Source of the DNA: Martinezella lusitana
GTDB taxonomy: Bacteria; Pseudomonadota; Alphaproteobacteria; Rhizobiales; Rhizobiaceae
DNA length: 64,000 bases
Direction: 5' to 3'
NCBI RefSeq assembly: GCF_016901135.1
Contig: NZ_JAFEVL010000062.1
Location: 186,001 to 250,000 of the forward strand
Shown here one piece after another: positions 1 to 64,000 of the stretch. How positions within the stretch are numbered: the stretch's first letter is position 1; every line of letters begins with the position of its first letter. The notes beneath the pieces are model-generated. The model was not told where the DNA came from. It saw only the letters and a list, made by a program, of their open reading frames with translations, and ran no database searches. Position numbers and translations under genes: made by a program.

Positions 1-729
1 CGTGTCGGCAATGCTGCACGGATCCTGGGGCTGGAAACCCTCCTCGAACGATATCCGAAGCAGCTTTCGGGTGGACAGCGCCAGCGCGTCGCGATGGGCC
101 GCGCCATTGTTCGCGATCCGGCGGTGTTTCTGTTCGACGAGCCGTTGTCCAATCTCGACGCCAAGCTGAGGGTTCAAATGCGCTCGGAAATCAAGGAGCT
201 TCATCAGCGCCTAAGAACCACCACCATCTACGTCACCCATGACCAGATCGAGGCGATGACGATGGCCGACAAGATCGTTGTCATGAAGGATGGCCGCGTC
301 GAGCAATCCGGATCCCCGCTCGACCTTTACGACCGGCCGGGCAACCTCTTCGTTGCCGGCTTCATCGGCTCGCCGGCGATGAACTTCATCAACGGAACCA
401 TGACGCCCGAGGGATTCCGGACGGCAGACGGCATGGTCTTGCCAAGCGACCGAACGATGGCGGAGGCGGTGACGTATGGGATTCGCCCCGAAGATATCCG
501 GCTCGATCCAGCGGGTGTGCCTGTCTCGATCGTGGTGGTCGAGCCTACGGGATCGGAAACGCTCGTCGTGGCCAAGCTGGGTGAACAGACGATCAGTTGC
601 GTGTTCCGGGAAAGGATCAAGGCGAAGCCCGGGGACCTGCTGCACGTTTCGCCGAACCGGCCGACGATCCATCTCTTCGACAGGGAAGGGAGCCGTCTTG
701 AGGCGGGCGAGGCCGTGACATCATATTGA
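1..729 (+). CDS. Sugar-type ABC transporter ATP-binding protein (3' part)
   Basis: The frame is open from the first base, so the gene begins before the window; 242 residues are visible. They include the ABC signature LSGGQ at residues 22-26, the Walker B stretch FLFDEP and the H-loop histidine in YVTHDQ. A C-terminal TOBE/MalK-like regulatory region follows (IRPEDIRL, ending HLFD). This layout is that of the MsmX/UgpC/MalK class of ATPases that energise uptake of sugars or glycerol phosphate. The substrate cannot be told from this subunit. No further transporter gene follows downstream. Confidence 0.93.
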   Translation, partial: RVGNAARILGLETLLERYPKQLSGGQRQRVAMGRAIVRDPAVFLFDEPLSNLDAKLRVQMRSEIKELHQRLRTTTIYVTHDQIEAMTMADKIVVMKDGRVEQSGSPLDLYDRPGNLFVAGFIGSPAMNFINGTMTPEGFRTADGMVLPSDRTMAEAVTYGIRPEDIRLDPAGVPVSIVVVEPTGSETLVVAKLGEQTISCVFRERIKAKPGDLLHVSPNRPTIHLFDREGSRLEAGEAVTSY

Positions 730-1028
730 ACGTCTCGCTGTCGCTGCGCGAGGCATGGCGCGCAGCCGGCTTATACGCGCAGTTCATCGTTCTCCTACCC
801 GCCGACCGGCCCGTTCGGTCGAAGGCTGGCGGTTGCGGATATTGTCAATTCGACGTGCGAACGCCAGGGTTTGGAGCCGCGGCTGCGATCAGGCATGAAT
901 GATCTGGGCTATATCGATTTGGAACAGAGGACTTTGCAAACCATCGACAACCCGTTCGGCACGAGGTTGTCACCCATGTCTTAGGGACAAACTGTTACCT
1001 ATGTCTTCGGTATGGACAAAAGAGAAAC
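730..1028. other. Intergenic stretch with possible coding and IS remnants
   Basis: There is no intact gene here. A frame from about 820 to 965 reads like protein (VADIVNSTCERQG, then MNDLGYIDLE), but it has no start and no family I recognise. Next to it is the repeated ACCCATGTC/ACCTATGTC sequence listed separately. The stretch looks like decayed accessory DNA between the transporter gene and the tRNA. Confidence 0.4.
968..1016. mobile_element. Possible end of a degraded insertion sequence
   Basis: GTCACCCATGTC at 969-980 is followed by GTTACCTATGTCTTCGG at 993-1009, two imperfect copies of one motif. From memory this resembles terminal sequences of IS481-type elements in Rhizobiales. No transposase is present, so this would be a solo end. 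It lies about 15 bp from the 3' end of the tRNA-Gly gene. The call rests on motif resemblance only. Confidence 0.3.
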
Positions 1029-1103
1029 TGGAGCGGGCGAAGGGATTCGAACCCTCGACCCCAACCTTGGCAAGGTTGTGCTCTACCCCTGAGCTACACC
1101 CGC
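1029..1103 (-). tRNA. tRNA-Gly (GCC)
   Basis: Read on the minus strand, acceptor arm GCGGGTG pairs with CGCCCGC. The D arm contains AGCTCAGGGGTAGAGC, the anticodon loop reads CTTGCCAAG giving anticodon GCC, and the T arm holds GGTTCGAATCC. The 3' CCA is encoded at 1031-1029. Length with CCA is 75 nt. Confidence 0.97.
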
Positions 1104-1347
1104 TCATTTCAACAGTGGTCCGGGGTAGTGTGTTGGACCGCTGGGCGTCGTCTTGCGGCGACGGGCGCTATATGGCCTAACCATTTTTCAAATGCAACAA
1201 GGAAATGACGAGTTGGCGAAGAAAAATCGCGGGTTCTTTTCGGTAGCCGCCGGAAAGCCCGGAAACGCCGGTCTTCGTCGTCTGGAAGATTGCAATGGAA
1301 TTATGGGCGACGTATCAGGGGCGGAGCCATTTCCATTGCGAGACGCC

Positions 1348-1857
1348 ATGACCGAGACCAACCCGAAAGACCGCGACGATCTTTTCCGTTTCCTGGATGG
1401 TCTCGGCATTGCCCACAGCACCAAGGATCACGCCCCGGTCTTCACCGTCGCCGAATCGGTGTCGTTGCGGGACGAGATCCCCGGCGGCCATACGAAGAAC
1501 CTGTTCGTGAAGGACAAGAAGGACAATTTCTTCCTGTTGACCGTCGAGGAAAACGCGGCAGTGGATCTGAAGACGGTGCATACGCTGATCGGCGCCGCCA
1601 GCAAGGTCTCCTTCGGCAAACCGGAAAAGCTGATGGAATATTTGGGCGTTGCTCCCGGCTCGGTGACGGCGTTCGGCGCGATCAACGATACCGAAAAGAA
1701 TGTCACCTTCGTCCTCGATGCCGATCTGATGGCGCATGACATCGTCAATTGCCATCCCTTGTCGAACGATGCGACGACGTCGATTGCCAGCGCCGATCTC
1801 TTGCGTTTCATGGAAGCGACGGGTCATGTGCCGCTAGTCTTGAAAGTGACGGGCTAA
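1348..1857 (+). CDS. Prolyl-tRNA deacylase, YbaK/ProXp family
   Basis: A 169-residue protein of the YbaK/EbsC editing superfamily, which hydrolyses mischarged aminoacyl-tRNA in trans. Family hallmarks are the early HSTKDHAPVFTV segment, GGHTKNLFVKDKK around residues 50-62 with the catalytic-type lysine, and GSVTAFGAIND. The length is that of the stand-alone ProXp-ala/PrdX proteins. The frame is open further upstream, but homology begins at the ATG used here (MTETNP). It is a single gene. Confidence 0.9.
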   Translation: MTETNPKDRDDLFRFLDGLGIAHSTKDHAPVFTVAESVSLRDEIPGGHTKNLFVKDKKDNFFLLTVEENAAVDLKTVHTLIGAASKVSFGKPEKLMEYLGVAPGSVTAFGAINDTEKNVTFVLDADLMAHDIVNCHPLSNDATTSIASADLLRFMEATGHVPLVLKVTG

Positions 1858-2014
1858 CGTACGATTTTAGCGCTAAGATCAGAGCGATCCGACTTCTCTT
1901 CGAATGGTCCGATCGCTTAAGCTATTTCATCGAGCGCGATGTCATGCAGGGCCGGTTGGCTTGCATGGAAATCATGCTTCTAAAGTTTAGGATGCCGGCA
2001 GGCGGGAGATACTC

Positions 2015-2989
2015 ATGAGTGGTCCGAACAATCCCTACAACGCTTCCTTCGGCGGACAGATGTCGGCCTCGGCCTCCTATGGTGCTGCGCCTGCGGCATC
2101 CGGCGCTTCGCCGATCAAGGACACGACGACCGCGACCTTCGCCAAGGATGTCATCGAGGAGTCGCGCAATCAGCCCGTGCTTGTCGATTTCTGGGCGCCC
2201 TGGTGCGGTCCGTGCAAGCAGCTGACGCCGGTTCTCGAAAAGGTCGTCAATGAGGCCAATGGCCGTGTCAAGCTGGTCAAGATGAACATCGACGACCATC
2301 CGTCCGTCGCCGGCCAGCTCGGCATCCAGTCGATCCCGGCTGTTATCGCCTTCGTCGATGGCCGTCCGGCCGATGGTTTCATGGGTGCGGTTCCCGAAAG
2401 CCAGGTTCGCCAGTTCATCGATCGTCTCGGCGGTCCCACGGGCGGCGCCGACGATCAGGCAGCCGAGATCGCGGCCGTTCTCGAGGAAGCCGGCGGCCTG
2501 CTCGCAGCCGGCGACATCAATGGTGCGGCCGAACTGTTCGGCGCGGTGCTGCAGGCCGATCCGGAAAACCCCAAGGCGCTCGCCGGCATGGCGGAGTGCA
2601 TGATCGCCGCCGGCCAGAGCCAGCGGGCGCGCGAAGCATTGGCGGACCTGCCCGAGACGCTTGCCAACGATGCCGGCATACAGGCCGTGGTGAAGAAGCT
2701 CGACCAGATCGACGAAGCCCGCAAGCTCGGCGACCCCGTCGCGATCGAGCAGGAGCTGGCGACCAATCCCGACAATCACGAGCAGCGCGTCAAGCTCGCC
2801 AAGATCCGCAACGTCGAAGGCAAGCGGGAGGAGGCGGCCGAACATCTGCTTCTTATCATGCGTCGAGACCGCAGCTTCGACGATGATGGCGCACGCCGTC
2901 AGTTGCTGGAGTTCTTCGACGTCTGGGGGCCGAAGGATCCGGCAACGATCGCCGCCCGCCGTAAACTTTCATCGATCCTGTTTTCCTGA
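2015..2989 (+). CDS. Thioredoxin-domain protein with TPR tail (CnoX/YbbN type)
   Basis: A 324-residue protein. The first 35 residues are a Gly/Ala/Ser-rich tail. A thioredoxin fold follows at about 38-145 with active site WCGPC (Cys64 and Cys67) and the cis-proline segment IQSIPAV. The rest is helical and TPR-like (GDINGAAELFGAVL, NPDNHEQRVKLA). This is the architecture of the chaperedoxin CnoX/YbbN. Enterobacterial CnoX lacks the full CxxC, whereas this one keeps it and could be redox active. The ATG at 2015 has GGGAG upstream. Confidence 0.92.
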   Translation: MSGPNNPYNASFGGQMSASASYGAAPAASGASPIKDTTTATFAKDVIEESRNQPVLVDFWAPWCGPCKQLTPVLEKVVNEANGRVKLVKMNIDDHPSVAGQLGIQSIPAVIAFVDGRPADGFMGAVPESQVRQFIDRLGGPTGGADDQAAEIAAVLEEAGGLLAAGDINGAAELFGAVLQADPENPKALAGMAECMIAAGQSQRAREALADLPETLANDAGIQAVVKKLDQIDEARKLGDPVAIEQELATNPDNHEQRVKLAKIRNVEGKREEAAEHLLLIMRRDRSFDDDGARRQLLEFFDVWGPKDPATIAARRKLSSILFS

Positions 2990-3221
2990 GCGTGCAATGC
3001 TTGCGCCAAACCTCCCTTGCGACAGTCCGCCAAGCGGCGGTCGTGGGTGGAGGGGAAGCGGGAGGTATCGCCGTTTTGACTCGAAATACTCTTGTGTTTT
3101 CGGCAGATGGGGCCACATTGTCCACTGGCGCGGCGTGAGATGGGGCACGGCCGCGACTGTGTGTCGTTCCCTGCGCGGCCCACTGCGGCGCGTGGCGCAG
3201 TGATCTAGCGGGATGGAAAAC

Positions 3222-3881
3222 ATGCAAGTCGGAAATGCCAGATATCTGAAGCCGAGCGATCTGCCTGAAACTGTGGTCGTCTTTCCTTTGTCTGGTGCCT
3301 TGCTGCTGCCCGGCGCGCAGCTGCCGCTCAATATTTTCGAGCCACGCTATCTCGCCATGTTCGACACGGCCATCGCCGGAAACCGGTTGATCGGGATGGT
3401 GCAGCCGGCGCTGGGCGAGCCGGCGGATTCTTCTCATCTATCGCATGTCGGCTGCCTTGGGCGCATCACCTCGATCGCGGAAACCGGCGATGGTCGCTAT
3501 ATCGCGTCGTTGACCGGCATCTGCCGCTTCCGGCTGATGGATGAAGTCATCGGCCACCAGCCCTATCGCAGCTTCCGCATCACGCCCTTCATTGCCGACC
3601 TCAAGTCGCGCGATGAAGAGGATACGGTCGATCGTTCCGAGCTGCTGTCGGTTTTCCGGGCCTATCTGGATGCCAATAAGCTGGACGCGGATTGGGAAAG
3701 CGTGGAGCGGGCGAGCAATATGATGCTGGTCAATTCGCTGGCGATGATGGCGCCCTTCGATCCCGCCGAGAAACAGGCGCTTCTGGAGGCGCCGGACCTG
3801 AAGACCCGGGCCGAGACCTTCATCGCCATCGTCAAGATCGTGCTCGCCGGCTCGGGCGACACCGATTCCATGATGCAATAG
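3222..3881 (+). CDS. Lon N-terminal (substrate-binding) domain protein
   Basis: A 219-residue protein consisting of a Lon-type N-terminal domain without ATPase or protease domains. Visible hallmarks are [24 protein letters not shown] near residues 20-45 and IGMVQP. I chose the ATG at 3222 because GGGA lies at proper spacing; an in-frame ATG at 3213 is too close to it. Such stand-alone Lon-N proteins have no firmly established function. It is followed at 10 bp by the Trm112-like gene, as in other rhizobia. Confidence 0.9.
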
Positions 3882-3891
3882 GAATTTGCTG

Positions 3892-4080
3892 ATGGATATC
3901 ACGGTCAGCAAGGTGGATCCGAAACTGCTTGACCTGCTCGTCTGCCCGCTCACCAAGGGGCGGCTCAGCTACGATCGGGAAAAGAACGAGCTGATCTCCG
4001 AAAAGGCGCGTCTCGCCTACCCGATCCGCGACGGCATTCCGATCATGCTGATCTCGGAAGCGCGTCGCATCGAGGACTGA
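3892..4080 (+). CDS. Trm112/YcaR-family small protein
   Basis: A 62-residue protein with [14 protein letters not shown], a block of the Trm112/UPF0434 family, and the ending [15 protein letters not shown]. In eukaryotes and archaea Trm112 activates several methyltransferases; the bacterial role is poorly defined. Only one cysteine (LLVCP) is present, so the zinc site is not conserved. AGGA sits 8 nt before the ATG and the gene starts 10 bp after the Lon-N gene, so the two are probably co-transcribed. Confidence 0.9.
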
Positions 4081-4197
4081 GGTCCGCTCTCCCTCGGAAT
4101 TAGGAGCAAGTGCCGCCGCATTCTCACAGACCGGAGGGAGGCAAGTTTGCGCCGGAAGCGGAGGCTCCGGCAAAAAGCCGTCCGAGGCGATGGTGCC

Positions 4198-4671
4198 TCA
4201 GCCGCGCCGCGCCGCTTCGATCATCCCGACGTCGATCTTATTCATGGTCATCATCGCATCGAAAGCACGCTTTGCCTGATCGCCGCCTACCGCGAGCGCT
4301 TCAGTCAGGACGCGCGGCGTGATCTGCCAGGACACACCCCATTTGTCCTTGCACCAGCCGCAGTTGCTTTCCCGGCCACCATTGCCGACAATGGCGTTCC
4401 AGTAGCGGTCGGTTTCTTCCTGATCGTCCGTTGCGATCTGAAATGAGAAGGCTTCACTGTGTGTAAACGCGGTGCCGCCGTTCAGGCCGATGCAAGGAAT
4501 ACCGGCAACCGTGAATTCAACGACCAATACGTCTCCCTGCTTACCGTCAGGATAGTTTCCGGGTGCGCGGATGATGGCACCGACTGCGCTGTCGGGAAAG
4601 GTCTCGGCGTAGAAGCGGGCGGCGGCCTCGGCGTCTTTGTCATACCATACGCAGATCGTGTTCTTTGCCAT
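4198..4671 (-). CDS. VOC-fold protein, PhnB / 3-demethylubiquinone methyltransferase-like
   Basis: A 157-residue vicinal-oxygen-chelate fold protein. Family features are the start TICVWYDKDAEAAARFYAETFP, LNGGTAFTHSEAFSFQI in the middle and CGWCKDKWGVSWQITP. Databases often label this group 3-demethylubiquinone-9 3-methyltransferase, but they lack a SAM fold and the label is doubtful. AAGGA precedes the ATG. It is a single gene convergent with the Trm112-like gene. Confidence 0.88.
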   Translation of the reverse strand: MAKNTICVWYDKDAEAAARFYAETFPDSAVGAIIRAPGNYPDGKQGDVLVVEFTVAGIPCIGLNGGTAFTHSEAFSFQIATDDQEETDRYWNAIVGNGGRESNCGWCKDKWGVSWQITPRVLTEALAVGGDQAKRAFDAMMTMNKIDVGMIEAARRG

Positions 4672-4831
4672 TGCGTGGTCCTTTCGCTCTTTGGTTTCCC
4701 ATCCCCTGCTGAAATAAGAGGCAAACCGTCTTTCTCCAGTCCATGGAAGCGATTTTACGCCTTTAAAGCGGTCGAAGTGCCCGCTTCGAGCCGACGGCAG
4801 GCATGCCGATGGAGATTTCGGCTTCGGCCGT

Positions 4832-6046
4832 TCAGATGGCCTCTCCGGCGAGCAGCCGCGGATTGTCCTTGGCGGCCGTGCCAGCGGCCTGGCCCATGAA
4901 GAAGGACTTCAGGCTCGGCAGCCGGTCGACGATCCCAAGCCCGAAATCGCGGGCGACGCGCAATGGCGTGATGTCGTTGGAAAACAGCCGGTTCAGGGCG
5001 TCGGTGGTCACCCCCATGCGGAAGGTGTCGAAGCGCCGCCAGGTCTGGTAGCGCTCGAGGATGTTGATCGAACCGATGTCGAGGCCGAGGCGGTCGGCTT
5101 CGACGACGGTTTCGGCAAGGGCTGCCACATCCTTGAAGCCAAGATTGAGGCCCTGGCCGGAGATCGGGTGGATGCCATGGGCCGCGTCGCCGGCGAGCGC
5201 GAAGCGCGGCGCGACGAAGGCGCGGGCAAGCGTCAGGCCGAGCGGAAAGGCGCGACGGTCGCCGACGGCGTGCAGCGTACCGAGCTTGTGGCCGAAGCGG
5301 CGCTCCAGCTCCTCTTCGAACACGAGATCGTCTGAGGCGACCAGCCGGTTGGCATCGGCGGTGCGCTCGGTCCAGACGAGGGACGAGCGGTTGTTCTTGA
5401 GTGGCAGGATGGCAAAGGGGCCGGAGGGCAGGAAATGCTCCTCGGCACAGCCGCCATGCGGGCGCTCATGCTCGACGGTCACGACGATGCCGGACTGGCC
5501 ATAGTCCCAGTTGACGGTCTTGATGCCTGCCATGTCGCGCAGCTTGGAACGCACGCCGTCGCAGGCGACTAGGAGGCGCGTTTCCAGCACGCTGCCGTCC
5601 GAGAGGGTCAGCGCGACCTTGGCATCGTCGGTCACGAATCCCGTGGCGCTGAGGCCGTGGCTGATCGTGATATCAAGGCGTTCGCACGCACCGCGCAACG
5701 CGGCGACCATGGCAAGGTTCGGCACCATGTGGGCAAAAGGCTGGCCTTCGGCCACCTCCCCGTCAAAGGTCAGAAAGACAGGGCGCACGGGATCGCTGGT
5801 GCGCGAATCGGTGACGATCATGCGGGTAATCGGTTCTGCTTCCGGCGCGATCTCGTCCCAGACGCCCAGGACTTCCAGCATCTTCGAGGCGGCAGCGATG
5901 ACCGCCGAGGCGCGCATGTCCTTCTTCCACGCAGTTTCCGGAGCGGCTTCCACGATCATGACGTCGAGATGGGGGGCTGCCTGCTTGACGGCGACCGCAG
6001 CGGCAAGACCCACATATCCGCCACCCACTACCAGCATGTCCAACAT
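4832..6046 (-). CDS. UbiH/UbiF-family FAD-dependent hydroxylase
   Basis: A 404-residue class A flavin monooxygenase. The N-terminal dinucleotide motif is VVGGGYVGLAAAVAV at residues 5-19. The second FAD motif is ALAGDAAHGIHPISGQGLN around 280-298, the signature of ubiquinone-ring hydroxylases. It probably hydroxylates a ring position in ubiquinone biosynthesis at the inner membrane; which position cannot be read from sequence. The ATG at 6046 (MLDML) puts the Rossmann motif at the usual distance. It is divergent from tesB with about 80 bp between them. Confidence 0.9.
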   Translation of the reverse strand: MLDMLVVGGGYVGLAAAVAVKQAAPHLDVMIVEAAPETAWKKDMRASAVIAAASKMLEVLGVWDEIAPEAEPITRMIVTDSRTSDPVRPVFLTFDGEVAEGQPFAHMVPNLAMVAALRGACERLDITISHGLSATGFVTDDAKVALTLSDGSVLETRLLVACDGVRSKLRDMAGIKTVNWDYGQSGIVVTVEHERPHGGCAEEHFLPSGPFAILPLKNNRSSLVWTERTADANRLVASDDLVFEEELERRFGHKLGTLHAVGDRRAFPLGLTLARAFVAPRFALAGDAAHGIHPISGQGLNLGFKDVAALAETVVEADRLGLDIGSINILERYQTWRRFDTFRMGVTTDALNRLFSNDITPLRVARDFGLGIVDRLPSLKSFFMGQAAGTAAKDNPRLLAGEAI

Positions 6047-6129
6047 AGCGCTTCCCTGTGTCCTACCGTCACTTCCTGTTCTATATAGAGCATCCCGTTC
6101 GTGGTTCCTACCATCGGAGTTCAAGCAAA

Positions 6130-7014
6130 ATGTCGCGAGAGACCGAGAAGCCGACCCCCATGGAAGCCGTGCTTGCGACGCTCGATCTGGAAACGATCGA
6201 AATGAACCTGTTTCGCGGCAACAGCCCGCAGGTCGGCTGGCAGCGCGTGTTCGGCGGGCAGGTCATAGGCCAGGCGCTGATGGCGGCGCAAAGGACGGTG
6301 GCGGACGATCGCTTCGTGCATTCCCTGCATGCCTATTTCATGCTGCCGGGCGATCCCGCGGTTCCGATCCTCTACCAGGTCGATCGGCTGCGCGACGGTT
6401 CCAGTTTCAACACAAGGCGCGTGCTGGCAGTTCAGCATGGCAAGGCGATCTTTGCGTTGACGGCCTCCTTCCAGTTCGACGAGCCCGGCTTCGAGCATCA
6501 GGGAGAGATGCCGCAAGTCCCTATGCCGGAAGAGCTGATGAATGAGGAGCAGGTCAAGGAGCGCTATCTCGCCCATGCGCCCGAGAACGTGCGCCGCTAT
6601 TGGGAGCGCAAGCGGGCAATCGAAATCCGGCCGGTGTCGATCGAGAGCTATTTCTCCCGCTCGCAGCCGAGCCAGCGGCAGAATATCTGGGTGCGCCTGA
6701 CCGGCCCCGTGCCGGACGACCGGCTCTATCGCAACGCCGTGCTCGCCTATCTTTCGGATATGACGCTGCTCGACGTCGCGCTCAACGCGCATGGCACATC
6801 GGTTCTGGATCAGGGCATCCAGGTGGCGAGCCTCGACCATGCCATGTGGTTTCACCGCCCGTTCAAGCTGGACGACTGGCTGCTCTACAGCCAGGAAAGC
6901 CCCAGCGCCTCCGGCGCGCGCGGCTTCACCCGCGGCAGCCTGTTTACGCGATCCGGTGTCTTGATTGCGTCTGTCGCGCAAGAGGGCCTGATTCGTAAAA
7001 AGGCAAATGATTAA
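6130..7014 (+). CDS. tesB: Acyl-CoA thioesterase II
   Basis: A 294-residue double-hotdog thioesterase. Visible marks are FRGNSPQVGWQRVFGGQVIGQAL near residues 24-46, the repeated-domain SLDHAMWFHRPF, and DDWLLYSQESPSASGARGFTRG near the end. The aspartate and glutamine of the catalytic network are in these blocks. The enzyme hydrolyses medium and long acyl-CoA to free acid in the cytoplasm. GGAG lies about 9 nt upstream of the ATG. The stop codon lies just before the NtrC-type palindromes of glnK. Confidence 0.94.
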   Translation: MSRETEKPTPMEAVLATLDLETIEMNLFRGNSPQVGWQRVFGGQVIGQALMAAQRTVADDRFVHSLHAYFMLPGDPAVPILYQVDRLRDGSSFNTRRVLAVQHGKAIFALTASFQFDEPGFEHQGEMPQVPMPEELMNEEQVKERYLAHAPENVRRYWERKRAIEIRPVSIESYFSRSQPSQRQNIWVRLTGPVPDDRLYRNAVLAYLSDMTLLDVALNAHGTSVLDQGIQVASLDHAMWFHRPFKLDDWLLYSQESPSASGARGFTRGSLFTRSGVLIASVAQEGLIRKKAND

Positions 7015-7016
7015 AT

Positions 7017-7044
7017 AAAGTGCAAATTTATAAAAATGCACTTT
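7017..7044. repeat. AT-rich inverted repeat upstream of glnK
   Basis: AAAGTGCA at 7017-7024 is mirrored by TGCACTTT at 7037-7044 across 12 AT-rich bases. Its right arm overlaps the better-formed NtrC site. It may be a second, weaker regulator site. Confidence 0.5.
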
Positions 7045-7053
7045 ATTTGTGCA
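7037..7053. promoter_or_regulatory. NtrC-type enhancer site of glnK-amtB
   Basis: TGCACTTTATTTGTGCA is a 17 bp palindrome with TGCAC and GTGCA arms separated by 7 bp, the spacing and arms of the NtrC site in front of enteric glnA. It lies about 85 bp upstream of the -24/-12 element, a normal enhancer distance. Activation under nitrogen limitation is inferred. Confidence 0.75.
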
Positions 7054-7123
7054 TATGCCGCGCCACGAACTGCCGCTTTATTGGGTTTATTCAATAAATC
7101 TCTTAGATTTCAATATGTTATAA

Positions 7124-7579
<456 letters not shown>

Positions 7580-7607
7580 GACACGGCTGATCAGGGAGTT
7601 ATTTGCA

Positions 7608-9044
7608 ATGACATCTACCAAGTTTTCCTCCACTCTTGCACGGGTGGGTACGCTTTCTGCGGCCTTGCTCGCGCCGGCGATTGCCTTTGCGCAGCAAGCT
7701 GCGCCGGCTGCCGCGGCTGCGGCTCCGGCTCCGGCGATCACCATGGACAAGGGTGATAATACCTGGATGCTGGTTTCCACGGTTCTGGTTCTCCTGATGA
7801 CCATTCCGGGTCTGGCGCTCTTCTACGGCGGTCTCGTCCGCGCCAAGAACATGCTCTCCGTCCTCATGCAGGTCTTCATGATCACCGCATTGGTCATGAT
7901 TATCTGGTGCGTCTACGGCTATTCGCTCGCCTTCACCGATGGCGGCTCGCTGAACAGCTTCGTCGGCGGCTTCTCCAAGGCCTTTCTTTCCGGCGTCAGT
8001 ACCGATCCGAAGGATCTCGTCGAAACCTTCTCCAAGGGTGTCGGCATCCCTGAGCTGACCTATGTCTGCTTCCAGATGACCTTCGCCTGCATCACGCCGG
8101 CTCTGATCGTCGGCGCCTTTGCCGAGCGCATCAAGTTCTCGGCCGTCATGCTCTTCGTCTTCCTCTGGGTCACTTTCATCTACTTCCCGATCGCCCATAT
8201 GGTCTGGTTCTGGGGTGGTCCGAGCGCCTACAGCGCTCCGTCCGGTATGGTCTTCGGCTTCGGCGCCATCGACTTCGCTGGCGGCACGGTCGTTCACATC
8301 AATGCCGGTATCGCCGGCCTGGTGGGCGCGATCATGCTTGGCAAGCGCATCGGCTATAAGAAGGAGATCATGGCTCCGCATTCGATGACGCTCACCATGG
8401 TTGGCGCATCGTTGCTGTGGGTCGGCTGGTTCGGCTTCAATGCTGGTTCGAACCTGGAAGCCAACGCCTACGCCTCGCTTGCGATGATCAATACCTTCGT
8501 CGCCACCGCAGCGGCCGCTCTCTCCTGGGGCGTCGTTGAAACCTTCACGCGCGGCAAGGCTTCGATGTTGGGTGCTGCTTCCGGCGCCGTTGCCGGTCTG
8601 GTTGCCGTCACACCGGCTGCCGGCTATGCCGGTCCGATGGGCTCGATCGTCCTCGGTCTGCTGGTTTCGCCGCTTTGCTACTTCTTCGTTGATGTCGTGA
8701 AGAACAAGTTCAACTACGACGACAGCCTCGATGTTTTCGGTGTCCACTGCATCGGCGGTATCTTCGGCGCTCTGATGACCGGTATTCTCGTCAACCCGGC
8801 GCTTGGCGGCGCAGGCATCGTCGATTATTCCACGGCGGATTTTGCCGCCTCCTATCCGGGCACCGCCACGCAACTCCTGGCTCAGCTCAAGGGCGTTCTG
8901 ACGACACTCATCTGGTCGGGTGTTGGTTCGGCCATCCTCTACAAGGTCGTCGACATCGTCGTTGGTCTGCGCGCTACCCCGGAAGCCGAGCGCGAAGGTC
9001 TCGACCTCGCTTCCCACGGCGAAGCTGCATACCACAATTCCTGA
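7608..9044 (+). CDS. amtB: Ammonium transporter AmtB
   Basis: A 478-residue Amt/Mep/Rh channel. An N-terminal signal peptide (residues 1-26, ending IAFAQQ) and an Ala/Pro-rich linker precede about 11 membrane segments. Hallmarks are DKGDNTWMLVSTVLVLLMTIPGLALFYGGLVR, the FAGGTVVHINAG block with a pore histidine, WVGWFGFNAGS, and DVFGVHCIGGIFGALMTG with the second pore histidine. It conducts ammonium inward and is gated by GlnK. GGAG precedes the ATG and the gene is cotranscribed with glnK. Confidence 0.97.
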   Translation: MTSTKFSSTLARVGTLSAALLAPAIAFAQQAAPAAAAAAPAPAITMDKGDNTWMLVSTVLVLLMTIPGLALFYGGLVRAKNMLSVLMQVFMITALVMIIWCVYGYSLAFTDGGSLNSFVGGFSKAFLSGVSTDPKDLVETFSKGVGIPELTYVCFQMTFACITPALIVGAFAERIKFSAVMLFVFLWVTFIYFPIAHMVWFWGGPSAYSAPSGMVFGFGAIDFAGGTVVHINAGIAGLVGAIMLGKRIGYKKEIMAPHSMTLTMVGASLLWVGWFGFNAGSNLEANAYASLAMINTFVATAAAALSWGVVETFTRGKASMLGAASGAVAGLVAVTPAAGYAGPMGSIVLGLLVSPLCYFFVDVVKNKFNYDDSLDVFGVHCIGGIFGALMTGILVNPALGGAGIVDYSTADFAASYPGTATQLLAQLKGVLTTLIWSGVGSAILYKVVDIVVGLRATPEAEREGLDLASHGEAAYHNS

Positions 9045-9053
9045 TCACAGCTT

Positions 9054-9083
9054 GCGATGCCGGAGTAACGCCTCCGGCATCGC
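9054..9083. repeat. Hairpin just after amtB
   Basis: GCGATGCCGGAG at 9054-9065 pairs perfectly with CTCCGGCATCGC at 9072-9083 across a 6-base loop. No T tract follows. It could protect the amtB 3' end or be the first of two stop signals. Confidence 0.6.
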
Positions 9084-9128
9084 TAAACATCCCGTCGCGG
9101 CGTATTTCATCGCAAATAGGCCGCTCTT

Positions 9129-9157
9129 GGCCCGAACCTCGGTTCGGGCCCTTTTTA
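9129..9157 (+). terminator. Rho-independent terminator of glnK-amtB
   Basis: GGCCCGAAC at 9129-9137 pairs with GTTCGGGCC at 9142-9150 around a 4-base loop and is followed by CTTTTTATTT. Confidence 0.88.
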
Positions 9158-9320
9158 TTTGTGGGCCACGATAGGCGGCTGCAAAAGCTGTTGATTCGCC
9201 AGGCTTGGCCGCATGGTTAACATGCCATTAACCCTCCTCTGATTAGGTAGGGCTAACCTGCCGGCGAGTGGGCATAGACCGATTCGCTTGCGCTTTCGAC
9301 AAGGAACGGGGCTGGATATC

Positions 9321-11993
9321 ATGGGCAGAAGCAATTCGGCGGCGTTGAGCGGTCGCCCCGACCGTTTTTCGCTTTCGGGTGTGGTGTGGCGTCAGATCAA
9401 GGGCCTGACAGGCTTTGCCCTGCTGTTCCTGCTGGCGCTGGCCGTTGCGGCACTGGCGACCTGGAACGTCATGGATCCCAGCTATTCCTACGCCACCGGC
9501 AATGCGCCGACCAACCTGCTCGGTTTTCCCGGTGCCGCCTTTGCCGATATCATGATGCAGGCGCTCGGACTTGCCTCCGTCGTCGCGCTGCTGCCCGTCG
9601 CCGCCTGGGCCTTTGCGATGATTTCCAACCGCAAGCTCAATCGCGTGCCGTCGCGCCTTGGCGCGTGGCTCGGCGGTTGTGTCGTCGCGGCCGGCTCCAT
9701 CGCCTGCTTTCCCGCGCCGCCGACCTGGCCGATCCCGAACGGCATCGGCGGGGTCGTCGGCGATATCCTCCTGCGCTTTCCCGCCCTTTTCATCGGCACC
9801 TATCCGAGCGGCGTCGTCGCCATCGTGATCGGTTCGGTTCTGGCTGTTCCCGCGATCTGGCTCATGCTTTTCGGCGCGGGCGTGATCGGTGAAAGCCTGG
9901 TGGAGGACGACGAGGACGAAGACGATTATGAGAACACACACAGCCGCGCTCGCCGGGTAGGCGATGAAGACGAGGACGATGATCGCGGCGGCTTTTTGAG
10001 CAACTTTATGGCCTTCGGGGCGGTCATGCATGCATGGTATAACGCGCATGCTCGTCTTCGCCGCCTGTTCGGCATGGGTCCGCGCAAGCGCCGCGACCAC
10101 GCCTTCGATGCGCCCTATGATTTCAATGATGACGAATTCGGCACGCTGAACGAACCCGTGCGCGCCAAGACGCCGATGGCCCGGGGCGATCGCGTCGAGC
10201 CTTCGCTCGAAGGTTCGGCTGCGCGCCGTGTCGTTTCCGCGCCCTCCATCAGCCTCAACGATGACGACGACGAGGACGAGGATCCGTCCTATGAGCGCGA
10301 TCCGCGGCGCCCGGCCGACATCCTGCCCGATGATGAGGAAGACGATGAATGGCCGCTGCGCCCTGTTTCGCCGAAGGCGGCAGCTGGCCAGCGCATTATC
10401 CCGCCGGCCGCGCGTCCGAAGCCCGGCGCACGTGCGGAGCGTGAGGCACAGACCTCGTTCATACGGCCCTATGGCTTCCAGCTGCCGGCCGTGCATTTGC
10501 TCGCCGAGCCGAAGACCGTCACCCGGGATACGACGCTTTCCGCCGATGCGCTCGAGCAGAATGCCCGCATGCTCGAAGGCGTGCTGGAGGATTTCGGCGT
10601 CAAGGGCGAGATCATCCATGTCCGCCCCGGCCCGGTGGTGACGCTCTACGAACTGGAGCCTGCACCCGGCATCAAGTCCTCGCGTGTCATCGGCCTCGCC
10701 GACGATATTGCCCGCTCGATGAGCGCGATCGCCGCCCGCGTCGCCGTGGTTCCCGGCCGCAACGCCATCGGCATCGAACTGCCGAATTCCACGCGCGAGA
10801 CCGTCTATCTGCGTGAACTTGTCGCCAGCCGTGATTTCGAGACCTCCAAGGCCAAGCTCGCCATGGCACTCGGCAAGACGATCGGCGGCGAACCCGTCAT
10901 CGCCGATCTCGCCAAGATGCCGCATCTGCTCGTCGCTGGTACCACCGGCTCGGGTAAATCCGTCGCCATCAACACGATGATCCTGTCGCTGCTCTATCGC
11001 ATGACGCCGGAGCAGTGCCGTCTGATCATGATCGATCCGAAGATGCTGGAACTGTCCGTCTATGACGGCATTCCGCATCTGCTCTCGCCCGTGGTCACCG
11101 ACCCGAAGAAGGCCGTCGTCGCGCTCAAATGGACCGTCCGCGAGATGGAAGAGCGCTACAAGAAGATGTCGAAGATCGGCGTGCGCAACATCGACGGCTT
11201 CAACACCCGTGTCGAGCAGGCTGTCGCCAAGGGCGAGGCGATCAGCCGCACTGTCCAGACCGGTTTCGACCGCCAGACCGGCGAGGCGATCTACGAGACG
11301 GAAGAATTCGATCTGAAGCCGATGCCCTACATCGTCGTCATCATCGACGAGATGGCCGACCTGATGATGGTCGCCGGCAAGGATATCGAAGGCGCGGTGC
11401 AGCGCCTGGCGCAGATGGCGCGCGCGGCCGGCATCCATGTCATCATGGCGACGCAGCGTCCGTCGGTCGACGTCATCACGGGCACGATCAAGGCGAACTT
11501 CCCGACGCGCATCTCCTTCCAGGTGACCTCGAAGATCGACAGCCGCACTATCCTCGGCGAACAGGGCGCCGAACAGCTGCTCGGCATGGGCGACATGCTC
11601 TATATGGCCGGCGGCGGGCGCATCCAGCGTGTTCACGGCCCGTTTGTCGCCGACGGCGAGGTCGAGGACATCGTCGCCTACCTGAAGACGCAGGGTTCGC
11701 CGCAATATCTCGATGCCATCACCGCCGATGATGATGAGGATGAAGACGGCCACGGTCCGGTGGGCACTTCCAATCTCTCCGATTCGGAGGATCCCTACGA
11801 TCAGGCTGTCGCGATCGTCCTGCGGGACGGCAAGGCTTCGACCTCCTACATCCAGCGCCGCCTCGGCATCGGCTACAACCGCGCCGCCTCGCTGATCGAG
11901 CGCATGGAGCAGGAGGGCCTGATCGGCCCGGCCAACCATGCCGGCAAGCGCGAGATTCTCGTTCCCACCGAAGCGGACATTCTGGATCGCTGA
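9321..11993 (+). CDS. ftsK: DNA translocase FtsK
   Basis: An 890-residue cell-division DNA pump that acts at the septum and moves chromosome termini apart. Four membrane segments lie in about the first 200 residues. A very acidic linker with runs such as DDEDEDDY and DDDDEDEDP follows to about residue 350. The motor domain has Walker A GTTGSGKS at 540-547 and Walker [13 protein letters not shown]. The C-terminal gamma winged helix ([20 protein letters not shown]) reads polar DNA motifs. The ATG at 9321 (MGRSN) follows a GGAACGGGG stretch. Confidence 0.96.
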
Positions 11994-12129
11994 GGCGATC
12001 CGCCTTTCCGTGTCACATATCCCGCCTATGTTCAGGGAAATTTGATCGTGGCCCGCAGCCGACCCCGGGCCGCCGCGCCATGAAGACGCCGATTTTGCGC
12101 GCCATGGACAAAGCATGAAGGAGAATTCG

Positions 12130-12780
12130 ATGAAAAAGATTGATGCGCAGCCCTTGAGCCGATTTTCACTGACCCGCCGGCATTTCCTCGGCGCCGTGGT
12201 CGCGGTCGGTGCGGCAGGCGCTCTGCCGGTTTCGGCTCTTGCGCAGGCGCAGGCGGCAAGTATCAACCCAGGCATTGCCCAGGCCATCGCCGATCACTTC
12301 TCATCCATCAAGACCATGAAGGGCGGCTTCCTGCAGATCGGGCCACGCGGCGATCAGATGAGCGGCTCCTTCTTCATCCAGCGGCCCGGCAAGATGCGCT
12401 TCAACTACGATCCGCCGTCACGCATGCGCGTCATCTGTGATGGCAACAACGTCCAGGTCATCAACGACCAGACGAATACGAAGAACATGTACCAGCTGTC
12501 GAAAACGCCGCTGAGCCTGTTGCTTGCCAACAAGATCGACCTTTCCGCCGACATGGTGCGCAATGTCGATTCGCAGCCGGATCTGACCAAGATCACACTC
12601 GGCAACCGCACTGTCTTCGGCGATTCCACAATCGCGATGATCTTCGATTCGAAGAGCTACGACCTGCGCCAGTGGACCGTCATCGACCCGCAGGGCAAGA
12701 CGACCGATGTCATCATCAACAACGTGAAGACCAATGTCGCCTTCGACGACAGCGTTTTCCGCATCGACTATACGCGCTGA
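12130..12780 (+). CDS. lolA: Outer-membrane lipoprotein carrier protein LolA
   Basis: A 216-residue periplasmic chaperone of the LolA family. The mature part shows GGFLQIGPRGDQMSGSFFIQRPGKMRFNY, the usual hydrophobic-barrel start, and ends DDSVFRIDYTR. LolA takes lipoproteins from LolCDE and hands them to the outer membrane. The leader contains TRRHFLGAVVAVGAAG, a twin-arginine motif before the hydrophobic stretch, so export may be by Tat. GGAG 7 nt upstream selects the ATG at 12130 over one at 12115. It follows ftsK. Confidence 0.9.
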   Translation: MKKIDAQPLSRFSLTRRHFLGAVVAVGAAGALPVSALAQAQAASINPGIAQAIADHFSSIKTMKGGFLQIGPRGDQMSGSFFIQRPGKMRFNYDPPSRMRVICDGNNVQVINDQTNTKNMYQLSKTPLSLLLANKIDLSADMVRNVDSQPDLTKITLGNRTVFGDSTIAMIFDSKSYDLRQWTVIDPQGKTTDVIINNVKTNVAFDDSVFRIDYTR

Positions 12781-12862
12781 TCGCCGTCTCCATTCCTCGC
12801 AACGGGAGAAGCGCCGAATGGCGCTTTTCTTTCGGTCGCAGCCGGTCTAAAGCCTTATCCTG

Positions 12863-12960
12863 GCTAGAGCGGTTCAGCGTTTCACGGAACCGCTCTAGCT
12901 GTCTGTTTTGACGTGATTCCGGACGGAAAACCGCTGCGCACTTTTCCTGGAATTGCTCTG
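12863..12960. repeat. RIME-like rhizobial intergenic element
   Basis: GCTAGAGCGGTTC at 12863-12875 is mirrored by GAACCGCTCTAGC at 12887-12899. A second part around GATTCCGGACGGAAAACCGC and ending TTTTCCTGGAATTGCTC follows. I recognise this as the RIME1-like mosaic element scattered in Rhizobiaceae. It separates lolA from xthA. Confidence 0.7.
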
Positions 12961-12976
12961 TGGGAAAGGCTTGGGC

Positions 12977-13780
12977 ATGGGATTTTCGATTGCGACCTGG
13001 AATATCAACTCGGTGCGGCTGCGCATGCCCATTGTCGAGCAGTTCTTGATGCAGGCCCGGCCTGATATTCTCTGCCTGCAGGAGACCAAGGTCCCGAACG
13101 AGCTTTTCCCGCATGCGCCGCTGAGGGCGCTCGGCTACGAGCACATCATCATCCATGGTCAGAAGGGTTATCATGGCGTGGCAATCGCCTCGCGTTTTCC
13201 GCTGACCGAGGATCATCGGCAGGATTATTGCAATGTCGGCGATAGCAGACATATCTCGGCGATCTTCGAGCGCGGCGGCCGGCGCATCCGTCTGCACAAT
13301 TTCTATGTTCCAGCCGGTGGCGACGAGCCGGATCGCGCCATCAATCCGAAGTTCGGTCACAAGCTCGATTTCATCGAGGAAATGAAGCGGCTGCACGCGA
13401 ATGCCGAGCAGAACACCTCGGCGATCCTTGTCGGCGATCTCAATATCGCGCCGTTGGAGCATGACGTCTGGTCGCACAAGCAACTGCTCAAGATCGTCAG
13501 CCACACGCCGGTCGAGACCGATGGGCTGATCGAGGTGATGAAGCGCGGTGCCTGGCTCGACCTGATGCGCCAGCAGGTGCCCGCCAATGAGAAGCTCTAT
13601 ACGTGGTGGAGCTACCGCGCCAAGGATTGGGAGGCTGCCGATCGCGGCCGCCGCCTCGACCATATCTGGTCGTCATCCGATCTTGGCCCGCACCTGCAGC
13701 GCATCGAGATCCTGAAGGCGGCGCGCGGCTGGGATCGCCCGTCCGACCATGTGCCGGTAACGGCGCATTTCAATCTCTAG
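12977..13780 (+). CDS. xthA: Exodeoxyribonuclease III
   Basis: A 267-residue exonuclease/endonuclease/phosphatase-fold protein. Motifs in order are IATWNINSVRLR with the metal-binding Asn, LCLQETK with the catalytic Glu, NFYVPAGGDEPD, VGDLNIAP, and the final RPSDHVPVTAHF with the catalytic Asp-His pair. It cuts AP sites and removes 3' blocks in base excision repair. The ATG at 12977 (MGFSIATWN) gives the normal family start. It stands alone after the RIME-like element. Confidence 0.94.
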   Translation: MGFSIATWNINSVRLRMPIVEQFLMQARPDILCLQETKVPNELFPHAPLRALGYEHIIIHGQKGYHGVAIASRFPLTEDHRQDYCNVGDSRHISAIFERGGRRIRLHNFYVPAGGDEPDRAINPKFGHKLDFIEEMKRLHANAEQNTSAILVGDLNIAPLEHDVWSHKQLLKIVSHTPVETDGLIEVMKRGAWLDLMRQQVPANEKLYTWWSYRAKDWEAADRGRRLDHIWSSSDLGPHLQRIEILKAARGWDRPSDHVPVTAHFNL

Positions 13781-13808
13781 AACGATCTAGCTGGATCGCC
13801 GCGCGGGG

Positions 13809-14264
13809 TCAGGAAAACCGGCCGAGAAGCGCGGCTGCCTGCCTGGCAAGTGTCGCGAAGTTCTCGCGGATCCTATTCTGGATCAGCAGGCCGGCATCGG
13901 GATATTCTTCGATCAGCCGATGAAAGAGCGCGCGCGTGATGCGGATCACGTCGGACTCTTCGGCCGCGACGGCCGTGTATTTCCGCTCCACCGGCGTCAC
14001 CAGCGCCAGCTCCGAGAGCATGGTGCCGGCCTGTATCACCGCTTCGACCTGTTTCTGCCCGGCATTGTCTATGGTGCTGAGTTCGAAGCTGCCCCGCGCG
14101 ACGACATAGGCGCATTCGGCCGGTGACTTCTCCCTGAACAGGGTCTGGCCTTCGGCCACGTGGCGGCGGTCGGCGCCGAAGGCAATCAGCCGCAGCGGCT
14201 CATCGCCCATGCCGTGAAACAGCGGCAGTTGCGACAGCAGGCGGATATCGTCGTTCAGCGCCAT
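13809..14264 (-). CDS. Cyclic-nucleotide-binding domain protein
   Basis: A 151-residue single-domain protein of the Crp/PKA regulatory type. LLSQLPLFHGMGDEPLRLIA opens the beta roll and GTMLSELALVTPVERKYTAVA is the phosphate-binding-cassette region. It lacks a DNA-binding helix-turn-helix. The glutamate is present, but the arginine that normally contacts the cyclic phosphate is not obvious, so ligand binding is uncertain. It lies 9 bp after the response regulator, with its GGGAAC ribosome site at the regulator's stop. In Brucella the OtpR/CenR regulator has the same partner. Confidence 0.85.
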   Translation of the reverse strand: MALNDDIRLLSQLPLFHGMGDEPLRLIAFGADRRHVAEGQTLFREKSPAECAYVVARGSFELSTIDNAGQKQVEAVIQAGTMLSELALVTPVERKYTAVAAEESDVIRITRALFHRLIEEYPDAGLLIQNRIRENFATLARQAAALLGRFS

Positions 14265-14273
14265 GTCTGTTCC

Positions 14274-14957
14274 CTAGGGGATGATCTTGTAGCCGCCGTT
14301 TTCCGTGACCAGGATTTCAGCGTTGGAGGGATCGCGTTCGATCTTCTGGCGAAGGCGATAGACGTGGGTTTCGAGCGTATGGGTGGTGACGCCGGAATTA
14401 TAGCCCCATACCTCTTCGAGAAGGATATCGCGGGTCACGACCTTCTGGTCGGCGCGATAGAGATAGCGGATGATGGCGGCTTCCTTCTCCGTGAGGCGGA
14501 TCTTCTGCCCGTCTTCGGTGGTCAAAAGCTTCTGGCTTGGTTTGAACAGGTAGCGGCCGACGGTGAAGGTCGCGTCCTCGCTCTGCTCGTGCTGGCGCAG
14601 CTGCGCCCGGATGCGGGCGAGCAGCACGGCGAAGCGGAAGGGCTTGGTCACGTAATCGTTCGCGCCGGCTTCGAGGCCGAGGATGGTGTCGGAATCCGTA
14701 TCATGGCCTGTCAGCATGATGATCGGCGCCTTGAAGCCGTTCTTGCGCAGCAGCTTCACGGCTTCGCGGCCGTCCATGTCGGGCAGGCCGACATCCATGA
14801 TCAGGAGATCGACAGGCACGGTGCGTGCCGTCTGCACGCCCTTTCCGGCATTCACCTCCTGCAGAACGTTGAATTCCTCGTAAAGCGATAATTGCTCGAC
14901 CAACATTTCGCGCAGGTCGTTGTCATCGTCCACCAGGAGAATGGTGCGTGCGGTCAT
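14274..14957 (-). CDS. OmpR-type response regulator (CenR/OtpR-like)
   Basis: A 227-residue two-component regulator. The receiver has the acidic pocket Asp10-Asp12, phosphoacceptor Asp55 in LLIMDVGLPDMDG, the threonine in MLTGHD and the lysine in TKPF. The C-terminal winged helix ends ENGGYKIIP, with the recognition segment THTLETHVYRLRQKI. No sensor kinase is adjacent. From its neighbour, I infer it corresponds to the cell-envelope regulator called OtpR or CenR in Brucella; that assignment is by synteny and memory. Confidence 0.9.
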   Translation of the reverse strand: MTARTILLVDDDNDLREMLVEQLSLYEEFNVLQEVNAGKGVQTARTVPVDLLIMDVGLPDMDGREAVKLLRKNGFKAPIIMLTGHDTDSDTILGLEAGANDYVTKPFRFAVLLARIRAQLRQHEQSEDATFTVGRYLFKPSQKLLTTEDGQKIRLTEKEAAIIRYLYRADQKVVTRDILLEEVWGYNSGVTTHTLETHVYRLRQKIERDPSNAEILVTENGGYKIIP

Positions 14958-15069
14958 GCCGTTCGGATCCTCGTTCTAATCCCTCCTAAGTCCTACGCCA
15001 AATTGCATTTTTAGCAAGTCGCGACGCGGCTCAGGCTTGGTGGTTTGGTTGGAACTGCTATGATTTCAA

Positions 15070-15654
15070 ATGAAATCACGCGCAAAGCAAAAACATGTGA
15101 GGAAAATGGAAAAGACAAGGGCAGGGGCCAAGCGGGCCGCTTCCACGGTCGTCGTACGTCCTGCGCCGGGTAAGAAGACGCGCGCTCTGGTGCGGGTCGG
15201 ACCTCTGACCATCCCGGCGGCGATCGGCCGATCCGGGCGCAGCATTTTGAAGCGCGAGGGCGACGGCGCGACACCGATTGCCGATATGAAGCTGCTTTAT
15301 GGCTTCACCCGCGGCGAGCATGTCCGCTTCCTTCGCACCGCCCTGCCGATGCGGCGCATCCGCAAGGATATGCTCTGGTGCGATCAGCCTGACGATGCCA
15401 ATTACAACAGGCTGGTGAAGGCTCCATTCACGCCGAGCCACGAGGAAATGCGGCGAGGCGACGGCCTCTATGACATCTGCCTGGTGCTCGATTGGAACAT
15501 CCGCTCGCGCCGGCGTCACCGTGGCTCGGCGATCTTCTTCCATCTGATCAAGCCCGGCTACGAGCCGACGGCCGGCTGTGTCGCCGTCAGCCTTGGCGAC
15601 ATGCGGCGCATACTTCCATTGCTCCGAAAAGGTACGGTGCTTCGGGTTGTCTGA
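15070..15654 (+). CDS. L,D-transpeptidase (YkuD) family protein
   Basis: A 194-residue protein whose core is a YkuD catalytic domain. HRGSAIFFHLIKPGYEPTAGCVAVS near the end carries the His and the Cys nucleophile of the H-x(n)-T-x-GCVA motif. It lacks a clear signal peptide; the N-terminus is a Lys/Arg-rich tail. Family members cross-link peptidoglycan or attach proteins to it. Short versions like this (often called DUF or ErfK-like) are common in rhizobia. An in-frame ATG at 15106 is an alternative start and neither has a convincing ribosome site. Confidence 0.82.
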   Translation: MKSRAKQKHVRKMEKTRAGAKRAASTVVVRPAPGKKTRALVRVGPLTIPAAIGRSGRSILKREGDGATPIADMKLLYGFTRGEHVRFLRTALPMRRIRKDMLWCDQPDDANYNRLVKAPFTPSHEEMRRGDGLYDICLVLDWNIRSRRRHRGSAIFFHLIKPGYEPTAGCVAVSLGDMRRILPLLRKGTVLRVV

Positions 15655-15798
15655 AATGTCGCTCGGGGTTAAAATCCCAATATTCTCCACTATATAGATT
15701 TTCGACCGGCGCTCCGCGCGAGCCAGGCCGGGACTTTTTCTTTCCGGATTTGAATCACACCTTCACTCCACCCACCATCCATCATCTGGAGACTCATC

Positions 15799-16629
15799 GT
15801 GATCACGCAACCGACAATTACGTTCAACGACGGCAATTCCATTCCGCAGGTCGGCCTCGGTGTCTGGCAGACGCCCGAAAACGTTGCCCCGATGGCGGTC
15901 AGCACGGCCTTGAAGGCCGGCTATCGCCATGTCGATACCGCAGCCATCTACGCCAATGAAGATGGCGTCGGCGAAGGCATGCGCCAGTCCGGCGTCGCCC
16001 GCAAGGATATCTTCCTGACCACCAAGCTCTGGAACGAGGCCCAGGGTTTCGATTCCACCCTCAAGGCCTTTGATGAAAGCCTGAAGCGGCTCGGTACTGA
16101 CTATCTCGACCTCTATCTCATTCATTGGCCGTCGCCGCACCGCGACCGCTATCTCGACACCTGGAAGGCCTTCGTTCGCCTCAAGGAAGAAGGCCGCGCT
16201 CGCTCGATCGGCGTTTCCAACTTCGCTAAGGAACATCTCGACCGCATTATCGGCGAAACCGGCGTCACGCCCGTCCTCAACCAGATCGAGCTGCATCCGA
16301 CCTTCCAGCAGAAGGCGCTGCGCGAAGTGCACGACAAGCTCGGCATCAAGACCGAGTCCTGGAGCCCGCTCGGCCAGGGCAAGCTCCTCACCAACGCCGC
16401 AATCGGCAAGGTCGCCGCCAAGCATGGCCGCACGCCGGCGCAGGTGATCATCCGCTGGCATATCGAAAACGGCCTGATCGTCATTCCGAAATCGGTCACG
16501 CCGAGCCGCATCGAGGAAAACCTTAAGGTCTTCGACTTCAAGCTCGATAGCGACGATCTGGCTGACATTGCCAAGCTCGATTCTGCCGGCGGCCGTATCG
16601 GCCCGGATCCGGTGACGGCAACGTTCTGA
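15799..16629 (+). CDS. Aldo/keto reductase (2,5-diketo-D-gluconate reductase type)
   Basis: A 276-residue NADPH-dependent reductase of the AKR5-like group. The catalytic tetrad is visible as Asp46 and Tyr51 (HVDTAAIY), Lys76 (FLTTKLWN) and a His in LIHWPSP. The cofactor-binding end reads VIPKSVTPSRIEENLKVFDF. Start is a GTG at 15799 with GGAG 8 nt upstream. The substrate is not predictable. A terminator follows, so it is probably monocistronic. Confidence 0.9.
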   Translation: MITQPTITFNDGNSIPQVGLGVWQTPENVAPMAVSTALKAGYRHVDTAAIYANEDGVGEGMRQSGVARKDIFLTTKLWNEAQGFDSTLKAFDESLKRLGTDYLDLYLIHWPSPHRDRYLDTWKAFVRLKEEGRARSIGVSNFAKEHLDRIIGETGVTPVLNQIELHPTFQQKALREVHDKLGIKTESWSPLGQGKLLTNAAIGKVAAKHGRTPAQVIIRWHIENGLIVIPKSVTPSRIEENLKVFDFKLDSDDLADIAKLDSAGGRIGPDPVTATF

Positions 16630-16657
16630 TTCAATCCGTCGGATTGCATTGCTTTAG

Positions 16658-16689
16658 GAGGCTCGGAGTGAAAACTCCGGGCCTCTTTT
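16658..16689 (+). terminator. Terminator after the aldo/keto reductase gene
   Basis: GAGGCTCGGAG pairs with CTCCGGGCCTC around TGAAAA with one mismatch, followed by TTTTG. Confidence 0.8.
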
Positions 16690-16718
16690 GTATCGAGCAG
16701 GCTGCAATCGCCCTGGCG

Positions 16719-18173
16719 TCACGACGCCTCCTCGGAAAGTGCAGTGCGCTTCGCGATGGCGAAGCCGGTAAGCGCGACGACGAGTGCTGCGACGATCAGC
16801 AGGGCGGCGATCGCGAAGGTGATCTGCATGCCCATTGCAACGGCCTCGGAGCGTGCGATGGCGATGTTGGTGGTTCCCGATGCCAGCGTGAAGACCGCGC
16901 CCATCACGGATGCGCCGGTGATCAGTCCGAGGTTTCGCGACAGGCTCAGCATGGCCGAAATGACGCCGCGCTGTTCAGGACGGATATTGGTCATGATCGT
17001 GGTGTTGTTGGCTGCCTGAAACAGGGCATAGTTCGCCGTCACGAGGGCAAGCGGCCCGATATATCCAGCTGCACCGAACCTGCCCTGCAGCGCTGCTACC
17101 AGGAATAGGCCGATGATCATGGCGACGAGGCCGGTGATGGTCATGCGATGGGCGCCGAAGCGATCGACGATGCGGCCGGCCGGCACGCCTGTCAGAGCCG
17201 CCACCAGCGGGCCGGCGGACATCACCGCGCCGACATGGGCGGCATCGAGGCCGAGCGCGCGGGAGAGATAGAAGGGCCCGACCACCAGCGTCGCCATCAT
17301 GACGGTCGAGACGAGGGTGCTCATGGCAAGGCCCGCGCTCAGCGCCGAATCGCGGAACATCGCGAGGCGCAGCAGGGGCGATTTCACTTTCGTCTCGGTA
17401 AAGGCGAAGAGCGCGGTGCCGAAGGCTGCGGCCAGCAGCAGGCCGATATTCACAGCACCGAAGCTGCCATGCCCCATCGTCATGGCGAGCGCATAGGCGG
17501 CAAGCGTCAAGGCAAACAACAGCGTGCCGATCGCATCCGGGCGTCCTTGAGCGGCTTTTCGATCCTGACGATCCGACGGCAGGAAGCGGGCGGCGAGAAG
17601 GAAATTCGCGATCCCGAGCGGCACATTGACCAGGAAGATGGTTTCCCAGCCGAAGCCGGCAATCAGGATGCCGCCGAGTGACGGACCGAGCGTGGTTCCG
17701 ATGGCGGACATCGTGCCGAGGAGGCCCATGGCGCTGCCGGTTCTCTCCTTTGGTACCGTCTCGCCGACCATCGCCACCGTCAATGCCATCATCATGGCGG
17801 CGCCGAGGCCCTGCAAGGCTCTGGCAGCGATCAGCAGCCACAGCGTCGGTGCTATCCCGCAGAAGAGCGAGGCGAGGGTGAAGAGGGCTATTCCGGTCAG
17901 CAGCAGTCGGCGGCGACCGACGATATCGCCCAGCCGTCCGACGCTGACGATCAGTGCGGTAATCGCGAGCAGATAAGCGAGCACGATCCACTGCACTTGC
18001 TGGAAGGAAGCGCCGAAAGCCTCTGCCAGCGTCGGCAGGCCGACATTGGCGATGCTGGTATCGAGCGACGGCATCAGCATGGAGAGCGAGAGGCTGGCAA
18101 GCGCCCATCGGACCGAAGGTGCGGCTTTCATCCGCCCGGCTTTCGCCGGTTTTTCAATGATTGGCTTCAACAT
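16719..18173 (-). CDS. MFS drug-exporter-like transporter (14-TM, DHA2 type)
   Basis: A 484-residue membrane protein. The first helix holds LSMLMPSLDTSIANVGLPTLA, the EmrB/QacA motif with an Asp. Motif A follows as GRLGDIVGRRRLLL, and motif C-like glycine-rich segments occur in helix 5. About 14 hydrophobic segments can be counted. It probably expels a hydrophobic compound by proton antiport. I use the ATG at 18173 (MLKPII) with GGAG close by; an ATG at 18131 is possible. It is divergent from the LysR gene, its likely regulator. Confidence 0.88.
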   Translation of the reverse strand: MLKPIIEKPAKAGRMKAAPSVRWALASLSLSMLMPSLDTSIANVGLPTLAEAFGASFQQVQWIVLAYLLAITALIVSVGRLGDIVGRRRLLLTGIALFTLASLFCGIAPTLWLLIAARALQGLGAAMMMALTVAMVGETVPKERTGSAMGLLGTMSAIGTTLGPSLGGILIAGFGWETIFLVNVPLGIANFLLAARFLPSDRQDRKAAQGRPDAIGTLLFALTLAAYALAMTMGHGSFGAVNIGLLLAAAFGTALFAFTETKVKSPLLRLAMFRDSALSAGLAMSTLVSTVMMATLVVGPFYLSRALGLDAAHVGAVMSAGPLVAALTGVPAGRIVDRFGAHRMTITGLVAMIIGLFLVAALQGRFGAAGYIGPLALVTANYALFQAANNTTIMTNIRPEQRGVISAMLSLSRNLGLITGASVMGAVFTLASGTTNIAIARSEAVAMGMQITFAIAALLIVAALVVALTGFAIAKRTALSEEAS

Positions 18174-18310
18174 GAGCTCCAGTTCTGGCGGTGTCTTAAA
18201 AGTCCCGGCAGAAAGGTAGCTGTTTGCGCGATATGGCGGAACGCGCAGCATTTGCACTTCATTCGTGCGTTTAACGCTATATCTCGGCGAAATCGTGCTA
18301 TGGTCGCGTC

Positions 18311-19237
18311 ATGTCGACGCCCGATCTCAACCTGCTTGTCACTCTCAATGTCCTGCTTGCGGAGGGCAGCGTCGCGCGCGCGGCCCGGCGATTGCGGCTG
18401 AGCCCGTCCGCCATGAGCCGGGCACTGGCGCGCCTGCGCGAGACGACGGGCGATCCGCTGCTGGTCAGGGCGGGCCGTGGGTTGGTGCCGACGCCGCGGG
18501 CGCTGGAGCTGCGCGAGCGTGTCGGCGAGCTCGTGCAGGAGGCGGAGGCGGCGTTGCGGCCCTCCGAGACGCTGAACCTGAAGCAGCTCGTCTGGACCTT
18601 CACATTGCGCACTCGTGAGGGCTTCGTGGAGAATTTCGGCCCGGATCTCATCGCTCGCATTGCAGAGCAGGCGCCCGGCGTGCGGCTCTATTTCACCCAG
18701 AAGCTGGACAAGGACAGCACGCCACTGCGCGACGGCACGATCGATCTCGAGACCGGCGTTGTCGGCGACGATACAGGACCGGAGCTTAGAACGCAGGCTT
18801 TGTTCCGGGACCGCTTTATCGGCGTGGTGCGAAGCGGCCACCCGCTGAGCGAAGGTGCGATGACGCCCGCGCGCTATGCCGCCGGCCAGCACATCCTTGT
18901 CTCACGGCGTGGCCTGAAGAAGGGGGAGATCGATGAGGCGCTGGAAGGGCTGGGACTGGAGCGGCAGATTGCAACCATCGTCGGCAGCTTTTCGGCGGCG
19001 CTGGCTTTGGCCCGCGCTTCCGACCTGATCGTCAGCGTGCCGGAGCGGTATACGGGCAATCTCAGGGCCGATATGCATAGTTTCGCGCTGCCGGTGCCGA
19101 CGTCGGATGTGACGATTTCGCTGCTCTGGCATCCGCGAATGGACGCCGATCCGGCGCATCGCTGGCTGCGCGGCTGCATCCGCGATGTCTGCGCCGAGCG
19201 GCGTTCGGACCTGTCAGCGAGATTCGAAGCTGGCTAA
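18311..19237 (+). CDS. LysR-family transcriptional regulator
   Basis: A 308-residue LysR protein. The winged helix covers residues 1-60 (LNLLVTLNVLLAEGSVARAARRLRLSPSAMSRALARLRE), followed by the linker helix and a periplasmic-binding-protein-like effector domain. LVRAGRGLVPTPRAL is typical of the NodD/PcpR-like branch. It is divergent from the MFS exporter with about 137 bp between them. Its 3' end overlaps the convergent MarR gene by 24 bp. Confidence 0.9.
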   Translation: MSTPDLNLLVTLNVLLAEGSVARAARRLRLSPSAMSRALARLRETTGDPLLVRAGRGLVPTPRALELRERVGELVQEAEAALRPSETLNLKQLVWTFTLRTREGFVENFGPDLIARIAEQAPGVRLYFTQKLDKDSTPLRDGTIDLETGVVGDDTGPELRTQALFRDRFIGVVRSGHPLSEGAMTPARYAAGQHILVSRRGLKKGEIDEALEGLGLERQIATIVGSFSAALALARASDLIVSVPERYTGNLRADMHSFALPVPTSDVTISLLWHPRMDADPAHRWLRGCIRDVCAERRSDLSARFEAG

Positions 19238-19702
19238 ATAATTCCGCAGCAGGACGTCGAGGGCAGCTCTTTCCTCTTGCGAGAGGGCAGAGACCAGGCG
19301 TGCCTGCGTTTCGACATGCGCCGTCACGGCAGCGTCAATGAGTTTAAAGCCTTCCGGGGTCAGGGAAATCAGGAAACTCCTGCCGTCGTTCGGGTTCTGG
19401 CTGCGGGCGACGAGGCCGGCCTTTTCGAGCTGATCGATGCGGTTGGTCATGGTGCCCGATGACACCATCATCGTATCCATCAGGTCGCTGGGGGAGAGGG
19501 TATAGGGCTCGCCCGAGCGGCGCAGGGTCGCCAGCATATCGAAGTTTGCCGAATTCAGGTCGAAGCGCGCGAAGGTCTTTTCCATCTCGCGCGAGAGATG
19601 GAGCGTGAGGTTGCGCATGCGCCCGAACAGGCCCATGGCGGCAGTGTCGAGATCGGGCCGCTCGCGGCGCCACTGGTCAAGAATCTTGTCGATGCGATCC
19701 AT
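19214..19702 (-). CDS. MarR-family transcriptional regulator
   Basis: A 162-residue winged-helix regulator. NSANFDMLATLRRSGEPYTLSPSDLMDTMMVSSGTMTNRIDQLEKAGLVAR is the DNA-binding core and DGRSFLISLTPEGFKL the wing. The ATG at 19702 (MDRIDK) is chosen because the operators lie immediately upstream. It is divergent from the EamA exporter and probably represses both that gene and itself. Confidence 0.9.
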   Translation of the reverse strand: MDRIDKILDQWRRERPDLDTAAMGLFGRMRNLTLHLSREMEKTFARFDLNSANFDMLATLRRSGEPYTLSPSDLMDTMMVSSGTMTNRIDQLEKAGLVARSQNPNDGRSFLISLTPEGFKLIDAAVTAHVETQARLVSALSQEERAALDVLLRNYLASFESR

Positions 19703-19723
19703 GTCAGAACATCGCCACGAATT

Positions 19724-19741
19724 TATCTTGACGTCAAGATA
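19724..19741. promoter_or_regulatory. MarR operator 1
   Basis: TATCTTGACGTCAAGATA is a perfect 18 bp palindrome 21 bp upstream of the marR start. It has the TATCTTGA arm typical of many MarR-family sites. Confidence 0.75.
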
Positions 19742-19747
19742 TTTCGG

Positions 19748-19769
19748 TTTATCTTGAGGTCGAGATAAA
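19748..19769. promoter_or_regulatory. MarR operator 2
   Basis: TTTATCTTGAGGTCGAGATAAA is a near-perfect palindrome with the same TATCTTGA arm as operator 1. Its centre lies 26 bp from that of operator 1, and it ends 15 bp before the EamA transporter start. Confidence 0.7.
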
Positions 19770-19784
19770 TTTGGGGCCAGGGCC

Positions 19785-20687
19785 ATGAACCGTAATGTCG
19801 ACCTTCTGCTGACAGCCATCGCGCCGGCGATCTGGGGCAGCACCTATCTGGTGACGACGCAGCTCCTGCCCGCCGGCTATCCGCTGACCGTCGCAACCCT
19901 GCGCGCTCTGCCGGCCGGGCTGCTGCTGCTCCTCATCGTACGGCGGCTTCCGCATGGGATCTGGTGGCTCAAGTCGCTCGTTCTCGGCGCGCTGAACTTC
20001 TCCATCTTCTGGTGGCTGCTGTTCATTTCGGCCTATCGGTTGCCGGGAGGCGTGGCGGCCACGGTCGGCGCGGTCCAGCCGCTGATCGTCATCGTGCTGG
20101 CGCGATTGCTGCTCGGCTCGCCGATCCGCAGCCTTTCGATCATCGCCGCCGTTGCGGGTATCGGCGGTGTCGCCCTGCTGATCCTCACGCCGAAGGCAAC
20201 GCTCGATCCCATCGGTATTGCCGCTGGCATCGCTGGCGCCTTCTCTATGGCTGGTGGAACCGTGCTCAGCCGCCGCTGGCGGCCGGATGTTTCGCCGCTG
20301 ACCTTCACGGCGTGGCAGCTGACGGCCGGAGGCGCATTGCTGCTGCCGTTCGCTCTCCTGCTCGAGCCGCCGCTTCCGCATCTGACCAGCGCCAATATCC
20401 TGGGCTTTGCCTATCTCGGGCTGATCGGCGCAGCACTCACCTATATCCTCTGGTTTCGCGGCCTCTCGCGGCTTGAGCCATCGGTAGTTTCGCCGCTCGG
20501 CTTCCTCAGCCCGACGACTGCTGTGATCTTGGGGTGGTGGGTGCTCGGCCAGCAGCTGAGCCCGATCCAGATCTTCGGCATCGTCGTCGTGCTCAGCAGT
20601 GTCTGGCTCAGCCAGCGGGCGCAGCAAGCCTCGCCGGCGCAAATTCCTTCTCCCCCCGGGGAGAAGGTGGCCCGAAGGGTCGGATGA
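19785..20687 (+). CDS. EamA/DMT-family exporter
   Basis: A 300-residue drug/metabolite transporter with ten hydrophobic segments in two EamA repeats. Examples are TAIAPAIWGSTYLVTTQLLP in the first repeat and FLSPTTAVILGWWVLGQ in the second. Substrate unknown; export is the usual direction. It is probably controlled by the divergent MarR gene. The last residues (IPSPPGEKVARRVG) and the stop codon are encoded by a repeat element, so the native C-terminus has been replaced. Confidence 0.88.
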   Translation: MNRNVDLLLTAIAPAIWGSTYLVTTQLLPAGYPLTVATLRALPAGLLLLLIVRRLPHGIWWLKSLVLGALNFSIFWWLLFISAYRLPGGVAATVGAVQPLIVIVLARLLLGSPIRSLSIIAAVAGIGGVALLILTPKATLDPIGIAAGIAGAFSMAGGTVLSRRWRPDVSPLTFTAWQLTAGGALLLPFALLLEPPLPHLTSANILGFAYLGLIGAALTYILWFRGLSRLEPSVVSPLGFLSPTTAVILGWWVLGQQLSPIQIFGIVVVLSSVWLSQRAQQASPAQIPSPPGEKVARRVG

Positions 20688-20693
20688 GGGGGC
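20644..20693. repeat. B-family REP-like element, left half
   Basis: The unit contains CTTCTCCCC...GGGGAGAAGG, GGCCCGAAGGGTC and GGATGAGGGGG. It forms an inverted doublet with 20732-20833 and overlaps the 3' end of the EamA gene. Confidence 0.75.
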
Positions 20694-20731
20694 CAATCGT
20701 CTCGAATCCATAGGCTTTCGTGCGTCTGCCA

Positions 20732-20833
20732 TCCCCCTCATCCGCCTTCTGAGCTTGTCGAAGGGCGGCCCCCTACCGGGGTTGAGCCGCAGGTCTCAAC
20801 CCGTCCTTCGGACCCCCGAGGGGAGAAGGGGTT
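20732..20833. repeat. B-family REP-like element, right half
   Basis: CCCCCTCATCCGCC, GAGCTTGTCGAAGGGCGG and GAGGGGAGAAGGGG run inverted to 20644-20693. The intervening bases include AATCCATAGGCTTT, which recurs as AAAGCCGATGGATT between the halves of the copy near 51.5 kb. So the doublet behaves as one unit. Confidence 0.75.
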
Positions 20834-20881
20834 TCCATGCAGCGACTTCATTTCCTATGCGATTGCCCTACCCACAAACGA

Positions 20882-20907
20882 AAAGGGCGGCCCAAGGCCG
20901 CCCTTTG
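20882..20907 (-). terminator. Terminator of leuC
   Basis: On the minus strand AAAGGGCGGCC pairs with GGCCGCCCTTT, followed by TCGTTTG. It lies about 20 bp after the leuC stop. Confidence 0.75.
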
Positions 20908-20928
20908 TTATTCATGCTTCGAAGCGGA

Positions 20929-22338
20929 TCAGTTCCACTCGCGGATATCGACGAAGTGGCCGGCGATCGCGGCGGCTGCGGCCATGGCCGGGGAGACCAG
21001 ATGCGTGCGGCCCTTGAAGCCCTGCCGGCCTTCGAAGTTGCGGTTCGAAGTGGATGCGCAGCGCTCGCCCGGCTTCAGGCGGTCGTCGTTCATGGCAAGA
21101 CACATGGAACAGCCGGGCTCGCGCCAGTCGAAGCCGGCGGCCTTGAAGATCTTGTCGAGGCCTTCGGCTTCCGCCTGCTCCTTCACGAGGCCGGAGCCCG
21201 GAACGATCATGGCGTCGACCGTCGAAGCCACCGTCTTGCCTTCGACGACCTTGGCGACGGCGCGCAGGTCTTCGATGCGGCCGTTGGTGCAGGAGCCGAT
21301 GAAGACGCGGTCGAGCGTGATGTCGGTCATCTTCGTGCCCGGCTTCAGGCCCATATAGTCGAGGGCGCGCCACTTGGAGGTGCGCTTGTTCTCGTCCTGG
21401 ATCTCGTCCGGGTTCGGGACGATGCCCTGGACGGAGACGACGTCTTCCGGCGAGGAGCCCCAGGAAACGATCGGCGGCAGGGCAGCAGCGTCGAGCGTGA
21501 CGATGCGGTCGTAATGCGCGCCTTCGTCCGATGTCAGCGTCTTCCAGTAGGCGATCGCCTGTTCCAGCGCTTCACCCTTCGGCGCGCGCGGCTTGCCCTT
21601 GATGTATTCGAAGGTGATCTCGTCCGGTGCGATCAGGCCGGCGCGAGCACCGCCCTCGATCGACATGTTGCAGATGGTCATGCGGCCTTCCATCGACAGC
21701 GCGCGAATGGCTTCGCCGGCATATTCGATGACGTAGCCGGTGCCGCCGGCGGTGCCGATCTCGCCGATGATGGCGAGGATGATGTCCTTGGCGGTGACGC
21801 CTGGTGGCAGCTGGCCGTTGACCTGCACCAGCATGTTCTTGGCCTTCTTCTGGATCAGCGTCTGGGTTGCCAGAACGTGTTCCACTTCAGACGTGCCGAT
21901 GCCGTGCGCCAGCGAGCCGAAGGCACCATGCGTCGAGGTGTGGCTGTCGCCGCAGACGATGGTCATGCCGGGCAAGGTGAAGCCCTGCTCGGGGCCGATG
22001 ATGTGGACGATGCCCTGGCGCTTGTCGTTTTCGGAGTAGTATTCCACGCCGAATTCGGCGGCGTTCTTGGCAAGCGCCTCGACCTGGATGCGGCTTTCCT
22101 CATTCTTGATGCCGAGGTGGCGATCGGGCGAGGTCGGAACGTTGTGGTCGACGACAGCAAGCGTCTTTTGCGGCGCGTGAACCTTGCGACCGGTCATGCG
22201 CAGGCCTTCGAATGCCTGCGGCGACGTCACCTCATGAACGAGATGGCGGTCGATATAAAGAAGACAGGTGCCGTCGTCTTGCGCGTCGACGAGATGATCA
22301 TCCCAGATTTTGTCGTAAAGTGTGCGTGGAGCGCTCAT
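20929..22338 (-). CDS. leuC: 3-isopropylmalate dehydratase large subunit
   Basis: A 469-residue aconitase-superfamily protein. [13 protein letters not shown] and LATQTL lie in the N-terminal half. The 4Fe-4S cysteines are in FIGSCTNGR and [11 protein letters not shown], followed by [12 protein letters not shown]. With the small subunit LeuD it isomerises 2-isopropylmalate to 3-isopropylmalate in leucine synthesis. The leuD and leuB genes are not in this window, as is usual for rhizobia where leu genes are scattered. Confidence 0.96.
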
Positions 22339-22612
22339 GGCTACAGATCCATATTGGCAGTGTCGAAAAAGGGGGTGACGGATCAGGACCGCCGGCCTCG
22401 GGTGTGATCAGCGAAGTCGGCTGTTGAGCGCGCCCGAAATCATCGCAAAGAAGCGTGCCGGCAGGCGCTTGTGGTCCTGCAGCACGAAAGCCGTGACGTA
22501 GCGCCCGTCTTTGCTCATGATCCTAGTCATGGCGTTGCTCATATCAATTTTCTGAAGTCTCGGCAATGGTGACGATGGGGTGGTATTGGGGGCTGACGTT
22601 TGGCCGCAGGCG

Positions 22613-23491
22613 CTACACCTGTACGTCGGGCGGCTGACCCACGCTAAGAGGGCGGAAGGCGGACCGGTCCGCACCGGTCCGCCGCCGCATCCAGGATTCC
22701 AGCTGCCGTAGCAGCAGCGAGAGGCCGATCGTTATCAGCAGATAGATGAAGGCGAGGATCGACAGCGTTTCGAAGTAGCGGAAGTTGGCCGAGTAGTAGA
22801 GCTTGGCGAGCTGGCTGATGTCGGCGACCCCCAGCACGGAAACCAGCGAGCTATCCTTGACCATGGCGATGAAATCGTTCGACAGCGGCGGCAGGATGAC
22901 GCGGATCGCCTGCGGGAAGACGACGAGCCTGAAGCGCTGGAAGCGGGTGAGCCCCAGCGCCTTCGCCGCCTCGATCTGGCCCTGGTCGACCGCCTGGATG
23001 CCAGCGCGGAAAATCTCGGCGATGAAGGAGGAATAGCCGATCATCAGCGCGATGATGGTGCGCCAGACAAACGGCACGTCGCGCACGACAAGCGGATTTG
23101 TCCAGCCGGTGGAGATCAGCGGCGACGTCAAGACATTGTAGATGGCCACGAAGGCCGGCGTGCCGACGAAGGCAACATAGGAGAGCAGCACCAGCATCGG
23201 GATGCCGCGCACGATCTCGATATAGAAGCGGGCGACCTGCCTGAGCACGAGGAAGTCCGACAGGCCGAGTAAGGCGAGGCCGAGACCGAAGAGCATGGCG
23301 AGCGTGAAGGCCACCAGTGTCACGAAAATTGTGACACTGACGCCATTGAGCAAAAGAGAGAAGATCTGGGCGTAGAGGCCGTTCGCGGCGATTGCGATGG
23401 AGACGACGACGCCGAGAACGACGAGTGCGATCAACCACCAGGGAAAGTCATCCTTGCCTTGGTGCCCGCCCGGGCCTGCGAGCAGGGCCAT
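22613..23491 (-). CDS. Polar amino-acid ABC transporter permease
   Basis: A 292-residue inner-membrane protein of the His/Glu/Gln permease family. Several transmembrane segments are visible. The EAA-type loop reads AAKALGLTRFQRFRLVVFPQAIRVILPPLSNDFIAMVKDSSL. VEIVRGIPMLVLLSY is typical for the family. It lies 34 bp downstream of the binding-protein gene. No ATPase gene is adjacent, so one encoded elsewhere must serve it. The C-terminus is Arg-rich and somewhat extended. Confidence 0.92.
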   Translation of the reverse strand: MALLAGPGGHQGKDDFPWWLIALVVLGVVVSIAIAANGLYAQIFSLLLNGVSVTIFVTLVAFTLAMLFGLGLALLGLSDFLVLRQVARFYIEIVRGIPMLVLLSYVAFVGTPAFVAIYNVLTSPLISTGWTNPLVVRDVPFVWRTIIALMIGYSSFIAEIFRAGIQAVDQGQIEAAKALGLTRFQRFRLVVFPQAIRVILPPLSNDFIAMVKDSSLVSVLGVADISQLAKLYYSANFRYFETLSILAFIYLLITIGLSLLLRQLESWMRRRTGADRSAFRPLSVGQPPDVQV

Positions 23492-23525
23492 CAGAGCGGG
23501 CTTCCCATATGTCGATCAGCTAATT

Positions 23526-24323
23526 TCATTGGCCCATCTTGTAGTCGAGGAACCACTTCTTGTTCAGCGCTTCGAGTGTGCCGTCGGCCTTGAGGCTGGC
23601 GATGGCGGCATTGATCGGAGCGACGAGGTCGGAACCCTTCTGGAAGATGAAGCCGAAATCCTCTGTACCGAGCGGCCCGCCAATCAGCTTCAGGCCCCCG
23701 TTGGAAGCATCGACATAGCCCTTGCCGGCTGTGCCGTCGGTCAGCACTAGATCGACGTCGCCGGTCTTCAGCGCCTGTACGGTCGCGCCGAAGGTTTCGA
23801 AGGTCTTGATGCGCGGGTTCTGCTCGTTGCCGTCGAGAACTTCATAGACTGCAGTGTAGAAGGGGGTCGTGCCCGGCTGCGCGCCGATCAGGCCGTCCTT
23901 GAAAGCGCCGAAGCTCTTGGCATCGGTGAAGCGCTTCTCGTCGCCACGCACCAGCATGAACTGCTGCGAGCGCATGTAGGGATCGGAGAAGTCGACCTTC
24001 TGCTTGCGGTCTTCCTTGATGGTGATGCCGGTCATGCCGATGTTGTACTGGCCTTCCGAGACGGCCTGGATCATCGCGTCCCAGCTGGTGTTCTGGTATT
24101 CGACCTTGAAGTTCAGCCGCTTGGCGATCTCGTTCATCGCGTCATATTCCCAGCCGATCGCCTTGCCGGACTTGGGATCAACGAATTGCAGCGGCGGATA
24201 GGCATTCTCGGTGACGACGACGACGGTCTTGCCGTTAAGGTTCGGCAGGTCGGCGGCGAAGGAAGCGAAAGGTGCAAGCACGAGGGCGCTGAGGCCCAGA
24301 AGGAACGAGCGACGGAATGCCAT
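23526..24323 (-). CDS. Amino-acid ABC transporter substrate-binding protein
   Basis: A 265-residue periplasmic binding protein of family 3. The signal peptide covers residues 1-23 (ending FASFAADLP). The family signature [29 protein letters not shown] follows, then [21 protein letters not shown]. It captures a polar amino acid; the exact ligand is not evident. The start at 24323 has GGGGAGA upstream. It forms a two-gene unit with the downstream permease. Confidence 0.93.
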
Positions 24324-24480
24324 GGAAATCTCCCCGGTTAGCGCGCGGAAAAGTGTCATATTTGGAAAGCAGATGGCAAGGCCATTGCCATTGCCACGAT
24401 CATAAAAGCGGAAAAGTAACTCTAAAATAAGCGGGTGGCGGCGGAATTTTCTTTCTGCCCAGCTGTATTCGGCAGGCAGC

Positions 24481-24508
24481 AAAAAGGCGACCCGAAGGCC
24501 GCCTTTAA
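24481..24508 (-). terminator. Terminator of rplS
   Basis: On the minus strand AAAGGCGGCC-TTCG-GGTCGCCTTT is followed by TTGC. One mismatch lies in the stem. Confidence 0.75.
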
Positions 24509-24534
24509 GCGTAGCGATCCGGATGGATCGAAAT

Positions 24535-25098
24535 TTACTCGGCTGCCGGCTCTGCGGCGGCAGCAGCTGCTGCTGCATCGGCCGCTGCCTTTGCTTCGGC
24601 TGCTGCTTTTGCTTCAGCGGCTTCGGCGGCTGCCTTCTCGGCTGCGAGAGCCTGGGCTGCTGCAACCTTCTCGGCTTCGATACGAGCCTTTTCATCGGCG
24701 AAAGCCTGACGCTCGGCGTCGTTGAGCTTGCGGGCGCGGGTGCCGGTGTTCTCGACGATACGAGCAGCCTTGCCGCGCAGGTCGCGCAGGTAGTAGAGCT
24801 TGGCGCGACGGACCTTACCGCGGCGAACGATTTCGACGCTTTCGATCATCGGCGAGTAAACCGGGAATACGCGCTCGACGCCTTCGCCGTAGGAGATCTT
24901 GCGGACCGTGAAGTTTTCCTGCAGGCCGCCGCCGGAGCGAGCAATGCAGACGCCTTCATAGGCCTGAACGCGGGTACGGTTGCCTTCCGTGACCTTCACG
25001 TTGACGCGGACGGTGTCGCCGGCGGAAAATTCGGGAAGCGTGCGCTTGGCTTCGATCTTGGCAGCCTGTTCGGCTTCCAACTGCTGAATGATGTTCAT
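24535..25098 (-). CDS. rplS: 50S ribosomal protein L19
   Basis: A 187-residue L19. The core (residues 1-120) has [46 protein letters not shown] and [20 protein letters not shown]. The remaining 65 or so residues are an Ala/Glu/Lys-rich helical tail, longer than the usual 115-130 residue protein. L19 sits at the 30S-50S interface. It belongs to the trmD cluster, but here two accessory genes intervene. Confidence 0.97.
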
Positions 25099-25364
25099 AT
25101 TATCAACCTCGTTGTTGCTTCAACAGCCAGAGCGCCCTGAGCGATCTATCCTTGGTCGGACCTTAAAGGTCTCGCCTCGAATATATGCCTGTGAAGGCAG
25201 GGGCGAATACGTCTGCTTTTCTTTGGTGGTTGATGGGAAATTTCCCATACCCGGCGCGCACATATCCTATTGTCACAGCTTTGTCACCCCTTGGCGGCGA
25301 ATTTGTTGCAGCGCAAGCGGCTTTCAATGGCGGTTTGTGGTCCGCCGCCACCCCCGGATGTCGT

Positions 25365-25784
25365 TCAGGCTTTCTTCGGCTTTTTCAGCGTCGATATATT
25401 CAGTGCAGCCGCCGCACGAACGAGTGCCTTCAGCGCCTCCTCATCGATAGCTTCGTTCTCGCGGATATCGATGGCCCGTCTCGTATTGCCTTCGAGGCTG
25501 GAGTTGAAGAGGCCAGAAGGGTCTTCCAGCGAAGCGCCCTTGGCGAAGGTCAATTTCACGACACTCTTGTAGGTCTCGCCGGTGCAGATGATCCCGCCGT
25601 CCGACCAGACGGGAACGCCCCGCCATTTCCATTCCTCGACCACATCGGGATCGGCCTGCCTGATGAGGGCCCGGACCCGGGCGAGCGTTTCACCACGCCA
25701 GTCGCCCAGTTCCTGAATTCTCTCGTCTATCAGTTGAGAGGGAAAGGCTCCCTGCTCAGCCTCTGTTGCGCCGTTCTTCGCCAT
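25365..25784 (-). CDS. DUF1801-family protein
   Basis: A 139-residue protein of the YdhG/DUF1801 group: IQELGDWRGETLARVRALIRQADPDVVEEWKWRGVPVW, then GGIICTGETYKSVVKLTFAKGASLEDP. The fold resembles a frataxin-like iron-chaperone domain, but no biochemical function is established. The chosen ATG has AGGAGG about 9 nt upstream. It ends KKPKKA. It lies between rplS and the YcxB-like gene and all three face the same way. Confidence 0.85.
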   Translation of the reverse strand: MAKNGATEAEQGAFPSQLIDERIQELGDWRGETLARVRALIRQADPDVVEEWKWRGVPVWSDGGIICTGETYKSVVKLTFAKGASLEDPSGLFNSSLEGNTRRAIDIRENEAIDEEALKALVRAAAALNISTLKKPKKA

Positions 25785-25856
25785 CCCTATTGTCCTCCTC
25801 GCTATTGCGGCATCCTGCCCCATTGCTTCTTTATCGCCGGATCGCGCCTGCCACCA

Positions 25857-26417
25857 TCAAAATCCCTGATGGTCCCGCACCTTGAGAGCCAAAGCCTGCA
25901 GCTCTCTGATTTGATCATTTGTCAGAACGCGCTTCGGTATGATCCTATAGAGGCGCTGGGATTCATAGAGCAGGATGCAGTGGCGATCCTGCCGTGCCTT
26001 CAGGAAATCGCTCCATTGCAAGCGTGCTTCGCCGAAATCACTCCAGAGATGAACACCGCTCTCGGTCCACGAAAAATGAAGGGGTTTCTGTAGCGTTTTT
26101 TGCTCCCTGAAGGTTCGTCTCGCCGTTCGTCCGCCGAACGTATAGACGATCAGAAAGGGGATGCCGGTGATCGCAACAGGCGCGAGGATCGCAAAACTCA
26201 AGATGGACACGAATGCGTCGTTCGGATCGACCAAACCGGCCACGAGAATTCCATAGGCCACCACCGCCAGGACCCATGTGATCGCGAGACGGATGAATCC
26301 AGGCCTGCTCCGAAGATGTTGCCGAAAATGCAGGCGGAGCGCGTGCATCAGATCTTGTGGCTCCAGCTGAAAGAAAATATTCGTTTGTTTTTCATCATCA
26401 TGCTTGAGCTCAGACAT
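25857..26417 (-). CDS. YcxB-like membrane protein
   Basis: A 186-residue protein. Two hydrophobic segments occur near residues 50-95 (ITWVLAVVAYGILVAGLV and AILAPVAITGIPFLIVYTF). The C-terminal part, LHFSWTESGVHLWSDFGEARLQWSDFLKARQDRHCILLYES, resembles the YcxB-like PH-related domain. Function unknown. GAGG lies 6 nt before the ATG at 26417. With its DUF1801 neighbour it splits the conserved trmD-rplS pair. Confidence 0.8.
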   Translation of the reverse strand: MSELKHDDEKQTNIFFQLEPQDLMHALRLHFRQHLRSRPGFIRLAITWVLAVVAYGILVAGLVDPNDAFVSILSFAILAPVAITGIPFLIVYTFGGRTARRTFREQKTLQKPLHFSWTESGVHLWSDFGEARLQWSDFLKARQDRHCILLYESQRLYRIIPKRVLTNDQIRELQALALKVRDHQGF

Positions 26418-26594
26418 AAGTTTCCTCGATCGCAATGATGCGGACGTCCGTCAGGGGGATCCGAGATTGGGGCGCAATTCCCTGACGATAGTTTCCAGGT
26501 TCTTTGGCGTTACCTGCCAGCGCCGAGTGTCGTCATATTCGAAATCGGCATTTGATCATCAGGTCGTTCACGGACCAAAAATGGCAGCTTTCAG

Positions 26595-27275
26595 CTATTT
26601 CTCCAATAGGTCCGACCGGCGTTCCCTGGTCAGTCGTTCGGCCTCTTCCCTCTGCCATTTGGCGATGGCGGCATGGTTGCCCGAGGTGAGCACCGCGGGG
26701 ATCTCGCGGTCTTCCCAAATCTGCGGGCGGGTATAGTGCGGATGTTCCAGCAGGCCGCTCTCGAAGCTTTCGTTGAGGCCGGATAGGTCGTTGCCCATGA
26801 CGCCGGGCAGGATGCGGACGATGGCGTCGAGCAGGATCAGCGCGGCCGGCTCGCCGCCGGACAGGATGTAGTCGCCGATCGACACTTCCTCCAGGCCGCG
26901 GCCGTCGATCACCCGCTGGTCGACGCCTTCGAAGCGGCCGCAGACGATGATGACGCCGTCGCCGACGGCCAGCTCGCGCACGCGCTTCTGCGTCAGCGGC
27001 GCCCCGCGCGGGCTCATCAGCAGACGCGGGCGGCTGTCGTTTTCGCTGGCATGGTCGATGGCGCGGGCAAGCACATCCGGTTTCAGCACCATGCCGGCGC
27101 CGCCGCCGGCCGGCGTGTCATCGACGGTGCGATGCCTGTCGGTCGCGAAATCGCGGATTTGCACGGTGTCCAGCGCCCATTGCCCGCGCTCCATCGCCTT
27201 GCCGGCAAGGGACGTGCCGAGATGGCCGGGAAACATCTCGGGATAAAGCGTCAGGATGGTCGCCCGGAAACTCAT
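26595..27275 (-). CDS. trmD: tRNA (guanine-N1)-methyltransferase TrmD
   Basis: A 226-residue SPOUT-class enzyme that makes m1G37 in tRNAs reading CNN codons and so prevents frameshifting. The trefoil-knot region is visible as [37 protein letters not shown] and the linker [13 protein letters not shown]. Start is the ATG at 27275 (MSFRAT). It is 24 bp downstream of rimM in the ffh-rpsP-rimM-trmD cluster. Confidence 0.96.
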
Positions 27276-27299
27276 GGCGCGGTCACTTCCCAATCAGGA

Positions 27300-27881
27300 T
27301 TATTTCTTTGTCTCGCCTTCCGGCTTCGGCGGTTTCGGCGGCTTGCCGATAAGGTCGTCCGGGTTGTCGATCAGGCCGGCGGCCAACGGATCGATCAGGA
27401 TCTTGCCGCCTTCGAGATCGATTTCGAGGACGGCCGTTTCGGAGAAGGGGATCAGGACCGGACGCTTGCCGGGCCCCTTCAGCTCCAGAAGGTCGCCGGC
27501 GCCGAAATCATAGACGCCGCTGACCGTGCCGTAGCCGGTGCCCTTGTCGTCGACGGCTTCCAGCCCTTCGAGGTCGGTGTAGAAGAATTCGTCATCATCA
27601 AGCTCGTCATCCGGCAGGTTGTCGCGCTCGATATAGAGCTCCAGCCCGTTCAGCGCCTCGGCGGCGTCGCGGTCATTGACGCCGCGGAAGCGTACCACCA
27701 CCACGTTCTTGGCTTCACGGATTTCCAGAACCTCGAAGCTGCGGCCGTCCATGCTGTGCAGGTGGCCGTAGTCGCCAAGCGCTGCGGGATCCGACGTATA
27801 GGCGCGCGCGCGCACCTCGCCTTTAAGGCCCTGTGCCGCGCCGATGGTCGCCATCAATACCGGGTTTTGCAGTTTCGTCAT
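27300..27881 (-). CDS. rimM: Ribosome maturation factor RimM
   Basis: A 193-residue protein. The N-terminal RimM domain has [23 protein letters not shown] and a PRC-barrel follows with [36 protein letters not shown]. It helps mature the 30S head with S19. The C-terminus has a Pro/Lys tail ([15 protein letters not shown]). GAAGAGAG precedes the ATG at 27881. A repeat element of about 105 bp separates it from rpsP. Confidence 0.95.
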
Positions 27882-27907
27882 GCTCTCTTCGCCGATTGCC
27901 GGGATCA

Positions 27908-28012
27908 CTGCATAATTCCTTAAATCGGAATCGATTTAAGGACAAAATTATGCAGCAGATCTAAAGTGCTACAGCGACCTTTGCGCGTCACATGTGACGC
28001 GCGCCGCTGTAG
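27908..28012. repeat. Rhizobial double-palindrome intergenic element
   Basis: CTGCATAATT...CTTAAATCG mirrors CGATTTAAG...AAATTATGCAG (27908-27955). A second palindrome follows at 27969-28012, CTACAGCG...GCGCGTCACATGTGACGCGC...CGCTGTAG. I recognise this as a common Rhizobium intergenic repeat. It lies between rpsP and rimM. Confidence 0.7.
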
Positions 28013-28053
28013 TTGCGTTCTCTCATAAGATGAACATCCGCCGATGGGAAATG

Positions 28054-28089
28054 AAAAACGGGCGGCATGTCGCCATGCCGCCCGTTTTT
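28054..28089 (-). terminator. Terminator of rpsP
   Basis: A 16 bp stem AAAAACGGGCGGCATG / CATGCCGCCCGTTTTT with a 4-base loop. On the minus strand it ends in a T run. Confidence 0.88.
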
Positions 28090-28108
28090 CGATGATTGCA
28101 AGGGCCGA

Positions 28109-28465
28109 TTATTCGGCAGCGGCGGCGTCAGCAGCCTTCTGTGCCTTTTCGGCAGCGCGTTCCTGAGCCTTCTTGCCCGGCTTTGCCTTTTCCGGGTTGC
28201 TCTTGACGTCGCGCGTTGCAACGCCGGCTTCGGCGAGGAAGCGCAGAACGCGGTCGGTCGGCTGAGCGCCGTTGTCGAGCCAATGCTTGATGCGGTCGGC
28301 GTCGAGCTCAACGCGCTTGGCGTCGTCCTTGGCGAGCATCGGGTTCCAGGAACCGACCTTCTCCAGGAAGCGGCCATCGCGCGGCGAACGGGCGTCGGCT
28401 ACGACAACGTGGTAGTACGGGCGCTTCTTGGAACCACCGCGGGCGAGACGAATTTTCAGTGCCAT
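28109..28465 (-). CDS. rpsP: 30S ribosomal protein S16
   Basis: A 118-residue S16. The core reads [35 protein letters not shown], then VGSWNPM and [20 protein letters not shown]. The last 35 residues are a Lys/Ala/Glu-rich tail, so the protein is longer than the typical 80-90 residues. It binds 16S rRNA early in 30S assembly. It is followed by a strong terminator. Confidence 0.97.
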
Positions 28466-28542
28466 GTTTCTTACTCCTTAGGCTTTTTGTGACCGCTTGA
28501 TTTTGGCGGCGTGTTTATTTGCTGTTGCTGTTTTTGTGTGTT

Positions 28543-28587
28543 GCATGATCTCTTCCGAAATCCGCTTCACACGTTTCGGGATCATGC
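28543..28587. repeat. Rhizobiales GCATGATC palindrome
   Basis: GCATGATC at 28543-28550 and CCGAAA at 28555-28560 are mirrored by TTTCGG at 28574-28579 and GATCATGC at 28580-28587. It is one of the commonest Rhizobiales intergenic palindromes. It overlaps the last codon and stop of chorismate mutase and may act as its terminator. Confidence 0.7.
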
Positions 28588-28884
28588 TTTGAGATCAGCA
28601 GCGATCTGTTCATGATGCCGGATGACTTCCTTGATGACGAAGTTCAGGAACTTCTCGGCGAAATCCGGGTCCAGATTGGCGTCCTTTGCTAGGCGGCGCA
28701 GGCGTTCGATCTGGAATTCCTCGCGCGCCGGGTCGGCCGGCGGCAGATTGTACTTGGCCTTCAGCACGCCGACCTCTTTGGTGCAGCGGAAGCGTTCGGC
28801 CAGCATGTGCACCAGTGCAGCATCGATATTGTCGATCGACTGGCGGTAGTTGCCCAATTGGGCCTTGACGTCTGGATCAATCAT
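28582..28884 (-). CDS. Chorismate mutase (AroQ type)
   Basis: A 100-residue all-helical chorismate mutase. It has the pattern YRQSIDNIDAALVHMLAERFRCTKEVGVLKAKYNLPPADPAREEFQIERLRRLA, with the arginines and lysine of the AroQ active site. It converts chorismate to prephenate for Phe/Tyr synthesis. ATG 28884 is used; a TTG at 28893 is possible. It lies about 20 bp after ffh and is cotranscribed with it. Its final codon and stop lie inside a repeat palindrome. Confidence 0.92.
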   Translation of the reverse strand: MIDPDVKAQLGNYRQSIDNIDAALVHMLAERFRCTKEVGVLKAKYNLPPADPAREEFQIERLRRLAKDANLDPDFAEKFLNFVIKEVIRHHEQIAADLKA

Positions 28885-28902
28885 GGGGGTCAACGATCCT
28901 TC

Positions 28903-30474
28903 TCACTTCTTCTTCGGTAAACCGGGCAGGCCGGGGAACCCGCCGCCGAGGCCTGGCAGCTTGGCGCCGCCGAGACCGGGCAATCCGCCACCGCCAAGGC
29001 CGGGCATGCCGCCGGGGCGGCCTAGGCCCGCGGCTTCGGCCTGTTTCTGCAGGGCTTCGAGCTGCTTGGGATCCATGTTCGACAGGTCGGGCATGCCGCC
29101 CATACCGCCGCCGCCGAGGCCCATCTTGCCGGCGAGGCCGCCCATCAGCTGCTTCATCATGCCGCCTTTGCCCTTGCCGCCCATCATCTTCATCATGTCC
29201 GCCATCTGGCGGTGCATCTTCAGAAGCTTGTTGATGTCGGAGGCGTCAGTGCCGGAGCCGCTAGCGATGCGCTTCTTGCGGGAATGTTTCAGAAGATCCG
29301 GATTGGCGCGCTCGGCCTTGGTCATCGAGGAGATGATGGCGAGTTGGCGGCCGAAAAGCTTGTCGTTGAGGCCGGCGGCGGCCATCTTGTCCTTCATGCC
29401 GGCCATGCCGGGCATCATGCCCATGATGCCGCCCATGCCGCCCATCTTCTGCATCTGGCCGAGCTGATCGGCAAGGTCGTTCAGGTCGAACTTGCCCTTG
29501 GCCATCTTGGCGGCCATGGCGGCCGCCTTTTCGGCGTCGATGTTTTCAGCAGCCTTCTCGACCAGCGAGACGATATCGCCCATGCCGAGGATGCGGTCGG
29601 CGATACGGCGGGGGTGGAACTCCTCCAGCTCGCCCATCTTTTCGCCGACGCCGATCAGCTTGATCGGCTTGCCGGTCACGGCGCGCATCGAAAGGGCGGC
29701 ACCGCCACGGCCGTCGCCGTCCATGCGGGTCAGCACCAGGCCGGTAATGCCGACGCGGTCGTCGAAATTGCGGGCGAGGTTGACGGCGTCCTGACCGGTC
29801 AAGCTGTCGGCAACCAGCAGGATTTCGTGCGGGTTCGACCGCTTCTTGATATCCGCCATCTCGACCATGAGCGGCTCGTCGATATGCGTGCGGCCGGCGG
29901 TATCGAGGATGACGACGTCATGGCCGCCGAGCTTGGCGGCTTGCACGGCGCGCGCGGCAATATCGGTCGGCGACTGGCCGGCGATGATGGGCAGCGTATC
30001 GATGCCGGCCTGGACGCCGAGCTGGCGCAACTGCTCCTGCGCTGCCGGACGGCGCGTGTCGAGCGAGGCCATCAGGACCTTCTTGCGGTCGCGGCTGGTC
30101 AGGCGGTGGGCGATCTTCGCCGACGTGGTGGTCTTGCCCGAGCCCTGTAGACCGACCATCATGACGACGACCGGGGCCGGCGCGTTGAGGTCGATGCCCA
30201 CGCCTTCGCCGCCGAGCATTTCGATCAGCTCGTCATGGACGATCTTGACGACCATCTGGCCGGGCTTGATCGACTTCAGGATCCCGGCGCCGACGGCCTT
30301 CTCGCGGACTCGGTCGGTAAAGGAGCGCACGACATCAAGCGCCACGTCGGCTTCGAGAAGCGCGCGGCGAACCTCGCGGAGTGCTGCGGAAACATCAGCT
30401 TCCGAAAGCGCGCCGCGGCCTGTCAGTCCATTCAGAATGGAACCAAGACGGTCCTGGAGGTTTTCAAACATCAA
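28903..30474 (-). CDS. ffh: Signal recognition particle protein Ffh
   Basis: A 523-residue SRP GTPase. The N domain is followed by the G domain with the P loop GLQGSGKTT, DTRRPAAQEQLRQLG, LDTAGR and LTRMDGDGRGG. The Met-rich M domain contains LLKHSRKKRIASGSGT for 4.5S RNA binding. The tail after about residue 430 is unusually rich in Gly, Met and Pro (GLPGLGG repeats, ending LPKKK). It delivers nascent membrane proteins to FtsY, also encoded in this window. Confidence 0.97.
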   Translation of the reverse strand: MMFENLQDRLGSILNGLTGRGALSEADVSAALREVRRALLEADVALDVVRSFTDRVREKAVGAGILKSIKPGQMVVKIVHDELIEMLGGEGVGIDLNAPAPVVVMMVGLQGSGKTTTSAKIAHRLTSRDRKKVLMASLDTRRPAAQEQLRQLGVQAGIDTLPIIAGQSPTDIAARAVQAAKLGGHDVVILDTAGRTHIDEPLMVEMADIKKRSNPHEILLVADSLTGQDAVNLARNFDDRVGITGLVLTRMDGDGRGGAALSMRAVTGKPIKLIGVGEKMGELEEFHPRRIADRILGMGDIVSLVEKAAENIDAEKAAAMAAKMAKGKFDLNDLADQLGQMQKMGGMGGIMGMMPGMAGMKDKMAAAGLNDKLFGRQLAIISSMTKAERANPDLLKHSRKKRIASGSGTDASDINKLLKMHRQMADMMKMMGGKGKGGMMKQLMGGLAGKMGLGGGGMGGMPDLSNMDPKQLEALQKQAEAAGLGRPGGMPGLGGGGLPGLGGAKLPGLGGGFPGLPGLPKKK

Positions 30475-30611
30475 TTCTTCCTTATCGATCGCTCTGGGCT
30501 TTAGATTTGCGCCTATTCCTTATCTTCCTCGGCTTTGCCTCGAAAGGGAGATGCGCGGGTCCTCGCCCGAAAACGTCGTGCTTTTCCATGACGAAAACAA
30601 GACGCAAAGCC

Positions 30612-30719
30612 AAAAAGCACCCGAGGGCGCGTCGCGCTGTCGGGTGTTGACCTCCGGGATCTCTTTATACCTTTATGGGTCCCGGTCGGTGGCTCGGAGG
30701 CTTGTGCTCGTCGCAGATT
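30612..30719 (-). ncRNA. Candidate small RNA or attenuated leader upstream of ffh
   Basis: A promoter-like TTGACT-17 bp-TTTATC on the minus strand precedes about 108 nt with no good reading frame. Near its middle CCGGGA pairs with TCCCGG. It ends in a compound stem, CACCCGA / TCGGGTG with inner GCGC / GCGC, followed by TTTTT at 30616-30612. That is the form of a short terminated RNA. It does not contain the conserved SRP-RNA apical loop. It could equally be an attenuator in the ffh leader. Confidence 0.45.
30617..30646 (-). terminator. Rho-independent terminator between the candidate RNA and ffh
   Basis: Minus-strand stem CACCCGA (30646-30640) pairs with TCGGGTG (30624-30618), with an inner GCGC/GCGC stem, then C and TTTTT. 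It points toward ffh, whose start is about 140 bp further on. Confidence 0.7.
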
Positions 30720-30725
30720 GCGGGC

Positions 30726-30754
30726 GATAAACAGGAAAAGGCTGCCAAAGTCAA
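30726..30754 (-). promoter_or_regulatory. Sigma-70-like promoter of the candidate RNA
   Basis: Minus strand TTGACT at 30754-30749 and TTTATC at 30731-30726 are separated by 17 bp. The -35 box is close to consensus and the -10 box is weak. Confidence 0.45.
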
Positions 30755-30882
30755 CCCGAGGCGGTGGAAATGCCTGGGATGCATGCCCAATATCGCTATA
30801 TGAACGTCGTTTTACCGCCAATACGCTCCTCTAATTATTGTATTGATCCCCGCCAAGCCATGATTCCCCGAGACAGATCTGA

Positions 30883-31875
30883 ATGAACGATGCAGCCCTG
30901 ACCAATCTTCTTGCCGCCTGCCGCAGCTATGCCGGCGGCCGGGTCGACGCGCGGTTCAACGCGGCGGCGCAGGCCTTTTATGCCGGAGCCAAGCTGCAGC
31001 CGAAAATCGTCACGAGGGCAGCGCGCGAGTTGCGCAGCCTGCCGCCTCCTGGGGCCGCGATCCTGGCCAACATGCTTGGCACCATCGTCGAGACCGGCGG
31101 TTCCGCCGAGCGCAGCGGTCCTGCCGTGTGGGAGCTTTTTACGGCCTGGCTGCCGCAGATCCATCGCGGCTTTGCAGGCCGCAAGGAGCTGAGCCCGAAG
31201 CAACAGCAACTGCTCGAAGCCTTCCAATTGCTCGGCCAGTCGGTCGTGTCTCACCTTGCCTCGATGCCGGAGGAGCGCAAGCTCGCCGCCGGCAATGCCG
31301 GCCTGATGGCGCAGCTTGCCGAGCTGCAGGATTATACGCCGGGTGCCGCCTGGGTCCGCCAGATGCTTCTGAGCCGTAGCGACGGTCTTGTGGTTTTGCA
31401 TGTGCCGAGCCGCCGAGGCTTCCGCCTGCGCTATGAGAACATCGTCAATTGCTTTCATCTGTTCACGCTGATCCAGGCAGCGTTTGGCGAGACCTTGCCG
31501 GGCGGCCGCGCGCCTAACCGGTTCATCATCGACATGGCGCGTTGCGTAACCGTGGTGGAAGACGGTAACGACGAGCCCTGGTGGCGCTATGAGACAGTGC
31601 AGGCCGATCAGTCCGGCACTGTCGAGATATCAGGCGAAGCGTCCGTCGATACCATCACCCGCATCGACGGCATGCCGGTCATCCTGCTTTCGCCCTCCGT
31701 CGAAGGCGCCGCGTTCTGGGACACGAGCTTCTTCACGCCGCAGCTTTTCGCCATGCCGGCCAATGTCGTGCTTGAGCGAACGCTGACGGCGCGCGAGGTC
31801 GAGGAGTTGTTGGCGAAGGCCGGCTTGTCTGGCGAAGGGGAAATGATGGGCGAGCAAGGAGCGGACAGGCCATGA
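30883..31875 (+). CDS. Conserved-looking protein of unknown function
   Basis: A 330-residue soluble protein I do not recognise. The N-terminal half is helical (LAACRSYAGGRVDARFNAAAQAFYAGAK, then ELSPKQQQLLEAFQLLGQSV). The second half looks more beta-rich (VVLHVPSRRGFRLRYENIVNCFHLFTLIQ, WWRYETVQADQSG). No signal peptide or membrane segment. Its stop overlaps the start of the metallo-hydrolase gene by 4 bp (ATGA at 31872), so the two are translationally coupled and probably act together. Confidence 0.75.
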   Translation: MNDAALTNLLAACRSYAGGRVDARFNAAAQAFYAGAKLQPKIVTRAARELRSLPPPGAAILANMLGTIVETGGSAERSGPAVWELFTAWLPQIHRGFAGRKELSPKQQQLLEAFQLLGQSVVSHLASMPEERKLAAGNAGLMAQLAELQDYTPGAAWVRQMLLSRSDGLVVLHVPSRRGFRLRYENIVNCFHLFTLIQAAFGETLPGGRAPNRFIIDMARCVTVVEDGNDEPWWRYETVQADQSGTVEISGEASVDTITRIDGMPVILLSPSVEGAAFWDTSFFTPQLFAMPANVVLERTLTAREVEELLAKAGLSGEGEMMGEQGADRP

Positions 31876-32891
31876 CAAGCGCATCCGGCTCCGGCAAGAA
31901 AAAGAACCCCTATTATCAAGGCCCGGCTTCCGACCATTTCGATGGTCTGCGCTTCTTCAATCCCGGCGGTGTCGGGCCGGGAAGTTCGCTTGATCTGCTG
32001 AAATGGCAGTTCGCGGGCGGACGGGTGCGCTGGCCCAATCCGGTCATCAGCGCCTTTCCCCCGGCAAAGCCAGACCGGCATGTGTTCGGCGAGCAGATGC
32101 GGGTGACCATGGTCGGGCATGCGTCGATGCTGGTGCAGGTCCCTGGGCTGAACATCCTGACGGACCCGGTCTGGTCCGAGCGCGTCAGTCCGTTCCGCTC
32201 GATCGGGCCGAAGCGCGTGGTGCCGCCCGGCATCCGTTTCGAGGACCTGCCGCCCATCGACCTCGTACTGGTCTCGCACAATCACTACGACCACCTCGAT
32301 CTCGCCACGCTCACGCGCCTGCAGGCGGCGCACCGGCCGAAGATCGTCACGCCGCTCGGCAACGACGCGATCATTCGCCGCGCCGTGCCCGACGCCGAAA
32401 TCGTTGTCGTCGATTGGGGCGATCGCATCGCTGTCAACGGCGGGGCGACCATCGATGCCGAGCCCTGCCACCACTGGTCGGCGCGAGGGATGGGCGACCG
32501 GCGCATGGCGCTGTGGGCCGCTTTCGTGCTCACGACGCCGGCTGGCAAGATCTACCATGTCGGCGACACAGGCTTTCACGACGGCATTAACTACGAGGCC
32601 GTCAGGCAGAAACATGGCGGCTTCCGCCTCGCCATTCTGCCTTTCGGCGCCTATGAGCCGCGCTGGTTCATGAAGGGCCAGCACCAGAACCCTGAAGAGG
32701 CGGTCAAGGGCATGAAGCTCTGCAACGCCGCCTATGTCGCCGGGCATCATTTCGCGACATTCCAGCTGACGGACGAGGGGATTGATGAGCCGGTCCACGC
32801 GTTGGACGCGGCGCTGAAGGCCGAAGGCGTGGAGCCGGACCGGTTTCGGCCGCTGAGGGCAGGCGAAGTGTTCGACGTGCCGGTCGTCTGA
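31872..32891 (+). CDS. Metallo-beta-lactamase-fold hydrolase (NAPE-PLD/UlaG-like)
   Basis: A 339-residue zinc hydrolase. The core has TMVGHASMLVQVPGLNILTDPVWSERVSPF, the metal motif LVSHNHYDHLD (HxHxDH), PCHHWSARG, and GDTGFHDGINYE with a ligand Asp. This pattern belongs to the NAPE-PLD-like branch (N-acyl-phosphatidylethanolamine phospholipase D). A membrane-lipid substrate is possible but not shown. It overlaps the preceding unknown gene. A short copy of its 3' end recurs at 33594-33641. Confidence 0.9.
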   Translation: MTSASGSGKKKNPYYQGPASDHFDGLRFFNPGGVGPGSSLDLLKWQFAGGRVRWPNPVISAFPPAKPDRHVFGEQMRVTMVGHASMLVQVPGLNILTDPVWSERVSPFRSIGPKRVVPPGIRFEDLPPIDLVLVSHNHYDHLDLATLTRLQAAHRPKIVTPLGNDAIIRRAVPDAEIVVVDWGDRIAVNGGATIDAEPCHHWSARGMGDRRMALWAAFVLTTPAGKIYHVGDTGFHDGINYEAVRQKHGGFRLAILPFGAYEPRWFMKGQHQNPEEAVKGMKLCNAAYVAGHHFATFQLTDEGIDEPVHALDAALKAEGVEPDRFRPLRAGEVFDVPVV

Positions 32892-32918
32892 AGGACGCCG
32901 CTCGTCCGGGCCGAAAAC

Positions 32919-32944
32919 TCCTTCTCCCCGAGGGGAGAAGGGGT
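32919..32944. repeat. B-family REP-like half element
   Basis: CTCCTTCTCCCCGAGGGGAGAAGGGG is the palindromic tip of the B family without its partner half. It lies about 27 bp after the metallo-hydrolase stop. Confidence 0.65.
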
Positions 32945-32973
32945 TGCGCGCGGAAGCCTTGTGGGCGCCGAGC

Positions 32974-33417
32974 TTACTGATTGATCTCAGGCTCGACGAG
33001 CTTTGCCAGGTTGCGCAGCGATTCCTGCCAGCCGAGATAGCAGGCTTCGGGCGGAATGACATCGGGTATGCCGGCCTGGGTTATATTCACTTCGGTCCCG
33101 ACCAGGACCTTCTTCAACGACACGGTCACTTCCATTTCGCCCGGCAGGTTCGGATCGTCGAACTTGTCGGTATAGCGCACCAGTTCGCCTGGGACGAGCT
33201 CGCGAAATTCGCCACCGAAGGCGTGGCTTTGGCTCGTCGTAAAGTTGCGGAACGACATCTTGAAGGTGCCGCCGACTGTCGGTTCGAAGTGGTGTACGGT
33301 GCAGGCAAAGCCGTTCGGCGGGAGCCATTTGGCGAGCGCGTCCGCCTCGAGGAATGCGCGATAGACCTTCTCCGGGCTGGTTGCCAGGACGCGGTGCAGG
33401 CGTATGGTATTCGGCAT
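32974..33417 (-). CDS. SRPBCC/AHA1-like START-fold protein
   Basis: A 147-residue helix-grip protein. TIRLHRVLATSPEKVYRAFLEADALAKWLPPNGFACTVHH is the standard opening of the AHSA1/SRPBCC group. GELVRYTDKFDDPNLPGEMEVTVSL and WQESLRNLAKLVEPEI close it. These proteins bind small hydrophobic ligands or assist Hsp90-like partners; the function here is unknown. Its start faces a patch of duplicated and decayed DNA. Confidence 0.88.
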   Translation of the reverse strand: MPNTIRLHRVLATSPEKVYRAFLEADALAKWLPPNGFACTVHHFEPTVGGTFKMSFRNFTTSQSHAFGGEFRELVPGELVRYTDKFDDPNLPGEMEVTVSLKKVLVGTEVNITQAGIPDVIPPEACYLGWQESLRNLAKLVEPEINQ

Positions 33418-33593
33418 GGTTATGATCCTTCTAAATTGACGGATTGGACGACCCTAGGACGGGTGAGGCTTCAGCAATCCGACACTGGAGCGATCTTTTC
33501 TCGAAATTAATCGCGCCAGGCTTCATACGGCAAGGTTTTTTGACCGAGATCAGGCAGAGCGCCGCTTTGTCCGCCAATGGTAATCTGGGACGA

Positions 33594-33641
33594 TGCCGCC
33601 CGCTGAGGGCAGGGGAAGTGTGCGAAGTGTCGGCTGTATAA
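33594..33641 (+). pseudogene. Duplicated 3' end of the metallo-hydrolase gene
   Basis: The reading frame ends PLRAGEVCEVSAV and stop, against PLRAGEVFDVPVV and stop at 32849-32891. DNA identity is high over about 45 bp (CGCTGAGGGCAGG-GAAGTGT). Nothing upstream of it resembles the rest of that gene, so it is a fragment of a former second copy. Confidence 0.6.
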
Positions 33642-33766
33642 GAAACAGCCGCTGCGTCCCGCTATGGCTGGGTATGGGCAATCGCAAAGTATTATTGCGC
33701 CGTTGGGCATTTGTCGCGCCAACAGGCGAGCTGTCCGTTTGGTGCTCGCGGGAGGAGGAGCATGTT

Positions 33767-33794
33767 GGCGGCGGGAAAAATTCCCGCCGCCTTT
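33767..33794 (+). terminator. Orphan terminator-like hairpin
   Basis: GGCGGCGGGAA at 33767-33777 pairs with TTCCCGCCGCC at 33781-33791 across three A residues, followed by TTTG. No intact plus-strand gene precedes it, which fits a lost gene upstream. Confidence 0.55.
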
Positions 33795-33874
33795 GTCTGG
33801 ATCGACGCGCGCGAGCGCTGTAAGGTGCGATGGACCTTTAAGGTCAAACGAGCACAGCGGCTCGGTCCGTCACG

Positions 33875-34186
33875 TCAGTGATTTTTATTCGGTCCTTTTC
33901 CAGTGGCGAAGCTGCAGGTCTTTACCTTGCAGCTCGGATCGTCGCTGGTTGGCACGCTGGCGCTGGTCATCGATCCCTGTCCGAGGCATGACATCGAATT
34001 GGATACATAGCGATTGTACATCAGACTGCCTGGCTGGTGTGAGGGGTACTTCAGTACGATCGAGCCTTCACTCGCAATTTTTTCGTGAATGGATGCACAA
34101 GTCATCGATTTCGAGTTGTACATGGGTCCGGCCATCGCGTTTGTGGAAATCATTCCAATTGCCGCGAGCATAATGATCTTCTTCAT
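33875..34186 (-). CDS. Small secreted protein with four cysteines
   Basis: A 103-residue protein with a cleavable-looking signal peptide (MKKIIMLAAIGMISTNAMAG, cut near residue 19). The mature part has four Cys (SMTC, MSCLG, SCKVKTC) and could form two disulfides in the periplasm. AAGGAAA sits at good distance from the ATG at 34186. I do not recognise a family. It lies downstream of the porin gene on the same strand, separated by a terminator. Confidence 0.72.
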   Translation of the reverse strand: MKKIIMLAAIGMISTNAMAGPMYNSKSMTCASIHEKIASEGSIVLKYPSHQPGSLMYNRYVSNSMSCLGQGSMTSASVPTSDDPSCKVKTCSFATGKGPNKNH

Positions 34187-34332
34187 GGGCTTTCCTTTAA
34201 ATCGGTTCCGGCACTCAGCTGTCACTTGCCGAGCGAGATTGAACTTTCGTTCGTCTCGTGCCTGCTTCCGCACCGCTCTTGTCAGTGGGCGCGGTCTGAA
34301 CAAAATCTTGATTCGACGGCCGAGCGGAGAAC

Positions 34333-34359
34333 AAGGCTCCGATAATTCCACGGAGCCTT
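34333..34359 (-). terminator. Porin gene terminator
   Basis: AAGGCTCCG at 34333-34341 pairs with CGGAGCCTT at 34351-34359. On the minus strand it is followed by GTTCTCC, a weak tail. It lies about 40 bp after the porin stop. Confidence 0.6.
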
Positions 34360-34396
34360 TATTCTCTGATCGAAGGTCAAACCAAATCAGCTGGTA

Positions 34397-35497
34397 TTAG
34401 AACGTGCGCTCAAAGCGAAGAATGCCGGAGACGGTATCGTCCTTGGCATAGTCATAGTGAACGTAGGTCAATTCCGGTTCGACCAGCAGGTTCTTGACCG
34501 GGTTGAACTTGACGTTCGTCGTCGCTTCGAAAATCTTCGAGTCGGTGTAGGCGAGCTGGAGGTTCCACTTCAGCTTGTCGTTGATCGGAACGCCAACACC
34601 GCCCCAAACCGCCCAGTCGCCCCAGCCGCATTTCGAGCCATTGACAACGCCTGCAGGCGAGGTGCAAGCCGAGACGTTCTGGTTCGAGCCGGCATATTGG
34701 TTGAGCTTGCTGCCGTCGGTATTGTAGCCACCCATCAGGAAGGCCGTGAGGAAACCGAAGTCCGCGTCGATACGAGCCTTGATGGCGCCTTCTTCGACGA
34801 TGGAGTCATAACCACCAACGACCTTGAAGCCGAACATGCCGGCCTTGTAGCCGAGACCAGCAACGACGTTAGGGGCGTAATGGTCAGCCTCGGACAATTG
34901 CCACGCGCCGCCATAAGCAGTGCTGGTGGATCCGGAGTTGCTGTCTTCCACCGAGATAACGCCGGTGAAACCCGTGCCGCTATCGTAGTTGTAGGTCAGC
35001 TGGTTGAGTTCGTAAGGGCCGTCATAGATCACGTCGTCGTTGATGACATCGCCGGCATATCCAACGAACTGGTTATACTGCGAGTCCGTCTTACCAACGG
35101 TGAAGCCGCCGAGGCTGATGTAGGACCACAGCAGGTTCGTGCTGGTGGAGCCGCCGTCGTTCCAGTCCCAACGGACGATGGTTTCCGTCTTCAACGGACC
35201 GTATTCGGTGTCGGTCGCGGTGTTGACGTTGAGTTCGGCGCGGGTGTGCCACTTCGTGCCGATCGTGCTTGTGCGATTATAGGGATCGTACCACTGACCT
35301 TCGGTACGAACCTTGCCGCCGACCCTGAGGCAGGTTTCCGTGCCTGGGATGAAGAAGTAGCCAGCACCGAATGCATCGCAGATGCGGACGTATTCGAGCG
35401 GCTCCGGCTCAGCAGCAACGATGGCGTCGGCTGCATGAGCGCCGGATACTGCTGCCAAGGCAGCAGCGGAGCCGAGAAGAAGGCTCTTGATGTTCAT
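34397..35497 (-). CDS. Outer-membrane porin (RopA type, Porin_2)
   Basis: A 366-residue beta-barrel porin. The signal peptide is MNIKSLLLGSAAALAAVSGAHAADA. The mature start EPEPLEYVRICDAFGAGYFFIPGTETCLRVGGKVR, with two cysteines, is typical of rhizobial and Brucella Omp2/RopA porins. The last residue is Phe (LRFERTF), the barrel-assembly signal. It provides diffusion across the outer membrane. GGAG precedes the ATG at 35497. A long, gene-free upstream region suggests elaborate regulation. Confidence 0.94.
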   Translation of the reverse strand: MNIKSLLLGSAAALAAVSGAHAADAIVAAEPEPLEYVRICDAFGAGYFFIPGTETCLRVGGKVRTEGQWYDPYNRTSTIGTKWHTRAELNVNTATDTEYGPLKTETIVRWDWNDGGSTSTNLLWSYISLGGFTVGKTDSQYNQFVGYAGDVINDDVIYDGPYELNQLTYNYDSGTGFTGVISVEDSNSGSTSTAYGGAWQLSEADHYAPNVVAGLGYKAGMFGFKVVGGYDSIVEEGAIKARIDADFGFLTAFLMGGYNTDGSKLNQYAGSNQNVSACTSPAGVVNGSKCGWGDWAVWGGVGVPINDKLKWNLQLAYTDSKIFEATTNVKFNPVKNLLVEPELTYVHYDYAKDDTVSGILRFERTF

Positions 35498-35924
35498 AGT
35501 AACTCCGTTCCTGATATGAAATTGAGCCATGAGCGAACCATAAAGGCCCGTTCAAGATTCTGTTCATCAACCCCGAAGCGCTACCATTCCCACGCGGCGA
35601 GGATTGCATCCACGGTCTTTCTTTTACAAGGACGCTGCCATACTCGACGATATATATGTCAGCAGTATATGAGCCTGTGTTGCTGAAACATCGCACCACC
35701 GGCTCGAATCTCTGGCCAAAAAGCCAGCGCAGCGGATCACTTTGGTAGCCGGCTAATCATGGTTCCGCCTTAGGCCTCCCTGAAGAACGGTGAGGCGCAT
35801 TACGGCCGTTCTTGGAACGGGGTGCGCGAAGGCTCTGGGCGAAGGAGCGCAAATGGCAACTTTGCATTGGCAATCGCCAAGTGGCCGTCACCAGATCAGC
35901 CGATCCATACCATTCCCGTAGATA
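35498..35924. other. Porin upstream region, 427 bp without a gene
   Basis: No coding frame with a ribosome site is visible. It must contain the porin promoter on the minus strand. A weak inverted repeat AAGAACGG (35783-35790) / CCGTTCTT (35806-35813) is the only structure that I can point to. Confidence 0.5.
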
Positions 35925-36380
35925 TTAGGGAGCCGGGTCCTCGGCGACTTCGCGGTCTAGGTTTTCGTTGAGCCGCTGCAGCAGCGACACGAGGGTCGCG
36001 ACGTCATCCTGCGAGAAGCCTGCAAGAACGCGCGTGCTATTTGCATGCAGGGCTTCACGGGCGGCCGGAAGTTTCGCCTTCGCGGCCTCCGTCAGAGAAA
36101 CCAGAGAGCTTCGACCGTCCTTGGGATCCGGTGTGCGGTGGATAAGGCCGTCGCGTTCCATGCGTGCGAGCATCTGGGTCATCGACGGCTGCTCGATCCT
36201 GGCGAAATGCGCGAGTTCCTTCTGGGACATCGCTGCGCCGTCGCGCAAGAGATAGAGAACCGGCATCTGCGCAATGTTAAAGCCGAAGGCCTTCACCCGT
36301 CGCTCGCCGAGGCGCGCGATGGCGCGTGCGGCCATGTTGATCAATGGCGCAGGCGTCGAGAAAAGTTTCCATTCATCCAT
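35925..36380 (-). CDS. MarR-family regulator divergent from the TetX-like gene
   Basis: A 151-residue MarR protein: KAFGFNIAQMPVLYLLRDGAAMSQKELAHFARIEQPSMTQMLARMERDGLIHRTPDPKDGRSSLVSLTEAAKAKL. I use the ATG at 36380 (MDEWK) because GGGAG lies upstream and the operators are then outside the gene; a GTG at 36407 would run into them. It probably represses the divergent monooxygenase and itself, with a ligand as inducer. Confidence 0.9.
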   Translation of the reverse strand: MDEWKLFSTPAPLINMAARAIARLGERRVKAFGFNIAQMPVLYLLRDGAAMSQKELAHFARIEQPSMTQMLARMERDGLIHRTPDPKDGRSSLVSLTEAAKAKLPAAREALHANSTRVLAGFSQDDVATLVSLLQRLNENLDREVAEDPAP

Positions 36381-36400
36381 TTTCTCTGCTCCCACTTGCA

Positions 36401-36432
36401 TAGGCACCTAAGTAGATTTATATAGGTACCTA
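36401..36432. promoter_or_regulatory. Paired MarR operator boxes
   Basis: TAGGCACCTA at 36401-36410 and the perfect palindrome TAGGTACCTA at 36423-36432 are 22 bp apart, two helical turns. They lie between the divergent starts at 36380 and 36459. Confidence 0.65.
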
Positions 36433-36458
36433 ATTAAACCATTCAAAGGATGAAGTCC

Positions 36459-37622
36459 ATGAAAGAAATACCACGCATTGCCATCATCGGCGCCGGGCCG
36501 GCGGGCCTGACGCTCGCTCGCATACTATATGCCGGCGGTGTCGAGGCGACGGTGTTTGAGCGCGACCCCGATGCTCAATTCCGGCCGCAGGGAGGCACGC
36601 TCGATCTCCATCTGGAAACGGGCCAGTTCGCCTTGAGGCGCGCCGGCCTGGAAGCCGAATTTACGAGGATGGCCCGTTACGACGATCAAGGTAGCCGGCT
36701 ATATAACGGGGACGGCACTCTGCTCCTTGCAGACGACGAGGCCGCCGATGGCGAACGGCCGGAGGTCGACAGAACGGCGTTGAGGGACGCGCTTCTCGCC
36801 TCGCTGCCCGCCGACGCAATCCGATGGGGCAAGGCGCTGCGCGAGGTTCGCCCGCGTGAGGATGGCAGCTATGACCTGATTTTCGGAGATGAAACGGCCG
36901 GCCCCTTTGATCTTGTCGTCGGCGCTGATGGCGCCTGGTCGAAAGTGCGCCCTCTCGTATCGCGCTATGCGCCGCAATATTCCGGACTCACCTTCGTAGA
37001 ATTCGGGATCGACGATGTCGATCGGCTGCATCCGCAATTGTCTGAGCTCGTCGGCCGCGGCAAGATCGGCGTCGAGAGCGGCGCTCGCTCCATGATCGTT
37101 CAGCGCAACGCCAATGCGCATCTGCGCGGTTACGCGATTTTCCGCGTGCCATCCGACTGGGCGGAGCAGACCTTCGATTTCGCCAGGCCCGCCATCGCCC
37201 GCGAACGGCTTGCTCGTGAATTCGAGGGTTGGGCACCGCAGTTCCTCGATCTCATCAGAGCCAGCAACGACAATCTGCGCGCGCGGCAGATCTGCGCGCT
37301 GCCGGTCGGCCACTATTGGCAGAACCGCATTGGAATTACGCTTATCGGCGACGCGGCGCATGTGATGTCGCCCTTCGGTGGTGAAGGCGTCAATGCCGCG
37401 ATGCGTGATGCGGCGGAACTCGCGGATTATCTCCTGCAGCTTCATGACTGGCGTGAGGCAGTGCGCCGTTATGAGGAGGAGATGTTCGTCCGCGTCGCCG
37501 GTCCGGCGGCGGATGCCGCGGAAGCCGCGGCGACCGAACTATCGCATCTGGGTACCGAACTGACGCTGATGCATCTGAGAAGCCATATGACGGATCGCGA
37601 GCAAACCACATCGGCCGCATAG
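36459..37622 (+). CDS. TetX-like FAD-dependent monooxygenase
   Basis: A 387-residue class A flavoprotein monooxygenase. The FAD motif is IAIIGAGPAGLTLARIL near the start. RPQGGTLDLHLETGQFALRRAGLEAEF closely follows the corresponding segment of the tetracycline-inactivating enzyme Tet(X). The second FAD motif is ITLIGDAAHVMSPFGGEGVNAAM near residues 290-315. Tet(X) hydroxylates tetracyclines; many environmental relatives act on other aromatics, so activity on tetracycline is unproven. AAAGGA supports the ATG at 36459 rather than 36450. Confidence 0.88.
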   Translation: MKEIPRIAIIGAGPAGLTLARILYAGGVEATVFERDPDAQFRPQGGTLDLHLETGQFALRRAGLEAEFTRMARYDDQGSRLYNGDGTLLLADDEAADGERPEVDRTALRDALLASLPADAIRWGKALREVRPREDGSYDLIFGDETAGPFDLVVGADGAWSKVRPLVSRYAPQYSGLTFVEFGIDDVDRLHPQLSELVGRGKIGVESGARSMIVQRNANAHLRGYAIFRVPSDWAEQTFDFARPAIARERLAREFEGWAPQFLDLIRASNDNLRARQICALPVGHYWQNRIGITLIGDAAHVMSPFGGEGVNAAMRDAAELADYLLQLHDWREAVRRYEEEMFVRVAGPAADAAEAAATELSHLGTELTLMHLRSHMTDREQTTSAA

Positions 37623-37788
37623 AGCTGGATCGCGGGACGGCTTTGTCGCTTCTCTGTTACGTTGAAGCTGTTGTTTGTGTTCGTCAAGCGCGGCCTGCGC
37701 CCAGCCATGAGCGGCGAATATCACGGCACTGGTAATTCCCCCGCATTTCCGCCATATACAGCTCGAAAACACTGACGGACATACCACC

Positions 37789-38694
37789 ATGAGCAATATG
37801 GTCGAATTCGCGCGGATGAACGGGCTTGGCAACAAGATCCTGGTCGTCGACATGCGCGGCCGCAAGGATGTGGTAACGGCTGAGGCAGCGATTGCGCTCA
37901 ACGCCGTTGCCGAGACCCAGTTCGATCAGATCATGGCGATCCACGATCCTAAGGCTCAGGGTACCGACGCCTGGATCGATATTCTGAATTCCGACGGCAC
38001 CAAGGCGCAGGCTTGCGGCAACGGCACACGCTGCGTCGTGCAGGCGCTATCAGCCGAAACGGGCAAGAAGGTTTTCACCTTCCAGACGGTCGCCAGCATC
38101 CTGAATGCCGTCGAGCACGAGGACGGCACGATATCAGTCGACATGGGCAAGCCGGTGTTCGACTGGGACAAGATCCCGCTCGCCGAGGAATTCGCCGACA
38201 CGCGCCATATCGAGCTCCAGATCGGGCCGATCGACAATCCCGTCCTGCATTCGCCCTCTGCGATGTCGATGGGCAATCCGCATGCGATCTTCTGGGTCGA
38301 CAAGGACCCGATGTCCTACGATCTCGCCCGCTTCGGACCGCTGCTCGAAAACCATCCGATGTTTCCGGAGCGCGCCAATATCACGCTGGTGCAGGTGCTT
38401 TCGCCGACAACGGTGCGGACCCGCACCTGGGAGCGCGGCGCCGGACTGACGCTGGCCTGCGGCTCCGCTGCCTGTTCTGCCGCCGTCAGCGCCGCCCGCA
38501 CGGGCCGCACCGGCCGCAAGGTGACGATCGACGTCGCCTCCGCGCCCGCACCGAGCCAGCTCACCATCGAATGGCGAGAGAGTGACGATCATGTCGTCAT
38601 GACTGGCCCTGCCGAATGGGAATGGTCCGGCATGGTCGATCCCGTGACGGGCAGCTTCACGCGCGATCAGGAGCAGGGGGCTCAGGCGCGGTGA
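37789..38694 (+). CDS. dapF: Diaminopimelate epimerase
   Basis: A 301-residue cofactor-free epimerase that converts LL- to meso-diaminopimelate for lysine and peptidoglycan. The catalytic thiols are Cys76 ([10 protein letters not shown]) and Cys224 (TLACGSAAC). [13 protein letters not shown] is the family start and [12 protein letters not shown] a substrate loop. It heads a run of five genes joined by short overlaps or small gaps (dapF, mtaB, ftsY, yciB, DUF2585). Confidence 0.96.
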
Positions 38695-39965
38695 GCGGGG
38701 TCGAGGTCATTACCTTCGGCTGTCGTCTCAACACCTATGAATCCGAAGTGATGAGGTCGCAGGCGGAAAAAGCCGGGCTCAACAACGCCATCCTGGTCAA
38801 TACCTGCGCCGTAACAGGCGAGGCCGTGCGCCAGGCGCGCCAGGCGATCCGCCGCGCGCGGCGCGACAATCCGCATGCCCGCATCATCGTCACGGGCTGC
38901 GCCGCGCAGACGGAAAAGCAGACCTTTGCCGAAATGGCCGAAGTGGATGCCGTGCTCGGCAATGAGGAGAAGCTGAAGAGCGCCTCCTATCGCGCGCTGC
39001 CGGATTTCGGTGTGTCGGCGGAAGAGAAGCTGCGCGTCAACGACATTGTGAGCGTGCGGGCGACCGCACCGCAGATGATCCGCCATATCGACGGCCACGT
39101 GCGCGCCTTCATCCAGGTGCAGAACGGCTGCGATCATCGCTGCACCTTCTGCATCATCCCCTATGGCCGCGGCAATTCGCGCTCGGTGCCGATGGGCGCC
39201 GTGGCCGATCAGGCCCGCAATCTGGTGGAAAGCGGCTATTGCGAGATCGTGCTGACCGGCGTCGATGCGACAAGCTATGGCGCCGATCTGCCGGGGACCC
39301 CGACGCTCGGCCTGCTTGCCAAGACGCTGCTGAAGCAGATCCCTGATATCCGCCGGCTGCGGCTGTCCTCGATCGACAGCATCGAGGCCGACCGGCACCT
39401 GATGGATCTCATCGCCGACGAGCCGCGCTTCATGCCGCATCTGCATCTGTCGCTGCAGCACGGCGACGACATGATCCTCAAGCGGATGAAGCGGCGGCAC
39501 TCGCGCGCCGACGCGATGCGGTTCATCGAGGATGTGCGCCGTCTGCGGCCCGAGATGAGCTTCGGCGCCGACATGATCGCCGGCTTTCCCACAGAGACGG
39601 AAGAGATGTTCGTCAATGCCGTCGGGCTGGCCGAACAAGCCGCCATCGCGCATCTGCATGTTTTCCCTTACAGCCCGCGCCCCGGCACGCCCGCCGCCCG
39701 CATGCCGCAGCTCGACCGCGCCCTGATCAAGGAACGTGCCGCCCGCCTGCGCGAGGCTGGACAAAGACTGCACCAGACCCATCTCGACAGCATGGTCGGA
39801 ACACGGCAATGGCTGCTCGTGGAGAATAGCGGGCTTGCCCATACCGAAAATTTCACGCTTGTCGCCGCCCCCGGCCTTCGCCCACGCGACCTTGTGCAGG
39901 TCGCAATCACCGGCCACAATGGCAAGCACCTCGACATGCAACTTCTGGCCGCTGACGCGGCCTAA
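38691..39965 (+). CDS. mtaB: tRNA t6A37 methylthiotransferase MtaB
   Basis: A 424-residue radical-SAM enzyme that converts t6A37 to ms2t6A37 in ANN-decoding tRNAs. The N-terminal cluster cysteines are in [21 protein letters not shown] and VTGCAAQ. The radical-SAM motif is Cys147-Cys151-Cys154 ([16 protein letters not shown]), followed by TGVDATSYG and a C-terminal TRAM-like domain. A GTG start at 38691 overlaps the dapF stop (GTGA), indicating translational coupling. Confidence 0.95.
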
Positions 39966-39983
39966 TGCTTCAACGGACATTTC

Positions 39984-41456
39984 ATGGCGCTTGGTTTCAT
40001 CAAAAAAGTCTTCACCTTCGGCCGTGAAAAGCCGGCGGAAGAGAAAGCGCCTGCGGAGGTCATTGCGCCGGATGTATCCGCTCCGGTGCAGGAAGCGCCT
40101 GTGGAGCCTTCCGTTGCATCCGAGCCTGCGTCGCCCCCCTCTGTCCCTTCGGGACATCTCCCCCACGAGGGGGGAGATCGTTTGGAGGATGCCGCGCCAT
40201 CTCAGCAAGACCATCAACCGGCTGAGCAAGAAGATGTCGTTGTTTCGCATGAAGTTGAGGCTTCCGAGCCAACCACAGACACAGACAATGAAGTTGCAGC
40301 TCTGCCGGAGCAAGCTGCGGATACAGACGCAGATTTGACCTCGGAAGAGGCCTCCATCGAAACGATCTCCCCCCTCGTGGGGGAGATGTCCGACAGGACA
40401 GAGGGGGGTGACGAAGGTGCAGCAGACGCGGACCTAGCGTTGAAAGACACCGACACCACTCCCATCCTCCCCAGAGGCTTCGCCACCAACATCCCCGAAT
40501 CCACCCCCGAAGTCGCAAAGCAGAAGCTTTCCTGGTTCCAGCGCCTGCGGGCCGGCCTTGCGCGGACCTCGTCGCAGCTCACCGGCCAGATCGCCGCGCT
40601 CTTTACCAAGCGCAAGCTTGACGACCAGACGCTGCAGGATCTGGAGGATCTGCTGATCCAGGCCGATCTCGGCGTCGAGACGGCGATGCGGGTGACCGAC
40701 ACGTTGGCCTCCGAGCGCTATGGCAAGGATGTGACGAGTGAGGACGTCGGCCGCATCATGGCGCAGGAAATCGCCAAGGTGCTGAAGCCGGTCGCCAAGC
40801 CGCTGCAGCTCGATCTCAGCCACAAGCCGCATGTCATCCTCGTCGTCGGCGTCAACGGCACCGGCAAGACGACGACCATCGGCAAGCTGGCGGCCAAGCT
40901 CTCCGGCGCCGGGCTCAAGGTCATGGTTGCGGCCGGCGATACATTCCGTGCCGCTGCCATCGAGCAGCTGAAGATCTGGGCCGACCGCACCAAGTCGGAA
41001 TTCATCGGCACCAAGATCGGTGCGGATGCCGCCGGCCTTGCCTTTGATGCCTTCCAGCAGGCCAAGGCCAACAAGAGCGACGTGCTGATCATCGATACCG
41101 CCGGCCGCCTGCAGAACAAGGCGGAGCTGATGGCCGAGCTCGAAAAGATCGTGCGCGTGCTCGGCAAACTCGATCCGGACGCGCCGCATACCGTGCTGCA
41201 GACGCTGGATGCGACGACCGGCCAGAATGCTTTGAACCAGGTGGAGATCTTCCGCAACGTTGCCGGCGTCAACGGGCTGATCATGACCAAGCTCGACGGA
41301 ACGGCGCGCGGCGGCATCCTTGTGGCGATCTCGGCCAAACACAAGCTGCCGGTCTATTTCATCGGCGTCGGCGAGGGTGTAGACGATCTCGAGCCGTTCG
41401 AGGCCGAGGATTTCGCCAACGCCATCGCAGGGACAGGTGCCGGAAGCAGCCAATGA
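39984..41456 (+). CDS. ftsY: SRP receptor FtsY
   Basis: A 490-residue SRP-receptor GTPase. The N-terminal A region (residues 1-165) is acidic, with runs of Glu, Pro and Ala. The NG domain follows, with the P loop [10 protein letters not shown] at 289-298, [21 protein letters not shown] and [10 protein letters not shown]. It docks Ffh-ribosome complexes at the inner membrane. Two inverted repeat copies at 40134-40180 and 40362-40412 encode residues about 51-66 and 127-143 in frame. Without that insertion the A region would be close to 100 residues shorter. Confidence 0.96.
40134..40180. repeat. A-family repeat end inside ftsY (left)
   Basis: CCCCCCTCTGTCC...GGGACATCTCCCCCACGAGGGGGGAGATCG matches the ends of the 45629-45826 element. 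It is read in frame as [16 protein letters not shown]. Confidence 0.85.
40362..40412. repeat. A-family repeat end inside ftsY (right, inverted)
   Basis: GATCTCCCCCCTCGTGGGGGAGATGTCC...GACAGAGGGGGG is the inverted partner of 40134-40180. It is read in frame as [15 protein letters not shown]. Confidence 0.85.
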
Positions 41457-42172
41457 ATGACAAGAACAAATTCGACGATAGCGAAAGTGCCGCAATGACG
41501 ACCAGCGACAACGAACTCACCCCAAGTGCTGCCGACAAGCATCATCCGCTGTTGAAGCTGGTGCTGGAACTCGGGCCTTTGCTGGTGTTCTTCTTCGGCA
41601 ATCTGCGCGGCGAGTGGCTGGGGCAGCAGTTTCCGGCGCTGGCGGCGCTTGGCGGCCCCCTCTTCGTCGCCACCGGCCTGTTCATGGCGGCAACGGTGAT
41701 CTCGCTCGTCGTCTCGAAAGTCATGCTCGGTCATCTGCCGCTGATGCCCTTCGTTTCAGGCATCGTCGTCCTCGTCTTCGGCGCGCTCGGCATCTACCTG
41801 CAGAACGAAACCTTCATCAAGATGAAGCCGACCATCGTCAATGCCCTGTTCGGCTTTGCCCTGCTCGGCGGGCTCGCCTTTGGCAAATCGCTGCTCGGCT
41901 ACGTCTTTAACGCCGCCTTTCAGCTCGACAGCGAGGGTTGGCGCAAGCTGACGCTTCGCTGGGGCCTCTTCTTCCTGGTGCTTGCCGTGCTCAACGAAGT
42001 CGTCTGGCGCTTGTCAAACTGGTACTACCTGCCTGACGCAAAGGCCGCGGATAATCTCTGGGTGAACTTCAAGGTCTGGGGAACGATGCCGATCACCATC
42101 CTCTTCACGTTGTCGCAGATGCCGCTGATCATGAAGCATACGATCGAGCAGCCGGCGGAAAGCGGGAAATGA
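41453..42172 (+). CDS. Inner-membrane septation protein A (YciB/IspZ)
   Basis: A 239-residue membrane protein. A polar 30-residue start is followed by [21 protein letters not shown], the IspZ family opening, and about five hydrophobic helices. [19 protein letters not shown] and [21 protein letters not shown] close it. YciB links cell-envelope synthesis and division in enterics. It overlaps ftsY by 4 bp (ATGA). Confidence 0.92.
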
Positions 42173-42759
42173 CCGAAGCAGTCGACGCGCAAAACCGCTA
42201 CCGGCAGCAGAGCTTCTGGTTCATCGCCTGCGCTCTGGTTCTGCTCGTGCAGATCGTGGCGGAATATATGATGGGTCGCGTGCCGATCTGCACCTGCGGC
42301 TACGTGAAGCTCTTCGAGCCGGTCGTGAAATCCAGCGGCAATTCGCAGCATATCGCCGACTGGTACACGCCGTCGCACATCATTCACGGTTTCCTGTTCT
42401 TCGGGCTGACGCATCTGATCATGCGCGGCAAGCCGCTGTCGATGCGCCTGTTCGTTGCCATGCTGATCGAATCCGGCTGGGAGCTGCTGGAGAACTCGCC
42501 CATCATCATCAACCGCTACCGTGCGGCGACGATCTCGCTCGACTATGTCGGCGACAGCATTCTGAACTCGGCGATGGACGCGGTGTTCATGGTGGTCGGC
42601 TTTTTCTTTGCCTGGCGCGCGCCAGTGGTGGTGACGATCGCCATCGCCATTTTCTTCGAGCTGCTCACGGGCTGGCTGATCCGAGACAATCTGACGCTCA
42701 ATGTGCTCATGCTGGTGTGGCCGGTCGAGGCGATCAAGACCTGGCAAGGTGGGATCTAG
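42169..42759 (+). CDS. DUF2585-family membrane protein
   Basis: A 196-residue protein with about five hydrophobic segments and the conserved-looking [18 protein letters not shown] and [44 protein letters not shown] ends it. This family is restricted largely to Rhizobiales and its role is unknown. It overlaps the septation gene by 4 bp (ATGA) and closes the dapF run. Confidence 0.88.
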
Positions 42760-42883
42760 CGATTTTCGGATTTGGTAGGGCTGCGTGAAAATCTACCAAA
42801 AATCGCCATAAAGTTGCATATACACTCGCTTCTATCGTGCCGCAACGAGGTCGTTGTGATGCATACGATCTTGCGGGGATCAG

Positions 42884-43279
42884 ATGTCAAGCATCGCAGT
42901 TGCAACTCTTTTGGCCGTGATAACATCCAAATCGCCGACAGGTTTTTCCGATGCCGGTCGTCTGCTCGACGATTGTCGCGGCTCCCGGCAATTTGTCTCC
43001 GGCTACGTCATCGGCTGGCTGGATAAATGGAATCGCGACGATTTTCTCGCGCGTCGTGGCATCGCCGGGTCGATCCCAAGCGCCAGGGCGATGACGAACT
43101 GGGCATATTTCGGCGGCTCCGTTGGCGTCGATATCTGCATCCCAGCGCAGATTGACCCCGCAAAGATCATCGGCATGTTCTGCGATTTCCTCACCCACAA
43201 TCCAACGCTTAAGGACACGCCGGCAGAAGATGTCATGAACACGTTCACCGGGCTGAATTTCCCCTGCGACAAGAAATAA
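42884..43279 (+). CDS. Orphan Rap1a/Tai-type immunity-domain protein
   Basis: A 131-residue protein. SDAGRLLDDC, FVSGYVIGWLDKW, DICIPAQIDPAKIIGMFCDFLTHNP and the end FPCDKK follow the Rap1a/Tai domain layout with its conserved cysteines. In Serratia such periplasmic proteins neutralise type VI peptidoglycan amidase effectors. The N-terminus is hydrophobic but a poor signal peptide. No effector or secretion gene is nearby, so it may be an orphan immunity gene or have another envelope role. Confidence 0.75.
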   Translation: MSSIAVATLLAVITSKSPTGFSDAGRLLDDCRGSRQFVSGYVIGWLDKWNRDDFLARRGIAGSIPSARAMTNWAYFGGSVGVDICIPAQIDPAKIIGMFCDFLTHNPTLKDTPAEDVMNTFTGLNFPCDKK

Positions 43280-43321
43280 CACTGTCATTATCCAATGGAG
43301 GGCAATGCAGTGCAGCGGGTT

Positions 43322-43936
43322 TCAGGATGTCGGTTTCCCCAGCGCCTTCTCAATCGCCGGATAAAGTCCCTCTTTCAGGCTGGTGGCCGTGAAGGGACCG
43401 ACCTGCTTGTAGAGGATCGTGCCGTCGGGGGCGACGAGGTAGGATTCCGGAATGCCGTAGACACCCCAGTCGATGGCGGCGGAGCCGTTTGGGTCGATGC
43501 CGATCGCATTGTAGGGATTGCCGAGTTCGCCGAGGAAGCGCAGGGCGTTCTCGCTCGTGTCCTTGTAATTGATCGCGACGATGTTCAGCCGGCCGTCTTT
43601 CGCGAGTTCCTTTAGCATCGGATGCTCGTCGCGGCAGGGAATGCACCAGGAGGCGAAGACGTTGACGAGTGTCAGCTTGCCCTTGATGGCCTCGTCGGTC
43701 AGCGCCGGCAAGTTGGAGCCTTCGAGCGGCGGCAGAGCAAGCTTCGGCGCCTTGGTGCCAATCAGCGCCGAGGGGATGGCGGAGATGTCGGTGCCATGAA
43801 CCTCCTGGTCGTACATGACCTTGCCGACGGCTAGAGCGATGCAGGCAAAGACGATGAGCGGAATGAGCGCCAGCAGATAGCGCGCGGTGCCGCCGCCTGA
43901 TTTCGGCTGATCCTTATTGTCGGCATCGGTGGTCAT
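43322..43936 (-). CDS. ccmG: Thiol:disulfide interchange protein CcmG/DsbE
   Basis: A 204-residue membrane-anchored thioredoxin. One transmembrane anchor is at about 18-38 ([19 protein letters not shown]). The active site [15 protein letters not shown] is near residue 97, and the acidic/cis-Pro segment is [11 protein letters not shown]. It keeps apocytochrome c cysteines reduced for heme attachment in the periplasm. The ATG overlaps the ccmD stop (ATGA). Confidence 0.95.
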
Positions 43937-44106
43937 TTCACATCGCCTTCGGGAGCGCGCTGCGAACGGCGGCGGATGCCTGATGCTTCCAGTGCGGCCA
44001 ATTCGCGACGGCGCAGGCGTCCGTCGATCCATGTCCAGGCAATGATGGCGAGGACCATGACGGCGGCAAACCCGTAGGAGCCGTAGACGTAGAAGGGATG
44101 CGTCAT
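43933..44106 (-). CDS. ccmD: Heme exporter protein CcmD
   Basis: A 57-residue single-pass membrane protein: [20 protein letters not shown], then a TrpThrTrp segment, then an Arg-rich cytoplasmic end. CcmD keeps the CcmABC-CcmE complex working by promoting release of holo-CcmE. It lies between ccmC and ccmG, where ccmD belongs, and overlaps the ccmG start by 4 bp. Only 1 bp separates it from ccmC. Confidence 0.93.
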
Positions 44107-44107
44107 C

Positions 44108-44869
44108 CTATTCCTCCTGGCTTGCCATGCGGGCGGCGATGCGGCGCTGCGCGGCGATGCGGCGGCGCCAGATCTCGTTGCGGATCGCCATCAGATGCAG
44201 CGTGAAGAACAGCAGCGTGAAAGCCAGCGCCATGATGAAGAGCGGCCAGAGGAATTCCGCGTCGATGGCCGGGCCATCCAGACGCATGATGCTTTCCGAC
44301 TGGTGCAAGGTGTTCCACCAATCGACAGAGAATTTGATGATCGGAATGTTGATGAAGCCGACCAGCGTCAGCACGGCGGCGACGCGCGCGCCCTTGGACG
44401 GATCGTCCATGGCGCGGTTCAGCGCAATCAGGCCGAGATACATCAGGAACAGGATGAAGACGGAGGTCAGTCGCGCATCCCAGACCCAATAGGTGCCCCA
44501 CATCGGCTTGCCCCAGAGCGAGCCGGTGACGAGTGCGATCAAGGTGAAGGCGGCGCCGAGCGGGGCGGCGGTCTTGCCGGCGACGTCGGCCAGCGGATGG
44601 CGCCAGACGAGCGTGCCGATCGCCGACATGCTCATGATCGTGTAGCACATCATCGAAAGCCAGGCTGCCGGCACGTGAATATACATGATGCGGACGGTGT
44701 CGCCCTGCTGGTAATCGCCTTCGGTCGAGAAGGAGAGGTAGAGGCCGATCGCGAAGAGTATGGCCGAGATCGCCGCCAGCCAGGGAATGAGGCGCGCCGA
44801 AAAAGCCAGGAACCGCGTGGGGTTGGCGAGGTCGGAAAATCGGCTGATCGCAGGGCTGATATCGCTCAT
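44108..44869 (-). CDS. ccmC: Heme exporter protein CcmC
   Basis: A 253-residue six-helix membrane protein of the heme-handling family. The tryptophan-rich periplasmic loop reads [19 protein letters not shown]. Conserved histidines occur at [12 protein letters not shown] and in [13 protein letters not shown]. It loads heme onto CcmE. It is followed directly by ccmD and ccmG. ccmE, ccmF and ccmH are not in this window. Confidence 0.96.
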
Positions 44870-44947
44870 GCGGCTTGTTTAACCCGATATGGCTTTTCCG
44901 GCAATCGACAGCATTGTCTCAGATGGACGAAACAGTATCTCATCCGA

Positions 44948-45607
44948 TCAATCAGTCGTGTTGCGCAAGGCGAGTGCTGCGGCCGCCGGGCCGAGCACGG
45001 CGAAGAACAGGGTGAGGGCGATCAAGATTAGGAAAGGCGGCAGGAACGGTTGCGGCCCTTCGACCGCGGCATAGGTCGCGCTGACGCCGAAGATCAGCAC
45101 TGGGATGGCGAGCGGCAGCACCAGGATCGACACCAGCAGCCCACCGCGCGGCAGCGCCACGGCAACGGCTGCGCCTACCGCGCCGATGAAGGTGATCGCC
45201 GGCGACCCGACGAGCAAGGTCAGGGCCGTGGCGGCGATCGCTGTTTCGCTCATATTCATAAAGAGACCGAGCAGCGGTGAGGCAATCACCAGCGGCAGCC
45301 CGGTCGCCACCCAATGCGCGGCGCATTTGACGAGAACCGTGAGGACCAGCGGCGTCTCCTGCATGACGAGCAGATCAAGCGAGCCGTCGTCGCGCTCGGC
45401 CTGAAACAGACGGTCGAGCCCGAGCAGGCAGGCAAGCAGTGCGCCGATCCAGACGATGGCCGGGCCGATGCGCGACAGGAGTTTTAGATCCGGGCCGACC
45501 CCGAAGGGTATGACGGCGACGACGGTGAGAAAGAACAGCACGCCGATCAATGCACCGCCGCCGGAGCGCACCGAGAGTTTGAGGTCGCGGAGGAAGAGGG
45601 CGGTCAT
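44948..45607 (-). CDS. ccmB: Heme exporter protein CcmB
   Basis: A 219-residue membrane subunit of the CcmAB ABC complex. MTALFLRDLKLSVRSGGG opens it. About six hydrophobic segments follow, with RLFQAERDDGSLDLLVMQETPL in between. It couples ATP hydrolysis by CcmA to release of heme-loaded CcmE. ATG 45607 is chosen as the family start; the frame is open into the repeat element upstream. Confidence 0.95.
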   Translation of the reverse strand: MTALFLRDLKLSVRSGGGALIGVLFFLTVVAVIPFGVGPDLKLLSRIGPAIVWIGALLACLLGLDRLFQAERDDGSLDLLVMQETPLVLTVLVKCAAHWVATGLPLVIASPLLGLFMNMSETAIAATALTLLVGSPAITFIGAVGAAVAVALPRGGLLVSILVLPLAIPVLIFGVSATYAAVEGPQPFLPPFLILIALTLFFAVLGPAAAALALRNTTD

Positions 45608-45628
45608 GGGTAGCACCGAGTATGCCGC

Positions 45629-45826
45629 GCGATACCCCCCTCTGTCCCTTTCGGGACATCTCCCCCACAAGGGGGGAGATTGGTAGCTTGCGGCCCGCGC
45701 CTGCTCTGATCAAAAATCGAATCTGTAGAAACTGTGTTGATTGGTTTTGGAATATGGTGCCGCGAACTCCCAACGATCTCCCCCCTTGTGGGGGAGATGT
45801 CACGAAGTGACAGAGGGGGGTATCGC
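45629..45826. mobile_element. A-family MITE-like element with 18 bp terminal inverted repeats
   Basis: GCGATACCCCCCTCTGTC at 45629-45646 is repeated perfectly inverted as GACAGAGGGGGGTATCGC at 45809-45826. Each end continues into a palindromic CATCTCCCCC-CACAAG-GGGGGAGAT part. The 198 bp unit has no coding capacity. It sits between ccmA and ccmB, which are usually contiguous. No obvious target duplication is visible. Confidence 0.75.
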
Positions 45827-45854
45827 AGTATCGGCAGACTCCGCACTTTCGAAT

Positions 45855-46502
45855 TCATCCCCAAACCCCTTCACTCACCCCGGCAAACCCGGTCATCCGC
45901 ATTTCCTGCACATTATTTAATCCCAGCGGCTGATGCGTCGCCGCGAGGACGATGCCGCCCTTCTTCTGATGTGCGGAGATCAGGTCGGTGAAGAGTTGAT
46001 CGGCCGAAGTGTCCAGCGCCGCCGTCGGCTCGTCGAGGATCCAGATCGGGCGATGGGCGACCAGGAGTTTCGCGAAGGCGATTCGCCGCTGCTGGCCGGC
46101 CGAGAGATAGCCGAAGGGGAGGTGGGTGATATCGGCAAGTCCGACGGCGTCCGCCGCCGCCTCGATGCCGAGGCCGGCGCCGCCTGGCATGTCGCCAAGG
46201 AAGGCTTTCCAGAAGGTGAGGTTTTCGGCCACCGTGAGCTCGGATTTCATCGCATTGCGGTGGCCGAGATAGTGGCTGACCTCGCCGGGTAAGCGGTCCG
46301 AATCGCCGTCGGCGCCTATGAATGTGACACGGCCCTTTTCCTGCCTCAGAAGACCGGCCACGACACGCAAAAGTGTCGACTTTCCGGAGCCGTTGCGGCC
46401 GGTCAGAATGAGGGCGCCGCCACCCTTCAAGCCAAAGGAAACGTTCGAGAAAATCAGGTCTTCACCCCGCCTCGCCGCCAGATTTTCAGCGCTTAGATGC
46501 AT
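45855..46502 (-). CDS. ccmA: Heme exporter ATP-binding protein CcmA
   Basis: A 215-residue ABC ATPase. Walker A is GRNGSGKS at 35-42, the signature region LSAGQQRRIAFAKLL, and Walker B IWILDEPTAALD. LGHRNAMKSELTVAENL is typical of CcmA. It is upstream of ccmB but separated from it by the 198 bp element, which may affect readthrough to ccmBCDG. Confidence 0.96.
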   Translation of the reverse strand: MHLSAENLAARRGEDLIFSNVSFGLKGGGALILTGRNGSGKSTLLRVVAGLLRQEKGRVTFIGADGDSDRLPGEVSHYLGHRNAMKSELTVAENLTFWKAFLGDMPGGAGLGIEAAADAVGLADITHLPFGYLSAGQQRRIAFAKLLVAHRPIWILDEPTAALDTSADQLFTDLISAHQKKGGIVLAATHQPLGLNNVQEMRMTGFAGVSEGVWG

Positions 46503-46765
46503 TCGCTCAGGCTTTCCCTATTTTCGTTGCCGCAACGCGCAAAAAATTGTCCAAATTTGCATCTTGTCACTCTGGCAAGTCTTTACGAAATTATCTATAA
46601 GACCTGCAACCACGCCAGCGGTCGGCGTGAATTTCATCCTTGCGCCGAACATAAGGTTTTTTGCCTTACGTGCGGACAGCGGAAATGGCCGTACCCGCAT
46701 CCTGATGTGCATAAAGTGCATAGGCGTTCGCACGACTGTGTTGGCTATCAGAAACGGGGTATCTC

Positions 46766-49456
46766 GTGTCTAAATCTCTTGACAGTTTCAATTGTCGTTC
46801 CACGCTGACCGTGAACGGGAAAGACTATGTCTACTTCAGCCTGCCCAAGGCTGAGGCCAATGGTCTGCCCGATGTTTCCAAGCTGCCTTATTCCATGAAG
46901 GTGCTCCTGGAAAACCTGCTGCGTTTTGAAGACGGGCAGTCGGTCACCAAGGAACATATCCTTGCCGTCGCCGAATGGCTGACCAACAAGGGTACCGTCG
47001 AGAACGAAATCGCCTATCGCCCGGCGCGCGTGCTGATGCAGGACTTCACCGGCGTTCCGGCCGTGGTCGACCTTGCGGCCATGCGCGACGCGATGGTGTC
47101 CCTCGGCGGCGATCCGGAAAAGATCAATCCGCTGGTTCCGGTCGACCTCGTCATCGACCACTCCGTCATCGTCGACGAATTCGGCACGCCGCAGGCTTTC
47201 GCCCGCAACGTCGAGCTTGAATATCAGCGCAACGGCGAGCGTTACCGCTTCCTGAAGTGGGGCCAGCAGGCGTTCAAGAACTTCCGCGTCGTTCCTCCCG
47301 GCACCGGCATCTGTCATCAGGTGAACCTTGAATATCTCGGCCAGACCGTCTGGACGAAGGAAGAGGACGGCGAAACGATCGCCTATCCCGACACCTGCGT
47401 CGGCACCGATTCGCACACGACCATGATCAACGGTCTCGGCGTTCTCGGCTGGGGCGTCGGCGGCATCGAGGCTGAGGCCGCCATGCTCGGCCAGCCCGTT
47501 TCCATGCTGCTGCCTGAAGTCATCGGCTTCAAGCTGACCGGCAAGCTCAAGGAAGGCGTCACCGCGACCGACCTGGTACTGACAGTCGTGCAGATGCTGC
47601 GCAAGAAGGGCGTCGTTTCCAAGTTCGTCGAATTCTTCGGCCCCGGCCTCGACGCGCTGCCGCTCGCAGACCGCGCCACCATCGGCAACATGGGTCCGGA
47701 ATATGGCGCGACCTGCGGCTTCTTCCCGGTCGACAAGGAAACGCTGAACTACCTCAACATGTCCGGCCGCGCGAAGGATCGTATCGCGCTCGTCGAAGCC
47801 TATTCGAAGGCGCAGGGCATGTGGCGCGATGGCGACGGCTCCGACCTCGTCTTCACCGACACGCTCGAACTCGAGCTTAGCGACGTCGTGCCGTCGATGG
47901 CTGGCCCGAAGCGCCCGGAAGGCCGCATTGCGCTGGAAAACATCGCATCCGGTTTCGCCGGTTCGCTGGATACCGAATATAAGAAGCCAGGCCAGCTTTC
48001 GAACCGCTATGCCGTCGAAGGCACGGATTTTGATCTCGGCCATGGTGACGTGGCGATCGCCGCCATCACATCCTGCACCAACACCTCGAACCCGTCGGTG
48101 CTGATCGCTGCCGGCCTTCTCGCCCGCAACGCCGTTGCCAAGGGCCTGAAGACCAAGCCGTGGGTCAAGACCTCGCTGGCGCCGGGAAGCCAGGTTGTCG
48201 GCGAATATCTCGCCAAGTCCGGCCTGCAGGCTGATCTCGACAAGCTCGGCTTCAATCTGGTCGGCTTCGGCTGCACCACCTGCATCGGCAATTCCGGCCC
48301 GCTGCCGGCGCCGATCTCGAAGACGATCAATGACAAGGGCCTGATTGTATCTGGCGTTCTCTCCGGCAACCGCAACTTCGAAGGCCGTATCTCGCCCGAC
48401 GTTCAGGCCAACTACCTGGCTTCTCCGCCGCTCGTCGTTGCCTATGCGCTCGCCGGCACCGTGCAGCTCGACCTGACCAGCGAACCGATCGGCGAAGACC
48501 AGAACGGCAAGCCGGTCTTCCTCAAGGATATCTGGCCGACCTCGCATGAGATCCAGGAATTCATCCTGAAATACGTCACCCGCGAACTCTACGAATCCAA
48601 GTACGCCGACGTCTTCAAGGGCGATGCCAACTGGCAGGCCGTGCAGATTCCTCCGGGCCAGACCTATGCCTGGGACGACGACTCGACCTATGTGCAGAAC
48701 CCGCCTTACTTCGTGGGCATGGGCAAGACCGGCGCCGGTATTTCCGACATCAAGGGCGCCCGCGTTCTCGGCCTCTTCGGCGACAAGATCACCACCGACC
48801 ACATTTCCCCGGCCGGTTCGATCAAGGCTGCCTCGCCGGCCGGTTCCTACCTTATCGGCCATGGGGTCGGCGTTGCCGACTTCAACCAGTACGGCACGCG
48901 CCGCGGCAACCATGAAGTGATGATGCGCGGCACCTTCGCCAATATCCGCATCCGCAACCACATGCTCGGCCCGAACGGCAAGGAAGGTGGCTACACCATT
49001 CACTATCCGTCCAAGGAAGAGACGTCGATCTACGATGCGGCCATGCAGTACAAGGCAGAGGGCGTTCCGCTCGTGATCTTCGCCGGTGTCGAATACGGCA
49101 ACGGCTCGTCGCGCGACTGGGCTGCCAAGGGCACCAACCTGCTCGGCGTGCGCGCCGTGATCGCCCAGTCCTTCGAGCGCATCCATCGCTCGAACCTTGT
49201 GGGAATGGGCGTCATCCCCTTCGTCTTCGAGGAGGGCACCACTTGGGCAACCCTCGAGCTTAAGGGCGACGAGACCGTCTCGATCGAGGGCCTGGAACAC
49301 ATCAAGCCGCGCGAGCGCAAGATCGCCAAGATCACCTATGGCGACGGCACGGTTCGCGATATCCCGATCATCTGCCGTATCGATACGCTGGATGAGGTCA
49401 CCTACGTCAACAATGGCGGCATCCTGCAGACCGTTCTGCGCGATCTCGCCGCCTGA
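46766..49456 (+). CDS. acnA: Aconitate hydratase A
   Basis: An 896-residue AcnA/IRP-type aconitase. The 4Fe-4S ligands are Cys437 (TSCTNTSNP), Cys503 and Cys506 ([13 protein letters not shown]). Substrate-binding blocks include [15 protein letters not shown] and [16 protein letters not shown] in the swivelling C-terminal domain. It interconverts citrate and isocitrate in the TCA cycle. The start is a GTG at 46766 with GGGG 9 nt upstream. It is monocistronic with its own terminator. Confidence 0.97.
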
Positions 49457-49487
49457 TAGGCCTGATAGGCTTTGAAGCCATGATTGC

Positions 49488-49526
49488 ACGCCGCCGGGGA
49501 AAGTTTCCCGGCGGCGTCTTGTTTTT
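49488..49526 (+). terminator. Terminator of acnA
   Basis: ACGCCGCCGGG at 49488-49498 pairs with CCCGGCGGCGT at 49507-49517 and is followed by CTTGTTTTT. Confidence 0.88.
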
Positions 49527-49722
49527 CACGTTGATGTGTACGAGGCACCCGTTGCCGGCCCTTAGTCTCACCCCATCGTGACTTTGCGTCATCATGCTAA
49601 ACTATTATCTCTTGTTTCAGATTTTTCGGGCTTGATAAGGGCTTGGCTGCCCCAAGGAGCGTGAGCGGTTTCGGAGCCTGCTAAGCAGGCAGCTCTCGAA
49701 ATTTGAGAAGAGGTACAAGGGA

Positions 49723-50466
49723 ATGCGCCTTCGATTTTCGATTCCACTTCTGGCAGGCATCGCGCTGGCAAGTTCGCTGCATGCGCAGGAGGCTGCGAAG
49801 ATCAAGGGCGTGGTCGAGCTCTTCACCTCGCAGGGCTGTGCTTCCTGTCCTCCCGCCGATGCGGCGTTCCGCAAGCTGATCCGCCAGGGCGATGTCGTGG
49901 CGCTCGCCTACCATGTCGATTATTGGAACTATCTCGGCTGGAACGATACCATGGCGTCCAAGGACAATACGGCGCGCCAATATGCCTATGCCCGTACGAT
50001 GGGCCGCAGCGGCGTCTACACGCCGCAGGCCATCGTCAACGGCCGCGACCATATGAATGGTGCTGACCTCGGCGCCATCAACGTCAAGCTCGACGACTTC
50101 CAGCGTGGAGGCGAGGGGCTGACGGTGCCGGTGAATGCCGCCATGAAGGGCGACGAGCTCGAGATCAAGATCGGCGCCGGCCAGGGCAAGGCCAATGTGG
50201 TCGTCGTCTATTTCGACAAGGAGCAGATGGTGGCTCCGAAGGGCGGCGAAAACAACGGTCAGCAGATCGCCTATATGCATGCGGTGTCGGATGTCGAAAC
50301 CGTGGGCATGTGGGACGGCAAGGCCATGAGCGTCGTGCTGCCTTCCAATGTGTTGGACAAGGCCGGCCGAAAAGGGCTTGCTGTCCTCCTGCAGTCGTCG
50401 ACGCCTTCGGGTGACCCGGCCGCCATCATCGGGGCGACTGTCTTGACGATCGGCTCGGACGGCTGA
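49723..50466 (+). CDS. DUF1223 thioredoxin-fold secreted protein
   Basis: A 247-residue protein with a signal peptide (MRLRFSIPLLAGIALASSLHA). VVELFTSQGCASCPPADAAFRKL near residues 29-50 contains a CxxC and is the DUF1223 signature. ALAYHVDYWNYLGWNDTMAS follows. It is a predicted periplasmic thioredoxin-like protein of unknown substrate, widespread in alphaproteobacteria. Spacing from its neighbours suggests its own transcription unit. Confidence 0.9.
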   Translation: MRLRFSIPLLAGIALASSLHAQEAAKIKGVVELFTSQGCASCPPADAAFRKLIRQGDVVALAYHVDYWNYLGWNDTMASKDNTARQYAYARTMGRSGVYTPQAIVNGRDHMNGADLGAINVKLDDFQRGGEGLTVPVNAAMKGDELEIKIGAGQGKANVVVVYFDKEQMVAPKGGENNGQQIAYMHAVSDVETVGMWDGKAMSVVLPSNVLDKAGRKGLAVLLQSSTPSGDPAAIIGATVLTIGSDG

Positions 50467-50799
50467 GTGACTTTTTCTACATCAACTAGAAAGCTCGCTG
50501 TTTCGGCTGACGCCGAAACGTTCTCTATTTCGGCTGACGCCGAAAAGAGCGGGTTGCCCGGCGAGGACGCATTCGGGGCTGGGGTATAATCGATGCGCCC
50601 CGGCCGGGCCGTTTGACGCGGCGGCGCCAAACGGCTGCCTATAGTTCTTCTAAATTGGGCGTGGTTTTGACTGAAATGCGGCGCTGCCAAGATGCTTTGC
50701 GGTGTCGAAAAGAAATTGTGAGCGGCCAGGCGTCTTGCAATTTGAAGCGGCTGAGGCAAACTGTCATTCTCTTGTCATGAGATAGCCCTTGGGGGATTG
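50467..50799. other. Intergenic region of 333 bp with a duplicated hairpin
   Basis: The region contains TTTCGGCTGACGCCGAAA twice (listed separately) and no coding frame with a ribosome site. The remainder, 50546-50790, shows nothing recognisable. Confidence 0.5.
50501..50545. repeat. Two identical 18-nt hairpins
   Basis: TTTCGGCTGACGCCGAAA occurs at 50501-50518 and again at 50528-50545. Each has a 7 bp stem and a TGAC loop. No T tract follows either, so simple termination is doubtful. Confidence 0.7.
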
Positions 50800-51201
50800 A
50801 TGACTGATCAGCCGGATTTGCGACATAGCGAAAGCCGTTCCGTCGACACCACCACCTCCGTCGTTGTTGATCTCAGGGAATACAAACAGAGCAAGGATCC
50901 GCTGCCGGTGACCTTCCATCGCCGGGAGCTTGACGCCATTCTGTGGATCTACGGCCGCATGGTCGGCGAGGGCGAGTGGCGGGACTACGCGATCGATCAT
51001 CTCAAGGACAAGGCGGTCTTCTCTGTCTTCAAGCGCTCCGGCGAGATGCCGCTCTTCCGCATCGAAAAGAACCCGAAGCTGGCCGCCAAGCAGGGCGCCT
51101 TCTCGGTGGTCAGCACCAGCGGCATGATCCTGAAGCGCGGGCATGATCTGAGCCAAGTGCTGAAGGTCTTCGACAAGCAATTGAAGCTGGTCGAGAAGTA
51201 A
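50800..51201 (+). CDS. DUF2794-family protein
   Basis: A 133-residue protein. VDLREYKQSKDPLPVTFHRRELDAILWIYGRMVGEGEWRDYAIDHLKDKAVFSVFKR is the DUF2794 core and ISxRGHDL-like segment LKRGHDLSQVL closes it. The family is confined to alphaproteobacteria and its role is unknown. The ATG at 50800 is preceded by GGGGG. Confidence 0.9.
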   Translation: MTDQPDLRHSESRSVDTTTSVVVDLREYKQSKDPLPVTFHRRELDAILWIYGRMVGEGEWRDYAIDHLKDKAVFSVFKRSGEMPLFRIEKNPKLAAKQGAFSVVSTSGMILKRGHDLSQVLKVFDKQLKLVEK

Positions 51202-51238
51202 CTTTCATCAATTGGCGGTGGGGTGTGAGGATAGTGTG

Positions 51239-51286
51239 CCACCCCCTCTGTCCCTTTCGGGACATCTCCCCCACAAGGGGGAGATC
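51239..51286. repeat. A-family repeat end
   Basis: CCACCCCCTCTGTCCCTTTCGGGACATCTCCCCCACAAGG is nearly identical to the left end of the ccm element. The next 110 bp also align with that element's spacer (GGTAACTTGC, ATCGAGCCTG, GAAAC, GGTTTGGA, CAAACTCC). Confidence 0.8.
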
Positions 51287-51425
51287 GGTAACTTGCTGCA
51301 CGCACTTGCCTCAAGTGGACATCGAGCCTGCTGAAACCTCACATTGTTGGTTTGGAGAGGGCGATCCGCAAACTCCTCCTTGTAGGCAGGGGGATCGCAT
51401 GTGAGATGAGATCGTTGCCACGCAA

Positions 51426-51571
51426 CCCCTTCTCCCCTTGGGGAGAAGGTGCCGCCCTTCGACAAGCTCAGAGGGCGGATGAGGGGGGTACCAAGAGCAC
51501 AAAGCCGATGGATTCAAAGCGACTAGCCCCCTCATCCGACCCTTCGGGCCACCTTCTCCCCGAGGGGAGAT
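51426..51571. repeat. B-family inverted doublet
   Basis: Left half 51426-51488 (CTTCTCCCCTTGGGGAGAAGG, CCCTTCGACAAGCTCAG, GGATGAGGGGGG). Right half 51525-51571 (CCCCCTCATCCGACCCTTCGGGCC, CTTCTCCCCGAGGGGAGATGG). It has the same layout as the doublet at 20644-20833, in opposite orientation. Confidence 0.8.
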
Positions 51572-51610
51572 GGAGCTTACGGCACTGGCATGCCCCATAT
51601 GCAATTGCCT

Positions 51611-51656
51611 GCCCATGTGGGGGAGATGTCACGAAAGCGACAGAGCGGGGTATGAG
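51611..51656. repeat. A-family repeat end (inverted)
   Basis: GCCCATGTGGGGGAGATGTCACGAAAGCGACAGAGCGGGG is inverted relative to 51239-51286. Together they may be the two ends of one A-family copy interrupted by the B doublet. Confidence 0.7.
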
Positions 51657-51682
51657 AGGCTCGGCATACGGGTAGGTCGATA

Positions 51683-52240
51683 CTACCCCCCAAACAACGT
51701 CCCCGGATAAACAGACGGATCCGGATCGGTGTCCGCGCCCTCGCCGAGCGCCTTCTGCATCAGCATGGTATCCAGCCATCGGCCGTGCTTGTAGCCGGTG
51801 CCTTTCAGCAGCCCGACCTCGGTGAAGCCGGCGGCGCGATGCACGGCGACGGAGGCCGGGTGGGCTCCGCCGATGACGGCGATCATCTGGCGGAAGCCCA
51901 GCGTCTGGCAGCTCTCCACCAAGGCATCCAGCAGCAGCCTGCCGACGCCGCGCCCGCGGGCTTCCGGTGCGAGATAGATCGAATCCTCCACCATCCAGCG
52001 ATAGGCCGGGCGCGTGCGAAACGCCGAGGCATAGGCATAGCCCAGGAATGTGCCAGCGGCGTCTTCTGCGACGATGTAGGGATAGCCCTTCTCCCGGATT
52101 GCCTGAAAGCGGCCTGCCATCTCCTCGTCGCTCGGCGGCGTGATCTCGTAGCTCGCCGTGCCGTTCAAGACGGAATCCCGGTAGATGGCGGTGATGTGGG
52201 TAAGGTCGTCTGGGGTTGCGCTGCGAAGGCTGACGGACAT
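51683..52240 (-). CDS. GNAT N-acetyltransferase, phosphinothricin-acetyltransferase-like
   Basis: A 185-residue acetyltransferase. DDLTHITAIYRDSVLNGTASYEITPPSDEEM and RTRPAYRWMVEDSIYLAPEARGRGVGRLLLDAL contain the acetyl-CoA pyrophosphate loop RGRGVG. IAVIGGAHPASVAVHRAAGFTEVG closes the core. Relatives acetylate phosphinothricin or methionine sulfoximine/sulfone. It ends next to the repeat cluster. Confidence 0.88.
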   Translation of the reverse strand: MSVSLRSATPDDLTHITAIYRDSVLNGTASYEITPPSDEEMAGRFQAIREKGYPYIVAEDAAGTFLGYAYASAFRTRPAYRWMVEDSIYLAPEARGRGVGRLLLDALVESCQTLGFRQMIAVIGGAHPASVAVHRAAGFTEVGLLKGTGYKHGRWLDTMLMQKALGEGADTDPDPSVYPGTLFGG

Positions 52241-52313
52241 TTGCTTCTATTGCCTGATCTGCGATTTTCGAACGTCGATATCAAATCGCACAGCCGGCGG
52301 CCAGGCAAATAAA

Positions 52314-52335
52314 AAAGGCGGCCGAAGCCGCCTTT
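52314..52335 (-). terminator. Terminator of the Bax inhibitor-1 gene
   Basis: Minus-strand AAAGGCGGC pairs with GCCGCCTTT and is followed by TTTATTTG. Confidence 0.8.
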
Positions 52336-52360
52336 CCGATGCGTTGTTCAAACCGTGCGG

Positions 52361-53101
52361 TTAGCGGCGATTGCCCATAAACTGCAGCAGGAACATGAAC
52401 AGGTTGATGAAGTCCAGGTAGAGCGACAGGGCGCCCATGATGGCCTTGCGGCCGGCCACGGTTGCATCGTCGGCGGTGTAGTACATTTCCTTAATCCGCT
52501 GCGTATCGTAGGCGGTCAGGCCTGCGAAGATCAGCACGCCGATCACGGAGATCGCGAACTGCAAGGCGGACGAAGCCAGGAAGATGTTAACCAGCGACGC
52601 GATGATCAGGCCGAAGAGACCCATCATCAGGAACGAGCCCATTGCGGAGAGATTCCGCTTCGTCGTGTAGCCGTAGAGCGACAGCGCGCCGAAGGAGGCG
52701 GCGGTCACGAAGAAGGTCTGCACGACGCTCTGGCCGGTGTAGATGATGAAGATCGACGACAGCGACAGGCCCACCAGCGCGGCATAGACCCAGAAGGTCG
52801 TCGTCGCGGCGGCCACGCTCATGCGGTTGATCCTGAAGCTCAGGAAGAACACCATTGCCAGCGGAGCGAAGATCACCACCCACTTCAGCGGGCTCAGATA
52901 GATCGCCTGACCAAAGGTCGTGATCTGTCCGTTCGCGAAAGCGAGGGTGAAGGAGAGATAGGCGGCAACACCTGTGATCGCCAGACCCAGCGCCATCAGG
53001 TTATAGACCTTGAGCATGTAAGCTCGAAGGCCTTCGTCTATCATCGCACCGGATTGCGCGCCGCTCTGCGCCCGGTTTTGGTAGTTGCGAAAGTCAGCCA
53101 T
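52361..53101 (-). CDS. Bax inhibitor-1/YccA-family membrane protein
   Basis: A 246-residue protein with seven membrane segments. A polar start (MADFRNYQNRAQSG) is followed by LKVYNLMALGLAITGVAAYL and the family block YTGQSVVQTFFVTAASFGALSLYGYTTKRNLSAMGSFLMMGLFGL. FAGLTAYDTQRIKEMY has the conserved Asp. YccA/YbhL relatives modulate FtsH or form pH-sensitive calcium leaks; the role here is not fixed. Confidence 0.93.
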   Translation of the reverse strand: MADFRNYQNRAQSGAQSGAMIDEGLRAYMLKVYNLMALGLAITGVAAYLSFTLAFANGQITTFGQAIYLSPLKWVVIFAPLAMVFFLSFRINRMSVAAATTTFWVYAALVGLSLSSIFIIYTGQSVVQTFFVTAASFGALSLYGYTTKRNLSAMGSFLMMGLFGLIIASLVNIFLASSALQFAISVIGVLIFAGLTAYDTQRIKEMYYTADDATVAGRKAIMGALSLYLDFINLFMFLLQFMGNRR

Positions 53102-53297
53102 GTTTTCCTCTTTTAAGCTCCGATGTGAGTACGGTGTCGGGCCTTTCAGGCCCAGGCGCCGCTGCGGAGCTCCAGCATGCCTGCACAGAATATGAGGCTT
53201 TCATGCCTTATACACAAGGGTCAAGCTGTTGGCGCCGTGTTAAATCGGCGTAATATCGGGCCGTTTTCGCGGCGTTCGGTTAATCCGCGAAGGCGAA

Positions 53298-55844
53298 TCA
53301 GAGTTCGCGCAGAACGGGCGCCGCCTTCTGGCCGAGGATGCGCCACGTGCCGATCAGACCGATGCCGACCGTCAGCACCAGGGCGATGATGAGGGTGGAG
53401 AAGGCGACTTCGGGCATGAAGGTCGAAGGCAGGTGCATGATGCGGCTGACGATATACCAGGCCGATGCCGAGCCCGCGATCAGCGCGAAGATGGCGGTTG
53501 CCGAACCGAGGATCAGATATTCGTAGCTGAAGGCGCGGATCAGCATTGTCCGTGTTGCGCCGAGCGTCTTGAGGATGACCGCGTCATGGGTGCGGGCACG
53601 ATTGCCGGCGGCCAGCGCGCCAGCAAGCACCAGCACGGACGCGATGAGCGCGACCGAGGCGGCGGCGCGGATGGCGGTGGCGAGTTGTCCCACAAGCGTG
53701 TTGACGACATCGAGGGCATCCTTGACGCGGACGCTGGTGATGGTCGGATAGGCATTGGTGACTTTCCTCAGGATCGCCGCTTCCTGCTCGGAGGTGGCGG
53801 AGGCATCGGTCAGGGTTGCCAGCCACGCGTGCGGCGCACCCCTGAAGGTGTTGGGCGAGAAGATCATCACGAAGTTGATCGACAACGACTGCCATTGCAC
53901 CTTGCGGAAGCTGGCGATCTTTGCAGTCACGTTGCGGCCGAGGACATTGACGGTCACCTTGTCGCCGATCTTCAGGCCGAGCGCCTTGCCTTCATCGTTG
54001 GAAAAGGAGACCAGCGGCTCGCCGCTGTAATCCTTGTCCCACCATTGCCCTTCGGTAAGGGCGGCGTTTTCGGGCAAGGTTTCGGCATAGGTGATGCCGC
54101 GGTCGCCGCGCAGAACCCATTGCCCGGCCGCCGGCACCTTCATCTTCGTGACATCCTCGCCGTTGAAGGCGACGATCCGGCCACGCAGCATCGGCGCCTC
54201 GACGAGCTTGCCCTTGGGGTCCTCGTTGAGGACGATCTTGCGGAAGCCCTCGAGTTCCGGTCCCTGAATATCGACGAAGAAGAAGTTCGGCGCCTGTTCG
54301 CTCATGCGCCCGGTCAGTTCGTGGCGCATGTTGCCGTCGATCAGCGTCAGGGTCACCAGAAGCGCCAGCCCGAGGCCGAGCGACAGCACGACGGAACCCG
54401 TGAGCGCGCCGGGCCGGTGGATATTGCCGATCGCAAGCCGCAGGGCGGGCGAGCGCACGCGCGGGCTGCGCCGGGCAAGCCAGGAGAGCGATGCGGCGAC
54501 GATACGCAGCACGACGAAGGCGGCGGCGATGGAGACGACGAAGACGATGGCGATAAAGCGATCATAGGCGGTGACGATCGCCAATGCCGCGAGGGCCGCC
54601 ATCAGCACGCCGGCGGCGAGCAGATAGGGCCAGCCGGGCAGGCGGCGCGCCTCGAAACCCTGCTCGCGGAAAAGCGCCGTTGCCGGCACCTCGCGGGCGT
54701 GGCCGAGCGGCGGAATGGCAAAGGCAAGCGTCGTCAGCAGGCCGAAGAGGGCCGCCAGCATCAAGGGGCCGGGATAGAGCCGCGGCGCGGTCGATATGGG
54801 TAGGAATTCCGCCATGAATTGTGAGGCGACCAGCGGCGCGATGGCGCCGAGGACAAGACCGACGGCGACACCGGCCAGCGCAATGACGGCAATCTGGATG
54901 AGATAGATCAGCACCACGACGAAGGCAGGGGCGCCGAGGCATTTGAAGGTGGCGATGGTGGTGCGCTTCGAATCGAGGAAGGCACGCACGGCATTGGCGA
55001 CGCCGACGCCGCCGACGATGAGGGCTGCCAGTCCGACCAATGTCAGGAACTGCGAGAAGCGGGTGATATTATCGGCAAGCTCTGGTGCTGCGCGGCTGCT
55101 GGTGCGGATCGACCAGCCGGCCTGCGGGAAGGCGGCATTGGCGCGATCGCCGATGTTGCGCAGCCCGGCCGCGGGATCGTCCATGCGGATCCTGTAGGCC
55201 TGTTCGACAAGACTGCCCGTCGTAATCAGGCCCGAGGCGGCCAAGGCATCGCGGCTGGTGAGCAGACGGGGCGCGAAGCCGAAACCTTCGGAGACGGCAT
55301 CCGGCTCATTCGTGATGGTGCCGGTGATGTGGAGCCTGGTGTTGCCCAGCAGCAGATCGCTGCCGACCTTGAGGTTCAAACGCTCAAGCAGGAGGGGAGC
55401 GACGACCGCGCCATAGGCGCCATCCTTGGCAGCGAGCAGGGTCGATAGCGGCTGATCGGGATCGGCCTGAAAGGTGCCATAGAGCGGATAGGCGTCATCG
55501 ACCGCCTTGACCTCGACCAGCGCCTGGTCGGAGCCATCGGGCAGGCGGGACATGGAGCGTAGGTTGGTGGAGCGGGAGAGCTTGCCGAGGCCTTGCAGAT
55601 AGGCCAGCTCCTCGGGCGTCGCCTCGCGATTGCGCAGCTCGAAGCGGGCGTCGCCGGCCAGCAGCGACTGGCCCTGCGTCGAGATGGCGTCGGTGATCGA
55701 GCGGGATACGGAATTGACGGCGGCGATCGCGCCGGTGCCGAGCGCGATGCAGGCGAGGAAGATGTAGAAGCCGCCGAGACCGCCGCGCAGTTCGCGCAAT
55801 GCCAGGCGGAAGGCGAGCGTCAGGCGCATTCCCGTCATGCTCAC
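53298..55844 (-). CDS. ABC exporter permease, YbbP-like (FtsX family)
   Basis: An 848-residue membrane protein with two FtsX-like halves. LALRELRGGLGGFYIFLACIALGTGAIAAVNS is the first helix. Large periplasmic loops and about ten hydrophobic segments follow. It pairs with the YbbA-like ATPase and, by analogy with the E. coli YbbAP-TesA group, may extract hydrophobic compounds from the inner membrane. A GTG start at 55844 overlaps the ATPase stop (GTGA). Confidence 0.93.
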   Translation of the reverse strand: MSMTGMRLTLAFRLALRELRGGLGGFYIFLACIALGTGAIAAVNSVSRSITDAISTQGQSLLAGDARFELRNREATPEELAYLQGLGKLSRSTNLRSMSRLPDGSDQALVEVKAVDDAYPLYGTFQADPDQPLSTLLAAKDGAYGAVVAPLLLERLNLKVGSDLLLGNTRLHITGTITNEPDAVSEGFGFAPRLLTSRDALAASGLITTGSLVEQAYRIRMDDPAAGLRNIGDRANAAFPQAGWSIRTSSRAAPELADNITRFSQFLTLVGLAALIVGGVGVANAVRAFLDSKRTTIATFKCLGAPAFVVVLIYLIQIAVIALAGVAVGLVLGAIAPLVASQFMAEFLPISTAPRLYPGPLMLAALFGLLTTLAFAIPPLGHAREVPATALFREQGFEARRLPGWPYLLAAGVLMAALAALAIVTAYDRFIAIVFVVSIAAAFVVLRIVAASLSWLARRSPRVRSPALRLAIGNIHRPGALTGSVVLSLGLGLALLVTLTLIDGNMRHELTGRMSEQAPNFFFVDIQGPELEGFRKIVLNEDPKGKLVEAPMLRGRIVAFNGEDVTKMKVPAAGQWVLRGDRGITYAETLPENAALTEGQWWDKDYSGEPLVSFSNDEGKALGLKIGDKVTVNVLGRNVTAKIASFRKVQWQSLSINFVMIFSPNTFRGAPHAWLATLTDASATSEQEAAILRKVTNAYPTITSVRVKDALDVVNTLVGQLATAIRAAASVALIASVLVLAGALAAGNRARTHDAVILKTLGATRTMLIRAFSYEYLILGSATAIFALIAGSASAWYIVSRIMHLPSTFMPEVAFSTLIIALVLTVGIGLIGTWRILGQKAAPVLREL

Positions 55845-56551
55845 GCCATCGCCGCTTGAGTGACACGTGTCGGGGCGCTGTCATTCTCGATTTCGCCCGA
55901 TCGTACACGGATCTGGCGCGAGCAGCGAGCGGCAAGCGCCGGGTCGTGGGTGACGAGCAGCATGGTCGTGCCGCGCTCGGCCTGCTGGGCAAAGAGCAGG
56001 TCGGCGATCTGCCGGCCGGTATCCGTGTCGAGATTGCCTGTCGGTTCGTCGGCGATGAGGACGGCAGGCGAAGGCGCAAGTGCGCGGGCAATCGCCACGC
56101 GCTGCTGCTCGCCGCCGGAAAGCTGGCCGGGATAGTGATTGAGCCGCTCGCCCAGCCCCACCGCCTGCAGCTCCCGCCGGGCGATGTCGAAAGCGTCTCT
56201 GTTATTGGCGAGCTCCAGCGGCACGGCGACATTTTCCAGCGCCGTCATGTTGGCGATGAGATGGAAGGACTGGAAGACGATGCCGATATTGCGGCCGCGG
56301 AAATCAGCGATGCGGTCCTCGCTGAGGCTATGCAGAGGCGTGTCGCGGATCAAGAGTTCGCCGCTGTCGAGCTTTTCGAGGCCGGCCAGCACCATCAGCA
56401 GCGTCGACTTGCCAGAACCGGAAGGGCCGATGATACCCACGGCCTCGCCCTCCATGACGGTGAGGTCGATGCCCTTCAGCACATGGACGGAGGCGGCGGA
56501 ACTGCCGAGCGTCAAATCCGCCTTCTTCAGCTCGATGATGGTTTTTGCCAA
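55841..56551 (-). CDS. ABC exporter ATPase, YbbA/LolD-like
   Basis: A 236-residue ATPase. Walker A GPSGSGKS is at 42-49, the signature is LSGGEQQRVAIARAL, Walker B AVLIADEPTGNLD, and the H loop LVTHDP. It is translationally coupled to the permease gene. It is divergent from tesA with about 80 bp between the starts, the same arrangement as tesA-ybbA-ybbP in E. coli. Confidence 0.95.
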   Translation of the reverse strand: MAKTIIELKKADLTLGSSAASVHVLKGIDLTVMEGEAVGIIGPSGSGKSTLLMVLAGLEKLDSGELLIRDTPLHSLSEDRIADFRGRNIGIVFQSFHLIANMTALENVAVPLELANNRDAFDIARRELQAVGLGERLNHYPGQLSGGEQQRVAIARALAPSPAVLIADEPTGNLDTDTGRQIADLLFAQQAERGTTMLLVTHDPALAARCSRQIRVRSGEIENDSAPTRVTQAAMA

Positions 56552-56633
56552 TGCGAACGCCCTATATATCAGAGAACATCAGAGATAGTGGCGGGCGCGA
56601 ATTAGCCCGAACAGCGAATTTAGGAAATGGATC

Positions 56634-57284
56634 ATGAGTTTTAAAGTTGCTGCGTTTCAATTCGCTGTCATCACTTTCGGTCTTTTGTTTGGCGCCATGG
56701 GTGCGGCCGAGGCGCGGACCATCCAGCTCGTCGGGTTCGGCGACAGCCTGATGGCCGGCTATCAGCTGCCGCCGGGCGACGGCTTTCCCGCAAAGCTTGA
56801 GGCCGCGCTGAAGGCCAAGGGGCTCGACGTGGCCGTCGCCGATGCCGGCGTATCGGGCGACACGACATCGGGCGGGCTCTCCCGCATAGACTGGTCGGTG
56901 CCCGACGGCGCGGATGGGGTCATCCTGGAGCTTGGCGCCAACGATGCCCTGCGTGGCATTCCGCCGGAACAGACGGAGAAAAATCTCGAGACGATGATCG
57001 AAAGATTGAAGGAGCGAAAGATCCCGATCTTTCTCGCCGGCATGTTGGCGCCGCCGAACATGGGGCCGGACTATGCCGAAAAATTCAATCCGATCTACAA
57101 GCGTCTGGCCGACAAATACCAGCTCGCGCTCTATCCGTTTTTCCTCGACGGCGTAGCCGCGCATGCGGATTTGCAGCTTGACGACGGCATGCATCCAAAC
57201 CCCAAGGGCGTCGATGTGATGATCGAGCATATCTTACCGGCCGTGATCAAGTTTGTAGGGATGATTGACGCAGGTGCGAAATAG
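56634..57284 (+). CDS. tesA: SGNH arylesterase / thioesterase I (TesA)
   Basis: A 216-residue secreted SGNH hydrolase. The leader (residues 1-28) ends GAAEAR. Block I GFGDSLMAGYQLP has Ser38, block III GANDALRG and block V DDGMHPNPKG with the Asp-x-x-His dyad. It hydrolyses thioesters, aryl esters and lysophospholipids in the periplasm. Divergent YbbA/YbbP genes support a shared job in the clearance of envelope lipids. Confidence 0.94.
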   Translation: MSFKVAAFQFAVITFGLLFGAMGAAEARTIQLVGFGDSLMAGYQLPPGDGFPAKLEAALKAKGLDVAVADAGVSGDTTSGGLSRIDWSVPDGADGVILELGANDALRGIPPEQTEKNLETMIERLKERKIPIFLAGMLAPPNMGPDYAEKFNPIYKRLADKYQLALYPFFLDGVAAHADLQLDDGMHPNPKGVDVMIEHILPAVIKFVGMIDAGAK

Positions 57285-57352
57285 GTGCTTGCACCGACTG
57301 CAAATGCGTGATTCCCTGCTTATACCTGCAAGAGATTCGGGGAGTGCTCGTG

Positions 57353-57949
57353 ATGCCGAGACTTTTTACCGCCCTCGAAATTCCGCGCAACGCGGCCATG
57401 AGCCTCTCGTTGTTACGCGGTGGTCTTCCCGGAGCCAGATGGATCGACGTTGAAAATTATCACATCACCCTTCGGTTCATCGGCGATGTCGATGGCCGCA
57501 CGGCCGATGAGGTCGTCGACCGGCTGGACCGGATAGATCGCCCGGAATTCCAGGTTCGCCTGGAGGGCATAGGCTCCTTCGGTTCCAAGAAGCCGCACTC
57601 GGTCTGGGCCGGTGTCTCGCAGACACCGGACATGTACGCGCTGCAAGGCGAGATCGAGCGCATCTGCCAGCGCATCGGATTACAGCCCGACCCCCGCAAG
57701 TTCACGCCGCATGTCACGCTCGCCAGGTTGAAGTCCTCGCGGGTCGACGATGTCGTGCACTATCTGTCCGGCCGCGGCAACTTCTATACCCAGCCGTTCA
57801 CGGTGGGGCGCTTCGTGCTTCTGTCGTCGCGCGAATCGGTCGGCGGCGGTCCCTATCTCACCGAAGAGATATTTCCGCTTCACGAACCCCACAGCGCCTT
57901 CCCGGCCTTGGGCAACAGCGCGCCGCAGCCGGTCAAGAGCATGGTGTAG
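57353..57949 (+). CDS. thpR: RNA 2',3'-cyclic phosphodiesterase ThpR
   Basis: A 198-residue 2H phosphoesterase. The two catalytic motifs are HITL at residues 37-40 and HVTL at 120-123. PRLFTALEIPRNAA is the family start. GGGGAG lies upstream of the ATG at 57353. Its last 70 bp overlap, in antisense, the end of the convergent phosphatase gene. Confidence 0.93.
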   Translation: MPRLFTALEIPRNAAMSLSLLRGGLPGARWIDVENYHITLRFIGDVDGRTADEVVDRLDRIDRPEFQVRLEGIGSFGSKKPHSVWAGVSQTPDMYALQGEIERICQRIGLQPDPRKFTPHVTLARLKSSRVDDVVHYLSGRGNFYTQPFTVGRFVLLSSRESVGGGPYLTEEIFPLHEPHSAFPALGNSAPQPVKSMV

Positions 57950-58362
57950 ACAGCCTCGAAATCTTCGCGGCCGCCATAATACGGGTCGGGAATGTCCTTG
58001 TTGCTGCCAAGCGCGAGGGCGTTGAAGAGGTGCAGCTTGCCGAGCGCATCGGCAGGCGCGACCTTGCGCAAATTCTTTAAATTGTCTTGATCCATTGCCA
58101 GGATCAGATCGAACCTGCCGAAATCTGATGATGCGATGCGGCGGGCGCGCTGGCCGGAAATATCGATTCCGTGGCCGGCGGCAACGGCCACCGAGCGGCG
58201 ATCCGGCGGCTGGCCCTGATGCCAGCCGCCAGTGCCGGCCGAATCGACCTCGAATTCAGAGGAGCGACCGGCCTCGATCGCCAGATGCCTGAAAATGCCT
58301 TCGGCCAGGGGCGATCGGCAGATGTTGCCGGCGCAGACAAAAAGAATCCTTTGACGATCCAT
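57880..58362 (-). CDS. Low-molecular-weight protein tyrosine phosphatase
   Basis: A 160-residue enzyme. The P loop is VCAGNICRSP with nucleophile Cys10 and Arg16, and the general acid is in DIPDPYYGG. Such enzymes dephosphorylate tyrosine, often on exopolysaccharide kinases; no such genes are nearby. ATG 58362 (MDRQR) is preferred over a TTG at 58374. Its last 24 codons overlap thpR on the other strand. Confidence 0.94.
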   Translation of the reverse strand: MDRQRILFVCAGNICRSPLAEGIFRHLAIEAGRSSEFEVDSAGTGGWHQGQPPDRRSVAVAAGHGIDISGQRARRIASSDFGRFDLILAMDQDNLKNLRKVAPADALGKLHLFNALALGSNKDIPDPYYGGREDFEAVYTMLLTGCGALLPKAGKALWGS

Positions 58363-58397
58363 GATATCGTTCAATCGCTAGAGAGGAGTGACCTGCC

Positions 58398-58703
58398 ATG
58401 AAATACGAGAAGCTGGAGCCGACCGCAATCGATGAAAGCCTGAAGGAACTGGGCGGCTGGACGCTTTCGGCCGACCGCCTTTCGATGTCGAAGACTTTCA
58501 AGTTCCGCAATTTCGTCGAGGCCTTCGGCTTCATGACAGAGGCGGCGCTGGCGGCGGAGAAATTCAATCATCACCCGGAATGGTTCAATGTCTATTCCCG
58601 TGTCGACGTGAAACTGACGACGCATGATGCTGGCGGCCTGACGGATCATGACATCAAGCTCGCAAAGGCGATGGAGAAGGCCGCCGCCCGGCGGATCGAT
58701 TGA
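58398..58703 (+). CDS. 4a-hydroxytetrahydrobiopterin dehydratase (PCD/DCoH)
   Basis: A 101-residue protein. [47 protein letters not shown] contains the active-site His-His-Pro-Glu-Trp and the late TTHDAGG. It recycles the pterin cofactor of aromatic amino-acid hydroxylases and may also act in molybdopterin salvage. No phenylalanine hydroxylase gene is in this window. Confidence 0.95.
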
Positions 58704-58769
58704 AACGCCTGATGCGATCACCATATGTTTACACGGCTCGGGCAACGGGCCTCGATAGAGGTGAATGGA

Positions 58770-59159
58770 ATGGATGACATCAAGTACGGGGAAATCCTGA
58801 TGCCTGGTGATGAAGAAACCCAAAAGGAGCAGGAGAAGACGGTGCGCAGCAAATTCTGGCCGACCTTACGGAAGGCGGCTCGTCATATCCCGTTTTCCCG
58901 CGACGTCGTGGCCGCCTTCTATTGCGCGTTCGATCCGCAGACACCGACTCGCGTCCGCGGCATCCTGCTGGCCGCGCTCGGCTATTTCGTCATGCCGTTC
59001 GATATTATCCCCGATTTTTTTGCCGTGGTCGGCTTTACGGACGATGTCGCGGTGCTGACGCTCGCCTTCAGCATGATCAGGGGCCATATCCGCCAGGAAC
59101 ATTACGACGCTGCCGACAGGGCGTTGGAGAACGAGCCAGAGGCGGCGAAAGCGGCTTGA
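58770..59159 (+). CDS. YkvA/DUF1232-family membrane protein
   Basis: A 129-residue protein. The DUF1232 core is RVRGILLAALGYFVMPFDIIPDFFAVVGFTDDVAVLTLAFSMI, with the conserved YFVxPxDxIPD pattern. One or two membrane segments. Function is unknown. GAGG lies 8 nt before the ATG at 58770. It follows the pterin dehydratase by 66 bp. Confidence 0.88.
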   Translation: MDDIKYGEILMPGDEETQKEQEKTVRSKFWPTLRKAARHIPFSRDVVAAFYCAFDPQTPTRVRGILLAALGYFVMPFDIIPDFFAVVGFTDDVAVLTLAFSMIRGHIRQEHYDAADRALENEPEAAKAA

Positions 59160-59493
59160 TGCCCGCCCAACAGGGATCGATCTGAATCCTCTCGGGTTTC
59201 CAGACCTTTATGAGGCTCCACTGATTTTAGCGAGGACAAATTCTTGCCTGAATCTTTCTGTCTTAAATCGATCCCGTAGGGTGGTGTTCCACCATCCGGG
59301 TTTTCCAACTCCTTCTGATGCGTTTCAAGCTCTGCGCGATACCTGGGTTGAAATGGCACGGAGCCAAGGGCGGTGATCGCTCCGTTGACGGTTTGGTAAC
59401 CTGAATAAAGTCAAAATAAGGCAGCTCACGAGCATAGGCGTGCGTCAATCGGATCGCCACGAGCTCTGGACCGCAAGAAATCGGCAGGAAACC

Positions 59494-60042
59494 ATGTTTG
59501 TAAAAAGCTTCGCAATCGCCCTCTCGCTCGTTCTCGCCGGCACCGGCATTGCCTCCGCCCAGACCAAGAAGCAGACGCAGGCAGCGGCAGCAGCGGCGCC
59601 GGCGGCTCCCACGCGCATCCAGCAGTTCGACGCCTGGGGCGCCTATTCCTACCAGTCCGCGGCGGGCAAGGTCTGCTACGTTCTCTCCGTGCCCACCGCC
59701 AAGGCGCCGACCGCTGGCATCGACCATGGCGACAACTTCTTCATCGTGTCCCAGCGTCCGGGCCAGAACATCTCCTATGAACCGCAGGCGATGATGGGTT
59801 ATCCGCTCAAGGACAACTCGAAGGTCGACGTCATTATCGACAACAAGACCTTCGTGATGTTCACCAAGGACAAGGCCGCCTGGGTCGAGAATGCCGCGCA
59901 GGAGCCTGCATTGGTCGCAGCCCTCAAGTCCGGCCATTCGCTGAAGGTTTCGGCGACTTCGAAAAAGGGTACGGCCACTTCCTATACCTATTCGCTGAAG
60001 GGCGTTACCGCCGCGCTGAAGCAAATCGAGAACTGCAAGTAA
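59494..60042 (+). CDS. Invasion-associated locus B (IalB)-like secreted protein
   Basis: A 182-residue protein. The signal peptide is MFVKSFAIALSLVLAGTGIASA and a Gln/Ala-rich linker follows. The mature part has FDAWGAYSYQSAAGKVCYVLSVPTAKAP with an early Cys, and it ends with a Cys (IENCK), which could pair with it. IalB was named in Bartonella; in free-living rhizobia the role is unknown. The ATG at 59494 has AGGAA upstream. Confidence 0.85.
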   Translation: MFVKSFAIALSLVLAGTGIASAQTKKQTQAAAAAAPAAPTRIQQFDAWGAYSYQSAAGKVCYVLSVPTAKAPTAGIDHGDNFFIVSQRPGQNISYEPQAMMGYPLKDNSKVDVIIDNKTFVMFTKDKAAWVENAAQEPALVAALKSGHSLKVSATSKKGTATSYTYSLKGVTAALKQIENCK

Positions 60043-60101
60043 GTTCGAAGGCCAAGGGATCACGTCAATGTGATCGCCCTGCCGCCGCGACCGCAATGAA
60101 G

Positions 60102-60133
60102 AGGCCGGCCAGTTTGACCGGCCTTTTGCTTTT
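60102..60133 (+). terminator. Terminator after the IalB-like gene
   Basis: AGGCCGG pairs with CCGGCCT around CCAGTTTGA and is followed by TTTGCTTTTTG. Confidence 0.8.
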
Positions 60134-60308
60134 TGAGGGAAAGGGATGACGAGAGCGCAAATTAGTGCTAAAGGCCGCGCCAACAGCAGGTGTGCGGCAG
60201 ACAGCTTGTCCCGCCACCGCATGAATCTTCAGATTTCCGTGCTTGCCCGCATCCGCAGCTTTTTTCAGCTTTTGCGGCATCGCCGATGTGAACCGTTGGA
60301 ATGATCCT

Positions 60309-61544
60309 ATGTCCGCCACCGATGTCATGACCCCCTCCAGACTGAAGCCGATGCCCTTGTCGCAGCCGGTCGAGCTTTCGCCGAAACCGTCGCTCATCGG
60401 CTTGACGCGCGAGGAAATGGGTGCCGCGCTCAAGGAAAAGGGCGTTGCCGACAAGCAGATCAAGATGCGCGTCAGCCAGCTCTGGAACTGGATCTACGTG
60501 CGCGGCGTCTCCGATTTCGATGCCATGGTCAATGTCTCGAAGGACATGCGCGAGATGCTGAAGACGCATTTCACCATCGCGCGTCCCGAGATCGTCGAGG
60601 AGCAGGTGTCCAATGACGGCACCCGCAAATGGCTGCTGCGCTTCCCGCCGCGCGGCGCCGGCCGTCCCGTCGAGATTGAGGCCGTCTATATTCCGGAAGA
60701 GGGCCGCGGCACGCTCTGCATTTCCAGTCAGGTCGGCTGTACGCTGACCTGTTCCTTCTGTCACACCGGCACGCAGCGCCTCGTGCGCAACCTGACGGCG
60801 GAGGAGATTCTGTCGCAGCTGCTGCTGGCACGCGACCGGCTCGGCGATTTCCCGGACCGCGAAGCGCCGCAAGGGACGGTCATGCCGGCGGAAGGCCGCA
60901 AGGTCAGCAATGTCGTCATGATGGGCATGGGCGAGCCGCTTTATAATTTCGAAAGCGTCAAGACGGCGCTGCTGATCGCCTCCGACGGCGACGGCCTGTC
61001 CCTGTCGAAGCGACGCATCACCCTTTCGACCTCGGGCGTCGTGCCGGAAATCTATCGCACCGGCGACGAGATCGGCGTCATGCTGGCGATCTCGCTGCAT
61101 GCGGTGCGCGACGACCTGCGCGATATGCTGGTGCCGATCAACAAGAAATATCCGCTGAAGGAGCTGATGGATGCCTGTCGCGCCTATCCCGGCCTTTCGA
61201 ATGCGCGGCGCATTACCTTCGAATATGTGATGCTGAAAGGCGTCAACGACAGTCTCGAGGATGCGAAGGGATTGATCCAGCTGCTGAAGGGCATTCCGGC
61301 CAAGATCAACCTGATCCCCTTCAATCCCTGGCCCGGCACGAATTACCAGTGTTCGGAGTGGGAGCAGATCGAGAAGTTCGCTGATTTCATCAATTCGGCC
61401 GGCTATGCTTCGCCGATCCGCACGCCGCGCGGGCGTGATATTCTCGCCGCCTGCGGCCAGCTGAAGTCGGAATCGGAGCGCATGCGCAAGACCGAACGTC
61501 TGGCCTTCGAAGCGATGATGATCGCCAATCACGGCGAGGATTGA
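60309..61544 (+). CDS. rlmN: Dual-specificity 23S rRNA/tRNA A2503/A37 methyltransferase RlmN
   Basis: A 411-residue radical-SAM methyltransferase. The cluster cysteines are Cys144, Cys148 and Cys151 ([12 protein letters not shown]). [16 protein letters not shown] and [15 protein letters not shown] follow, and the methyl-carrying Cys is in LAACGQL. It makes m2A2503 in 23S rRNA and m2A37 in some tRNAs. The ATG at 60309 (MSATDVM) gives a normal length. Confidence 0.95.
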
Positions 61545-61549
61545 GATTG

Positions 61550-61978
61550 ATGCTCGTTGGACTGCGCAAGCCGATCCGGCTCCTGTGGGGCTATGTCGCG
61601 GCTTGTGCTCTGATGGGCTTCGTGCTGGCCTGCGTTGCCGCGTGGACGGTGCCGGAGACAGCAGCCCCCGAACTTTTCGTCCTGACCGTCGCGCTCACCA
61701 AACTTGCAATGATTGTCAGCATTCTGCCGTCGCTGATCGTCATCCCCATTCTGGAATGGCGCGGCATGCGTCGGTGGTACGGCTATGCCATCTATGGCGC
61801 CGTCTTGTCGGCGGTGGCCTCCATCCTGATTTCCGGCGGCGTGGAAAGGCCGCAGACCCTCAATCTGATAACCATTGCGGTCTGCTTTTCCTTCCTAGGT
61901 GCGGCCAGCGCCACCGTCTATTGGTGGATCGCCGGCCGGTTCGCCGGGCGTGGTCCCGTCCTCAACGAGCCTGAGTGA
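61550..61978 (+). CDS. Four-helix membrane protein of unknown function
   Basis: A 142-residue protein with four hydrophobic segments: LWGYVAACALMGFVLACVAAW, LFVLTVALTKLAMIVSILPSLIVIPI, YAIYGAVLSAVASILI and LITIAVCFSFLGAASATVYWWIAG. I do not recognise a family. It begins 5 bp after rlmN and is probably cotranscribed. Its 3' end overlaps the convergent lysE gene by 17 bp. Confidence 0.78.
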   Translation: MLVGLRKPIRLLWGYVAACALMGFVLACVAAWTVPETAAPELFVLTVALTKLAMIVSILPSLIVIPILEWRGMRRWYGYAIYGAVLSAVASILISGGVERPQTLNLITIAVCFSFLGAASATVYWWIAGRFAGRGPVLNEPE

Positions 61979-62603
61979 AGAAGATCTTCACCGCGAAGAT
62001 GGAGAAGACGGTGGCAAAGGCATAGTCGAGGCCGCGCATGACGCCCCGGTTCCTCTGCAGCCAGGACGACAGGCCGTCGGCGGCAAGAACGACGAGCACG
62101 TTCACCGGAATGCCGATGACGATGAAGAAGAAGCCGAGAAACAGCAGCTTGTGCGTCACGGCCGGATCGCCTGCCGTGACGAATTGCGGCAGGAAGGTCA
62201 TGAAGAAGATGATGACCTTGGGGTTCAGCAGATTGACTGAGAAGCCGGTGGAAATATTGGCGAGCGGCGTGCCCTTGACGGCGTCGACCTTCTTGATCGA
62301 CAGGCTGGAGCCGAAGCGGATCGCCTGGATCGCCAGCCACAGAAGATAGGCGGCGCCACCCGTCTTCAGTACCGTGAAGGCGACCGGCGAGGCGGTGATC
62401 AGCGCCGAAATGCCGAAGGCCACCAGGCAGGTGTGAACGATGACGCCGAGGCTGGTGCCGAGAACGACGAAAAGCGCTGCCTTCTTGCCCTGCGCCAAAG
62501 CGCGGCTGATCGACAACGTCATGTCGGGGCCGGGGGTCAGCGCCAGCAACAGGCTTGCCGCCGAAAAGGCGAGAAGGGTCGGCAGGCTGGGTATGAAGTC
62601 CAT
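61962..62603 (-). CDS. LysE/RhtB-family amino-acid exporter
   Basis: A 213-residue protein with six hydrophobic segments. FSAASLLLALTPGPDMTLSISRALAQGKKAALFVVLGTSLG is the family opening. STGFSVNLLNPKVIIFFMTFLPQFV is the conserved helix. It exports amino acids or homoserine lactone-like compounds; substrate unknown. A 14 bp hairpin ends at its ribosome site. Confidence 0.92.
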   Translation of the reverse strand: MDFIPSLPTLLAFSAASLLLALTPGPDMTLSISRALAQGKKAALFVVLGTSLGVIVHTCLVAFGISALITASPVAFTVLKTGGAAYLLWLAIQAIRFGSSLSIKKVDAVKGTPLANISTGFSVNLLNPKVIIFFMTFLPQFVTAGDPAVTHKLLFLGFFFIVIGIPVNVLVVLAADGLSSWLQRNRGVMRGLDYAFATVFSIFAVKIFFTQAR

Positions 62604-62611
62604 GAGATGCT

Positions 62612-62655
62612 CCGAAAGCCGGATAGGGGATGCGTGTTTCTTATCCGGCTTTCGG
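62612..62655 (-). promoter_or_regulatory. Hairpin touching the lysE ribosome binding site
   Basis: CCGAAAGCCGGATA at 62612-62625 pairs perfectly with TATCCGGCTTTCGG at 62642-62655, loop 16 bases. On the minus strand the second arm ends CGG, which with the next AG forms the CGGAG ribosome site 8 nt before the lysE ATG. It may instead end SDR transcription, although no T run follows. Confidence 0.55.
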
Positions 62656-62666
62656 GGGATTGCAAA

Positions 62667-63521
62667 TCAATCCTTCTTTTCGAGAAATGCCTTGAATTGA
62701 TCGGCATAGTCGGGGTGCCAGCGCGACAGCGGCGGACGGTTTTCGACAATATCGCCGGCGGCCCAAAGCATGCGGCGCTCGTCGGTCGGTCGGGCCACGT
62801 CATTGTCCGGGCAGAGAATATAGAAGTCGCCGCGCCCGAGGCTTTCCACCATGAAGTCGATCGTCTGCTCCGGCGTCCAGGCGGCAGCCGGCTTTTCCCT
62901 GCGCTCGCCCTTGGTGAGGCCGGTGAAGACGAAACCGGGGATGAGGAGATGGGCCGAGATCTTCGCGCCCGCGGTATTGCGCAGCTCGTGCTGCAGCGCT
63001 TCGGTGAACACTTTCACGCCGGCCTTCGAAACATTGTAGGCCGGATTGCCCGGTGGCGTGGTGATGCCCTGCTTCGAGCCGGTGTTGATGATAACACCCG
63101 GTTCGCCGTGGGCCAGCATGCCGGGTCCGAAGGCGCGCGTGCCGTTGATGACGCCGAGCAGATTGACGCCGAGGATGGCGTCCCAGCCGGCCTGTGCGCT
63201 GAAGATCGAGGTTTCCGGCCCGACGCCGGCATTGTTCATCAGCACATGAACCCGGCCGAAGCGTTGCAGGACTGCGCGCTCCAGCGCTTCCAACGAGTCC
63301 TTGCTGGCGACATCGGTCTCGATGGCCATCACATGCTCTTCGCCTGTGATCGTCTTGAGCTCGGCGCTCGCTTCCGCCAGTCGGTCGCCGCCGAGATCGG
63401 CAATGACGACGCTCATGCCGCGTGAGGCGAAATATTTCGCCGCGGCAAAGCCGATGCCGGACGCGCCTCCGGTGATGACGGCAACATTGGATTTCTTGAA
63501 AATGTCTTGAATATCGGTCAA
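62667..63521 (-). CDS. Short-chain dehydrogenase/reductase
   Basis: A 284-residue classical SDR. The cofactor motif is [14 protein letters not shown], followed by NNAGVG, the catalytic Ser in [10 protein letters not shown], and Tyr-x-x-x-Lys in PAYNVSKAG. The substrate is unknown. I use the TTG at 63521 because GGAGG lies 8 nt upstream and homology begins there (TDIQDIFKK). The only other in-frame option, at 63584, is also TTG and lacks a good site. Confidence 0.9.
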
Positions 63522-63704
63522 AGGGGTGCCCTCCGAGGCTTGCTTGCTCGCCGGCGAATATGGTGCTTTCCGGAGGCGAGTCAAACCCGCGCGCGAGGCT
63601 GCGATGCCGCACCTCCCCTTGCGCCTCGCGATAATCTCGCTAAAAGTGCCGCGACACAGGGTTTGCGGGCCTTTCCTTCGGCTTGCATTGAAACGGATCT
63701 CATC

Positions 63705-64000
63705 ATGGCATCACATAAAGACGTGAAGAAAGTCGTTCTCGCCTATTCCGGCGGTCTCGACACCTCGATTATCCTGAAGTGGCTGCAGACGGAACTGGGT
63801 GCGGAGGTTGTTACCTTCACCGCCGATCTCGGCCAGGGCGAAGAGCTGGAGCCGGCGCGCAAGAAGGCCGAAATGCTCGGCATCAAGGAAATCTATATCG
63901 AGGATGTGCGCGAGGAATTCGTGCGCGATTTCGTCTTCCCGATGTTCCGCGCCAATGCCGTCTACGAAGGCGTCTACCTGCTCGGCACGTCGATTGCCCG
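63705..64000 (+). CDS. argG: Argininosuccinate synthase (5' part)
   Basis: The first 98 residues are visible and the gene runs off the window. [23 protein letters not shown] holds the ATP-pyrophosphatase P loop (SGGLDTS at 15-21). [19 protein letters not shown] and [16 protein letters not shown] are highly conserved. It joins citrulline and aspartate in arginine synthesis. The ATG at 63705 gives [10 protein letters not shown]. Confidence 0.96.

Follow-up and report, generated by a model that had tools for sequence, protein, structure and literature searches.

The stretch of DNA analyzed here, a window of 64 kb from Martinezella lusitana, carries the genes ccmA and ccmB on its minus strand, and between these two genes lies an insert of 247 bp that contains a palindromic repeat unit. 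The insert separates the stop/start overlap of the two genes and leaves both codons intact. Further copies of the unit lie elsewhere in the window, one of them inside the gene ftsY. The features are listed below, with the type of evidence given in brackets.

39984-41456, plus strand: ftsY, with an in-frame copy of the unit at 40128..40414, plus strand (end matches, translation, domain search).
44948..45607, minus strand: ccmB (ORF; PF03379).
45604..45607, minus strand: ATGA with the ccmB start, one of the two that flank the insert (sequence; in 25 of 115 loci the two are one overlapping ATGA).
45608..45854, no strand: whole insert between the ccmB start codon and the ccmA stop codon, 247 bp (ORF coordinates; missing in the relatives with an ATGA overlap).
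45618..45841, no strand: probable full repeat unit including the outer arms, ends approximate (flank similarity among unlinked copies, which reaches background at about 22-32 nt beyond the C-run).
45629..45826, no strand: unit as drawn in the initial annotation, 18-bp perfect ends plus core (repeat and end-match searches).
45644..45657, plus strand: small local hairpin H1 of the left arm, GTCCC/GGGAC (sequence; local covariation in 55 units).
45658..45680, plus strand: local hairpin H2 of the left arm, ATCTCCCCC-ACAAG-GGGGGAGAT (repeat search).
45681..45775, no strand: 95-nt spacer common to other copies (sequence comparison of copies).
45776..45798, minus strand: local hairpin H2 of the right arm (repeat search).
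45799..45811, minus strand: small local hairpin H1 of the right arm, GTCAC/GTGAC, unlike the left arm (sequence).
45855..45858, minus strand: ATGA with the ccmA stop, the second flanking copy (sequence, ORF coordinates).
45855..46502, minus strand: ccmA, ABC transporter ATPase (ORF; PF00005).
51242..51653, plus strand: interrupted copy of the unit, nested or mosaic with a CTTCTCCCC-type hairpin repeat, R1 (similarity search, sequence).

The initial annotation had drawn a unit of 198 bp with perfect inverted ends and inner palindromes. The ends at 45629-45646 and 45809-45826 are indeed exact 18-bp inverted copies, and a repeat search recovered the inner palindromes as the local hairpins at 45658-45680 and 45776-45798. 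When up to 3 mismatches were allowed, the 18-bp ends had 4 matches in the 64-kb window versus 0.06 expected. The repeat search also yielded terminal arms of 22 and 31 nt that are 95% and 97% complementary, and both terminal arm segments combined give a near-perfect arm of about 52 nt per side. Terminal inverted repeats, which are a feature of MITEs, are thereby present in the unit. Each arm contains the small hairpin H1 and the larger hairpin H2, and since the two arms are nearly inverted copies, a single long hairpin of the whole unit is possible as well. The proposed RNA structure between ccmA and ccmB is borne out at the level of prediction by a strong fold of the minus-strand RNA (-124.4 kcal/mol, z -11.9 versus shuffles), and the predicted fold of the plus-strand DNA reached z -13.4 versus shuffles.

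The core and the ends of the 198-bp unit are thus real, but the true unit is longer, as outer arms of about 20 nt are common to unlinked copies. More specifically, the flanks of unlinked copies resemble each other over about 22 nt beyond the C-run, and further out they drop to background level. Of the proximal flanks 20 of 38 agreed at 12 or more of 18 positions with one of two outer-arm consensus sequences, derived from the same flanks on which they were scored, versus 1 of 304 distal control stretches. Similar outer arms accompany several of the ftsY copies. The description of the unit as non-coding holds for the ccm copy and fails for at least two of the others, which are coding.

A genome-wide search revealed that the whole unit is repeated, including the spacer and not the ends alone. 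The source genome (7.43 Mb) holds 18 other full-length copies that are 69-83% identical to the ccm unit, and a dispersed, multi-copy unit that includes the interior is another feature of MITEs. Besides these, there is an interrupted copy at 51.2-51.65 kb of the window and the in-frame copy in ftsY, whose end pair at 40128-40414 was missing from the initial annotation. The recurrence of the spacer at 51.3 kb, which had been pointed out before, corresponds to a match of 51242-51309 to unit bases 8-76 at 90%; it is followed by further spacer sequence, then another repeat, and then the far arm at 51612-51653. The H2 hairpins of the source genome form 16 pairs when up to 2 mismatches are allowed, and the starts are 116-120 nt apart in 15 of them and 209 in the ftsY pair. 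Codon periodicity, which inspection had suggested for the spacer of the 19 copies in this genome, was not significant (6670 of 20000 permutations gave a value as large).

Matches to the unit were found in 33 of the 36 other genomes of the same genus and in none of the 24 genomes sampled from the order's other families (E<=1e-3). In a wider sample of the family 103 of 199 genomes matched, representing 67 of 109 genera (E<=1e-6); outside the genus, the matches listed were mostly single arms of about 50 bp. The genomes of the genus without a match to the unit family are G001, G025 and G029. Of their ccm loci (L093, L044 and L090, respectively) two keep the ATGA overlap and that of G025 has a 40-nt gap. 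The ftsY loci of G025 and G029 are free of the unit, and at the cobN site all three have only 9 nt.

The junction between ccmA and ccmB was compared for 115 loci, which include 22 identical pairs and hence amount to 93 distinct loci (L172, which has no ccmA on its contig, was left out). That the two genes are normally contiguous agrees with the 4-bp ATGA stop/start overlap in 25 loci, an ancestral-looking junction that also provides the empty sites. The unit is present in 50 loci, in long junctions and either alone or together with other repeats, and one motif of it occurs in a 51st locus, L154, which is short. In 19 loci only other hairpin families occur, namely the CTTCTCCCC-type and the CCCCTCCCCAACC-type, for which we coined the names R1 and R3. 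The remaining 20 junctions comprise 17 short gaps and 3 long ones without the searched motifs. The site is therefore not conserved in all relatives but polymorphic.

On a tree of ccmA+ccmB the presence of the unit changes at least 20 times; for the group that has the unit only there are 19 changes, 15 of which are forced by supported branches. The nearest neighbour of the source locus, that of R. lusitanum P1-7, encodes a CcmB with 99% identity, and the two ccm loci carry different hairpin families. The unit of the source genome is 87% identical to the ccm copy of G013 and 82% to that of G010, where the corresponding values for ccmA are 82% and 88%. Orthologous ccm copies are thus not always closest to each other, which suggests recombination. 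Among 79 named loci a motif was found at ccmA-ccmB in 46, whereas the control regions ccmB-ccmC, ccmC-ccmG and the 500 bp upstream of ccmA gave 0 of 79 each. The family labels rest on short motifs, which by chance also occur inside ccmA (3 of 79 loci), with 0 of 79 for ccmB and ccmC. The ccmA-ccmB site is not unique in this respect, as R1 or R3 motifs lie within 400 bp downstream of ccmG in 18 of the 79 loci.

A conserved regulatory RNA of the ccm operon, in the form of an attenuator or a processing hairpin between ccmA and ccmB, could account for the very stable predicted structure with its paired base changes and for its recurrence at the same mRNA position in many species. Such an RNA is nevertheless quite unlikely, since the unit also occurs at unrelated loci, 25 of the 115 ccm loci are without a spacer, others carry unrelated hairpins, and no Rfam family reaches the gathering score at the ccm unit. 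In fact, other species have unrelated hairpin families at the junction or nothing at all, which argues against any conserved function that is specific to ccm. A purine-rich stretch upstream of the ccmB ATG (scored with a loose motif) was found in 2 of 33 loci with the unit only versus 7 of 19 overlap loci, and its rarity in the inserted loci would imply that the loss of coupling may matter.

The unit was also found within reading frames. The ftsY gene of the source genome encodes the SRP54 GTPase and N domains, and the unit resides in the acidic N-terminal part. Of 37 ftsY loci 30 were read, and 25 of these 30 have the unit in frame. At fourfold sites the third-base identity in 13 ftsY loci is 0.91 for both arms versus 0.69 for the NG domain, and in 25 loci it is 0.86 and 0.85 for the arms versus 0.66. 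Third-base identity in the spacer between the arms is only 0.48 and 0.46. The right arm of ftsY (L196-L222) has two lineage-specific forms, SDRTEGG and PGRAEGG, and the several amino-acid changes between them jointly keep the local DNA hairpin paired.

A comparable situation exists in cobN, where the copy of the source genome (L026) lies in frame at about 1453-1656 of L232 (G000:C22:537000-540300). Residues 517-594 of its CobN (78 residues) face a single residue of the solved CobN chain 9uk9_A, which corresponds to about 231 extra nt. We read the junction in 50 of 60 genomes (30 loci returned by the search and 20 fetched). The unit is present in 26 of the 50, with an insert of 168-258 nt, a fraction that is not an unbiased rate because the first 30 loci were continuous matches to a unit-bearing query. 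At the same position 2 loci have R1-like and 5 have R3-like inserts, again in frame, and the assignment is confirmed by their DNA similarity to the ccm inserts; 5 of the 50 have only 9 nt and 12 are either short or remnants. The third-base identity of the right arm is 0.95 (17 loci) and 0.88 (8 loci) versus 0.57 and 0.54 downstream, where, as for ftsY, the loci were selected by peptide. In-frame placement inside conserved genes, a feature reminiscent of the Rickettsia palindromic elements, is thus present in ftsY and cobN, and the ccm copy is intergenic.

The high third-base identity of the arms has two readings: either the hairpin is constrained as a nucleic acid, or the arms are renewed by conversion or replacement. 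The low identity of the spacer fits the latter. Additional information came from 55 distinct units, which were kept by their fit to a pattern and include orthologous copies. A local H1 stem of at least 4 bp is present in 105 of their 110 arms, although the base pairs vary (pair 2 is T-A in 73 and C-G in 32 arms; pair 4 is C-G in 61, A-T in 34 and G-C in 10). The left and right H1 stems differ in 35 of the 55 units, and for positions 2-4, 160 of 165 cells show local pairing in both arms versus 127 of 165 in which pairing across the arms would be possible. The changes keep the local hairpin intact, more than the long inverted repeat. At the ccm loci the spacer identity is 0.45-0.50 versus 0.98-1.00 for H2, the latter being inflated by the restriction to those 24 ccm loci with the unit that conformed to a strict pattern.

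Gene conversion or recombination with other copies might make the arms look conserved in the absence of selection on the hairpin. We consider this a possibility of real weight, although we would not put it first, and it is compatible with the unit being a dispersed repeat. It would be in line with arm variants that follow lineage (such as the two peptides in ftsY), with spacers that diverge strongly at the very sites where H2 hardly varies, and with sites that swap hairpin families. It is harder to reconcile with the frequent differences between the left and right arms of one unit, each of which is still locally paired. Taking the ccm, cobN and ftsY data together, we tentatively propose that several unrelated hairpin families of Rhizobium serve as cassettes that replace one another at a small number of fixed and tolerant addresses. 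These would be the ATGA overlap of ccmA and ccmB and one codon position in cobN, and for the unit there would be a third address, again coding, in ftsY. Where these addresses are coding the cassettes would be in frame, and it would be the nucleic-acid hairpin and not the peptide that is conserved, even inside an essential gene.

For 18 copies of the source genome we looked for the flanks in R. lusitanum P1-7 and in two relatives, and aligned 20 stretches, most of them picked for a short-looking gap. These sites contain full units, remnants in which part of one end survives, or mini-hairpins made up of the two ends only, and at the site of L010 a relative has an R1-type repeat instead. Loss by internal deletion is common. 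As several to many of the 'empty' sites are deletion remnants, gain and loss are often inseparable, and the list of sites alone is no proof of recent gains, nor of any single one. Derivatives of the two ends only were observed in L028 (at about 291-326, C43:31224-31259 of the source genome; TACCCCCCTCTGTCCCGAAAGGGACAGAGGGGGGTA) and in L184, and these probably arose by deletion between the two arms. At the site of L009, where the source genome has the unit, about 1.1 kb lies between the flanks in G006 (C53) and G010 (C73), and R. lusitanum P1-7 has a short remnant.

The initial annotation had suggested that the whole unit moves, and had proposed a search for a RAYT-type or other transposase with matching ends. 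The repetition of the full unit with its spacer and the polymorphic sites support movement, but neither a mobiliser in the source genome nor a target duplication was found. The Y1 (RAYT) transposase domain PF01797 had 0 matches in the source genome, where the same search was positive in 5 of 14 control genomes. An insertion sequence with matching ends was likewise not found in this genome; the ends fall in short units, save two lone matches with one mismatch. For 19 copies the longest direct repeat, scored 16-48 nt outside the core, averages 3.68 nt versus 3.83 for mispaired controls. The pair of ATGA sequences at ccm could have been retained by selection and need not have been duplicated. We infer transposition from copy number and polymorphic sites only, since no RAYT, matching insertion sequence or target duplication was found. 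The unit is for the same reason described as MITE-like and not classified as a MITE, given that a target duplication and, within the source genome, an autonomous partner were looked for and not found.

These searches bear on two known modes of mobilization. In a REPIN or BIME, two inverted REP hairpins are moved by a RAYT (Y1) transposase, and the two inverted hairpins of the unit, their nearly fixed gap and the approximately 20 copies would suit such an element. The lack of PF01797 in a search that did detect the domain in control genomes, together with a conserved spacer and ends that form one long inverted repeat, makes this origin very improbable. A classical MITE that is moved by an IS630-type transposase and inserts at TA, with the ends CCCCCCTCTG...CAGAGGGGGG, is unlikely as well. 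TA or CA precedes most cores, L045, L122, L126, L138 and L153 read GCTA-CCCCGT, and at that place TA-[core]-TG or TA before CCCCG is found in L146, L135 and L091. Against this, the outer arms beyond the TA are common to unlinked copies, which makes the TA an internal part of the unit and raises the possibility that those sites are internal deletions. In addition, the two IS630-type matches of the source genome (L174, which is complete, and L175, which has a stop) showed no motifs of the unit within the 3.2-3.4 kb read.

Two other candidates were rejected. An apparent TA duplication at the ccm sites of the R. leguminosarum group was withdrawn on account of the same outer arms. A composite element was considered for two pairs of complete units, one on C43 with a separation of 1.15 kb and one on C2 with a separation of 2.6 kb, but inspection by eye revealed ordinary genes and no transposase between them. 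Also by eye, the C43 pair (L286, C43:453100-454950 of the source genome) brackets carboxymuconolactone-decarboxylase-like and Rrf2-like genes, and the C2 pair (L287, C2:98100-101400 of the source genome) a sugar-type regulator and a transaldolase.

In our view the unit very probably belongs to a dispersed, non-autonomous, palindromic repeat family of the Rhizobiaceae, MITE-like and RIME-like, with a length of about 225-247 bp. It may have been spread by a transposase that acts in trans, although none was recognised in the source genome, and it could have entered the ATGA overlap of the ccm genes without damage to either protein. Its persistence between ccmA and ccmB would then mainly reflect that an insert exactly at the ATGA leaves both proteins intact, and it would be followed by vertical descent and decay through deletions between the repeated arms. 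The effect is likely to be mild: the insert would end the start/stop coupling from ccmA to ccmB and add a very stable hairpin to the mRNA. Thus, rather than a dedicated ccm function, a changed CcmA:CcmB ratio or mRNA stability is the probable consequence.

The turnover of repeats at the same addresses in dozens of species constitutes a set of natural replicates. It makes direct tests possible of the effect of a broken start/stop overlap on a membrane complex (CcmA:CcmB). The same holds for the question of whether selection acts at the nucleic-acid level on mobile hairpins that are translated, as in FtsY and CobN. It also carries a warning, as protein comparisons and gene annotation in rhizobia follow the repeats at such sites and not the function of the protein.

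Palindromic mosaics known as RIMEs, the Rhizobium-specific intergenic mosaic elements reportedly described by Osteras et al. in 1995, are by their description a candidate relative of the unit. At the chvG loci of six genomes other than the 1995 strains (3.3 kb each), chvI-chvG being what we take to be the type locus of RIME, no motif of the three hairpin families was found. According to the accessible part of PMC2573895, rhizobial genomes contain dozens of intergenic repeats that are conserved in sequence and secondary structure, and RIME and the Sm and A-B-C repeats of Sinorhizobium share this property with the unit. In-frame coding copies, which the unit does have, are not mentioned in that part of the text. 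In the literature searched (subscription papers lay outside it), and as far as the accessible texts go, we found no description of in-frame rhizobial hairpin repeats in FtsY or CobN.

The bacterial MITEs, of which RUP, NEMIS and ERIC are examples (PMC3733652; see also the review PMC10969869), are in the accessible parts of these sources small elements with inverted terminal repeats and no transposase that yield hairpin RNA and lie near genes. The unit resembles them in all of this, but differs in that no target duplication or parent insertion sequence was found and in that its ends are compound local hairpins. With the REPIN or BIME it shares the paired inverted hairpins and the spacer, whereas the conserved spacer, the single long imperfect palindrome and the lack of a RAYT set it apart. 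The Rickettsia palindromic elements, which are described in the accessible part of PMC10969869 as palindromic repeats in frame in conserved genes, resemble the unit in this behaviour; they belong to a different host order, and in the present case one position of a single gene is shared by several hairpin families that are not related to each other, and copies between genes are frequent. That rhizobia contain a dispersed palindromic repeat is in itself to be expected. The surprising part would be the addresses that are common to hairpin families unrelated to one another, and the occurrence of the unit in frame within FtsY and CobN, where its arms are conserved at synonymous sites.
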